A DNA stretch of 35,001 nucleotides from Sphingomonas sp. 28-63-12 (lineage in GTDB: Bacteria > Pseudomonadota > Alphaproteobacteria > Sphingomonadales > Sphingomonadaceae). This document shows positions 1 to 35,001 of this stretch, in pieces (positions within the stretch are counted from its first letter, which is position 1; each line of letters begins with the position of its first letter). Location: assembly GCA_002281535.1 (NCBI GenBank), contig NCGD01000027.1, positions 1-35,001 of the forward strand, written 5' to 3'. The notes under the pieces are model-generated. The model worked only from the letters and a program-made list of their open reading frames with translations, had not been told where the DNA came from and made no database searches. Position numbers and translations under genes: made by a program.

Positions 1-90
1 CGTTGGGTCTTCGCCCTTGCGGTGTTCGTGCTCTTCGTGATCGCCAATTTTTTCAACGGGCTCGCCGCACTCTTTTTGATCACCGAGTAA
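1..90 (+). CDS. C-terminal end of a membrane protein (partial)
   Basis: An open frame enters from the left edge and ends at a TAA stop at 88-90. The 29 visible residues are almost entirely hydrophobic (for example FALAVFVLFVIANFF) and end LFLITE, so this is the last membrane segment of a protein whose body lies outside the window. The family cannot be recognised from so short a tail. It reads in the same direction as the next three genes, but the gap to the next start is 70 bp, so co-transcription is possible but not shown. Confidence 0.55.
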   Translation, partial: RWVFALAVFVLFVIANFFNGLAALFLITE

Positions 91-128
91 GCCGCCCCAC
101 CACGCTCAAAATTTTGGACCTTTAGCGC

Positions 129-146
129 GCGGTCGATGTCGACCGC
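129..146 (+). promoter_or_regulatory. Inverted repeat just upstream of a ribosome binding site
   Basis: GCGGTCGA and TCGACCGC form a perfect 8-bp inverted repeat separated by only two bases, ending two bases before the GGAGGA ribosome binding site of the gene starting at 161. The two-base spacer is too short for an ordinary hairpin loop, so a protein-binding palindrome is as likely as an RNA structure. No function is known. Confidence 0.35.
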
Positions 147-160
147 TTGGAGGAACGCTC

Positions 161-514
161 ATGACTTCTGCAAAGACAATTGCCGCTGTCCGTATCGCCC
201 GGTCCCTGAAGCCCGCCGAAAAGGCGGTCAACGAGGCGGCCATCAAGGTATTGGCGATTGGCACTGCCGTCCTGACCGCACGGGTCGACGGCACTTTCCA
301 TCCATTGGAGAGTCAGGCTGCTGTCGATTTTGTCGGCGATGCGACGGCCAAGGTTTTCGGGGCGATGCGCGATATCCAGAACGCCCACCGAGAATTGCGT
401 GCCGCCGCCGTGCACCACAATGTGCTTGGCCAGGGCGACATCTTCGAGACGCCGCCGCGCGATACGCCGCATGGTCTCGCCGAACCGGCAATACCGCTTG
501 TCGCCGCCGCCTGA
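161..514 (+). CDS. Conserved-looking hypothetical protein, 117 aa
   Basis: The ATG at 161 follows a good ribosome binding site (GGAGGA at 149-154), which decides the start. The product is a soluble, alanine-rich and apparently mostly helical protein with no signal peptide and no membrane segment. The middle (about residues 60-95) contains a stretch with repeated charged and alanine residues that could pack as helices; the tail from about residue 100 is proline-rich and probably disordered. I do not recognise a catalytic motif or a named family. It is followed 45 bp downstream by a membrane protein and a MarR-like regulator on the same strand, so it may belong to a small operon with them. Codon usage resembles that of its neighbours. 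Confidence 0.6.
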   Translation: MTSAKTIAAVRIARSLKPAEKAVNEAAIKVLAIGTAVLTARVDGTFHPLESQAAVDFVGDATAKVFGAMRDIQNAHRELRAAAVHHNVLGQGDIFETPPRDTPHGLAEPAIPLVAAA

Positions 515-559
515 TACGGCGATTGACACCGATGCCCATCGCTGCTGCGAAACCCGAAG

Positions 560-994
560 ATGACAATCCCGGTATATCTCTCGATCCTCGTGGTGTGCTG
601 CCTGTACGCGCTGGTGCGTGGCGGCGCACCCGAGCGATTGGGCACAGCAGCGCTGCTGGTCGCGATTGTCGCCAGCCGCTTCGCCCCGGCATCGGGGCCC
701 GTGCGATTCCAGACGATCGAATATGGCATCATGGCCGTGGATGCGGCATTGCTGGCCGTAATCCTGATCATCGCGGTGCGGGCACAGCGTTTTTGGCCGA
801 TGTGGATGGCCGCCATCCTGCTCGATACCGTGCTGACGCATCTGCTGATGCTGTCGCCGAAACTGATCCCCTGGTCATATTCGGTGATGAACGCGGCGTG
901 GAGCTATCCCATCCCCATCATCCTGGCGATCGGCGCATGGCGTCATCGGGCACGGATCGACACCTATGGCAGCGATCCCGCCTGGAACCATTGA
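560..994 (+). CDS. Small polytopic membrane protein, 144 aa, unknown function
   Basis: The product has four to five hydrophobic segments: about residues 4-20 (YLSILVVCCLYALV), 28-41, 58-73 (DAALLAVILIIAVRA), 78-97 and 112-128. A short basic tail follows. No catalytic motif or named transporter family is evident. The ATG at 560 has only a weak upstream purine stretch, so the exact start is less certain than for the flanking genes. It lies 18 bp upstream of a MarR-like regulator in the same direction, which suggests co-transcription; small membrane proteins paired with MarR regulators are sometimes transported-compound or stress systems, but nothing in this protein shows that. Confidence 0.65.
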   Translation: MTIPVYLSILVVCCLYALVRGGAPERLGTAALLVAIVASRFAPASGPVRFQTIEYGIMAVDAALLAVILIIAVRAQRFWPMWMAAILLDTVLTHLLMLSPKLIPWSYSVMNAAWSYPIPIILAIGAWRHRARIDTYGSDPAWNH

Positions 995-1012
995 TAAAAT
1001 CGAGGACTGACC

Positions 1013-1444
1013 ATGTCCATTGAGCTGCGCAACATCCAAGGCACATTGGCCGAAATCGACGAGCTGGAAGCCGTGCTGGCCTATGCGCGCTCGCGGGTTC
1101 TGTCGTTCGAAAAGCCGCAGGACCTTGCCGCCGAAGTCTATCAGGCGCGGCGCGTGCGCGACGCCTGTTTTGGTGACGACGCCGCGCTGTTTGGCGAGCC
1201 GGCTTGGGATATCTTGCTCGACCTTTATTCCGCCGGTGCCGCTGGCCGGGAAATGTCGATCTCGACAGCCTGCTCGGCGGCCAATGTGCCGAGCACCACC
1301 GCCTTGCGCCATCTCGGCAATCTCGAAGAGCGCGGGCTGATCGAGCGGCAGGCCGATCCTGAAGACCGTCGACGTTCGATCGTCAAGCTGAGCAGCAAGG
1401 CATCAGCGATCATGACCGAATGGCTGGTCCGCCACGATCGCTGA
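1013..1444 (+). CDS. MarR-like winged-helix transcriptional regulator
   Basis: This 143-residue protein has the MarR arrangement: an N-terminal helical dimerisation part (about residues 1-55) followed by a winged helix-turn-helix. The recognition region is seen at about residues 84-107 (SISTACSAANVPSTTALRHL, with LEERGLIER following), and the wing carries the typical D-P-E-D-R-R-R motif followed by V-K-L-S. The start is supported by GAGG at 1002-1005, about seven bases before the ATG. MarR proteins are usually local repressors relieved by small molecules; the likely targets are the preceding membrane-protein gene or its own operon, but no operator was identified. It converges on the MucR-type gene, with only 15 bp between stop codons. 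Confidence 0.8.
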   Translation: MSIELRNIQGTLAEIDELEAVLAYARSRVLSFEKPQDLAAEVYQARRVRDACFGDDAALFGEPAWDILLDLYSAGAAGREMSISTACSAANVPSTTALRHLGNLEERGLIERQADPEDRRRSIVKLSSKASAIMTEWLVRHDR

Positions 1445-1459
1445 AGGCGCCGATCGCGC

Positions 1460-1870
1460 CTATCGACGCTTGCGCGGCTTGGTGCCCAGGCCAATCTTCA
1501 TCGCCAGCTCCCGACGCTTCTGAGCGTAGTTGGGGGCAACCATCGGATAGTCGGCCGGCAGTTTCCACTTGGCCCGATATTCATCAGGCGTCATCTGATA
1601 TTGGTTCATCAGGTGGCGCTTGAGCATCTTCAGCTTCTTGCCGTCCTCCAGACAGACGATAAAATCGGGCTTGATCGACGATCGCACCGACACGGCCGGC
1701 TCTTGCACGACCTCTGGCTCGACAATGCTGCCAAGATCGGCCAGCGCCCCATGAACATGATGAATCATGCGGGGAACATCCGAAACGGAGATACTATTAT
1801 TGCTGATATAGGCGGCCACAATATCTGCCGTCAGCGAAACCAGAGCCACATCCGAACCAACACCGCTCAT
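1460..1870 (-). CDS. MucR/Ros family transcriptional regulator with incomplete zinc-ligand set
   Basis: The 136-residue protein matches the alphaproteobacterial MucR/Ros family in length and sequence. The C-terminal half has FIVCLEDGKKLKMLKRHL and then MTPDEYRAKWKLP-DYPMVAPNYAQKR, the family signature. Classical Ros zinc fingers use C-x2-C-x9-H-x3-H; here the second ligand is Asp (C-L-E-D) and the fourth is Gln (H-L-M-N-Q), so at most three classical ligands remain. MucR-like proteins lacking zinc are known in rhizobia, so this is likely still a DNA-binding protein that recognises AT-rich DNA. Family members often repress surface polysaccharide, motility and cell-cycle genes and repress themselves. 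The start has AAGGAA about eight bases upstream, and the upstream sequence contains AT-rich blocks suited to autoregulation. Confidence 0.88.
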   Translation of the reverse strand: MSGVGSDVALVSLTADIVAAYISNNSISVSDVPRMIHHVHGALADLGSIVEPEVVQEPAVSVRSSIKPDFIVCLEDGKKLKMLKRHLMNQYQMTPDEYRAKWKLPADYPMVAPNYAQKRRELAMKIGLGTKPRKRR

Positions 1871-2222
1871 TCAGCCATTCCTTCTTTGCCAAGTTAAGAA
1901 TTGTCTAACCAATATTCATCCAATTCGGACTTATGGCAAGCCGTCGCCTTCAACCCGGCGCGATCATTGGCGGCGCACCCGTGCCCAATGCTCGGTTTCC
2001 GGCGATTATCGGGCCTTTGCGTCTACCGAATATTCGGTTGCCGGGTAGCATTTTGGCGGGATCCGGCGCCGCGCGGCTCCGGTCGCGGCAGGGCTATAGG
2101 CACGCCGCCGAGCACCATTCTCAGCGTCGCACCCGAATCAATCTCGCCAACAAAGGCGCCGAAAAATGCCCGGCTATCTTCAGGGAGCCGGCACCTCCAC
2201 GGTGGCGGCGGGGCGGTGCGCT
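1871..2222. other. 352-bp intergenic region: mucR leader plus unexplained sequence
   Basis: The right-to-left promoter of the MucR-type gene should lie at about 1880-1930, where the only AT-rich stretch (around TTAGACAATTCTTAA on the minus strand) occurs. The rest, about 1940-2222, has no convincing gene: open frames on both strands here have low-complexity Arg/Pro/Ala compositions and no ribosome binding site. A perfect 14-bp palindrome lies at 2025-2038. No terminator with a T-run is seen after the SET gene that ends at 2223. Confidence 0.5.
2025..2038. promoter_or_regulatory. Perfect 14-bp palindrome ACCGAATATTCGGT
   Basis: ACCGAATATTCGGT is its own reverse complement. It lies alone in the gap between the MucR-type gene and the end of the SET gene. 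It could be a dimeric regulator site or a chance palindrome; no second copy was noticed in the window. Confidence 0.35.
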
Positions 2223-3398
2223 TCAGCCCGTCCCCAACCGGCCTTCGGGCGACACCAACGGCACCCCCACATTGTCGCGGCGGCGCAAATAGGGCGCGAC
2301 CAGATTGCGGGCGCGAAACCATTCCTGAGCATCGGGTGCCAGCGTCTCGAAATTGCCGATCACGCGCCGGCAATCCTCGCTGCGGCACTGGCAGATCATG
2401 TGCCAGTTGCTTTCCTTCAGCGTCGTCGAATAGTCCCAGCTGATCTCGTCTCCCGGCGCGATCGGGCGGATCGCGACCAGATGGACGCCATCATCGGTGA
2501 AGCGCAGCCCGGCATTGGGCGAACAGCTATGGTTGATCAGATCGTCAATCCGCCCCGATGGCCCCATATAATGATCGGGTGTCACCTGGACGAACCGGTC
2601 GCTGCCGCCGCGCATCAGGCTGGGCACCTGATCGGCGCGGAAGCGCCGGCCGGTGAACTTCACGATCTGATCGCCCTCGTCAAAATTGACCGCAGCGAAC
2701 ACCGCCTTGCCGAGATGGGTCTCGCCCACAGAAAACAGGTTTGCGGCGGGGCGATATTTGTCGAGCACGTAGAAATTGCCGTTGCGGAAGCCCAGCGAGC
2801 GGATCGGGTTGATCGTCGCCAAGCCGATCATGAACCACACACTGGCATGGCAGAGCAGCTCGACCAGGATATAGGCATAGCTGCCCACCGCGATGTCGCC
2901 CGTCCGCGTCGCGACGATGAGCGTGGCGAGATCACCAACGGTCCACAGCCCCCAGGCTGGCGATCGCTCGCGTGCGCGGTCCTGCTGAACGCTTTCCCAG
3001 GTGGGCCAGAAGCTGATCGGTACAGCCGCGACGACGAGCATATGCGCCCAGAACGCCGAGCTGAACATCGCCCAGAGCAGGATCGAAGCGAGGCAGGCCC
3101 CCATGCAGATCGTCTCACTGCGGGTCGGCGGGCTCCAGGCCGATCGCTCCCAGATACCGATCGTGACGACGATGCAGGCGGCTGCCGATACCAGGAACAC
3201 GATGCTTTGCGCGGTACCGGGGTTGACCGCGGCATAGGTGCTGGCCTCGACCAGCACGGCCGCGCTCCAGATCAGCCAGGACGCTCGATTGGGTTGGACA
3301 AGTTCGCGCTTCAGCCCCGTCAGGTAGACGGCATAGCCTGCGAAATTGGCCAGCACGGCAAGCAGGAACCAGGGCGCGATCGTCATATCCGTTACCAT
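2223..3398 (-). CDS. Multi-pass membrane protein fused to a SET-domain lysine methyltransferase
   Basis: The 391-residue product has two halves. Residues 1-196 hold about seven membrane segments (about 9-29, 39-57, 64-82, 97-113, 116-131, 150-165, 174-196). Two similar loops, QPNRASWLIW at 35-44 and ERSPAWGLW at 144-152, each follow a hydrophobic segment ending in charged residues, reminiscent of PQ-loop/SWEET repeats. Residues about 205-350 form a complete SET domain: GKAVFAAVNFDEGD at 230-243, NHSCSPN at 289-295, GDEISWDYS at 316-324, and a post-SET C-x-C-x4-C at 336-343. These are the residues that bind S-adenosylmethionine, place the target lysine and bind zinc, so the domain looks active. 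The substrate is unknown; a cytoplasmic protein recruited to the membrane is one possibility. The start is either 3398 or 3386 (second Met); neither has a strong ribosome binding site. Confidence 0.85.
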   Translation of the reverse strand: MVTDMTIAPWFLLAVLANFAGYAVYLTGLKRELVQPNRASWLIWSAAVLVEASTYAAVNPGTAQSIVFLVSAAACIVVTIGIWERSAWSPPTRSETICMGACLASILLWAMFSSAFWAHMLVVAAVPISFWPTWESVQQDRARERSPAWGLWTVGDLATLIVATRTGDIAVGSYAYILVELLCHASVWFMIGLATINPIRSLGFRNGNFYVLDKYRPAANLFSVGETHLGKAVFAAVNFDEGDQIVKFTGRRFRADQVPSLMRGGSDRFVQVTPDHYMGPSGRIDDLINHSCSPNAGLRFTDDGVHLVAIRPIAPGDEISWDYSTTLKESNWHMICQCRSEDCRRVIGNFETLAPDAQEWFRARNLVAPYLRRRDNVGVPLVSPEGRLGTG

Positions 3399-3562
3399 GA
3401 TGGTTAACGGGTTAGTATCGAATCCCCGGACTCGCGTCTATAAAAACCTAGGAGTCAGCGCGAGTCGCGGCCTGTTGCACCGCCCTTGGTGGTAACCGCC
3501 GCGGGCCGGCACAGCATGTTGCGATGATCAACGACAGCGATCGGCGCGGCGTCTCGGCAAAA

Positions 3563-3639
3563 TGGTCGGGAAGAGAGGATTCGAACCTCCGGCCCCTGCC
3601 TCCCGAAGGCAGTGCTCTACCAGGCTGAGCTACTCCCCG
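3563..3639 (-). tRNA. tRNA-Pro (anticodon CGG)
   Basis: Read on the minus strand the sequence folds as a full cloverleaf: acceptor stem CGGGGAG paired with CTTCCCG (one G-U), a D arm with AGCCTGGTAG, an anticodon stem CTGCC/GGCAG with loop TTCGGGA, and a T arm with GGTTCGAATCC. The CCA end is encoded (3563-3565). The anticodon CGG, at 3603-3605 on the plus strand, reads the proline codon CCG. No copy of its 3' end was noticed elsewhere in the window, so there is no sign of an island inserted at this tRNA. Confidence 0.95.
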
Positions 3640-3742
3640 ACGGAGCCCGGCGGCGGCACCAAAAGGCCGGCCGGAAAAGCATGGAAGCGGGCCTATAGCC
3701 ACGGCCCGGCGCGGGTGCAAGTGTCCGCTTTGGTGCGCCTGT

Positions 3743-4747
3743 TCATGCCCCATTGCCCCGCCATTTCCGCCATAAATGCCGGGTGAGCAGCAGCGGGGGC
3801 ATGCGCAGCCAGTGCGAGCGGATATAGAAGCCAAGCCGCGTCGCCGGGCGGACCGCCTGGCCCCAGCCGTTACGCGCGGTCAGCCGGTGCAGATAGAGCG
3901 AATCGACCCGGTGGCGCGTCGCCCAGCCGGCGGGCAGTGCGGTGCCGTACAGCGCCTGCGCCAGCCGCACCGCGCGAGCGACTTCGCGTGACAGCCCGTG
4001 ATGCGCCGCGCGTGCCGCCACGCCGTCCAGCCCGAATTCGCCGATCAGCCGATCGACATCCCAGAGATTGCGCATCCCGCCCGCCAGATCACCATCGGCG
4101 AACAGATGCGCGGCGGCGTGGACGATCAGGTCGGCGGGTGACGGCACCCGCAGCCCGTTTTCGAGCGCCACGCTGTCGGCGATGATCCCCGCCGGATCGG
4201 GGGTGATCCGCGCTGTCAGCGGCAAAATCGTGTGGTGAACGTCGATCATCCGGTCCCGTTCGCGGTGGATCAGCGGCGGCAGCTCGTGCATCCAGCGGCG
4301 ATAATAGGCATCGTCATAGGGATCGGGTTTGACCCATTCCCAGCCGGCATTGAGCAGCGCCGCCTCGACCGCCTCGACCCGGCCACGCGGCACCAAGATA
4401 TCGAGATCGCCGATAAACCGCCCCTGCCCTGCCGCCAGCCCGGCTGCGACAAAGGCGGTGCCCTTGAGCAGCACCACGGGCAGATCAAGCGGGGCGAGCG
4501 CGCGGCGCGCCATTTCGGCTTCCCACAGGGCAGCGACCCGCCCCTGTTCGGCCGACGCCCGGCTATCGGCCAGGATCCGCGCGGCCGCCGCCGGCACGGG
4601 CAGCCCCGCCAGCCGGTGCGCGAGCGAACCGATCAATTGCTCGGCGCGGGCCATCGCCAGCAACGCCGTCCAGCCCGCGCCATCGAGCGCAGCGGTGCTC
4701 GCCGGATCGCGCAATGCATCGGCCAGCAGCCAGGCCGCGCGGGTCAT
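3743..4747 (-). CDS. Nucleotidyltransferase-family protein of the HprK-related kinase A cassette
   Basis: This 334-residue protein resembles the uncharacterised nucleotidyltransferase family PF14907. Its core is at about residues 90-125: LPVVLLKG, then RFIGDLDILV, where Asp114 and Asp116 fit the metal-binding D-x-D of the nucleotidyltransferase fold. Later IDVHH (about residue 166) and a helical C-terminal half with SPADLIVHAAAHLF fit the same family. Such proteins are thought to transfer a nucleotide to a protein or small molecule, but no substrate is established. Its start codon overlaps the stop of the kinase gene by four bases, so translation is probably coupled. It is the last gene of the four-gene cassette and ends about 100 bp before tRNA-Pro on the same strand. 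Confidence 0.8.
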   Translation of the reverse strand: MTRAAWLLADALRDPASTAALDGAGWTALLAMARAEQLIGSLAHRLAGLPVPAAAARILADSRASAEQGRVAALWEAEMARRALAPLDLPVVLLKGTAFVAAGLAAGQGRFIGDLDILVPRGRVEAVEAALLNAGWEWVKPDPYDDAYYRRWMHELPPLIHRERDRMIDVHHTILPLTARITPDPAGIIADSVALENGLRVPSPADLIVHAAAHLFADGDLAGGMRNLWDVDRLIGEFGLDGVAARAAHHGLSREVARAVRLAQALYGTALPAGWATRHRVDSLYLHRLTARNGWGQAVRPATRLGFYIRSHWLRMPPLLLTRHLWRKWRGNGA

Positions 4748-5604
4748 AGCGCCGCCCAGAGCTGATCGACCAGCGCGATCGCCGCTGTCGTATCGGGATA
4801 ATCGATCGCCCGCGCCGGGATGCCGCCGACCAGGGCGGTCAGCGCGTCGAATCCGCGCTCGCCCATCGCGACATAATTGGTCGATGCCTGGGTGAGCCGC
4901 ACGAACACCTCGCTGGGCGGCACCGGGCGGGTTGCCGCCTCGAAACCGAACCGGGGGAACAGCAACAGGCTGGGGCGGGCGGGCGTGTCCATGGCCGCAA
5001 TCGCCTGCGCATCGGGAACGAGATGGCGGATATCCCCCTTGGGCGTCGCCGCCAGCAGTGGCCCGAACCGGGCGGCGACCACGGCCTGCTCGATCACAGG
5101 GATCGCTGCATTCTTCAGGCTGACCAGCCGGGGAAAGGCGTGGACAAGGCCGGTCGCAGGATCGATCAGCGCGAATTCATCGCCCATCAGCCGCCAGCCG
5201 CGCGCCATCAGCAATGCCGCCAGTGTCGATTTGCCCGCGCCGGATTCGCCCGTCATCAGCAGTGCCCGCCCGCCCTTTTCGACGACCGAGGCGTGGAGCA
5301 GCAGATAGCGGCGCTGGCCAAGCGCCATTTGCAGGTTCATCGCCATTTCGGCGGCCAGCAGCCCGTGCGCCAGCGGCAGCGGCGCAGCTTCGGGCAGCAC
5401 ATAATCGCCACCAATCATCACCGAGGGGCGAACGAAACGCCGCCAGGGCCGCGCTGCAAACAGCCGGACGGTGAAATCGGCAATGCCGTTATCGGGCGCG
5501 GGATAGTCGCGGTAGAGATCGTGCAGCGCCGTTATCGGTAGCTGCCAGTCCGATCCGACGCGAAAGCCGATTGGGCCGATTCTGAGCTGGTGAACATATC
5601 TCAT
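4744..5604 (-). CDS. HprK-related kinase A
   Basis: The 286-residue protein carries the C-terminal kinase core of HPr kinase/phosphorylase: LLLHASVVE at 101-109, the Walker A loop GESGAGKST at 119-127, and the acidic motif GDEFALID at 141-148. The N-terminal 100 residues are unlike the HprK N-domain. HprK phosphorylates a serine of the carrier HPr, whereas related stand-alone kinases in lasso-peptide clusters phosphorylate a serine in a precursor peptide. Here no HPr or phosphotransferase gene is nearby; the partners are a PqqD-like protein and a nucleotidyltransferase, the set named HPr-rel-A in protein family databases. The gene overlaps both neighbours by four bases. The substrate is unknown; a cassette-specific protein or peptide is my inference. 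Confidence 0.85.
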   Translation of the reverse strand: MRYVHQLRIGPIGFRVGSDWQLPITALHDLYRDYPAPDNGIADFTVRLFAARPWRRFVRPSVMIGGDYVLPEAAPLPLAHGLLAAEMAMNLQMALGQRRYLLLHASVVEKGGRALLMTGESGAGKSTLAALLMARGWRLMGDEFALIDPATGLVHAFPRLVSLKNAAIPVIEQAVVAARFGPLLAATPKGDIRHLVPDAQAIAAMDTPARPSLLLFPRFGFEAATRPVPPSEVFVRLTQASTNYVAMGERGFDALTALVGGIPARAIDYPDTTAAIALVDQLWAAL

Positions 5605-5876
5605 CGCCGCTCGACCAGTCCGGCGGCGACCAGTTCGTCGAGCCGGGCGAGCAGTGCCGCCGGATCGGCGTCGCCCAGATCATATTCGTCGCCCAGTCGC
5701 GCCAGCAAGGCCGCGCCGGTCAGCGCGCCGGCCGCCAGCGCATCGAGAATTTCAGGGGCGGGCGGCGCCAGGATATGGGTGATGCCGGAAGCACGGTGAA
5801 AGACGAGGGTCAGCTCGTCGAGCTGCACGGCCCGCAGCGTTTCAGCCGGCATCGACCGATAGCAGGGCCCCGCCAC
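5601..5876 (-). CDS. PqqD-like protein of the HPr-rel-A cassette
   Basis: The 91-residue protein matches the small winged-helix PqqD family as found next to HprK-related kinase A: LDELTLVFHRASGITHIL at about 19-36, then PAPEILDAL, then a C-terminal helical part ending LDELVAAGLVERR. PqqD proteins bind a peptide or leader sequence and present it to a modifying enzyme, which suggests a substrate-binding role for this cassette. The frame begins with GTG at 5876; an ATG at 5852 would shorten it by eight residues. I favour the GTG because residues before the ATG (YRSMPAETL) look like the conserved start of the family. It is separated by five bases from the upstream gene and overlaps the kinase gene by four. 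Confidence 0.8.
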   Translation of the reverse strand: MAGPCYRSMPAETLRAVQLDELTLVFHRASGITHILAPPAPEILDALAAGALTGAALLARLGDEYDLGDADPAALLARLDELVAAGLVERR

Positions 5877-5881
5877 GGCGA

Positions 5882-6307
5882 TTAGCCGCGCGGCATCTGC
5901 AGCGAGGCAAAACAGGTAAAGCCGCTGGTGCCCGATTGCAGGCGGCGGATATATTGCAGATAGGCGCGGGTGCGATCGCTATCCATGCCCGGCAGCCGCC
6001 CACCCGCCATCGCCCGGCGGACATCCTCGCCCTTGAAGGGCACGCGTGCGGGCGGGAAAGCGCCTGCCGTGCCGACCGGCACCAGGGTGCCATCGGCCGC
6101 GATATAATTGGCCGAGCGCGCCGGATCGGGCACCGGAATCTCGCAGGTCAGGACCGATGCGGTGGTTTGCGCCAGTGCGGGCCGGATCGAGACAATCGCC
6201 GTCGCCCCGACAGCGCCCAGCATCAGCGCGCGCCGGCGCGTGGGCTGGCGATCTTCGGCCACGCCGGTCGCCGGGGGCGTTTCTGCCGGGGGAATATCGT
6301 CGCTCAT
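5882..6307 (-). CDS. Secreted protein with twin-arginine-like signal, first gene of the HPr-rel-A cassette
   Basis: The 141-residue protein starts with a hydrophilic, disordered region of about 24 residues, then RRRALMLGAVGATAIVSI and a cleavage-like ALAQ at about residue 46, a twin-arginine-type or long Sec signal. The mature part (about 95 residues) has two cysteines, in VLTCEIPV and GFTCFASL, that could form a disulfide, and short motifs such as NYIAADGTLVPVG. No enzyme family is recognised. It is separated by five bases from the PqqD-like gene, so it is part of the same transcript. That location makes it a candidate substrate or exported effector of the kinase and nucleotidyltransferase, but this is inference from position only. 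Confidence 0.65.
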   Translation of the reverse strand: MSDDIPPAETPPATGVAEDRQPTRRRALMLGAVGATAIVSIRPALAQTTASVLTCEIPVPDPARSANYIAADGTLVPVGTAGAFPPARVPFKGEDVRRAMAGGRLPGMDSDRTRAYLQYIRRLQSGTSGFTCFASLQMPRG

Positions 6308-6420
6308 CGCCGTCCCATCATGCTGCCCCGATTATGAAGCCCCGGCCCTTTCACAATCGTGAATCGAGTGCAAGCCGGGTAACCATGCTCGCCGCCGCCC
6401 GCGGATTGCGCTAGGCATGG
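6308..6420. promoter_or_regulatory. Divergent promoter region of the HPr-rel-A cassette and phoR
   Basis: This 113-bp gap separates the leftward cassette from rightward phoR, so it must hold the promoters of both unless phoR is transcribed from within. An inverted repeat TTCAC-AATC-GTGAA lies at 6350-6363 and could be a regulator site. No PHO-box direct repeat is visible here, unlike in front of pstS. Confidence 0.45.
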
Positions 6421-7707
6421 GTGATGCTCGACGCTTTTGGACTCCGCACGCTCGCCGCGATCGCCGTCATCATCGTTGCGGCCATCGCCATCGTCCTGCT
6501 CGAACAGGGCCTGCAAGGCGGGCTGATCGTCCTGGTCGGCGGCGTTGCCGCCGTGCTGGTGGCTGCCGGTGCCGGCGACGTCGCGCCCGAATCGGTGCCG
6601 ATCACCGAACCCGCCGACAACAAGGCCAGCCCGGTCAATATCGACGAAATGATCGAGGCGATCGTCGAGCCCATCCTGATCGTGGCCGAAGGCCGGGTGG
6701 CGCATGCCAATATGCCCGCCCGCGCGCTGCTCGGCGGGCATATCATCGGCGAGGATGTCCGGCTGGCGATTCGGCACCCCGCCGCCGCGGAACGGCTGAC
6801 CAACCTGCGTGCGACTTCGAACCGCCCGATCAACCTGGTCGGGCTTGGCACGCTCGATCAGCGCTGGGAAATGCGTGTCACGACGATGACCGATGGGCGG
6901 CGCGTGGTGCATCTGCTCGACCAGACCGGCAGCTATGCGGCCGAGCGCATGCGCGTCGATTTCGTTGCCAATGCCAGCCATGAACTGCGCACACCGCTCG
7001 CCTCGATCCTCGGATTCGTCGAAACATTGGGTGACGATAAGGCCGGCGGCGATGCCGAAGTCCGGGGGCGCTTCCTCAAAGTGATGTTCGACGAGGCGCG
7101 GCGCATGCAGCGGCTGGTCGAGGACCTCATCTCGCTCAGCCGGATCGAGGCCGAAAAATATCGCGTGCCGGCAAGCGCGATCGATTTGCGCCAGTTGATG
7201 GAGGAAGTGCATGCCGAGTTGGCCGATGCCCATGCCGCACGCGGCGAGGATCTGGTCACCGATATCGAGGCGAACGTGCCCGCCGTCGCTGGCGACCGCG
7301 CGCAATTGTCGCAGGTGCTCCACAATCTGATCGGCAATGCGATGAAATATGGCCGCCCCGGCACGCCGGTCGTGTCGCGGCTATGGGTGGATCAGACGGG
7401 CATGGTGCGAATCAGCGTCAGCGATGAGGGCGAAGGCATCGCCCCCGAACATCTGCCCCGCCTAACCGAGCGATTCTACCGCGTAGATGCCGGCCGCAGC
7501 CGGTCGCTGGGCGGCACGGGGCTTGGTCTGGCGATCGTCAAACATATCGTTGAACGCCATCGCGGCCGGCTGGATATCAGCAGCACCGTCGGCAAGGGCA
7601 CAATTGCCTCGATTCTGCTGCCGGCGGTGACGCCTCCGGCACCGCGCCCGGAGCCACTGTCATCAAACGGTAACTCTACTGTCACAGAGGCGAGCCGTTC
7701 GGGGTGA
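6421..7707 (+). CDS. phoR: Phosphate-regulon sensor histidine kinase PhoR
   Basis: The 428-residue protein has two closely spaced membrane segments (about residues 9-27 and 32-50), a PAS-like region (about 75-170), a HisKA domain with FVANASHELRTPL around His187, and a C-terminal ATPase domain with NLIGNAMKYG, DEGEGIAPEHLPRLTERFYRVD split across the N and G1/F boxes, and GGTGLGLAIVKH. PhoR autophosphorylates on the histidine and passes phosphate to PhoB; PstSCAB and PhoU keep it inactive when phosphate is plentiful. The direct proximity to pstS and the presence of phoB at the end of the same operon identify it. The start is GTG 6421 or ATG 6424; neither has a clear ribosome binding site. The last 50 bases also carry the PHO box for pstS. 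Confidence 0.92.
   Translation: MMLDAFGLRTLAAIAVIIVAAIAIVLLEQGLQGGLIVLVGGVAAVLVAAGAGDVAPESVPITEPADNKASPVNIDEMIEAIVEPILIVAEGRVAHANMPARALLGGHIIGEDVRLAIRHPAAAERLTNLRATSNRPINLVGLGTLDQRWEMRVTTMTDGRRVVHLLDQTGSYAAERMRVDFVANASHELRTPLASILGFVETLGDDKAGGDAEVRGRFLKVMFDEARRMQRLVEDLISLSRIEAEKYRVPASAIDLRQLMEEVHAELADAHAARGEDLVTDIEANVPAVAGDRAQLSQVLHNLIGNAMKYGRPGTPVVSRLWVDQTGMVRISVSDEGEGIAPEHLPRLTERFYRVDAGRSRSLGGTGLGLAIVKHIVERHRGRLDISSTVGKGTIASILLPAVTPPAPRPEPLSSNGNSTVTEASRSG
7657..7689 (+). promoter_or_regulatory. PHO box (three 11-bp repeats) upstream of pstS
   Basis: Three repeats spaced exactly 11 bp apart start at 7657 (CTGTCAT), 7668 (CGGTAAC) and 7679 (CTGTCAC). The first and third match the PhoB consensus half-site closely; the second is degenerate. 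The site lies in the coding end of phoR, 59 bp before the pstS ATG measured from the last base of the box. PhoB bound here should activate a promoter for pstSCAB-phoU-phoB independent of phoR. Confidence 0.8.
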
Positions 7708-7747
7708 TAGCGGCGCCGCGGGGAACATTCCTGCAAGGAGGGATTCG

Positions 7748-8797
7748 ATGCGACGTCATCTCGCGATTCTGGCGGTTACTGCGCTCACGCTGTCGGCGTG
7801 CAACGATCAGGCAAATGGCGGCGGCGCGGGCTCGCGCGATCAGATCAAGGCCGTGGGCTCGTCAACGGTCTACCCGTTCACGACGCTGGTGGCCGAACAG
7901 TTCGTCAACAAGAACCCCGGCATGAAGGCCCCGGTCGTCGAATCAACCGGCACGGGCGCGGGCATGAAGCTGTTCTGCGCGGGTGTTGGCGCCCAGCACC
8001 CCGATATCGTCGACGCATCGCGCCGCATGAAGCTTTCCGAATTCAAGACCTGCTCAGACAATGGCGCCGACCGGATCATGGAAATCCAGGTCGGCCTTGA
8101 CGGCATTGCCTTTGCCGAAGCCAATAATGGCCCGAAACTGGCGCTGACCCCGGTGGATATCTATCTGGCGCTCGCCGCCAATCCCAAGGGACAGCCCAAC
8201 AGCGCCAAGACCTGGAAAGACGTCAATCCCGGGCTGCCCGCCGTGCCCATCCAGGTCTATGGCCCGCCATCGACCAGCGGTACCCGCGATGCGCTTGCCG
8301 AGCTGATCCTGGCCCGTGGCTGCGCGGCGATCTATCCCGACAGCATCGCCATGAAGGACAAAAAGCCCGACGAGTACGCCAATGCCTGCACCCGCATTCG
8401 CGACGACGGGCCCTATGTCGATGCCGGTGAGAACGACAATCTGATCGTCCAGAAGCTGCAATCGAACCCCAATGCCGTCGGCATTTTCGGCTATAGCTAT
8501 CTTGAAGAGAATAAGGACAAGCTCATTGGCGTGCCAATCAGCGGCATTGTCCCCACCTATGAGACGATCACCGCCGGCACCTATCCCGGGTCACGCCCTT
8601 TGTTCATCTATGTGAAAAAGGCACATCTCACGGCCATTCCGGGCCTGCCGCAGTTCCTTGACGCCTATGCCGGCGCCTGGGGGCCAGACGGTCCGCTCGT
8701 CAAGCGCGGGCTGATCGCAGCACCGCAATCGGTGCGCGATGCATCGGCAGCAATCATCAAGAATGGCACCACGCTGGACGGCCGCGTCCTTAACTGA
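7748..8797 (+). CDS. pstS: Phosphate ABC transporter, substrate-binding lipoprotein PstS
   Basis: The 349-residue protein has a lipoprotein signal with lipobox LSAC at about residues 15-18, so it is probably anchored by a lipid in the periplasm. The mature part shows the PstS fold and ligand motifs: IKAVGSSTVYPFTT near residue 32, a VESTGTGAGMKLFCAG segment, and GPPSTSGTRDALAEL around residue 175, which bind the phosphate oxyanion. It captures periplasmic phosphate and delivers it to PstC/PstA. The ATG is preceded by a strong AAGGAGGG ribosome binding site (about 7735-7742), by far the best of the operon, in keeping with the high amount of binding protein needed. A PHO box lies just upstream. 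Confidence 0.95.
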   Translation: MRRHLAILAVTALTLSACNDQANGGGAGSRDQIKAVGSSTVYPFTTLVAEQFVNKNPGMKAPVVESTGTGAGMKLFCAGVGAQHPDIVDASRRMKLSEFKTCSDNGADRIMEIQVGLDGIAFAEANNGPKLALTPVDIYLALAANPKGQPNSAKTWKDVNPGLPAVPIQVYGPPSTSGTRDALAELILARGCAAIYPDSIAMKDKKPDEYANACTRIRDDGPYVDAGENDNLIVQKLQSNPNAVGIFGYSYLEENKDKLIGVPISGIVPTYETITAGTYPGSRPLFIYVKKAHLTAIPGLPQFLDAYAGAWGPDGPLVKRGLIAAPQSVRDASAAIIKNGTTLDGRVLN

Positions 8798-8807
8798 CCC
8801 ACCACGC

Positions 8808-8833
8808 GGGATGGCGGCAGCCGCCGCCATCCC
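8808..8833 (+). promoter_or_regulatory. 11-bp stem hairpin between pstS and pstC
   Basis: GGGATGGCGGC (8808-8818) and GCCGCCATCCC (8823-8833) form a perfect 11-bp stem with an AGCC tetraloop, starting 10 bases after the pstS stop. The T-run after it is poor (GGCCTTTCCCC), so it would be a weak terminator or an RNA-stabilising structure that leaves more pstS than pstCAB message. Confidence 0.6.
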
Positions 8834-8864
8834 GGCCTTTCCCCAGAATTGAAGAACACCAGCC

Positions 8865-10241
8865 TTGCCCACCTCGCTGCTCCTTTTTCTCATCGCCGGT
8901 CTGGGACTGATCGGCTGGCTGACGGCCCGTGTCCGCGCGGTCGGCTTCCGCCGCGGGACCAACCGCCGGTTCAGCTCGCTGCCGTCGCACCATGGCACCT
9001 ATGTAGCGATGTGGATGGTTATTCCGGCGCTGATCTTCGTGACCGCCTGGCTTGTCGTCACCCCGGCGATGGTCACCAACGCCGTACTGGAAACACCGGC
9101 GGCCGCCCAGCTGCCGCCGCAAGGCTTCGAACGCGCCGCCGTGCTCACCGAAGCGCGCTCGATCGCCGAGGGGCATAGTTTCGGCAGCGGCAACCCGCTC
9201 GCGCAAACCCTGTCGCCCGCTTATGCCAGCGCACAGCGCCGCTATAACTGGACCGGATCGACGCTCGCGCTGCTGCTGGCGCTGTCCTGCGGGGCCTATG
9301 CCTATATCCGGGTAAAACCCGATTTTCGGGCGCGCACCCGGATCGAGCGCGTCGTGATGCTGTTGCTGCTGACCGCGTCGCTGATCGCAATCCTCACCAC
9401 CGCCGGGATCGTCGGATCGCTGTTGTTCGAATCATGGCGCTTCTTCCAGATGGTGCCGATCCTTGATTTCCTGACCGGTACGCATTGGAGCCCGCAGGTG
9501 ATCGATGCGCGCGATCCCGGCGCGTCGCTGGGCGCGGTGCCGCTGTTCTGGGGCACCTTCTTCATCGGCGCGGTGATTGCCATGATCGTCGCCATCCCCT
9601 TTGGCCTGATGAGCGCGATCTATCTGACGCAATATGCCGCCCCCCGGGTGCGGCGCTGGATGAAGCCGATCCTGGAGGTGCTCGCGGGCGTGCCGACCGT
9701 CGTCTATGGCTATTTCGCCGCGCTCACCGTTGCACCGGCGGTGCGCGATCTGGCGGTGTCGGCGGGCATCAGCTCGGCCAGTTCCGAAAGCGCGCTCGCG
9801 GCCGGGCTGGTGATGGGGGTAATGATCATCCCGTTCGTGTCATCAATGGCCGATGATTCGATCGCCGCCGTGCCGGCGGCGATGCGCGACGGATCGCTGG
9901 CCATGGGCGCGACCGCGTCGGAAACCATCCGCCGCGTCCTGCTGCCTGCTGCGCTGCCCGGCGTCGTCGGCGGGGTGCTGCTCGCGATCAGCCGCGCGAT
10001 CGGCGAGACGATGATCGTGGTGATGGCCGCGTCCGGCATCGCGACTCTGACGCTCAATCCCTTGTCGAGCGCGACCACGGTGACCAAGCAGATCGTCGAT
10101 CTGCTGACCGGCGAAGCGGAGTTTGACAGCCCCAAGACGCTGGCCGCCTTTGCGCTGGGCCTCACGCTGTTCGTCGTCACCCTGCTGCTCAACATCGTCG
10201 CGCTGACGGTCGTCAAACGCTACCGGGAAGCTTATGAATAA
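8865..10241 (+). CDS. pstC: Phosphate ABC transporter permease PstC
   Basis: The 458-residue protein ends in a classic PstC permease domain with six membrane segments and the ABC-interaction loop (DGSLAMGATASETIRRVLLPAALPG, here at about residues 343-367). It is longer than the roughly 320-residue enterobacterial PstC because of an N-terminal extension with additional membrane segments (about 3-20, 48-65 and 128-142) and a periplasmic-type loop, as seen in other alphaproteobacterial homologues. Together with PstA it forms the phosphate channel. Its start is TTG at 8865, without a good ribosome binding site, so expression should be low relative to pstS. It overlaps pstA by eight bases. Confidence 0.92.
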   Translation: MPTSLLLFLIAGLGLIGWLTARVRAVGFRRGTNRRFSSLPSHHGTYVAMWMVIPALIFVTAWLVVTPAMVTNAVLETPAAAQLPPQGFERAAVLTEARSIAEGHSFGSGNPLAQTLSPAYASAQRRYNWTGSTLALLLALSCGAYAYIRVKPDFRARTRIERVVMLLLLTASLIAILTTAGIVGSLLFESWRFFQMVPILDFLTGTHWSPQVIDARDPGASLGAVPLFWGTFFIGAVIAMIVAIPFGLMSAIYLTQYAAPRVRRWMKPILEVLAGVPTVVYGYFAALTVAPAVRDLAVSAGISSASSESALAAGLVMGVMIIPFVSSMADDSIAAVPAAMRDGSLAMGATASETIRRVLLPAALPGVVGGVLLAISRAIGETMIVVMAASGIATLTLNPLSSATTVTKQIVDLLTGEAEFDSPKTLAAFALGLTLFVVTLLLNIVALTVVKRYREAYE

Positions 10242-11529
10242 GATGGTTTCCGCCCCCGGCCAGCCCGCCGCCAGCCCGCCCGAGCGCGCGCCAACCGACT
10301 GGCGGGAGCCGGCAATGCAGCGCCGCATCCGCCGGCGCTATGCCGCCGAGCGCCGCTTCCGCTTGTTCGGGCTGGGCGCGGTCGTGATGTCAGCGGGATT
10401 TCTGGTTTTCCTGCTGGCGACGATGCTGATCAACGGCGCGCAGGGCTTCACCCAGACCGAAATCACCCTGCCGATCGATTTTCCGCGCGCCGGGCTGACG
10501 CTGGATGCCGATCGGCTGAAAGGCGAAGGCGCCGATCTGGCGCTCGCCGGTGCCGGCCTGGCCGAAGCAACATCGCGCGCGGCGGTGATCGCCTTTGGAC
10601 CGGGCGGCGATTCGCTGCTGTCCGACGGGGCGTGGCTGCGGGTGCGCGATCAGGTCAAAGCCAATCCGGCGTTGCTGCAGGGCCACGCGCTGGTCCACGT
10701 TCCTGCCGCGACCGATCTTGACATCGCTGCCAAAGGCAGGGGCACCCCGGACGCAGAAGCAGCGGTCGCCACATTGCGGCGGGAGGGCAAGCTGCACACG
10801 GTGTTTAACTGGCCGTTCCTGACCGAATCCGATTCGACCGATCCCACCATTGTCGGCATCTGGGGCGCGCTCAAGGGATCGATCTTCACGATGCTGGTGA
10901 CGCTGGCGCTGGCATTTCCGGTCGGCGTGCTGTCCGCCCTTTATCTTGAGGAATATGCCCCCCGGAACCGCTGGACCGACCTGATCGAGGTATCGATCAA
11001 CAATCTGGCCGCGGTGCCATCGATCATCTTTGGGCTGCTCGGGCTGGCGGTGTTCCTCAATACGTTCCACCTGCCGCGATCGGCATCGCTGGTCGGCGGG
11101 CTGACGCTGGCGCTGATGACCATGCCGGTGATCGTAATCGCCGGGCGCAACGCCATCAAATCGGTGCCGCCCTCGATCCGCGACGCTGCGCTGGGCGTCG
11201 GCGCCAGCCCCATCCAGGTCGTCTTTCACCACGTCTTGCCGCTGGCCTTGCCCGGCATCCTGACGGGCACGATCATCGGCATGGCCCGTGCGCTGGGCGA
11301 AACCGCGCCATTGCTGATGATCGGCATGCGCGCCTTCATCGCCACGCCGCCATCGCGGCTGACCGATCCGGCGACGGTGCTGCCGGTGCAGATCTTCCTG
11401 TGGTCCGACGAAGTCAGCCGGGGCTTCATCGAAAAGACCAGCGCGGCGATCATCGTGCTGCTCGTGTTCCTGCTCGCGATGAACGGCGTCGCCATCTATC
11501 TCCGCAACAAATTCGAGACACGCTGGTAA
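10234..11529 (+). CDS. pstA: Phosphate ABC transporter permease PstA
   Basis: The 431-residue protein has the PstA permease domain in its C-terminal 250 residues, including the ABC-contact loop [20 protein letters not shown] and the segment [13 protein letters not shown]. The N-terminal part has one membrane segment (about residues 46-68) followed by a soluble, probably periplasmic, domain of the DUF3333 kind that occurs in long alphaproteobacterial PstA proteins. It pairs with PstC to form the transmembrane path. The ATG at 10234 lies within the end of pstC, and its stop TAATG overlaps the pstB start by one base, so the three genes are translationally linked. Confidence 0.92.
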
Positions 11530-12314
11530 TGAACGCTCCCCCCCTGACGACCCCGCGCGCGCCCAAGATGACGGCGAAGCACGTGAATGTTTTTTATGGC
11601 GCCAAACAGGCGATCGACGATGTCTCGCTTGAGGTGGACAAAGATCATGTCACGTCGCTGATCGGCCCGTCTGGCTGCGGCAAATCGACCTTTCTGCGGA
11701 CGCTCAACCGGATGAACGACACGATCCCGATCGCGCGCGTGTCGGGCGACATCCGGCTGGATGGCGAGGATATCTATGCCGCCGACATGGACGTGGTGCA
11801 GCTGCGCGCGCGCGTTGGCATGGTGTTCCAGAAGCCCAATCCCTTTCCCAAATCCATCTACGAGAATGTCGCCTATGGCCCGCGCATCCACGGGCTGGCC
11901 TCCACCAAGGCGCAGCTCGATGCCGCCGTGGAGCAATCGCTGCGCCGCGCGGGCTTGTGGGACGAGGTCAAGGACCGGCTGACCGACAGCGGCACCGCAC
12001 TTTCCGGCGGCCAACAGCAGCGGCTGTGCATCGCGCGCGCCATCGCGGTTGATCCCGAAGTGATCCTGATGGACGAACCGTGCAGCGCGCTGGACCCGAT
12101 CGCGACCGCCAAGATCGAGGAGCTGATCCACGAGCTCAAGGGCCGCTATGCGATCGTCATCGTGACGCATAACATGCAGCAGGCCGCCCGGGTGTCGCAG
12201 CGGACGGCGTTTTTCCATCTCGGCACGCTCGTCGAATATGGCGCGACCTCGGACATCTTCACCAATCCGCGCCAGGAGCGGACCAAGGATTACATCACCG
12301 GCCGTTATGGCTGA
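11529..12314 (+). CDS. pstB: Phosphate ABC transporter ATP-binding protein PstB
   Basis: The 261-residue protein has every ABC ATPase motif: Walker [10 protein letters not shown] at 46-54, the Q-loop [20 protein letters not shown], the signature LSGGQQQRL, Walker [13 protein letters not shown], and the switch histidine in IVTHNMQQA. The long Walker-A-to-signature spacing and the [18 protein letters not shown] region are specific to PstB. It powers phosphate import through PstCA. I chose the ATG at 11529, which overlaps the TAA of pstA, over an upstream in-frame start at 11400 that would run inside pstA. Confidence 0.96.
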
Positions 12315-12337
12315 TTGCCACAAGATAGAGAAAAACA

Positions 12338-13024
12338 TTGGTTGATCATACAGTTAAGGCATTTGACGAGGACATCGGGGAATTGCGTGGGTTGATCGCG
12401 CAGATGGGCGGCCTTGCCGAACATGCGATTGTCGGCGCGATGACCGCGCTCAAACGCCACGACCTTGAAGGTGCCGAACTGATTGTCGCCGGCGACAAGC
12501 AGATCGATGCGATAGAGATGGAAGTCGAGCGGCTGGCGGTCCAGCTGATCGCGCTGCGGGCCCCGCTCGCCAATGATCTGCGCGAGGTTGTCGCTGCGCT
12601 GAAGATTGCCGGCGTGATCGAGCGGATCGGTGATTATGCCAAGAACATCGCCCGCCGCGTTTCGGCGATCGAGGATCATGGCGATATCGAACCACTGTCC
12701 GTGCTGCCCGCCATGGCCGGATTGGCCACGACGATGGTGCATAATGTGCTCGACGCCTATGCGGCGCGCGATGCCGAAGCCGCCATTCGGGTTTGCGAAA
12801 GCGACCGCGCGGTCGATGATTTCTACAACAGCCTGTTCCGCGTCCTGGTGACCTATATGATGGAAAATCCAGCCAGTATTGGCCAGGTCGCGCATCTGCT
12901 GTTCATTGCCAAGAACCTGGAACGCGTGGGCGACCACGCCACCAATATCGCCGAGATGGTCTATTACGCGGCCACCGGTGTCCACATGGGGGAGCGCGAA
13001 CGTGGCGCTGCCCCGATCCACTGA
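12338..13024 (+). CDS. phoU: Phosphate transport system regulator PhoU
   Basis: The 228-residue protein is a two-repeat helical PhoU: the repeats carry metal-binding motifs of the E-R-I-G-D-Y type (VIERIGDYAKNIA at about 88-100) and ERVGDHATNIAEMVYY near residue 193-208. PhoU bridges PstB and PhoR and blocks signalling when phosphate is plentiful. The start is TTG at 12338; the only upstream purine-rich sequence is GATAGAG. It lies 23 bp after pstB and 25 bp before phoB, all in one transcription unit. Confidence 0.94.
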   Translation: MVDHTVKAFDEDIGELRGLIAQMGGLAEHAIVGAMTALKRHDLEGAELIVAGDKQIDAIEMEVERLAVQLIALRAPLANDLREVVAALKIAGVIERIGDYAKNIARRVSAIEDHGDIEPLSVLPAMAGLATTMVHNVLDAYAARDAEAAIRVCESDRAVDDFYNSLFRVLVTYMMENPASIGQVAHLLFIAKNLERVGDHATNIAEMVYYAATGVHMGERERGAAPIH

Positions 13025-13049
13025 CCCGATCCACTGACGGAGACTGACA

Positions 13050-13742
13050 ATGGCCCGCGCCAAGATGCTGCTCGTGGAAGATGATGCTGCCCTCGCCGAA
13101 TTGCTGATCTGGCATTTCAAGCGCGAGGATTTCGAAGTGCAGCAAACCCCCGATGGCGAAGAAGCCCTGCTGCTCGCCAAGGAAGCCACCCCTGATATCG
13201 TTCTGCTCGACTGGATGGTCGAAGGCCTGTCGGGGATCGAAGTGTGCCGCCGGCTCCGCCGCATGCCGGAAACCGCCAACGTCCCGATCATCATGCTCAC
13301 CGCGCGCGGCGAGGAAGAGGATCGCGTGCGCGGGCTGGAAACCGGGGCCGACGATTATGTCACCAAGCCGTTTTCGCCGCGCGAACTGGTTGCCCGGGTT
13401 GGCGCGGTGCTGCGCCGCGTGCGGCCTGCACTCGCCGGTGAGCAGCTAACCTATGCCGATATCGAAATGGACACCGTCGGCCACAAGGTCCGTCGTTCGG
13501 GTGAGGTCATCCCCCTCGGCCCGACCGAATTCCGGCTGCTGAAGCATTTCCTCGAACATCCCGGCTGGGTGTTCTCGCGCGAACGGCTGCTTGACGCGGT
13601 GTGGGGGCATGATTCGGACATCGAGAGCCGCACCGTCGACGTCCATATTCGCCGGCTGCGCAAGGCGATCAACAATGGCGACCGGCCGGACATCATCCGT
13701 ACCGTCCGCTCGGCAGGCTATGCGCTCGATTCGGGCAATTAG
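13050..13742 (+). CDS. phoB: Phosphate regulon response regulator PhoB
   Basis: The 230-residue OmpR-type regulator has a receiver domain (acidic pocket E10/D11/D12, phospho-acceptor Asp54 in VLLDWM, switch Thr in MLTARG, Lys in TKPFSPREL) and a winged-helix DNA-binding domain (about 130-228) ending in the SRTVDVHIRRLRKAI recognition segment and IRTVRSAGYAL. PhoB receives phosphate from PhoR and binds PHO boxes such as the one at 7657. Its place as last gene of the phoR-pst operon is typical of alphaproteobacteria. The ATG follows a GGAGACTGACA ribosome binding site. Confidence 0.95.
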   Translation: MARAKMLLVEDDAALAELLIWHFKREDFEVQQTPDGEEALLLAKEATPDIVLLDWMVEGLSGIEVCRRLRRMPETANVPIIMLTARGEEEDRVRGLETGADDYVTKPFSPRELVARVGAVLRRVRPALAGEQLTYADIEMDTVGHKVRRSGEVIPLGPTEFRLLKHFLEHPGWVFSRERLLDAVWGHDSDIESRTVDVHIRRLRKAINNGDRPDIIRTVRSAGYALDSGN

Positions 13743-13769
13743 AGTCGATTTCAAATGGGATGAGGCTCA

Positions 13770-13850
13770 CCTTACCCCAGCGAAAGCTGGGGTTCAGGGC
13801 CGCAGAGCATGGCGTATCGGGCCCTGGACTTGCGCGTTCGCGGGAGAAAA
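13770..13850. repeat. Degenerate sphingomonad-type interspersed hairpin repeat
   Basis: ACCCCAGC-GAAA-GCTGGGGT at 13774-13793 is a perfect 8-bp stem with a GAAA tetraloop. It is followed at once by CAGGGCC (13795-13801) and its inverse GGCCCTG (13820-13826), a second stem. Two stacked hairpins with this sequence are typical of the repetitive extragenic elements I know from sphingomonad genomes. It lies after phoB and has no T-run, so it could help end the transcript but is not a classical terminator. Confidence 0.6.
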
Positions 13851-13963
13851 ATGCTGTCCAAAGGATAGCAGCACCGGCTGCAAGGTGGGAGCCTAATCGC
13901 GCGCCTTGCGTTTGGGCAGGGTGCGGCTTCGGCTGCACCCGACCCTTCGCCAGGAGAGACGAC

Positions 13964-14260
13964 ATGAAACGCACATTCATCCTTACCGGCTTGGCTTTGA
14001 TGGCCAGCCCTGCCTTCGCCCAAACAGCACCGGCGCCCACGACAATCCCCGATACCGCGCTGTCGACCGAAACCACGCCATCGACCGGCCCACGGTCGCT
14101 CGAAGCGGATTTGCCGAGCAACACGGCCACGCCGCAAGCGGCAATGCCGGCACCCGCGCTCGACCATTATCCGATCTGCAAGGCCGGCGAGTTTGATCAT
14201 TGCATGGAGCCGGGCAACGGCCCCGCCAAGAAGCATCGCTGGGCCAAGCACCCGCGCTGA
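13964..14260 (+). CDS. Small secreted protein, 98 aa, unknown function
   Basis: The start is the ATG at 13964, nine bases after AGGAGAG, not the earlier in-frame codon at 13760 that runs through a repeat. The product has a signal peptide (MKRTFILTGLALMASPAFAQ, cleaved after residue 20), then a proline/threonine/alanine-rich linker to about residue 65. The tail has two cysteines and a basic end (CKAGEFDHCMEPGNGPAKKHRW). I do not recognise the family; it is a periplasmic or outer-surface small protein. A long hairpin at 14278-14309 probably marks the end of its transcript. Confidence 0.65.
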   Translation: MKRTFILTGLALMASPAFAQTAPAPTTIPDTALSTETTPSTGPRSLEADLPSNTATPQAAMPAPALDHYPICKAGEFDHCMEPGNGPAKKHRWAKHPR

Positions 14261-14277
14261 CCGGCCGATCTGACGCA

Positions 14278-14309
14278 CAAGCGGGGCCGTCGCGCCACGG
14301 TCCCGCTTG
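14278..14309 (+). terminator. 13-bp hairpin without T-run (possible terminator)
   Basis: CAAGCGGGGCCGT (14278-14290) pairs with ACGGTCCCGCTTG (14297-14309), a 13-bp stem with one G-U pair and a six-base loop. It starts 17 bp after the stop of the small secreted protein. No T-run follows, so termination would be inefficient or Rho-aided. Confidence 0.45.
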
Positions 14310-14365
14310 CGCCGCGCGGTCAATCGAATAGGAAGCGCTCCATCGAACATTTGAGGAAGAGCGCC

Positions 14366-15265
14366 ATGACCATCAGTTTTGAAAATCGCGTTGCCATCGT
14401 CACCGGTGCCGGTGGCGGGCTTGGTCGGGCCTATGCGCTCGAACTCGCGCGGCGCGGGGCCAAGGTGGTGGTCAACGATCTCGGTGGTGCGCGCGACGGC
14501 ACCGGCCATTCCGATGCCGCGCTGAAGGTCGTCGAGGAAATCGAGGCGGCGGGCGGCACCGCGATGTCGAACGGCGGCAGCGTCACCGAATATGATCAGA
14601 TGGTTGCGATGGTTGAAGCCGCCAAGGCGAAATGGGGATCGGTCGATGTCCTGATCAACAATGCCGGCGTGCTGCGCGACAAGAGCTTCGCCAAGATGGA
14701 ACCAGCCGATTTCAAATTCGTCGTCGATGTTCACCTGAACGGTTCGGCCAACTGCACCAAGGCAGTGTGGGAGACGATGCGGACGCAGAATTATGGCCGC
14801 ATCCTGATGACGGCGTCGTCGACCGGGCTTTACGGCAATTTCGGCCAGGCCAATTACGGTGCGGCCAAGCTCGGCCTTGCCGGGCTGACCAAGACGCTGA
14901 CGATCGAGGGCGCCAAGAACAACATCAAGGTCAACACGATCGCGCCGACCGCCGGCACGCGCATGACCGAGGATCTGTTCCCGGCCGAAGCCTTTGCCGC
15001 CTTTGCCCCCGAAAAGGTTGCCCCGGCCGCGCTCTATCTCGTGTCGGAAGACGCGCCGACCAATGCGATCATCGGGGCGGGTGCCGGCGTGTTCCAGGCC
15101 GCTTTTGTCACGCTGACCCAGGGCAAGCTGCTGACCGGCGACGACCTGTCGCCAGAGGGCATTGCGGCGCATTGGGCGGAGATCACCGATCGCACCGGCG
15201 AAATGACCCCACAATCAGGCAGCGAGCAGTCGCTCAGCATTCTGAAAAAGCTTCAGGGCGGCTGA
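14366..15265 (+). CDS. Short-chain dehydrogenase, 3-hydroxyacyl-CoA dehydrogenase-like
   Basis: The 299-residue protein is a classical short-chain dehydrogenase: cofactor motif TGAGGGLG at 13-20, NNAG at 98-101, catalytic Ser151/152 and the Y164-x3-K168 pair. The run VVVNDLGGARDGTG at 34-47 and the C-terminal 60 residues resemble the dehydrogenase part of the peroxisomal multifunctional enzyme HSD17B4, which oxidises (3R)-hydroxyacyl-CoA. A role in fatty-acid or steroid-type beta-oxidation is therefore likely but not proven. The ATG at 14366 has GAGGAAGA upstream; an in-frame TTG at 14351 is less likely. Confidence 0.88.
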   Translation: MTISFENRVAIVTGAGGGLGRAYALELARRGAKVVVNDLGGARDGTGHSDAALKVVEEIEAAGGTAMSNGGSVTEYDQMVAMVEAAKAKWGSVDVLINNAGVLRDKSFAKMEPADFKFVVDVHLNGSANCTKAVWETMRTQNYGRILMTASSTGLYGNFGQANYGAAKLGLAGLTKTLTIEGAKNNIKVNTIAPTAGTRMTEDLFPAEAFAAFAPEKVAPAALYLVSEDAPTNAIIGAGAGVFQAAFVTLTQGKLLTGDDLSPEGIAAHWAEITDRTGEMTPQSGSEQSLSILKKLQGG

Positions 15266-15327
15266 TTAATCCCATTTATCGGTAGCGACCCGCCGGGCGC
15301 CGCCGTGCAACCGCAAGGAGGCAAGGC

Positions 15328-16950
15328 GTGCCGACAAAATCTGGGCCATTGCAGACCGGATCGAAGCTGCGGGTTCGCCCCGCCGAACAGCAGGACATTC
15401 CCGGCATTCTGGAGCTCGTCCAGCGTGTCTATACCGGTATGGGCAATTACAGCGTTGGCATGGTGCGCGGCCAGATCAACAACTTCCCCGATGGGCAGTT
15501 CGTGGCCGAGCTGGGCGAGGACATTGTCGGCTATTGCGCCTCGTCGCGGATCGATGAGGCGGTAGCGCTCAGTGCGCATGATTGGGAGACGATCTCGGGC
15601 AACGGCTTTGGCAGTCGCCACGATCCCACGGGTGACTGGCTGTACGGCTTCGAACTCGCTGTCGATCCGCGCCATCGCGGCCTCAGGATCGGCAAGCGGC
15701 TCTATGAGGCGCGCCGCACGCTGGCCGAGCGGCTCGACCTGCGCGGGATCGTGTTCGGCGGCCGCATGCCGGGTTATCGCCGCGCCAAATCCAAGGTGGA
15801 CGGGCCCGAAGATTATCTCGCCCGGATCGAGAGCGGCAAGCTGCGCGATCAGGTGATCAGCTTCCAGATCGCCAACGGCTTTTCGCCGATCGGCGTGCTC
15901 AAGGATTATCTGCCCAAGGATACCGCCTCGGGCGGGTTCGCCGCGCATATGGTGTGGCGCAATCCCTATGTCGACCCCAACGAGCCGCCGGCCTTTCGCG
16001 TGCCCCGCGATGTCGAAAGCGTCCGCCTTGCCACCGTGCAGCTACAGGCACGCGCCGTCCGCGATTTCGACGAGTTCATCCGCCACGTCGAATATTTCGT
16101 TGACGTCGCATCGGACTATCGCGCCAATTTTGTTGTGTTTCCAGAGCTCTTCACGCTGTCCCTGCTCTCGTTCGAGACCAAGAAGCTGACTCCGATGGAA
16201 GCCATCGACCGGCTGACCGAACACCGGGCGCCACTGGTCGCCGAATTGTCGCGGATGGCGCTGCGCTACAATATCAACATCATCGGCGGATCGCACCCGA
16301 CCCGCACCGAAGACGGCGACATCCAGAATGTCGCCTATGTCTGCCTGCGCGATGGCTCCGTCCATTCGCAGGAAAAGATCCACCCCACCCCCAACGAAGC
16401 CTATTGGTGGAAGATCAAGGGCGGCGATTCGGTCGATGTCATCCAGACCGATGTCGGCCCGATCGGGGTGCTGATCTGCTATGACAGCGAATTCCCCGAA
16501 CTCGCCCGCAAACTGGTCGACGAGGGGGCGCGCATCCTGTTCGTCCCCTACTGCACCGATACCCGCCAGGGCTATATGCGGGTCCGTTATTGCGCACAGG
16601 CCCGGGCGATCGAGAACCAGTGCTTCGTGGTGATGGCCGGCAATGTCGGCAATCTGCCGGGCGTCGACAATATGGATATCCAATACGCCCAGTCCTGCAT
16701 CCTGACGCCCTGCGATTTCCCCTTTGCGCGCGACGGCATTGCGGCAGAGGCGAGCGAGAATATCGAGACGCTGACGATCGCCGACGTCAACCTTGCCGAT
16801 CTCACCTGGGCGCGCGCTGAGGGCACGGTGCGCAACCTCGCCGATCGCCGTTTCGATCTCTATCATATCGACTGGAACCACCGCCCTCGCACCGAAGCCG
16901 ATGCATCAGGCCCGCACCCCGCGCGCGCCAAGCCGCCCGGCGGGGGCTAG
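15328..16950 (+). CDS. GNAT acetyltransferase fused to a nitrilase-superfamily hydrolase
   Basis: The 540-residue protein combines two enzymes. The N-terminal part, about residues 10-200, is a GNAT acetyltransferase (LYGFELAVDPRHRG-LRIGKRLYEARR at about 105-130, the acetyl-CoA loop). The C-terminal part, about 228-520, is a carbon-nitrogen hydrolase with the Glu-Lys-Cys triad: Glu273 in FPELFT, Lys350 in EKIHPTPNE, Cys384 in LICYDSEF. This pairing is known from many bacteria as a bifunctional protein, but its substrate is not settled; acylation or deacylation of an amine or amide is the obvious idea. The start is GTG at 15328, with GGAGG nearby. It follows the dehydrogenase by 62 bp and converges on the next gene. 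Confidence 0.9.
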   Translation: MPTKSGPLQTGSKLRVRPAEQQDIPGILELVQRVYTGMGNYSVGMVRGQINNFPDGQFVAELGEDIVGYCASSRIDEAVALSAHDWETISGNGFGSRHDPTGDWLYGFELAVDPRHRGLRIGKRLYEARRTLAERLDLRGIVFGGRMPGYRRAKSKVDGPEDYLARIESGKLRDQVISFQIANGFSPIGVLKDYLPKDTASGGFAAHMVWRNPYVDPNEPPAFRVPRDVESVRLATVQLQARAVRDFDEFIRHVEYFVDVASDYRANFVVFPELFTLSLLSFETKKLTPMEAIDRLTEHRAPLVAELSRMALRYNINIIGGSHPTRTEDGDIQNVAYVCLRDGSVHSQEKIHPTPNEAYWWKIKGGDSVDVIQTDVGPIGVLICYDSEFPELARKLVDEGARILFVPYCTDTRQGYMRVRYCAQARAIENQCFVVMAGNVGNLPGVDNMDIQYAQSCILTPCDFPFARDGIAAEASENIETLTIADVNLADLTWARAEGTVRNLADRRFDLYHIDWNHRPRTEADASGPHPARAKPPGGG

Positions 16951-16963
16951 CCATCATGATTGC

Positions 16964-16981
16964 GGCGGCTGCCTAGCCGCC
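16964..16981. terminator. Hairpin between convergent genes
   Basis: GGCGGCT-gcct-AGCCGCC is a perfect 7-bp stem that spans the stop codon of the leftward glutamate-synthase-like gene and lies 13 bp after the stop of the rightward fusion gene. Without a T-run on either side it is only a weak candidate bidirectional terminator. Confidence 0.35.
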
Positions 16982-18505
16982 AGCGAGCACCGGTTCCCGT
17001 CCCAGTTGCACGACCTCTGGCTGCGGGTACAGCACGTCCATCGGCACCGATTGTCCATTGCTCTGCATGATACGGACATGGAACCGCCGCAGCCGGCGCG
17101 GCTCGACCACGCCACAGGAATGGGCGATCGTCTCGACATCATGCACCAGCGTCAGGCAGTAGTTGGCGACCTTGACCGCCTTGTCCTGGGGATCGAGCCC
17201 GCGCTGCAACCGCTTATTGTGGGTGGTGATCCCCGTCGGGCAGCTATTCTTGCTACACTTCAGCGCCTGGATGCAGCCCAGCGAAAACATGAAGCCGCGC
17301 GCCGAATTGACGAAATCGGCGCCCGTGCACAGCGCCCACGCCACTTCGGCGGGCGTCACCAATTTGCCCGATGCGATGATCCGGATCCGGTTGCGCAAAC
17401 CGTGCCGGTGCAAAATGCCGACGACCATCGGCAGCGATTCGCTCAAGGTCAGCCCGACATTGTCCATCAAGGCCATCGGCGCCGCACCGGTTCCGCCATC
17501 GCCGCTGTCGACGGTGATGAAGTCCGGCGCGCTCTCGATCCCGCGCGCCATGATCTCTGCGCAGAGCGAATCCAGCCAGCCATAGGCACCGATCACTGAT
17601 TTAAAGCCAGTCGGCTTGCCCGTGACCAGGCGGACACGATCGATGAAATCAAGCAGTTCGCCGACATTGTCGATCTCCGGATGACGGTTGGGCGAGATCG
17701 AATCCTCGCCGACCGGGATGCCGCGAATCGCCGCGATCTCCTTGGTCACCTTGGCCGCGGGCAGGATGCCACCCTTGCCCGGCTTGGCCCCCTGCGACAA
17801 TTTCACCTCGAACATCCGCACCTGATCGAGCGCAGCGATGTCGCGCAGCTTTTCGTCGCTCAACCGCCCTTCGCCGTCGCGCACGCCATATTTGGCGGTG
17901 CCGATCTGGAAGACGATGTCGGCCCCGCCCGACAGGTGGTGCGGCGACAATCCCCCTTCCCCGGTGTTGAGCCAGCACCCCGCCAGCTTTGCCCCGCGCG
18001 ACAGCGCCTGCACCGCCGGGGTCGACAGGGCCCCAAAGCTCATCGCTGAAATGTTGAAGATCGATCTGGCCATATAGGGGCGCGCGGCGAAGGGGCCGAT
18101 TTCCATCGGCTTGGTTCTGGCGCCATCGGATTCGAGCGTCGGGAAGGGGCAATTGACGAAGATATACGAGCCGGTATCGGACAGGTTCTTGGTCGATCCA
18201 AAGGCCTGGGTGTTGTCATGCCCTTTGGCCGATTCATAGATCCAGTTCCGCTCCGCCCGGTTGAACGGCATTTCCTCGCGGTCCATTGCAAAGAAATACT
18301 GCCGGAAAAACTCCCCCAGCGACGAAAAAAGAGCGCGGAATCGTCCGACCACGGGGTAATTATGACGGACCGCATCCTTGGTCTGGGTCGCATCGACCAG
18401 ATAGAAAAACGCCATCAGCAACAGCCCCGCGCCGACCGCGAAGACAAACGCATAGGTCAGCAGCTGCAACGTCTGCACCAGCCACACCGGCAGCATCTCG
18501 ACCAT
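16973..18505 (-). CDS. Membrane-anchored FMN-binding glutamate synthase family protein
   Basis: The 510-residue protein has an N-terminal membrane segment (about residues 9-33), then the FMN-binding (beta/alpha)8 barrel of the glutamate synthase large subunit: GGDGGTGAAP-type loop in ITVDSGDGGTGAAPMAL, and near residue 410-425 the cysteines of CIQALKCSKNSCPTG, which match the 3Fe-4S cluster site. It lacks the amidotransferase domain of GltB, so it would not take ammonia from glutamine by itself; such stand-alone proteins have no settled substrate. The in-frame GTG at 18547 gives a longer reading, but the ATG at 18505 has AGGGAAG at the right distance and leads directly into the membrane segment, so I prefer it. 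Confidence 0.88.
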   Translation of the reverse strand: MVEMLPVWLVQTLQLLTYAFVFAVGAGLLLMAFFYLVDATQTKDAVRHNYPVVGRFRALFSSLGEFFRQYFFAMDREEMPFNRAERNWIYESAKGHDNTQAFGSTKNLSDTGSYIFVNCPFPTLESDGARTKPMEIGPFAARPYMARSIFNISAMSFGALSTPAVQALSRGAKLAGCWLNTGEGGLSPHHLSGGADIVFQIGTAKYGVRDGEGRLSDEKLRDIAALDQVRMFEVKLSQGAKPGKGGILPAAKVTKEIAAIRGIPVGEDSISPNRHPEIDNVGELLDFIDRVRLVTGKPTGFKSVIGAYGWLDSLCAEIMARGIESAPDFITVDSGDGGTGAAPMALMDNVGLTLSESLPMVVGILHRHGLRNRIRIIASGKLVTPAEVAWALCTGADFVNSARGFMFSLGCIQALKCSKNSCPTGITTHNKRLQRGLDPQDKAVKVANYCLTLVHDVETIAHSCGVVEPRRLRRFHVRIMQSNGQSVPMDVLYPQPEVVQLGREPVLAGG

Positions 18506-18751
18506 GATGTCTTCCCTTCGAGCCTGCCAAAAGGCCTGGCGGTTCACCCCAACACCACCGGCACGGCAAGCTTACATCACCCCGCCCGCCAAGGGGCGGG
18601 TGGTCGCGCCGCAGCCGGTGCCAAAGCGGTGCGCTCGAATCGCAAATCGGTGCGCCCTGAGTCGTCGCTGCCGTGCTGCCGATGAATCCGCGCCCGCAGT
18701 ACAACGCATGCGGCCCCAATCTTGCTGCGTGAATCAATCCGTCACAGTGTA

Positions 18752-18780
18752 TTGAAACGCTAACACACTCATGCTATTCA
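18752..18780 (+). promoter_or_regulatory. Candidate promoter for the membrane protein at 18802
   Basis: TTGAAA at 18752-18757 and TATTCA at 18775-18780 are 17 bp apart, a fair match to a housekeeping promoter. AGTGT (from about 18746) and ACACT flank the -35 element as a short inverted repeat, which could be an operator. The gene start with GGGAGG follows 22 bp later. Confidence 0.4.
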
Positions 18781-18801
18781 CGCAGCACGAACGGGAGGAT
18801 C

Positions 18802-19836
18802 ATGATGTATAGCGAAAGCGATATCGATGGCGCGGTGGCGGCGGGGGTAATTTCCCCCGATACGGCCGCTGCGTTTCGCAATTTCACGGCCAGCGCGCGC
18901 TATGCGCCCGCCGTTGACGAAGAACATTTCAAGCTGCTGACTGGCTTTAACGACATATTCGTCGCGATCGCGCTGTCGCTGTCGCTGGCGGCGATCGCGC
19001 AGATCGGCGCGATGGTGACGCCGGCGCTGGGTGGTGCCGGCGTTGCGGTTGCGGCCTGGCTGCTCGCCGAATTCTTCACGCGTCGCCGCCGCATGGCGCT
19101 GCCCAGCATCCTGTTGCTGCTGGCCTTTGTCGGTGGCGTGGCGGCAACGATGATCGGCGCCATGGTTTCCCTGCATCCCGATCTCCCCGACCGGGTCGAC
19201 GCGGTGATCGGTGCCGGCATTGCCCTGGTCTCGGCCGGGGCAGCCTGGCTGCACTGGCGGCGATTCATGGTGCCGATCACGGTGGCCGCCGGTGCGCTCG
19301 CCATGGTCGGCGTGGCGATCGCCTTGACCATCGCAGCGGTGCCGGCTGCCAAGGATGCGATCTATCCGATCACGCTGGCCGCCGGTGTCGCCGTGTTCCT
19401 GGTCGCGATGGGATGGGACATGTCCGACAAGGAACGTCGCACCCGCCGCGCCGATGTCGCCTTCTGGCTTCACCTTGCCGCCGCACCGCTGATCGCACAT
19501 CCGGTGTTCCAGCTGCTCGGCGTGTTCAACCAGGATGTCGATGTCGCCAAGGCGGGCATCGTGCTTGGCCTGTATCTGATGTTCGCCTTTGTGGCGTTGG
19601 CGATCGATCGCCGCGCGCTGCTCGTGTCGAGCCTCGTCTACGTCCTCTACGCCATGTACGCGCTGTTCCAGAGCGCCGGCGCGGTCGAGCTGAGTGCGTC
19701 GCTTACCGCCTTTGTGATCGGGTCGGCGCTGCTCACCTTGTCTGTCTTCTGGCACCAGATGCGGGGCTTTGTCGTCTCGCTGCTCGGTGGCCTTCGTGAT
19801 CGGCTGCCCCCTGTGCAGACGATGGTACCGGCGTAA
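18802..19836 (+). CDS. Polytopic inner-membrane protein, 344 aa, unknown function
   Basis: After a short soluble N-terminal stretch of about 50 residues, the protein has about ten hydrophobic segments (for example about 53-72, 77-92, 101-120, 130-148, 153-175, 190-208, 220-240, 255-272, 277-296, 300-318) and ends in a short cytoplasmic-type tail. The N-terminus (SDIDGAVAAGVISPDTAAAF) looks like a small helical region as in DUF2157-type membrane proteins, but the match is too weak to name the family. No transport or catalytic motif is evident. The ribosome binding site GGGAGG lies just before the ATG at 18802 (an adjacent ATG is at 18805). It ends at a strong intrinsic terminator. Confidence 0.75.
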   Translation: MMYSESDIDGAVAAGVISPDTAAAFRNFTASARYAPAVDEEHFKLLTGFNDIFVAIALSLSLAAIAQIGAMVTPALGGAGVAVAAWLLAEFFTRRRRMALPSILLLLAFVGGVAATMIGAMVSLHPDLPDRVDAVIGAGIALVSAGAAWLHWRRFMVPITVAAGALAMVGVAIALTIAAVPAAKDAIYPITLAAGVAVFLVAMGWDMSDKERRTRRADVAFWLHLAAAPLIAHPVFQLLGVFNQDVDVAKAGIVLGLYLMFAFVALAIDRRALLVSSLVYVLYAMYALFQSAGAVELSASLTAFVIGSALLTLSVFWHQMRGFVVSLLGGLRDRLPPVQTMVPA

Positions 19837-19863
19837 CGCCATTCGGCCGGTACGAAGCTCCTG

Positions 19864-19895
19864 CCCCGGCGCCCCCACGGCGCCGGGGTTTTTTT
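19864..19895 (+). terminator. Intrinsic terminator after the membrane protein gene
   Basis: CCCCGGCGC (19864-19872) pairs perfectly with GCGCCGGGG (19880-19888) across a seven-base loop and is followed by seven T's. It serves the rightward gene and lies at the end of the converging DUF2794 gene (stop at 19894). Confidence 0.88.
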
Positions 19896-20241
19896 ATTCA
19901 GCGACGAGCTTCAACAGCCGCCGCTCGACCGGGGCGAGCACGGCGGCGAGGTCATGGCCGCGCTTGAGCACCGCCCCGCCTTCACCGACCAGCGCCCACA
20001 TGCCCTGACGGCCACGCAGCGCCGGGCGCTTCTCGATCCGGAACTCGGGACGCTCGGCGGCCCGGCGAAAAGCAGAGAAGATCGCTGCATCGCGCCCCAT
20101 GTCCATCGCATAATCGCGCCAATGCCCGGCCGCGACCATCCGCCCATAGAGATCGAGGATGCGGGTCAGCTCGGCGCGTTCGAAGCCGATCTGTGCCGCC
20201 GCCCGGGCAGCAGGCACGGGAAAGGGCGTGACGGTTCCCAT
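19894..20241 (-). CDS. DUF2794 domain-containing protein
   Basis: The 115-residue soluble protein matches the alphaproteobacterial DUF2794 family in length and pattern: an N-terminal region VGFERAEL-type (here IGFERAELTRILDLYGRMVAAGHWRDYAMD split over the first 50 residues), then RDAAIFSAFRRAAERPEFRIEK and a C-terminal segment. No function is known for the family. It follows the serine acetyltransferase gene by 21 bp on the same strand, which suggests one operon. Its stop lies inside the T-run of the opposing terminator. Confidence 0.8.
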   Translation of the reverse strand: MGTVTPFPVPAARAAAQIGFERAELTRILDLYGRMVAAGHWRDYAMDMGRDAAIFSAFRRAAERPEFRIEKRPALRGRQGMWALVGEGGAVLKRGHDLAAVLAPVERRLLKLVAE

Positions 20242-20262
20242 CAGGCCGCCGGCACGCGCCGA

Positions 20263-20943
20263 TCACGCACGGTCGCGCAGATCCTCATGATCCGCCAGCA
20301 GCACATCGAGCCGCTTGCGCAGCGTGGCGATCTCGCAGCGCAGCAGCTCCAGCTTTTGCGTTTCGGGGTCGAACATCTCGCTGCACGGCGTGCCATAGGG
20401 CACGAAGCCTTTGTCGCTGCGCCCGCCTTCGACCATCGTCGCGCGGGCCGGGATGCCAACCATCACCGCACCGGGCACGACATCCCTGGTCACCACCGCA
20501 TTCGCCCCAACGCGCGCGCCGACCCCCACCGTGATCGGCCCCAGCACCTGCGCGCCAGACCCGATGATGACATTGTCGAGCAAGGTTGGGTGGCGCTTGC
20601 CGGCCACGCCATTGTCCGGGCTGGTCCCGCCCAGCGTCACGCACTGGTAGATGGTGACATTGTCGCCGATTTCGACGGTTTCACCGATCACCGTAAAGCC
20701 ATGATCGATAAAGAAATTGCGGCCGATCCTGGCGCCGGGATGAATGTCGATCGCGGTCAGGAACCGCGACAGATGGTTGACGAATCGGGCCAGGAAAAAC
20801 AGCTCGGCACGGAACAGCGCGTGCGCGACGCGGTGCAGCCCGAGCGCCAGCACGCCGGGATACAACAAAATCTCCCAGCGCGTTCGCGGCGCAGGGTCAC
20901 GCGCCTTGATCGAATCGAGATAGGCGGTCAGACGCTCGAACAT
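20263..20943 (-). CDS. cysE: Serine O-acetyltransferase (short EpsC/CysE type)
   Basis: The 226-residue protein has an N-terminal helical part and a left-handed beta-helix made of hexapeptide repeats (about residues 65-165: IDIHPGARIGRNFFIDH, VEIGDNVTIYQCVTLGG, IIGSGAQVLG). The catalytic His of the IDH segment and the TLGG loop are those of serine acetyltransferases, which make O-acetylserine from serine and acetyl-CoA for cysteine synthesis. The C-terminal tail of about 50 residues continues beyond the helix. It precedes DUF2794 in the same direction. The ATG at 20943 follows a purine-rich AAAAGGGGA. Confidence 0.88.
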   Translation of the reverse strand: MFERLTAYLDSIKARDPAPRTRWEILLYPGVLALGLHRVAHALFRAELFFLARFVNHLSRFLTAIDIHPGARIGRNFFIDHGFTVIGETVEIGDNVTIYQCVTLGGTSPDNGVAGKRHPTLLDNVIIGSGAQVLGPITVGVGARVGANAVVTRDVVPGAVMVGIPARATMVEGGRSDKGFVPYGTPCSEMFDPETQKLELLRCEIATLRKRLDVLLADHEDLRDRA

Positions 20944-21050
20944 GAGCCGGGTCCCCTTTTGAACTAGACCGGTATTTAGGGTGTCTGATCGGCAATTTCC
21001 ATAACCGCCGCGCGGGCGACTCCAACCATGGGAAATCTGGCGATGGCAGG

Positions 21051-21073
21051 CCGATCATCAGGCCGATGATCGG
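21051..21073. promoter_or_regulatory. 9-bp inverted repeat CCGATCATC-AGGCC-GATGATCGG
   Basis: CCGATCATC (21051-21059) and GATGATCGG (21065-21073) are perfectly complementary with a five-base spacer. It may be an operator for the divergent genes or an RNA hairpin; there is no T-run. Confidence 0.45.
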
Positions 21074-21132
21074 GCAATCAGGCCCAATTATGGATGATTA
21101 TCCGGCGCAGCACCAGGCAAGGCACAGCGAAG

Positions 21133-21158
21133 ACCGGGCCAGGCAACCGGGCCAGGCA
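21133..21158. repeat. Tandem duplication of a 13-bp unit
   Basis: ACCGGGCCAGGCA occurs at 21133-21145 and again immediately at 21146-21158, without mismatch. Two perfect copies suggest a recent slippage event in non-coding DNA. Confidence 0.7.
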
Positions 21159-21275
21159 GTTGCCGGCGCGAAGGGCCCGGGTATCAAGTCGAAAAAATAA
21201 TAGCGTGACATTGGCCCTGTTGGCTTATCCAATCGTCAGTGGCGCCATTTTTTGCCGCCGAAAGGATCGAGCGTC

Positions 21276-21950
21276 ATGGGCATGATCAGCACCTTAAAGC
21301 GGGCCGTTCCTGACGGTGATCGTCAGCTGGGCATTTATGCCGGGCCCTTTCGCGGCGGCGTGTTTCATTCCAATCCCCGCGTGTCGCTGCGCAAGATGCT
21401 CGGCCTCTACGAACATGAGCTGAATGGCTGGCTCAGCGCCGCGATGCAAAAGGTCGATCTCGTCATCGATGTCGGCGGCAATGACGGCTATTTCACCTTC
21501 GGCGCGGCAGCAGCCATGAAACGCGCCGGATCGCCCCGGATCGTGACTTTCGAACCGCTGCCCAACCATTTTGAACAACTCCGGATCGCGCGCCAGAAAA
21601 GCGGTTATACCGAACAGGAAATCCGGCTGATCAACCTGCTGGTCGGCGCCACCGAACAGGCGGGCATGACGACGCTCGATCTGCTCCCCGAGGCCAACGC
21701 CGATCACTGCGCCCTGATCAAAATCGATGTCGAGGGCGCGGAGCTTGACGTGCTGGCCGGCGCGAAATCATGGATTGCACCGGGCAATCATTTCTTGATC
21801 GAGGTGCATGACCTGTCGTTTTTCGAGCAGATCGACAACCAGTTTGCGCACCACGGGATCAAGCTGGACCGGGTCTATCAGCAGCCGCTGCCGATCCTTG
21901 GGCGCGAGTATCGCGACGCCGACAATGGCTGGCTTGTAACGCGGCTTTAG
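21276..21950 (+). CDS. FkbM-family methyltransferase
   Basis: The 224-residue protein has a Rossmann-fold methyltransferase core: LVIDVGGNDGYFTF at about 62-75 (S-adenosylmethionine-binding glycine motif), VTFEPLPNHFEQL (motif II acidic residue) and ALIKIDVEGAELDVLAGA at about 149-166, the FkbM signature. FkbM proteins O-methylate sugars or natural products; in sphingomonads they often act on surface polysaccharides, but there is no polysaccharide cluster here. The start is the ATG at 21276 (AAAGGA nine bases upstream) rather than the earlier TTG at 21252. Slightly shorter than typical members. Confidence 0.8.
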   Translation: MGMISTLKRAVPDGDRQLGIYAGPFRGGVFHSNPRVSLRKMLGLYEHELNGWLSAAMQKVDLVIDVGGNDGYFTFGAAAAMKRAGSPRIVTFEPLPNHFEQLRIARQKSGYTEQEIRLINLLVGATEQAGMTTLDLLPEANADHCALIKIDVEGAELDVLAGAKSWIAPGNHFLIEVHDLSFFEQIDNQFAHHGIKLDRVYQQPLPILGREYRDADNGWLVTRL

Positions 21951-22022
21951 AGCGTCGCTGCCGTCGCGGCCGAGACAGGGCATCATCGCGACCATAACCC
22001 TGCTCGACCGACGATGATCGGC

Positions 22023-22544
22023 TTAGGCCGATATGGCGTGAACCGAGGCAACCGCCTTCATCACCGATGCATAGCGCACCGCGTTCTGGATCGTCTCAGC
22101 ATTGACGCCGGCCTTTTTCAGCACCTGCTCATGGCTATCGATGCACATGCCGCAGCCGTTCATCGCTGAGACCGCCAGGCAAAACAGCTCGAAATCGGCC
22201 TTGTCGATGCCCGGTGCGCCGATGACGTTCATGCGCAGCTTGGCCGGCATGGTCAGATATTCCTTGTTCCCGGCGAGGTGCGTGAACCGGTAATAGACAT
22301 TGTTCATTGCCATCACGGCGGCGGCAGCACGCGCGGCGGTGGCCGCTTCGGCGCTGAGCTTGCCAGCGCACTCTGCCTCGGTCGCGTCGACCAGCGGCTT
22401 ATAAGCTGAACCATGCGCGCAGGTCAGCAACAGGCCGTATTTGCGCTGGTCGGGCAGCGCCTGTTCGTTGAGCAATGACGACACGTTGAGCCGGATATCC
22501 TTGGCGAAATCGGGCAACGCGGCCGAAAATTCCTTGAGCGACAT
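22023..22544 (-). CDS. ahpD: Alkyl hydroperoxide reductase AhpD
   Basis: The 173-residue protein is a two-domain AhpD: the C-terminal half has NGCGMCIDSHE with redox cysteines Cys131 and Cys134 and the proton-relay His138, with Glu119 upstream, matching the mycobacterial enzyme in position. AhpD reduces oxidised AhpC, taking electrons from a lipoylated protein (a dehydrogenase subunit) in the systems studied. It lies 84 bp downstream of ahpC on the same strand, but a strong intrinsic terminator sits between them. Its own AGGAGT ribosome binding site is directly after that terminator. Confidence 0.93.
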   Translation of the reverse strand: MSLKEFSAALPDFAKDIRLNVSSLLNEQALPDQRKYGLLLTCAHGSAYKPLVDATEAECAGKLSAEAATAARAAAAVMAMNNVYYRFTHLAGNKEYLTMPAKLRMNVIGAPGIDKADFELFCLAVSAMNGCGMCIDSHEQVLKKAGVNAETIQNAVRYASVMKAVASVHAISA

Positions 22545-22560
22545 GGCGGCGGGGACTCCT

Positions 22561-22594
22561 GAAAAAAAGTCACCCCGGCGCTGGCCGGGGTGAC
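22561..22594 (-). terminator. Intrinsic terminator between ahpC and ahpD
   Basis: On the minus strand GTCACCCCGGC pairs with GCCGGGGTGAC (11-bp perfect stem, four-base loop; plus-strand arms 22569-22579 and 22584-22594), followed by TTTTTTTC (22568-22561). It is one of the best intrinsic terminators in the window and lies 34 bp after ahpC and about 17 bp before the ahpD start. Confidence 0.85.
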
Positions 22595-22628
22595 GGGAAA
22601 AACGAGCGGCAAGATGCCCGCCCGCTGG

Positions 22629-23171
22629 TCAGGCGGCGAGCTGGAGGACGTCGTCGCCCTTGTTCCAGTTGCACGGGCAGAGCTCATCGGTCTGCAGCGC
22701 ATCGAGCACGCGCAGCGTTTCCTGCGGGTTGCGGCCGACGTTCAGGCCGTTGACCTGCACCGCCTGAATCACATTGTCCGGATCGATGATGAAGGTCGCG
22801 CGGTAAGCGACATGCTCGTTGGCATCGAGGATACCGAGCGCCTTGGCGAGTACCGCGCCATTATCGGCCAGCCAGGGGAAATCGGCCGCGGCCAGATCGG
22901 GATCGGACTTGCGCCAGGCCAGATGGACATGCGCAGTATCGGTCGACGCACCGATCAACACGGCATCACGATCAGCGAAATCGTCCTTCAGCGATGCATA
23001 ACCGACAATCTCAGTCGGGCAGACAAAGGTGAAATCCTTCGGCCAGTAGAACAGGATCTTCCACTTGCCCGGGAAACTATCCTGGCTGAGCGTTTCGCCG
23101 GCAGGGAGTGCGTTGGTGCCTTGCTGAACGGGAACGGTGAATTCGGGCAGCTTGTCGCCAATGGTCAACAT
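22629..23171 (-). CDS. ahpC: Peroxiredoxin AhpC
   Basis: The 180-residue typical 2-Cys peroxiredoxin has the peroxidatic Cys51 in FVCPTE and a C-terminal ELCPCNW with Cys165 and Cys167. This three-cysteine pattern is that of the AhpC type reduced by AhpD, and ahpD is next door. It reduces hydrogen peroxide, organic peroxides and peroxynitrite in the cytoplasm. The ATG is preceded by AAGGAGA, a strong ribosome binding site. Transcription diverges from oxyR, which likely activates it. Confidence 0.95.
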   Translation of the reverse strand: MLTIGDKLPEFTVPVQQGTNALPAGETLSQDSFPGKWKILFYWPKDFTFVCPTEIVGYASLKDDFADRDAVLIGASTDTAHVHLAWRKSDPDLAAADFPWLADNGAVLAKALGILDANEHVAYRATFIIDPDNVIQAVQVNGLNVGRNPQETLRVLDALQTDELCPCNWNKGDDVLQLAA

Positions 23172-23323
23172 GGATCGGTCTCCTTGGATGAAATTCGGAG
23201 CGTTCCAGGTCCTCTCGCGTCCACGGGGCGTGCGACACCCTCTATGCTTCTGGGGCCCATATAGGGCTGTTGCTCAGCGATCCAATAGGTTATTTAACCC
23301 GAATTGATCGACTGGAACGATAA
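23172..23323. promoter_or_regulatory. ahpC-oxyR divergent promoter region
   Basis: This 152-bp region must hold the promoters of ahpC (left) and oxyR (right) and an OxyR site. CTAT at 23242-23245, ATAG at 23261-23264 and ATAG at 23285-23288 are OxyR-like elements, but their spacing (19 and 24 bp) does not fit the classical ATAG-N7-CTAT-N7 pattern, so the exact site is not assigned. Confidence 0.5.
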
Positions 23324-24235
23324 ATGGCGACCTATCTGCCCACCCTGAAACAGCTGCAATATCTGGTTTCGTTGCAGGAACACGGCCATTTCGGCCGGGC
23401 AGCGGAGGCGTGCTTCGTGACCCAATCGACGCTGTCGGCGGGGCTGCGCGAGCTGGAGACGTTGATCGGGGTGACGCTGGTGGAGCGCACCCGCCGCGTC
23501 GTGCGCTTTACGCCGCTGGGCGACCGGATCGCCGACAAGGCGCGCCGGGTGCTGCGCGAAGCCGATGAGCTGGGCGATCTGGCACGCGCGGCCGGGCGCC
23601 CCTTGTCGGGCGAGATGCGGATGAGCGTGATCCCGACCATCGCGCCGTTCATGCTGCCGCGAATCCTGCCGCGGCTGCGCACTGATTATCCCGACCTCAA
23701 ACTCTATCTGCGCGAGGAGCCCAGCGGCGCCGCGTGCGAGGGGCTGCACAATGGCCGCACCGATTGCGTGCTGCTGGCGCTGCCCTATGCCTGTGGCGAG
23801 GTTTCCTCGCAGGCCCTGTTCGACGATCGGCTGTTCGTTGCCTTTCCCGATGGCGAATATGACCCCTGCCCGGCCAGCATCCGCGCTGCCGATATCGATG
23901 AGCGGCGGCTGTTGCTGTTAGAAGACGGGCATTGCCTGAAGGATCATGCGCTTTCCGCCTGCAACCGCCCGGAAATGCGCGCCGAAGCGACGATGCTCGG
24001 CACGTCGTTGCACACCATCGTCCAGATGGTCGATAACGGCCTGGGCGTGACGATGCTGCCCGAAATGGCGATCACCGCCGGCATTTTGGAGCATACCAAC
24101 ATCATCGCCCGGCCGTTGGAGGCCGATAATCCGGTGCGCGGCATTGCACTGGTATGGCGCCGTGCCTCGCCGCGGGAGAAGGATTTCCAGCTGCTCTCGC
24201 AAGTCCTGGCCGACGTCCGTTCGGTGCCGCGCTGA
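23324..24235 (+). CDS. oxyR: Peroxide-sensing LysR regulator OxyR
   Basis: The 303-residue LysR-type protein has an N-terminal helix-turn-helix (LQYLVSLQEHGHFGRAAEAC then FVTQSTLSAGLRELE) and an effector domain with the OxyR redox pair Cys204 and Cys213 in EDGHCLKDHALSAC, nine residues apart as in E. coli. Peroxide forms a disulfide here and turns the protein into an activator of ahpC, catalase and related genes. Divergence from ahpC is typical. The ribosome binding site (GGAACGA) is weak, in keeping with a regulator. Confidence 0.95.
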   Translation: MATYLPTLKQLQYLVSLQEHGHFGRAAEACFVTQSTLSAGLRELETLIGVTLVERTRRVVRFTPLGDRIADKARRVLREADELGDLARAAGRPLSGEMRMSVIPTIAPFMLPRILPRLRTDYPDLKLYLREEPSGAACEGLHNGRTDCVLLALPYACGEVSSQALFDDRLFVAFPDGEYDPCPASIRAADIDERRLLLLEDGHCLKDHALSACNRPEMRAEATMLGTSLHTIVQMVDNGLGVTMLPEMAITAGILEHTNIIARPLEADNPVRGIALVWRRASPREKDFQLLSQVLADVRSVPR

Positions 24236-24328
24236 AACATTTTGGCGGTTGAACCGTATGGATAATGCCTGCACCCTAGGCATGCGCCGCGTATCTGGCG
24301 TCCCCGAGGCCCTTTCAAGGAGTACATA

Positions 24329-24967
24329 ATGATCAAACTGAACCCGACGACCCGCTTGATTGCCTGTGCCGCACTGATCTCTGGCGTTTCCAGCTTTGCT
24401 GCCAGCGCCCAAACCACCCCCGTCCCTGCAACTCCCCCTGCTGCCGCACCGACCGCTGCCGCAGAACCAGCGACCCCACCCAATCCAAAGGTTGGCGGCG
24501 CAGAGATGCTGGTAACCAAGAAAATCACCGAAAACGCTGCGGCTGCCCCCAATTTATCGACGCTGGTCACCGCCGTGCAGGCAGCCGGCCTGATCGATAC
24601 GCTGTCCGGAGATGGCCCTTTCACCGTGTTCGCGCCGACCAACGAAGCCTTTGGCCGCCTGGCGCCGGGCACCGTCGATACGCTGCTGAAGCCCGAGAAC
24701 AAGGCGACGCTCACCAAGATCCTGACCTATCATGTTGTGCCCGGCACGATCACGCTCGCGCAGATTCGTGATCAGGTCAAAGCCGGCGGTGGCAAGGCCA
24801 CCTATACCACCGTCGAAGGCGAACCGCTGGTGATCGAGATTGCCAATGGCGCGATCAGCATCACCGATGTCGGCGGCAACAAAAGCTATATCGAAACCCC
24901 GGATGTTCGCCAGAGCAACGGCATGGTGCATGTGATCAACGGCGTGCTCATCCCGAAGCTCAGCTGA
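24329..24967 (+). CDS. Secreted fasciclin-domain protein
   Basis: The 212-residue protein has a signal peptide ending near residue 29 (SFAASAQ), a proline/alanine-rich linker to about 55, and one fasciclin (FAS1) domain: NLSTLVTAVQAAGLIDTL, GPFTVFAPTNEAFGRL, LTKILTYHVVPGT and the final SNGMVHVINGVLIP. FAS1 domains mediate adhesion and are common single-domain surface proteins in sphingomonads. The start has AAGGAGT six bases upstream. A hairpin with a short T-rich end follows the gene (24975-25000). Confidence 0.92.
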   Translation: MIKLNPTTRLIACAALISGVSSFAASAQTTPVPATPPAAAPTAAAEPATPPNPKVGGAEMLVTKKITENAAAAPNLSTLVTAVQAAGLIDTLSGDGPFTVFAPTNEAFGRLAPGTVDTLLKPENKATLTKILTYHVVPGTITLAQIRDQVKAGGGKATYTTVEGEPLVIEIANGAISITDVGGNKSYIETPDVRQSNGMVHVINGVLIPKLS

Positions 24968-24974
24968 TCAACCC

Positions 24975-25000
24975 GCTCGCCAGGATCGGGCGAGCAATTT
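24975..25000 (+). terminator. Probable terminator after the fasciclin gene
   Basis: GCTCGCC (24975-24981) pairs with GGCGAGC (24989-24995) across a seven-base loop, followed by AATTT. It lies eight bases after the stop; the T-run is short, so the strength is uncertain. Confidence 0.6.
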
Positions 25001-25041
25001 CCGCTGAATCAATATCCGCTGAATCAATATCCGCTGAATCA
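25001..25041. repeat. 15-bp tandem repeat overlapping the moaE stop
   Basis: CCGCTGAATCAATAT occurs at 25001-25015 and 25016-25030, with a third, 11-base copy (CCGCTGAATCA) at 25031-25041. The last copy contains the TGA stop codon of moaE on the minus strand, so each unit brings an extra in-phase TGA. Confidence 0.85.
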
Positions 25042-25500
25042 GGGCCGCGTCGATCCCGGCGCGGCCCGCCAGCGGTCTGCTGCGGCGTGATCGCTTCCCC
25101 GCGCTTCAACCCAGCGGGCATCGCTGCCGCGCTCTTCGCGTTTCCAGAACGGCGCGTCGGTCTTCAGCCGATCGATCAGAAAAGCGCAGGCATCGAGTGC
25201 CGCGCCCCGATGCGGGGCGGCGGTGGCGACGACCACCACGCGATCTCCCGGCACCATGCGACCCACGCGGTGGATGATCTGCACCGCCAGCAGTGACCAG
25301 CGTTCGGTTGCCTCGATCGCCAGCTTGTCCAGCGCGGCTTCTGTTGCGCCCGGATAATGTTCCAGCTCCAGCACCGTCACCCCGTCATCGCCGCGGACCA
25401 GCCCGGCAAAGCTCGCCACGGCGCCGGCGCCCGGCTGCTCGATTGCCGCCAGCACGGCGGCGCTGTCAATCGCGTCGCCCTGAACGCGGATCGTGATCAT
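25039..25500 (-). CDS. moaE: Molybdopterin synthase catalytic subunit MoaE
   Basis: The 153-residue protein has the MoaE core: GAVASFAGLVRG, LELEHYPG, IIHRVGRMVPGDRVVVVATAAPHRGAALDA (split over about residues 75-105) and the catalytic lysine region LKTDAPFWKRE. It moves sulfur from the MoaD thiocarboxylate to precursor Z to make molybdopterin. It overlaps moaD by four bases (ATGA). About 20 C-terminal residues are extra and low-complexity, ending at a tandem repeat. Confidence 0.92.
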   Translation of the reverse strand: MITIRVQGDAIDSAAVLAAIEQPGAGAVASFAGLVRGDDGVTVLELEHYPGATEAALDKLAIEATERWSLLAVQIIHRVGRMVPGDRVVVVATAAPHRGAALDACAFLIDRLKTDAPFWKREERGSDARWVEARGSDHAAADRWRAAPGSTRP

Positions 25501-25754
25501 CCGCCCGTGACCGGCGGAAAAATCGCGATCTCGCGCGCGCCCGCAATCGGGCTGTCGAGCGGCCCGAACCGCTGATCGATCGCTGCCCGCAACCGGCTGC
25601 GATCGGCAAATGCAGCGGCGTGGCCAGGGCTTTTCGAGGATAGCCAGTCGATCAGATCAGCCACCGTTGCCAGCCCGGCCGGCGGCGACACCGATTCATG
25701 GCCATGGCCGACCTGTTCGCGCACCCAGGCGAAATAGAGCATCTCGATCGCCAT
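25497..25754 (-). CDS. moaD: Molybdopterin synthase sulfur-carrier subunit MoaD
   Basis: The 85-residue ubiquitin-like protein ends in PPVTGG; the C-terminal Gly-Gly is adenylated and thiocarboxylated by MoeB, then donates sulfur in the MoaE active site. The start of the protein (IEMLYFAWVREQVG) is the usual MoaD beginning. It follows pgsA by four bases and overlaps moaE by four, so all three form one operon. Confidence 0.92.
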   Translation of the reverse strand: MAIEMLYFAWVREQVGHGHESVSPPAGLATVADLIDWLSSKSPGHAAAFADRSRLRAAIDQRFGPLDSPIAGAREIAIFPPVTGG

Positions 25755-25758
25755 GCCC

Positions 25759-26310
25759 TCAATCCATATGCTTCAGGCCGACGCGCAGATAATCCCAGCC
25801 AGTGATGACCGTCAGGCCGGCAGCAACCCACAGCGCGACCAGACTGGTCAGCTTGATCCAAGCGACATCCGGCATGGCGCCGCCCAGAATCAGGCCGCCA
25901 AAGGCGATGAGTTGCAAAGTCGTCTTCCACTTGGCGAGTTGCGACACCGGCACCGACACGCGCAACTGCGCCATGAATTCGCGCAAGCCCGACACGGCGA
26001 TCTCGCGCAGCAGGATTACCAGCGCGGCGACCTTGTGTAGCCCGGCGATATCGCCGGTACCGACCAGCAGCAAAATGACGGCCGCGATCATGATTTTGTC
26101 GGCGATCGGATCCAGAAACACGCCGAGCTTCGAGACCGTCCCCTGCGCGCGCGCCAGATAGCCGTCGAAATAATCGGTGATGCCCATCAGGCAGTACAGA
26201 CCAAAGCCGATCGCATAGCCGAGGCGCCAATCGGGCCACCACAAAAAGGCAGCGAGCAAGGGCACGGCAAGGATCCGCGACAGGGTCAACAAATTGGGCA
26301 ACGTCAACAT
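25759..26310 (-). CDS. pgsA: CDP-diacylglycerol-glycerol-3-phosphate 3-phosphatidyltransferase
   Basis: The 183-residue membrane enzyme has a perfect CDP-alcohol phosphotransferase motif: D46-x2-D49-G50-x2-A53-R54-x8-G63-x3-D67-x3-D71. Six hydrophobic segments are visible. It makes phosphatidylglycerol phosphate, the precursor of phosphatidylglycerol and cardiolipin. I start at the ATG at 26310 (MLTLPNLLTLSR), the usual PgsA start; an in-frame TTG at 26346 would add 12 residues. It is the first gene of pgsA-moaD-moaE and diverges from the MFS transporter gene. Confidence 0.93.
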   Translation of the reverse strand: MLTLPNLLTLSRILAVPLLAAFLWWPDWRLGYAIGFGLYCLMGITDYFDGYLARAQGTVSKLGVFLDPIADKIMIAAVILLLVGTGDIAGLHKVAALVILLREIAVSGLREFMAQLRVSVPVSQLAKWKTTLQLIAFGGLILGGAMPDVAWIKLTSLVALWVAAGLTVITGWDYLRVGLKHMD

Positions 26311-26447
26311 CGCGGGCCGCTCTACGCCTGTCGGGCGCTGGCGCAAACCCCATGCGGCAAGACCCCAATGATTATCCGATTGCCGGTTTCCGCGTGGCTC
26401 GGCTATGGCCGTGCCGCAGTCTTGCCATTTTGAGGTACGGTTTTTCC

Positions 26448-27761
26448 ATGTTGAATGCGCTCGGGCTACTTAAAAAGCGCCGATTCCTGCCCCTTTTCGT
26501 GACCCAGTTCCTCGGCGCCTTCAATGACAACCTGTTCAAGACCGCAATGGTGCTGTTCGCGACCTACCAGATTTACAACGATCCCAGGATCGAACAGAAT
26601 TTCAACGCCCTCGCCACGGCCATCGGCATCCTCCCTTTTTTCCTGCTATCAGCTCTGTCCGGGCAGCTCGCCGATACGCACGATAAAGCCAAGATCATCC
26701 GGATCGTGAAGACGGCTGAAATCGTCATCATGATCATCGGCTCGGCCGGCCTGCTGCTTGCCCATGGCGGCTACACCACACCCGGTCTCGCTATGATGCT
26801 CGTCGCCGTGCTCGGCCTTGGCATCCATTCGGCGTTTTTCGGGCCGATCAAATATGCGATCCTGCCGCAGCATCTTCATGAGGATGAAGTGCTCGGCGGC
26901 ACCGGCCTGATCGAATCGGCCACCTATCTGGCAATCCTCGCGGGCACTGTTGTCGCCGGGATACTCGCCACGCGCCCGGCCGAGGCGACCGTAATCACCG
27001 TGTTGGCGGTGGCGCTGGTTGGCTGGGCAACAGCACTGCTGGTGCCGCCCGCGCTGCGGGCAGGGCCGGAGCTCAAGGTCAATTACAACCCCTTCACCTC
27101 ATCCTGGCGGGTGATCAGCGCGACGATGCACATTCCTCGGCTGTTCCTGACGATCTGCGCGATCAGCTTTTTCTGGTCGATGGGGGCGGTGTTGATCATC
27201 ATCTTCCCGCCACTGGTGAAAAATGTACTCACCTCCGACGAGGGCGTATCGACTTTCGTGATCGCGCTGTTTTCTGTTGGCGTGGCGGTGGGATCAGTGG
27301 CGATCAATGCGCTGCTCAAGGGGCATACATCGGCGCGCTACGGCCCCGGCTCCGTCATGGCGATGGGCGGTTTCGTGGTGATATTTTCGATTCTGTGTCA
27401 CAATTGGGTGCCCGCGCCGGCGGGCACCCTGTATGATCTGACCACCTTCATGGAACTGCCGCACGGCCTGATGGTCGTGGCTGCGCTCATCGCGATTGCG
27501 GTGACGGGGGGCATGTTCGTGGTGCCGCTCTATGCCTTTTTGACGACGACGGTGACCAAGGACCAGACGGCCCGCACCGTCGCGGCCAATAATGTCGTCA
27601 ATTCCGGGGCGATGGTGGTCGGTGCGCTGGGTGTGCAGGGCCTTGCGCTCGCCGGCGTCGGCCCGGGCGACATGCTACTGGTGGTCGCCGCGATGTGCCC
27701 GGTATCAGCGTGGCTCGCCTACAAGCTGCATCTTGCCTGCGACGAACGCCCCACCGCCTGA
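26448..27761 (+). CDS. MFS transporter, LplT (lysophospholipid)-like
   Basis: The 437-residue protein has about 12 membrane segments and starts with the LplT-type sequence LPLFVTQFLGAFNDNLFKTA. The loop LADTHDKAKIIRIVK after the second segment is the major-facilitator signature. LplT flips lysophospholipids inward for reacylation; in some bacteria a homologue is fused to acyltransferase domains, which are absent here. Location opposite pgsA supports a phospholipid role. I chose the ATG at 26448 (GAGGTACGG upstream), since residues before it do not look like a transporter start. Confidence 0.85.
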   Translation: MLNALGLLKKRRFLPLFVTQFLGAFNDNLFKTAMVLFATYQIYNDPRIEQNFNALATAIGILPFFLLSALSGQLADTHDKAKIIRIVKTAEIVIMIIGSAGLLLAHGGYTTPGLAMMLVAVLGLGIHSAFFGPIKYAILPQHLHEDEVLGGTGLIESATYLAILAGTVVAGILATRPAEATVITVLAVALVGWATALLVPPALRAGPELKVNYNPFTSSWRVISATMHIPRLFLTICAISFFWSMGAVLIIIFPPLVKNVLTSDEGVSTFVIALFSVGVAVGSVAINALLKGHTSARYGPGSVMAMGGFVVIFSILCHNWVPAPAGTLYDLTTFMELPHGLMVVAALIAIAVTGGMFVVPLYAFLTTTVTKDQTARTVAANNVVNSGAMVVGALGVQGLALAGVGPGDMLLVVAAMCPVSAWLAYKLHLACDERPTA

Positions 27762-27791
27762 CAGCCTGACAGCGGCGGACGGCGCGATCGC

Positions 27792-27986
27792 TTAAAAAAT
27801 CAGTGTGTAGATGCAGATGAAAAAGGCAGTGAAGCTGAGAGCAAACAGCTTCAGCTCATCCTCCCCCTTTGCTGTTTTGGCCGGCGCGATCGGCACGGCG
27901 CGCGCCAACGCGGGGCGCCCCGACGTCATCATGCGGCGAATCGGGTGGCCATGGGCCGGGGCGGATGCTGAGCTGCTGTGTGCCAT
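27792..27986 (-). CDS. Small protein with C-terminal membrane segment, 64 aa
   Basis: The protein has a basic, soluble N-terminal half and one hydrophobic C-terminal segment (LKLFALSFTAFFICIYTLIF). A tail-anchored small membrane protein of this shape occurs in related bacteria, and the stop lies 30 bp from the converging transporter gene. No good ribosome binding site precedes the ATG, so it might be a chance frame; a 62-residue plus-strand frame over the same DNA lacks any such pattern and seems less likely. No function is known. Confidence 0.45.
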   Translation of the reverse strand: MAHSSSASAPAHGHPIRRMMTSGRPALARAVPIAPAKTAKGEDELKLFALSFTAFFICIYTLIF

Positions 27987-28128
27987 GGCGAGCAGTTAAC
28001 GCGACGTTTACGAAGATCGCCAGCATTCAAAATGGTTAAGCGCTGTGCGGCTTTGGGACAGGCATGATCGGCCCTTCCCCCAGCCTGTAATGAATTGTTT
28101 CCAATCGGCGTTCCCGGGGCAAGCGCCG

Positions 28129-28156
28129 TTGACGCTCTGCGCCACTGTGCTTACCT
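28129..28156 (+). promoter_or_regulatory. Candidate promoter for the two-component operon
   Basis: TTGACG (28129-28134) and TTACCT (28151-28156) are 16 bp apart, 28 bp before the ATG of the response regulator. The -35 element is a five-of-six match; the -10 element is weak. Confidence 0.4.
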
Positions 28157-28183
28157 GCGCGCGATGCAATCCAGCCCCCGGTC

Positions 28184-28894
28184 ATGACCGCGCCAACCAT
28201 CCTTCTCGTCGAAGATGACCCCGCTTTGCGCACGCTGACGACGCGGGCGTTGCAGGAAAATGGTTATAATGTGCGCCCCGCTGCCGCAGCGCCGGAAATG
28301 TGGCTGGCATTCGACCAGGGACCGGTGGATCTGGTGTTGCTCGACATCATGCTGCCCGGGACCAACGGGATCGATCTGTGTCGTTCGCTGCGCCAGCAGA
28401 GCGACGTCCCGATCATCTTCATCAGCGCCAAGGGGAGCGAGACCGACCGCGTCGTCGGGCTCGAGCTTGGCGCGGACGATTATCTGGCCAAGCCGTTCGG
28501 CACGCGCGAGCTGATCGCCCGCGTCCGGGCGGTGTTGCGCCGTCCGGCGCTCGACCGGCGCGACGGCGACGGCGAAGCCAAGACAATCGGCTTTGACGGC
28601 TGGATCGTCGATCTGCCCCGCCGCGAATTGCGATCCCCCAGCGGCGCCAGCGTCGATCTGACCGGGGCCGAATTCGACTTGCTGGTCACCTTGCTCGATC
28701 ACGCCCAACGCGTCATCGCGCGTGAACGGCTGATCGAGCTCTCGCGCAGCCGCCTCGGCGACAGCTCGGATCGCAGCATCGACGTGCTGATCAGCCGGTT
28801 GCGCCGCAAACTTTCCAGCGCCGGGCGCGAGGCGCCGATCATCACGGTGCGCGGCATCGGCTATATGCTCAACGTGCCCGTCGAGCGCCATTGA
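28184..28894 (+). CDS. OmpR-family response regulator
   Basis: The 236-residue protein has a receiver domain (E10/D11/D12, phospho-acceptor Asp54 in VLLDIMLPG, ISAKG, and Lys in AKPFGTREL) and a winged-helix domain with the recognition segment DRSIDVLISRLRRKL and ITVRGIGYML. It is the partner of the sensor kinase that overlaps it by four bases. OmpR/EnvZ pairs act in osmotic or envelope adaptation; the signal here is not known. The ribosome binding site is poor. Confidence 0.92.
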   Translation: MTAPTILLVEDDPALRTLTTRALQENGYNVRPAAAAPEMWLAFDQGPVDLVLLDIMLPGTNGIDLCRSLRQQSDVPIIFISAKGSETDRVVGLELGADDYLAKPFGTRELIARVRAVLRRPALDRRDGDGEAKTIGFDGWIVDLPRRELRSPSGASVDLTGAEFDLLVTLLDHAQRVIARERLIELSRSRLGDSSDRSIDVLISRLRRKLSSAGREAPIITVRGIGYMLNVPVERH

Positions 28895-30243
28895 GCCGGT
28901 TCACGCGCGCATCGCCGGGGCTGCTCGGCCAGATCGTCGCGATCCTGCTGCTGACGGTGATCATCGAATTTGGGGTCAGCACCCTGCTTTACGAACGCGC
29001 CAGCCAGTTTTCGGTGCGCGACGACGAAGCGCATCGCCTTGCCGAACATCTTGCGATCAGCCGTCGCCTCGTTTCCGCGCGACCAATTGATCAGCGCAGC
29101 AAAATGGCGGCCGCGCTTACCACCGATCATTATCTGATCCGGTGGACCGCCGCATTGCCGGCCCCGCCCCCGATTGCGCCAGCGATGGATGCGATGCGGC
29201 GGCAGGTCCTGATCTGGGAACCGGCGCTGGCCGATGCCGATCTTCGGTTCAACCTTGCTTCACCGGGGCGCGAATCGGTGGTGACGGGCGGGCTGCAGCT
29301 TGCCGATCATAGCTGGCTCTATTTTCGCACCCGTGCGCCTATCGCCGAGCTTAATCTGGCGACCGAGCGGATATTGCTGGCGCTTGCCCCGGCTATCGCA
29401 TTGGTCCTGATGGCCGGCCTGCTGATGCAGCGGACATTACAGCCGCTGCGCCGACTGGCCACCGCCGCCGACGAGATGGGCAGCGGCGTCGAAATCCATG
29501 TCGAGGAGGCAGGGCCAACCGATGTCGCCCGCGTCATCCGGGCGTTTAACGGCATGCAGGTCCGCATTCACGGGCTGATCCACGATCGAACCCAGGCGCT
29601 GTTTGCCGTTGGCCATGACCTGCGCACGCCGCTGTCGCGACTGAAACTGCGAGCGGATGCGGTTGGTGAGCAACCGGTCCGCAACGCCATTCGCGCCGAT
29701 ATTGACGAGATGGAAGCGATGGTTGCCTCGCTGCTCGCCTATCTTGGCGGCGACGAAAACCCCGAAGCGCCCTCACGCGTCGACCTGGCCGTTCATTGCG
29801 CGACCATTGCCGACGACGCGATCGATCACGGCGGCAAGGTCATCTATGTCGGCCCCGATCATCTCGACGCCACGATCAGGCGATCCGGGTTCAAGCGCGC
29901 CATCACCAATTTGGTCGATAACGGCCGACATCATGGATCGACCGTGGTGCTGACGCTTGAGGAAAAGGGCGACACCATCCGGGTGTATGTCGACGATGAC
30001 GGGCCGGGCATTCCGCCCGACAAGCTTGCCGATGTGCTGAAGCCGTTCGTGCGGCTCGATACGGCACGCCAGCGCGACACGATCGGCTTCGGGTTGGGGC
30101 TGGCCATCGTCCTGCGCGCCGTGGAGCATGAGGGCGGACAGCTGACGCTGTCGAACCGGTCCGAGGGCGGGCTCCGCGCCGAGATCTGCCTGCCAAAAAG
30201 CCAGACGGTTATGCCGCTACCACAAGGCTCTTCAGCGCAATAG
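28891..30243 (+). CDS. EnvZ-like sensor histidine kinase
   Basis: The 450-residue kinase has two membrane segments (about residues 11-32 and 162-180) enclosing a periplasmic domain of about 130 residues, a HAMP region ([17 protein letters not shown]), the phospho-acceptor motif [18 protein letters not shown], and an ATPase domain ([30 protein letters not shown]). The architecture is that of EnvZ. The start is TTG at 28891, overlapping the TGA of the regulator gene, so translation is coupled. The last 35 bases overlap the end of the oppositely oriented flavoprotein gene. Confidence 0.92.
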
Positions 30244-31441
30244 CCGGATCGGCGAGCTGCGCCAGATCGGGCGACAGCCCGCCGGCGACCAGTGCCCGGC
30301 CACCGACATAGTCCTTGACCATGTTGACGCAATCGAGCGCGATCACCCGACCGCCCCGAAGGTACACCACCGAAAAGCTGCGCGTGGCCGGATCACCGCG
30401 CAGCACCATGTCGTCATGGCCGGTCGACAGGCCAACTGTCTGCAATTTGATATCATATTGATTTGACCAGAACCACGGCACGGCGTCGTAATGATCGGCC
30501 GCGCCCATGATCGTCTTGGCCGTAATCGTCGCCTGATCATTGGCATTCTGGACCGATTCAAGCCGGATCACCGCGCCATCGGCGTAGCGATTGGCGTGCG
30601 CGGCACAATCGCCGATCGCAAAGACATCGGCCAGGCTGGTGCGGCACTGCCCGTCGACCAGCACGCCATTGCCGCCAGCCGCCCCAGCCGCCAGCAGCGG
30701 TGCGACCGCCGGGATGATGCCAATCCCGACCACGACCATCTCACAGGCCACGACCTCACCGTCCGCCAGCCGGACGCCGGTTGCCCGGCCATCGACCGTC
30801 TCGATCGCCTCGACCATCGCCCCGAGCCGGACGTCCACCCCGTGCGCGCGGTGCTCGGCTTCAAAGAAGCGCGACAAGGGCTCGCCGGCGACCCGCGCCA
30901 GTACCCGGTCGAGCGCCTCAATCACCGTTACCTGCTTGCCCAGCTTGGTCAGCACCGCCGCCGCTTCGAGCCCAATATAGCCACCGCCAACCACGGCGAC
31001 ACGCGAGACGGCCGGGAGTTCGACCACCATCCGGTCGACATCGGCGCGGTTGCGGACATAGTGAACGCCGGTCGCATCGGCACCGGCACAGCTGAGCCGG
31101 CGCGGCGCGCCCCCGGTTGCCCAGATCACCTTGCCATAACGAATCGATTGGCCGTCCTCAGTCGTCAGGCGATGCTCTTCCGGCGATACCGCCACCACCC
31201 GTGTGCTCATGCGAAAATCAATCCGGCGTTCGGCCCAAAATATCGCCGGCCGGATCAGCAGCCGTTCGAACGGCTTGTCGCCAGCGAGATAATCCTTGGA
31301 AAGCGGTGGTCGCTCATAGGGCAGCTCCGGTTCATCGCCGACGATCGTAATCGCGCCGTCAAAGCCCTGCTGCCGAAGCGCGATCGCCGCCTGCGCGCCG
31401 CCGTGACCCGCGCCGACAATTACCACATCGACTTGATCCAC
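30209..31441 (-). CDS. FAD-dependent NAD(P)H-ferredoxin (rubredoxin)-type reductase
   Basis: The 410-residue protein has an FAD-binding motif [13 protein letters not shown] at 7-19, the [12 protein letters not shown] segment (41-52) typical of ferredoxin, putidaredoxin and rubredoxin reductases, an NAD(P)H-binding motif [14 protein letters not shown] at 148-161, and [12 protein letters not shown] (FAD) near residue 275. It would pass electrons from NAD(P)H to a small iron-sulfur protein that serves an oxygenase or P450; none of those partners lies nearby. The start is GTG at 31441, with GGGGGA upstream. The gene overlaps the sensor kinase tail-to-tail by 35 bp. Confidence 0.88.
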
Positions 31442-31477
31442 GTGCCATCCCCCGATTGATTTCGTTCGCTGCTATCC

Positions 31478-31502
31478 GGGTTTGCGATCGCAATCGCAAC
31501 CC
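31478..31502. promoter_or_regulatory. Hairpin between the HprK-like and flavoprotein genes
   Basis: GGGTT-T-GCGA pairs with TCGC-AACCC around a six-base loop with one bulged T. There is no T-run on the minus strand. It may be a weak end for the hprK-like message or a regulatory structure. Confidence 0.3.
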
Positions 31503-31505
31503 GCG

Positions 31506-32453
31506 CTAACCGCTGAGCCCGATTTGTCGCCAATGGTCGGCCAGCGCCGCTATCATCGCTGGCATCGCGACAAATTGCTTTGGCCGGCTGATCGAAAAAA
31601 TGCCGGCATGCTGGGCAATTTCAGCGCCGGCATGGAGATATGCCGCCGAACGCTCCATCCGTCGCATCAAGCCGGGGCGATAAGCATTGGCGATCAGCAA
31701 GCCGATTCCATCTGCTCGCGCGGGAGTGGATATCTCCACGGCCGCCGTCGCTACCGCATCGGCGAGCAGATAAATCGCCCCGATCGGCAACGTGCTGGCG
31801 CGCCCACTTGCCGGCTCGACATAATATTTGCCGGCACTGGCATAAACGGGCGCCTGCCGGCTGGCACCGAGCGTGAGCGCATCGATCGATGGTTGCCATA
31901 ATTTCAGCTGGCGGCCGTCGGCGCGCACCATCGGCGCCGATTGCGGGTCAATCACGATCGCACATTGATCGTCCGAAATCAGCCTTAGCCCTTCTCTCAC
32001 GAGCGCCGCCGCGAGCGTCGACTTGCCCGCGCCCGAATGCCCGCAGAACAACACCGCGCGCCCGCCAACCTCGATCGCACTCGCATGCAGCACCACGTCG
32101 CCGCGCTGATGGAGCAGGGCAGCAAACATCCGGCCAACCAGAAAGAGCGCAACCTTTTCGGGCGCCGCATCCTGCTCGACCGCGTAGATAATGGAGCGCC
32201 CGTCCTCAATCAGGAAGCGCCCAACCTCCGGCACCCATGCCAGATATTGCCTGGCGGTCATCTGCATCCGGGGACGGTCGAGAATGGGTGACGCCAGCAT
32301 CGTCGGCACCGTGCCGCCGATGATCGTTACATCGGGCGCGAGATCGGCCTCAAGGCGCGCCAGGCCGGGGAGCGCGATGTCGCTATGGACGATCAATCCA
32401 GAGACTCGATAACAGTGCAGCTGCGGTTGGCCGATACAGCCGGCCATCTTCAC
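31506..32453 (-). CDS. Stand-alone HprK-like serine kinase
   Basis: The 315-residue protein has the HprK kinase core: VVLHASAIE at 120-128, Walker A GHSGAGKST at 138-146, and the SDDQ acidic motif at 160-163 that replaces the canonical one. The N-terminal 100 residues lack the HprK N-domain, so it is not a canonical HPr kinase. Close relatives lie next to asparagine synthase or lasso-peptide genes in sphingomonads and phosphorylate peptides in other bacteria; here it has neither, only pyrC, which it overlaps by four bases (GTGA). It is only distantly similar to the kinase at 4744. The start is GTG at 32453 or ATG at 32447. Function unknown. Confidence 0.82.
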   Translation of the reverse strand: MKMAGCIGQPQLHCYRVSGLIVHSDIALPGLARLEADLAPDVTIIGGTVPTMLASPILDRPRMQMTARQYLAWVPEVGRFLIEDGRSIIYAVEQDAAPEKVALFLVGRMFAALLHQRGDVVLHASAIEVGGRAVLFCGHSGAGKSTLAAALVREGLRLISDDQCAIVIDPQSAPMVRADGRQLKLWQPSIDALTLGASRQAPVYASAGKYYVEPASGRASTLPIGAIYLLADAVATAAVEISTPARADGIGLLIANAYRPGLMRRMERSAAYLHAGAEIAQHAGIFSISRPKQFVAMPAMIAALADHWRQIGLSG

Positions 32454-33532
32454 TGGGGCACGGCCCGCCCAGCAAAGCGCCAGGGCAGATTGTCATCGGC
32501 ATGGAAGGGCACCACTGCACCGACACCCGCGACCGACACGATCGGCGGTACCGTGACGGCAGCGCGCTCAAGCATGATCCTGTCGTCGTTGAGCGGCAGC
32601 CCGTAGAAGCGCGGCCCATGTTCGGCGGCAAAGCCTTCCAGTTGGCCAAGCGCGCCCTCCTCGTCGAAGGTCGCGGCATAGCTTTCGATCGCGAACGGCG
32701 CGTTGAACAGGCCTGCACAGCCACAGGCCGATTCCTTGCGTCCCACCACATGCGGCGCGGAATCGGTGCCCAGAAAGAATTTCGGTGACCCCGATACCGC
32801 AGCTCGCCTGAGCGCCAGCCGGTGCCGTTCGCGCTTGGCGACCGGCAGGCAATAGAAATGCGGCCGGATGCCGCCATCGAACATCGCATTGCGATTGATC
32901 CGCAAATGATGCGGCGTGATCGTCGCGGCAACCAGCGGCCCGCTCGCGTCGACAAACGCCACCGCCTCGGCCGTCGTGATATGCTCGAACACCGTCTTCA
33001 GGCCCGGAAAATTGTCGCTGATCCGGGAGAAGACCCGCTCGATAAAGACAGCCTCGCGATCGAAAATGTCGATCGCAGGATCGGTGACCTCGCCGTGCAG
33101 CAGCAACGGCATACCGATCCGCTGCATGCGTTCCAGCACCGCGCTGATCGCGCCGATATCCGACACGCCGTGTTCGGCATTGGTCGTTGCATGGGCAGGA
33201 TAGAGTTTGGCGGCGGCAAATACCCCCTCGGCAAAGCCCCGTTCAATATCGTCTGGATCGCTATGATCAGTCAGATAACAGGTCATCAACGGGGTAAAGC
33301 CAAGCGCCGGATCGACTGCCGCCACGATCCGTGCGCGATAGGCAATCGCCGCCGCCGTCGTCATCACTGGCGGCGCGAGATTGGGCATCACGATCGCCCG
33401 GGCGAACTGGCGCGCTGTATACCCCACGACTCCGGCCAGCATGGCGTCGTCGCGGAGGTGGACATGCCAGTCGTCGGGCCGGCGCAGGCGGAGACGGTCT
33501 GGAAAGAGCGGTTCGGCAGCCATTGCCGCCAT
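32450..33532 (-). CDS. pyrC: Dihydroorotase
   Basis: The 360-residue enzyme is a class II (PyrC) dihydroorotase: the zinc site DWHVHLRDD at 21-29, the carbamoylated lysine in AAKLYPAHATTN, HGEVTD, FEHITT and FLGTDSAPH. It closes N-carbamoylaspartate to dihydroorotate in pyrimidine synthesis. The first ATG is at 33532; a second (33523) gives a protein three residues shorter. The stop overlaps the start of the HprK-like gene, so both are co-translated. Confidence 0.95.
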   Translation of the reverse strand: MAAMAAEPLFPDRLRLRRPDDWHVHLRDDAMLAGVVGYTARQFARAIVMPNLAPPVMTTAAAIAYRARIVAAVDPALGFTPLMTCYLTDHSDPDDIERGFAEGVFAAAKLYPAHATTNAEHGVSDIGAISAVLERMQRIGMPLLLHGEVTDPAIDIFDREAVFIERVFSRISDNFPGLKTVFEHITTAEAVAFVDASGPLVAATITPHHLRINRNAMFDGGIRPHFYCLPVAKRERHRLALRRAAVSGSPKFFLGTDSAPHVVGRKESACGCAGLFNAPFAIESYAATFDEEGALGQLEGFAAEHGPRFYGLPLNDDRIMLERAAVTVPPIVSVAGVGAVVPFHADDNLPWRFAGRAVPQ

Positions 33533-33581
33533 TTACCCGAGCCCACCCCAAAGTCCATCGCCGCCCGCGCGACCGATCCGA

Positions 33582-34409
33582 TCAGAATGCAGCCGAGACC
33601 GAGAAGACGACCTGCGCGCCGGCAATCGGCCCGCCATCCTTGGTCGAGCTGAAATTGGGCAGCAGATAGGCTGATTCGGCCTGGCTGATGTCGGTATCGA
33701 CATAAGCGACGCCCAGCACGAGCGGCCCCACCACGGCATCGAGCCCAACCAGCCAGTCGAGATATTTGCCGGTCGGCGCGACGCTGGTGCCATTCGGCCC
33801 GAGCCCCGGATTACCGTCCGAATAGCCAAGATGCGCCTTGGCCGTGAACGGCGTTTTCGGGATGCCGATGCTGGTATCGCCCCAGATATAGAGATTGTCT
33901 TCGGACTGGCCCCGACTGAACGGCGTGTTCGAAAAATTGCCGAGTGCGCGCTGCTTGGGTGCATAGGCAACGCCGCCGAGCACTGAAAGCGGGCCAATCG
34001 TGCCGCTGACCTTCACATAGGGTTCGGCAAAGTCGGTGTTGCTCGCCCCGCCCGGATACATATACCAGGTGAGGCCGAGATCGACCGTCGCCGGACCGAT
34101 CGTCCGCTTATAGCCGCCAAACACGTCAAGCTCGAGATTGGCACCGCCAAACGTGCCCCAGCCGGCGAGGTTGGACGCCCAAGTGCCGACATAGAAGCCG
34201 CTTTCATGCGCGACGGTGAAGCCGCCCTGCAGCGCAATCTCTTCATCGGACTGGGACACGCCGCGAAAGCGATAATCGGAAACCAGCGCGGCCGATCCCG
34301 ACACGGTCAGCGCCTTGGGGGGATCAGTGTCCTGCGCGGCGGCAGGGGACGCGACGGTCAGCATCGCCGCCACGACAGCGCCGGCGGTGGTGGAAAGGGA
34401 TAACTTCAT
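33582..34409 (-). CDS. TorF family putative porin (Gcw_chp)
   Basis: The 275-residue protein has a signal peptide (cleaved after ASPAAAQ, about residue 26), then SGSAALVSDYRFRGVSQS, the start of the Gcw_chp/TorF family. The rest has the alternating hydrophobic pattern of a beta-barrel and ends in phenylalanine (VFSVSAAF), the outer-membrane assembly signal. Several members are associated with transport of organic compounds, but substrates are not known. The ribosome binding site AGGAGA precedes the ATG at 34409. It is the only gene in the region without close coupling. Confidence 0.88.
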   Translation of the reverse strand: MKLSLSTTAGAVVAAMLTVASPAAAQDTDPPKALTVSGSAALVSDYRFRGVSQSDEEIALQGGFTVAHESGFYVGTWASNLAGWGTFGGANLELDVFGGYKRTIGPATVDLGLTWYMYPGGASNTDFAEPYVKVSGTIGPLSVLGGVAYAPKQRALGNFSNTPFSRGQSEDNLYIWGDTSIGIPKTPFTAKAHLGYSDGNPGLGPNGTSVAPTGKYLDWLVGLDAVVGPLVLGVAYVDTDISQAESAYLLPNFSSTKDGGPIAGAQVVFSVSAAF

Positions 34410-34510
34410 GGGATCTCCTGTTGCCAGATTGAGGTCCCGCCTGCGCCTGACTCGTCGCTACTCTCGGCTCATCGAGCTGGGCGCGATCGGTCAGGCGCCC
34501 AAAGGGTGCA

Positions 34511-34523
34511 GCAACGATGTTGC
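34511..34523. promoter_or_regulatory. Inverted repeat GCAAC-GAT-GTTGC
   Basis: Perfect 5-bp arms with a three-base spacer; the first of four related sites in the region. Confidence 0.4.
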
Positions 34524-34662
34524 GAGAAGATCGCTGAAACGTAACAAATTATTGCTGTCGTCGGCACGATGCTGCGACGCACCAAAATTTCGATCGCCAA
34601 GCGGATCATCGGCGGTTTCGCAACAGCCAAGTCCACAGGGTTGGCGGTGCCGAGAATCCCTA

Positions 34663-34676
34663 TTGCACTGCAACAA
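34663..34676. promoter_or_regulatory. Site TTGCACTGCAACA
   Basis: TTGCA and TGCAA around the centre form a near-palindrome (TTGCACTGCAA), followed by CAAAAAC. Confidence 0.4.
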
Positions 34677-34687
34677 AAACTATGTCT

Positions 34688-34703
34688 CAATGTTGCAACA
34701 TTG
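34688..34703. promoter_or_regulatory. Perfect 16-bp palindrome CAATGTTGCAACATTG
   Basis: CAATGTTGCAACATTG is its own reverse complement, the longest perfect palindrome I saw in the window. It lies only 11 bp after the TTGCACTGCAACA site and shares its core TTGCAA. Confidence 0.6.
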
Positions 34704-34891
34704 GAGCAATCTTTTGCGGAAGCTGTCACTATCGGCATATTATGTCGTCAGTGCCGTGCCAAGCGACTGACCATATCGGGAAAGCATCGGGATGCGCTGG
34801 GCGGGACAACGACATTGACGGACGAAGGGACGCCAAACCGGGCATGTTTTGCTGCCTCGGGCGCCTCTTCCGCCGCTGACCACCCCATTTT

Positions 34892-34908
34892 ATTGCTGCG
34901 TTGCAACA
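34892..34908. promoter_or_regulatory. Site ATTGCTGCGTTGCAACA
   Basis: TTGC and GCAA elements recur here and end in CAAAATT, as in the site at 34663. It is about 90 bp before the right edge. Confidence 0.4.
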
Positions 34909-35001
34909 AAATTAGCCGATCTGGCGTGGATAGAGCTGCCGCTCTCCAGCCCTGGGCGGCCTTTGTCACCTATCATAATACTATATCTCGCAAGATAGTG
35001 A

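Follow-up and report, generated by a model that had tools for sequence, protein, structure and literature searches.

Analysis of the window, i.e. the whole stretch of 35,001 nucleotides considered here, and comparison with genomes of related bacteria identify a fusion of a seven-helix membrane domain with a SET domain as a real and conserved architecture, which is encoded in the window by a single gene. The sequence-only reading of this DNA had described about seven hydrophobic segments followed by a SET domain, and this is borne out by seven predicted helices and a Pfam SET match. It had also singled out two loops, QPNRASWLIW and ERSPAWGLW, along with the SET motifs NHSCSPN and GDEISWDYS and post-SET cysteines. 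Both loops are located in the membrane half with their key residues invariant, and the SET motifs lie at residues 289-295 and 316-324, followed by cysteines C336, C338 and C343. The parts of the gene, in window coordinates, are as follows.

2223..3398, minus strand: fusion gene of seven transmembrane helices (TM1-7) plus SET domain, protein P0002, 391 amino acids, ATG start, stop codon included.
3156..3380, minus strand: first triple-helix bundle, TM1-3, residues 7-81, from the AlphaFold2 helices.
3267..3296, minus strand: QPNRASWLIW, residues 35-44, TM1-TM2 loop and start of TM2, with invariant P36, S40, W41 and W44.
3063..3122, minus strand: TM4, residues 93-112, predicted by both structure models as the helix linking the two bundles.
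2817..3056, minus strand: second triple-helix bundle, TM5-7, residues 115-194, from both structure models.
2943..2969, minus strand: ERSPAWGLW, residues 144-152, TM5-TM6 loop and counterpart of the first loop, with invariant E144, W149 and W152.
2742..2813, minus strand: linker from the membrane half to the SET half, residues 196-219, pLDDT below 50 (AlphaFold2).
2430..2711, minus strand: SET domain, residues 230-323, Pfam PF00856 (E 6.2e-12), with MLL1 and BurB as PDB matches.
2514..2534, minus strand: NHSCSPN, residues 289-295, with NHxCxPN in 71 of 71 listed loci.
2430..2438, minus strand: WDY, residues 321-323, Trp at the Phe/Tyr switch and then the conserved Tyr, from alignment to YDY of MLL1.
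2370..2393, minus strand: post-SET CxCx4C, residues 336-343, with CxCx4CR in 70 of 71 listed loci.

Scanning of genome contigs with the fusion matched at least 80 stretches; of the 80 listed, 72 were relatives, representing 71 distinct loci. Among the matches listed, all 71 loci carry the full fusion in a single uninterrupted open reading frame of 374-403 amino acids, and one intact fusion locus (L008) is from a complete chromosome. A frameshift or misassembly joining two genes, in favour of which nothing was found, is ruled out by this single frame, and we give such an artefact practically no credence. The search for the same fusion in other genomes, suggested by the sequence-only reading, thus succeeded, and 3 of 13 genomes of a second genus label carry the fusion as well. 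Nearly all titles of the matched loci, among the matches listed, are Sphingomonas or Sphingomonadales; the others are Sphingosinithalassobacter (L046), Stakelama (L058), an uncultured bacterium (L007), a Proteobacteria bacterium (L062) and an Arthrobacter (L060), the last of which has a match identical in strength to that of L059 and may be mislabelled. Within a set of 61 relatives, the fusion is present in 15 genomes, all of them among the 37 genomes of the same genus label (own genome included). In the order, 41 of 396 genomes gave a match at E ≤0.001: 23 of these matches are nearly full-length and from the same genus label, 17 comprise part of the SET half only, and one, from another genus label (G953), extends over residues 12-352 at 28% identity. 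Across 319 genomes of the phylum, both halves are matched only in the window's genome and in three others of the same genus; the remaining matches cover part of one half. Within this sampling, the fusion does not extend beyond one family. Compared with five relatives, the membrane half has dN/dS ratios of 0.05-0.23 and the SET half has ratios of 0.09-0.21, values that indicate purifying selection on both.

The SET half was matched by the Pfam model over residues 230-323 with 46.3 bits, against a curated cut-off of 22.4. No second Pfam model scored above its own cut-off in the 391-residue protein, an NCBIfam search of the protein gave no match, and a PHROGs search gave a match at chance level (E 0.3). 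Loss of the SET catalytic residues in relatives, which the sequence-only reading had named as an outcome that would speak against it, was not seen: NHxCxPN and WDY are kept in all 71 loci among the matches listed, and CxCx4CR in 70 of them. In an alignment of 66 rows (the window plus 65 of the 71 loci), N289, H290, C292, P294, N295, D322, Y323, C336 and C338 are invariant, and C343 is found in 65 rows, the remaining one having X at this position.

By alignment to MLL1, W321 falls at the Phe/Tyr product-specificity switch and is Trp in 66 of 66 aligned rows, and in the same register T325, invariant in a 36-row alignment, takes the place of F1056 of Set1. Set against the passages covered of PMC3585878, in which the F1056A substitution abolished the activity of Set1, two positions of the predicted lysine channel are unusual, with Trp at the switch and Thr at the F1056 place. 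Of the features expected of a lysine methyltransferase, the post-SET cysteines are thus present, whereas the Phe/Tyr switch residue and the aromatic at the F1056 place are not. The GRG of MLL1 corresponds to GKA in most fusion rows, K231 and A232 each occurring in 90% or more of 36 rows. The switch residue was also compared across 46 SET rows, some of them duplicates and 14 of them unreadable by pattern at this position: all 12 fusion-clade rows have Trp, and the rows outside the clade have Phe (8, including the L184 fusion), Tyr (8), Ile (2) or Asn (2).

Sequence matches of the SET half in the PDB include MLL1 (E 2e-8) and other histone enzymes, along with the bacterial BurB (E 2.8e-5; 9l4t/9l4v, E 1.8e-11 by profile), and a Foldseek search had MLL-type chains at the top and BurB at rank 6. 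MLL1 scores higher than BurB in single-sequence, profile and fold comparisons. MLL1/Set1-type enzymes are the closest solved structures, with SET and post-SET aligned over residues 230-347 and the fold matched; the fusion differs from them in having Trp for Tyr at the switch, Thr at the F1056 place and an added membrane domain, and in being bacterial. With the short SET enzymes of bacteria, BurB included, the fusion has in common a SET core with NHxCxPN and DY, and the post-SET CxCx4C is also found in several of the SET rows compared. Unlike the fusion, the soluble bacterial SET rows compared carry no membrane half, and Trp at the switch in 71 of 71 listed loci sets the fusion apart from the bacterial short enzymes. 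The substrates identified so far for bacterial SET enzymes are, to our knowledge, few. BurB, a protein of 172 amino acids, has Met as its substrate and binds it by the main chain (PMC12542666, passages covered).

Structure prediction, proposed as a check by the sequence-only reading, gave seven helices in the membrane half in a 3+1+3 order, i.e. two triple-helix bundles and one joining helix, in both models. Helices of the AlphaFold2 model span residues 7-30, 38-58, 63-81, 93-112, 115-139 (with a break at 130), 147-164 and 171-194; those of the second model are nearly the same, with the third helix at 63-85. Confidence is middling in the whole-protein model (36 rows, mean pLDDT 74.8, pTM 0.55) as in the membrane-half model (66 rows, mean pLDDT 69.2, pTM 0.64). 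The whole-protein model further shows a low-confidence linker at residues 196-219 and strands in the SET half. P36, S40, W41, W44, E144, W149 and W152 are invariant in 66 of 66 rows, and E51, H119, D156, H184, W41, W44, W149 and W152 are kept in 65 or 66 of them. The mean number of Lys plus Arg over the 66 rows is 3.24 in loop 1-2, 2.32 in loop 3-4, 3.05 in loop 5-6 (which is acidic too, with a mean of 2.21 Asp plus Glu) and 2.42 in the tail after TM7, as compared to 0.17 at the N-terminal end, 0.00 in loop 2-3, 0.79 in loop 4-5 and 1.03 in loop 6-7. Because these positive charges follow the positive-inside rule, the C-terminus is probably inside, and the likely topology is N-out/C-in with the SET domain on the cytosolic side. 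SWEETs are N-out/C-in, as predicted for the fusion. The earlier view of a membrane-anchored SET protein is accordingly upheld, in that this is a real membrane protein with the tested SET motifs complete and with a SET domain that the charge distribution places in the cytosol.

Relatives of the membrane half also occur as stand-alone proteins. Among 239 other genomes of the class, 5 contain them (HMM E 8e-9 to 3e-15), and a wider profile gave matches in 24 of 398 phylum genomes, 20 of these with stand-alone proteins and 4 with fusions. Members of the stand-alone seven-helix family have the motif PHxxSWxxW or one of its variants, and a Pfam scan of four members assigned no family. Its homology to the membrane half of the fusion is seen in an hhalign comparison of 13 stand-alone rows plus L184 (probability 99.3, E 5e-20), and it differs from the fusion in having no SET domain; nor did the flanks of 26 stand-alone loci, about 1.5 kb long or shorter, show a SET match. 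This unnamed seven-helix family is found at loci L089-L093 and L128-L148, and L090 holds a tandem pair.

The sequence-only reading had likened the membrane half to PQ-loop/SWEET proteins, and this resemblance is supported at the level of predicted fold and, by profile, for the stand-alone relatives; it is not seen in the motif or the Pfam family. A Foldseek search with the membrane model placed KDEL receptors at ranks 1-8 and cystinosin at ranks 9 and 11, all of these being proteins of the 3+1+3 fold. Ranks 1-9 have probabilities of 0.98-1.00, E-values of 0.008-0.25 and query TM-scores of 0.55-0.60; probability is 0.51 at rank 11 and at most 0.12 for the rest of the best 50, and no hit in this search has an E-value of 0.001 or below. 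We take KDEL receptors to share the PQ-loop/SWEET-type fold. PQ-loop and SWEET families belong to one Pfam clan, according to the passages covered of PMC5972207. In a profile comparison, the 13 stand-alone rows plus L184 matched a profile of 18 SemiSWEET-type proteins with probability 70.7, E 3.8e-5 and score 33.7, as compared to 18.6 for the best of 100 column shuffles and 14.3 for the reversed profile. Scored singly against the 13 stand-alone rows, SemiSWEETs have a median of 20.6 and 41 hydrophobic control segments one of 11.4; 11 of the 18 SemiSWEETs lie above the best of the 41 controls and 7 do not. Since the fusion rows alone gave no match to the SemiSWEET profile, this link of the membrane half rests on the stand-alone relatives. 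The fusion profile A2 had no match among PDB sequences.

The Pro-Gln motif is absent from the fusion rows of the 66-row alignment: at the aligned place, repeat 1 has V, A, T, L, I, S or M, and repeat 2 keeps the Pro (P132, 65 of 66 rows) followed by Thr rather than Gln. The search of the membrane half with PQ-loop family profiles that the sequence-only reading had advised came out negative, the Pfam PQ-loop profile matching neither P0002, nor four stand-alone relatives, nor 25 members of A2, and finding nothing in the window's genome. The fusion thus has the 3+1+3 helix plan in common with the PQ-loop, SWEET and SemiSWEET proteins (the MtN3-like clan), cystinosin and the KDEL receptor, and differs from the PQ-loop/MtN3-like clan by the absence of the Pro-Gln motif and of a Pfam match and by its fused enzyme. 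At the fold level, the PQ-loop/SWEET reading is supported by the models. An EptA-like membrane half was rejected, as the Pfam matches are weak (E 0.35 and 0.065, below cut-off) and occur in 2 of 25 members.

The fusion clade is strongly supported in a SET tree of 40 rows (100/97), in which the SET domain of L184 pairs with the stand-alone SET of L205 (100/97). In a membrane-half tree of 26 rows, L184 is sister to the fusion clade (99/97, on a long branch), and it represents a second SET type fused to a relative of this membrane domain. A single fusion event for all is not supported for L184, given the grouping of its SET half with the L205 stand-alone SET; the trees suggest either that the fusion arose twice or that one SET domain was exchanged. 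In L205 itself, the stand-alone SET frame (384-998, plus strand) lies directly before the fusion gene (988-2142, plus strand). The SET half of the L071 fusion (3971-5119) groups with L025 and L040 inside the Sphingomonas clade, and its membrane half is basal to the other fusions of this clade, as if the halves had different histories through exchange, or as if one half were changing fast.

Downstream neighbours were counted in the 68 listed loci with at least 3,000 bases on that side (3 of the 71 had less). A gene for a CHASE4-HAMP-HATPase kinase is convergent with the fusion in 46 of the 68, a receiver-GGDEF-EAL gene lies near it in 44, and neither is present in 22. Domains of these neighbours were read in L003 and L071, the kinase of the latter being without CHASE4. 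Two of the three loci under the second genus label (L205 and L206, with the domains read in L206) keep the order of kinase and GGDEF-EAL gene, and in L184 a CHASE4-GGDEF-EAL gene lies on the opposite side of the fusion. Among the 61 relatives, a close kinase homologue (E <1e-100) of at least 60% identity occurs in 15 of 15 fusion genomes; 8 of the 61 genomes have a homologue of 52-58% identity and no fusion, and 14 of the 37 same-genus genomes have neither. The co-occurrence may only reflect kinship, because identity is 52-58% in the kinase-only genomes versus at least 60% in the others. In the window's genome the kinase pair is not adjacent to the fusion, being found on contig C29, which ends 0.6 kb past the kinase. 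As the pair is convergent with the fusion, they do not form one operon. The kinase and GGDEF-EAL pair is the best first guess for a partner, and is offered as a guess only.

Upstream, sulfate-activation genes are found on the same strand in 17-18 of the 71 listed loci (e.g. L017, L033 and L067); from the Pfam matches of L032 and L033, we take them to be cysD, cysN/C and a cysQ-like gene. Other upstream clusters are of a presumably dapE-like type in 12 listed loci and of a presumably dinB-like type in 5, and tRNA-Pro(cgg) lies upstream in 4 of the 71. As upstream genes vary between lineages, the sulfur genes may be there by chance synteny.

The fusion, its predicted fold and likely topology, its conserved motifs, the selection on it and its neighbours are all drawn from sequences or models, and on this footing we propose, at about an even chance, an inner-membrane methyltransferase in which the 3+1+3 bundle places or gates a cytosolic SET domain acting on a membrane-near protein. 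The seven-helix domain, belonging to an unnamed bacterial membrane family, would sit N-out/C-in in the inner membrane, and a short flexible linker would tether the complete SET domain to it on the cytosolic side. By binding a small ligand or peptide at the membrane, the bundle would place or gate the SET domain, which would use S-adenosylmethionine to methylate a protein near the membrane. First candidate acceptors, from their frequency as neighbouring genes, would be the CHASE4-HAMP kinase and the receiver-GGDEF-EAL protein of cyclic-di-GMP signalling. Ligand binding, gating, the acceptor and the kinase link are the steps that we infer. A bolder version, which we consider doubtful, is a one-chain device whose PQ-loop/KDEL-receptor-like bundle would deliver or sense a small molecule, with the Trp-pocket SET domain methylating either that molecule or, once the molecule is bound, a signalling kinase of the cyclic-di-GMP network. 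We know of neither transport-coupled methylation nor a ligand-gated SET receptor in any organism.

It is possible, and we put it forward tentatively, that the bundle moves or hands over an amino acid-like molecule and that this molecule is what the SET domain methylates, much as BurB converts free methionine to S-methylmethionine (PMC12542666, passages covered). Apart from the placing of BurB among the SET matches by both sequence and fold, this would agree with the carriage of cystine, lysine or arginine by PQ-loop proteins (PMC5972207, passages covered), with a switch Trp and a missing F1056-place aromatic that are unlike the lysine methyltransferases of the passages covered of PMC3585878, and with the same-strand sulfate-activation genes. 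However, MLL1 scores above BurB by sequence, profile and fold, the upstream genes differ from lineage to lineage, and there is no substrate-binding residue known in common, Met being held through the main chain in BurB.

The two remaining alternatives each deny a function to one half. A membrane half that is a mere anchor for an ordinary bacterial SET methyltransferase, with neither ligand nor transport, would be the simplest use of a membrane domain and would suit a linker that looks flexible in the model. We consider it unlikely, as conservation is about equal in the two halves, the retained E51, H119, D156, H184, W41, W44, W149 and W152 would be superfluous in a mere anchor, and in L184 another SET type is joined to a relative of the same membrane domain. 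The reverse case leaves the work to the membrane half and makes the SET half a binding module without catalysis; it draws on GKA in place of the MLL1 GRG in most rows and on Trp at the switch, but seems very improbable to us given active-site and post-SET residues that are invariant in 66 rows (C343 in 65) and that binding alone would presumably not require.

No report of this pairing of a seven-helix membrane domain with SET was found in the literature, judged by titles, abstract openings and passages of PMC3980110, PMC5742349 and PMC5972207, most subscription papers lying outside this scope. Duplication of PQ-loop and SWEET units and their fusion with one another are described in the passages covered of PMC5742349 and PMC5972207, and the main texts of these two papers do not contain the word methyltransferase. 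The architecture, absent from the literature searched, combines one known domain with a membrane domain of known fold type, and the mechanism proposed for it is plausible but unproven. A membrane-bound SET domain with receptor- or carrier-like input would offer a route to test SET methylation in bacterial envelope signalling or in the modification of carried molecules, and the fusion is a conserved and genetically simple system for doing so. It also points to an unnamed seven-helix family that occurs in several of the phylum's lineages and that, by its predicted fold, ties bacteria to KDEL receptors and cystinosin.

A functional link of the fusion to the window's own neighbours is not supported: of the eight neighbouring genes sought in the 71 listed loci, four were found, only in L003, and four in none. 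The cluster at 3743-6307 (minus strand), common to L003 only among the 71 listed loci, encodes an uncharacterised NTP_transf_5 nucleotidyltransferase, an HPr-kinase-like protein (below cut-off) and two small proteins without a Pfam match, which by eye we take to be PqqD-like and to carry a twin-arginine-like signal, respectively. A ROS/MUCR regulator gene at 1463-1870 (minus strand) adjoins the fusion and precedes a MarR-type gene; it lies on the side of the fusion that the kinase pair occupies in the close relative L003. In another genome, a short broken piece of a second fusion copy (L087, G036:C4:143473-143664) and a piece of a second kinase copy (G036:C4:144199-144795) both lie about 2 kb from an intact fusion.
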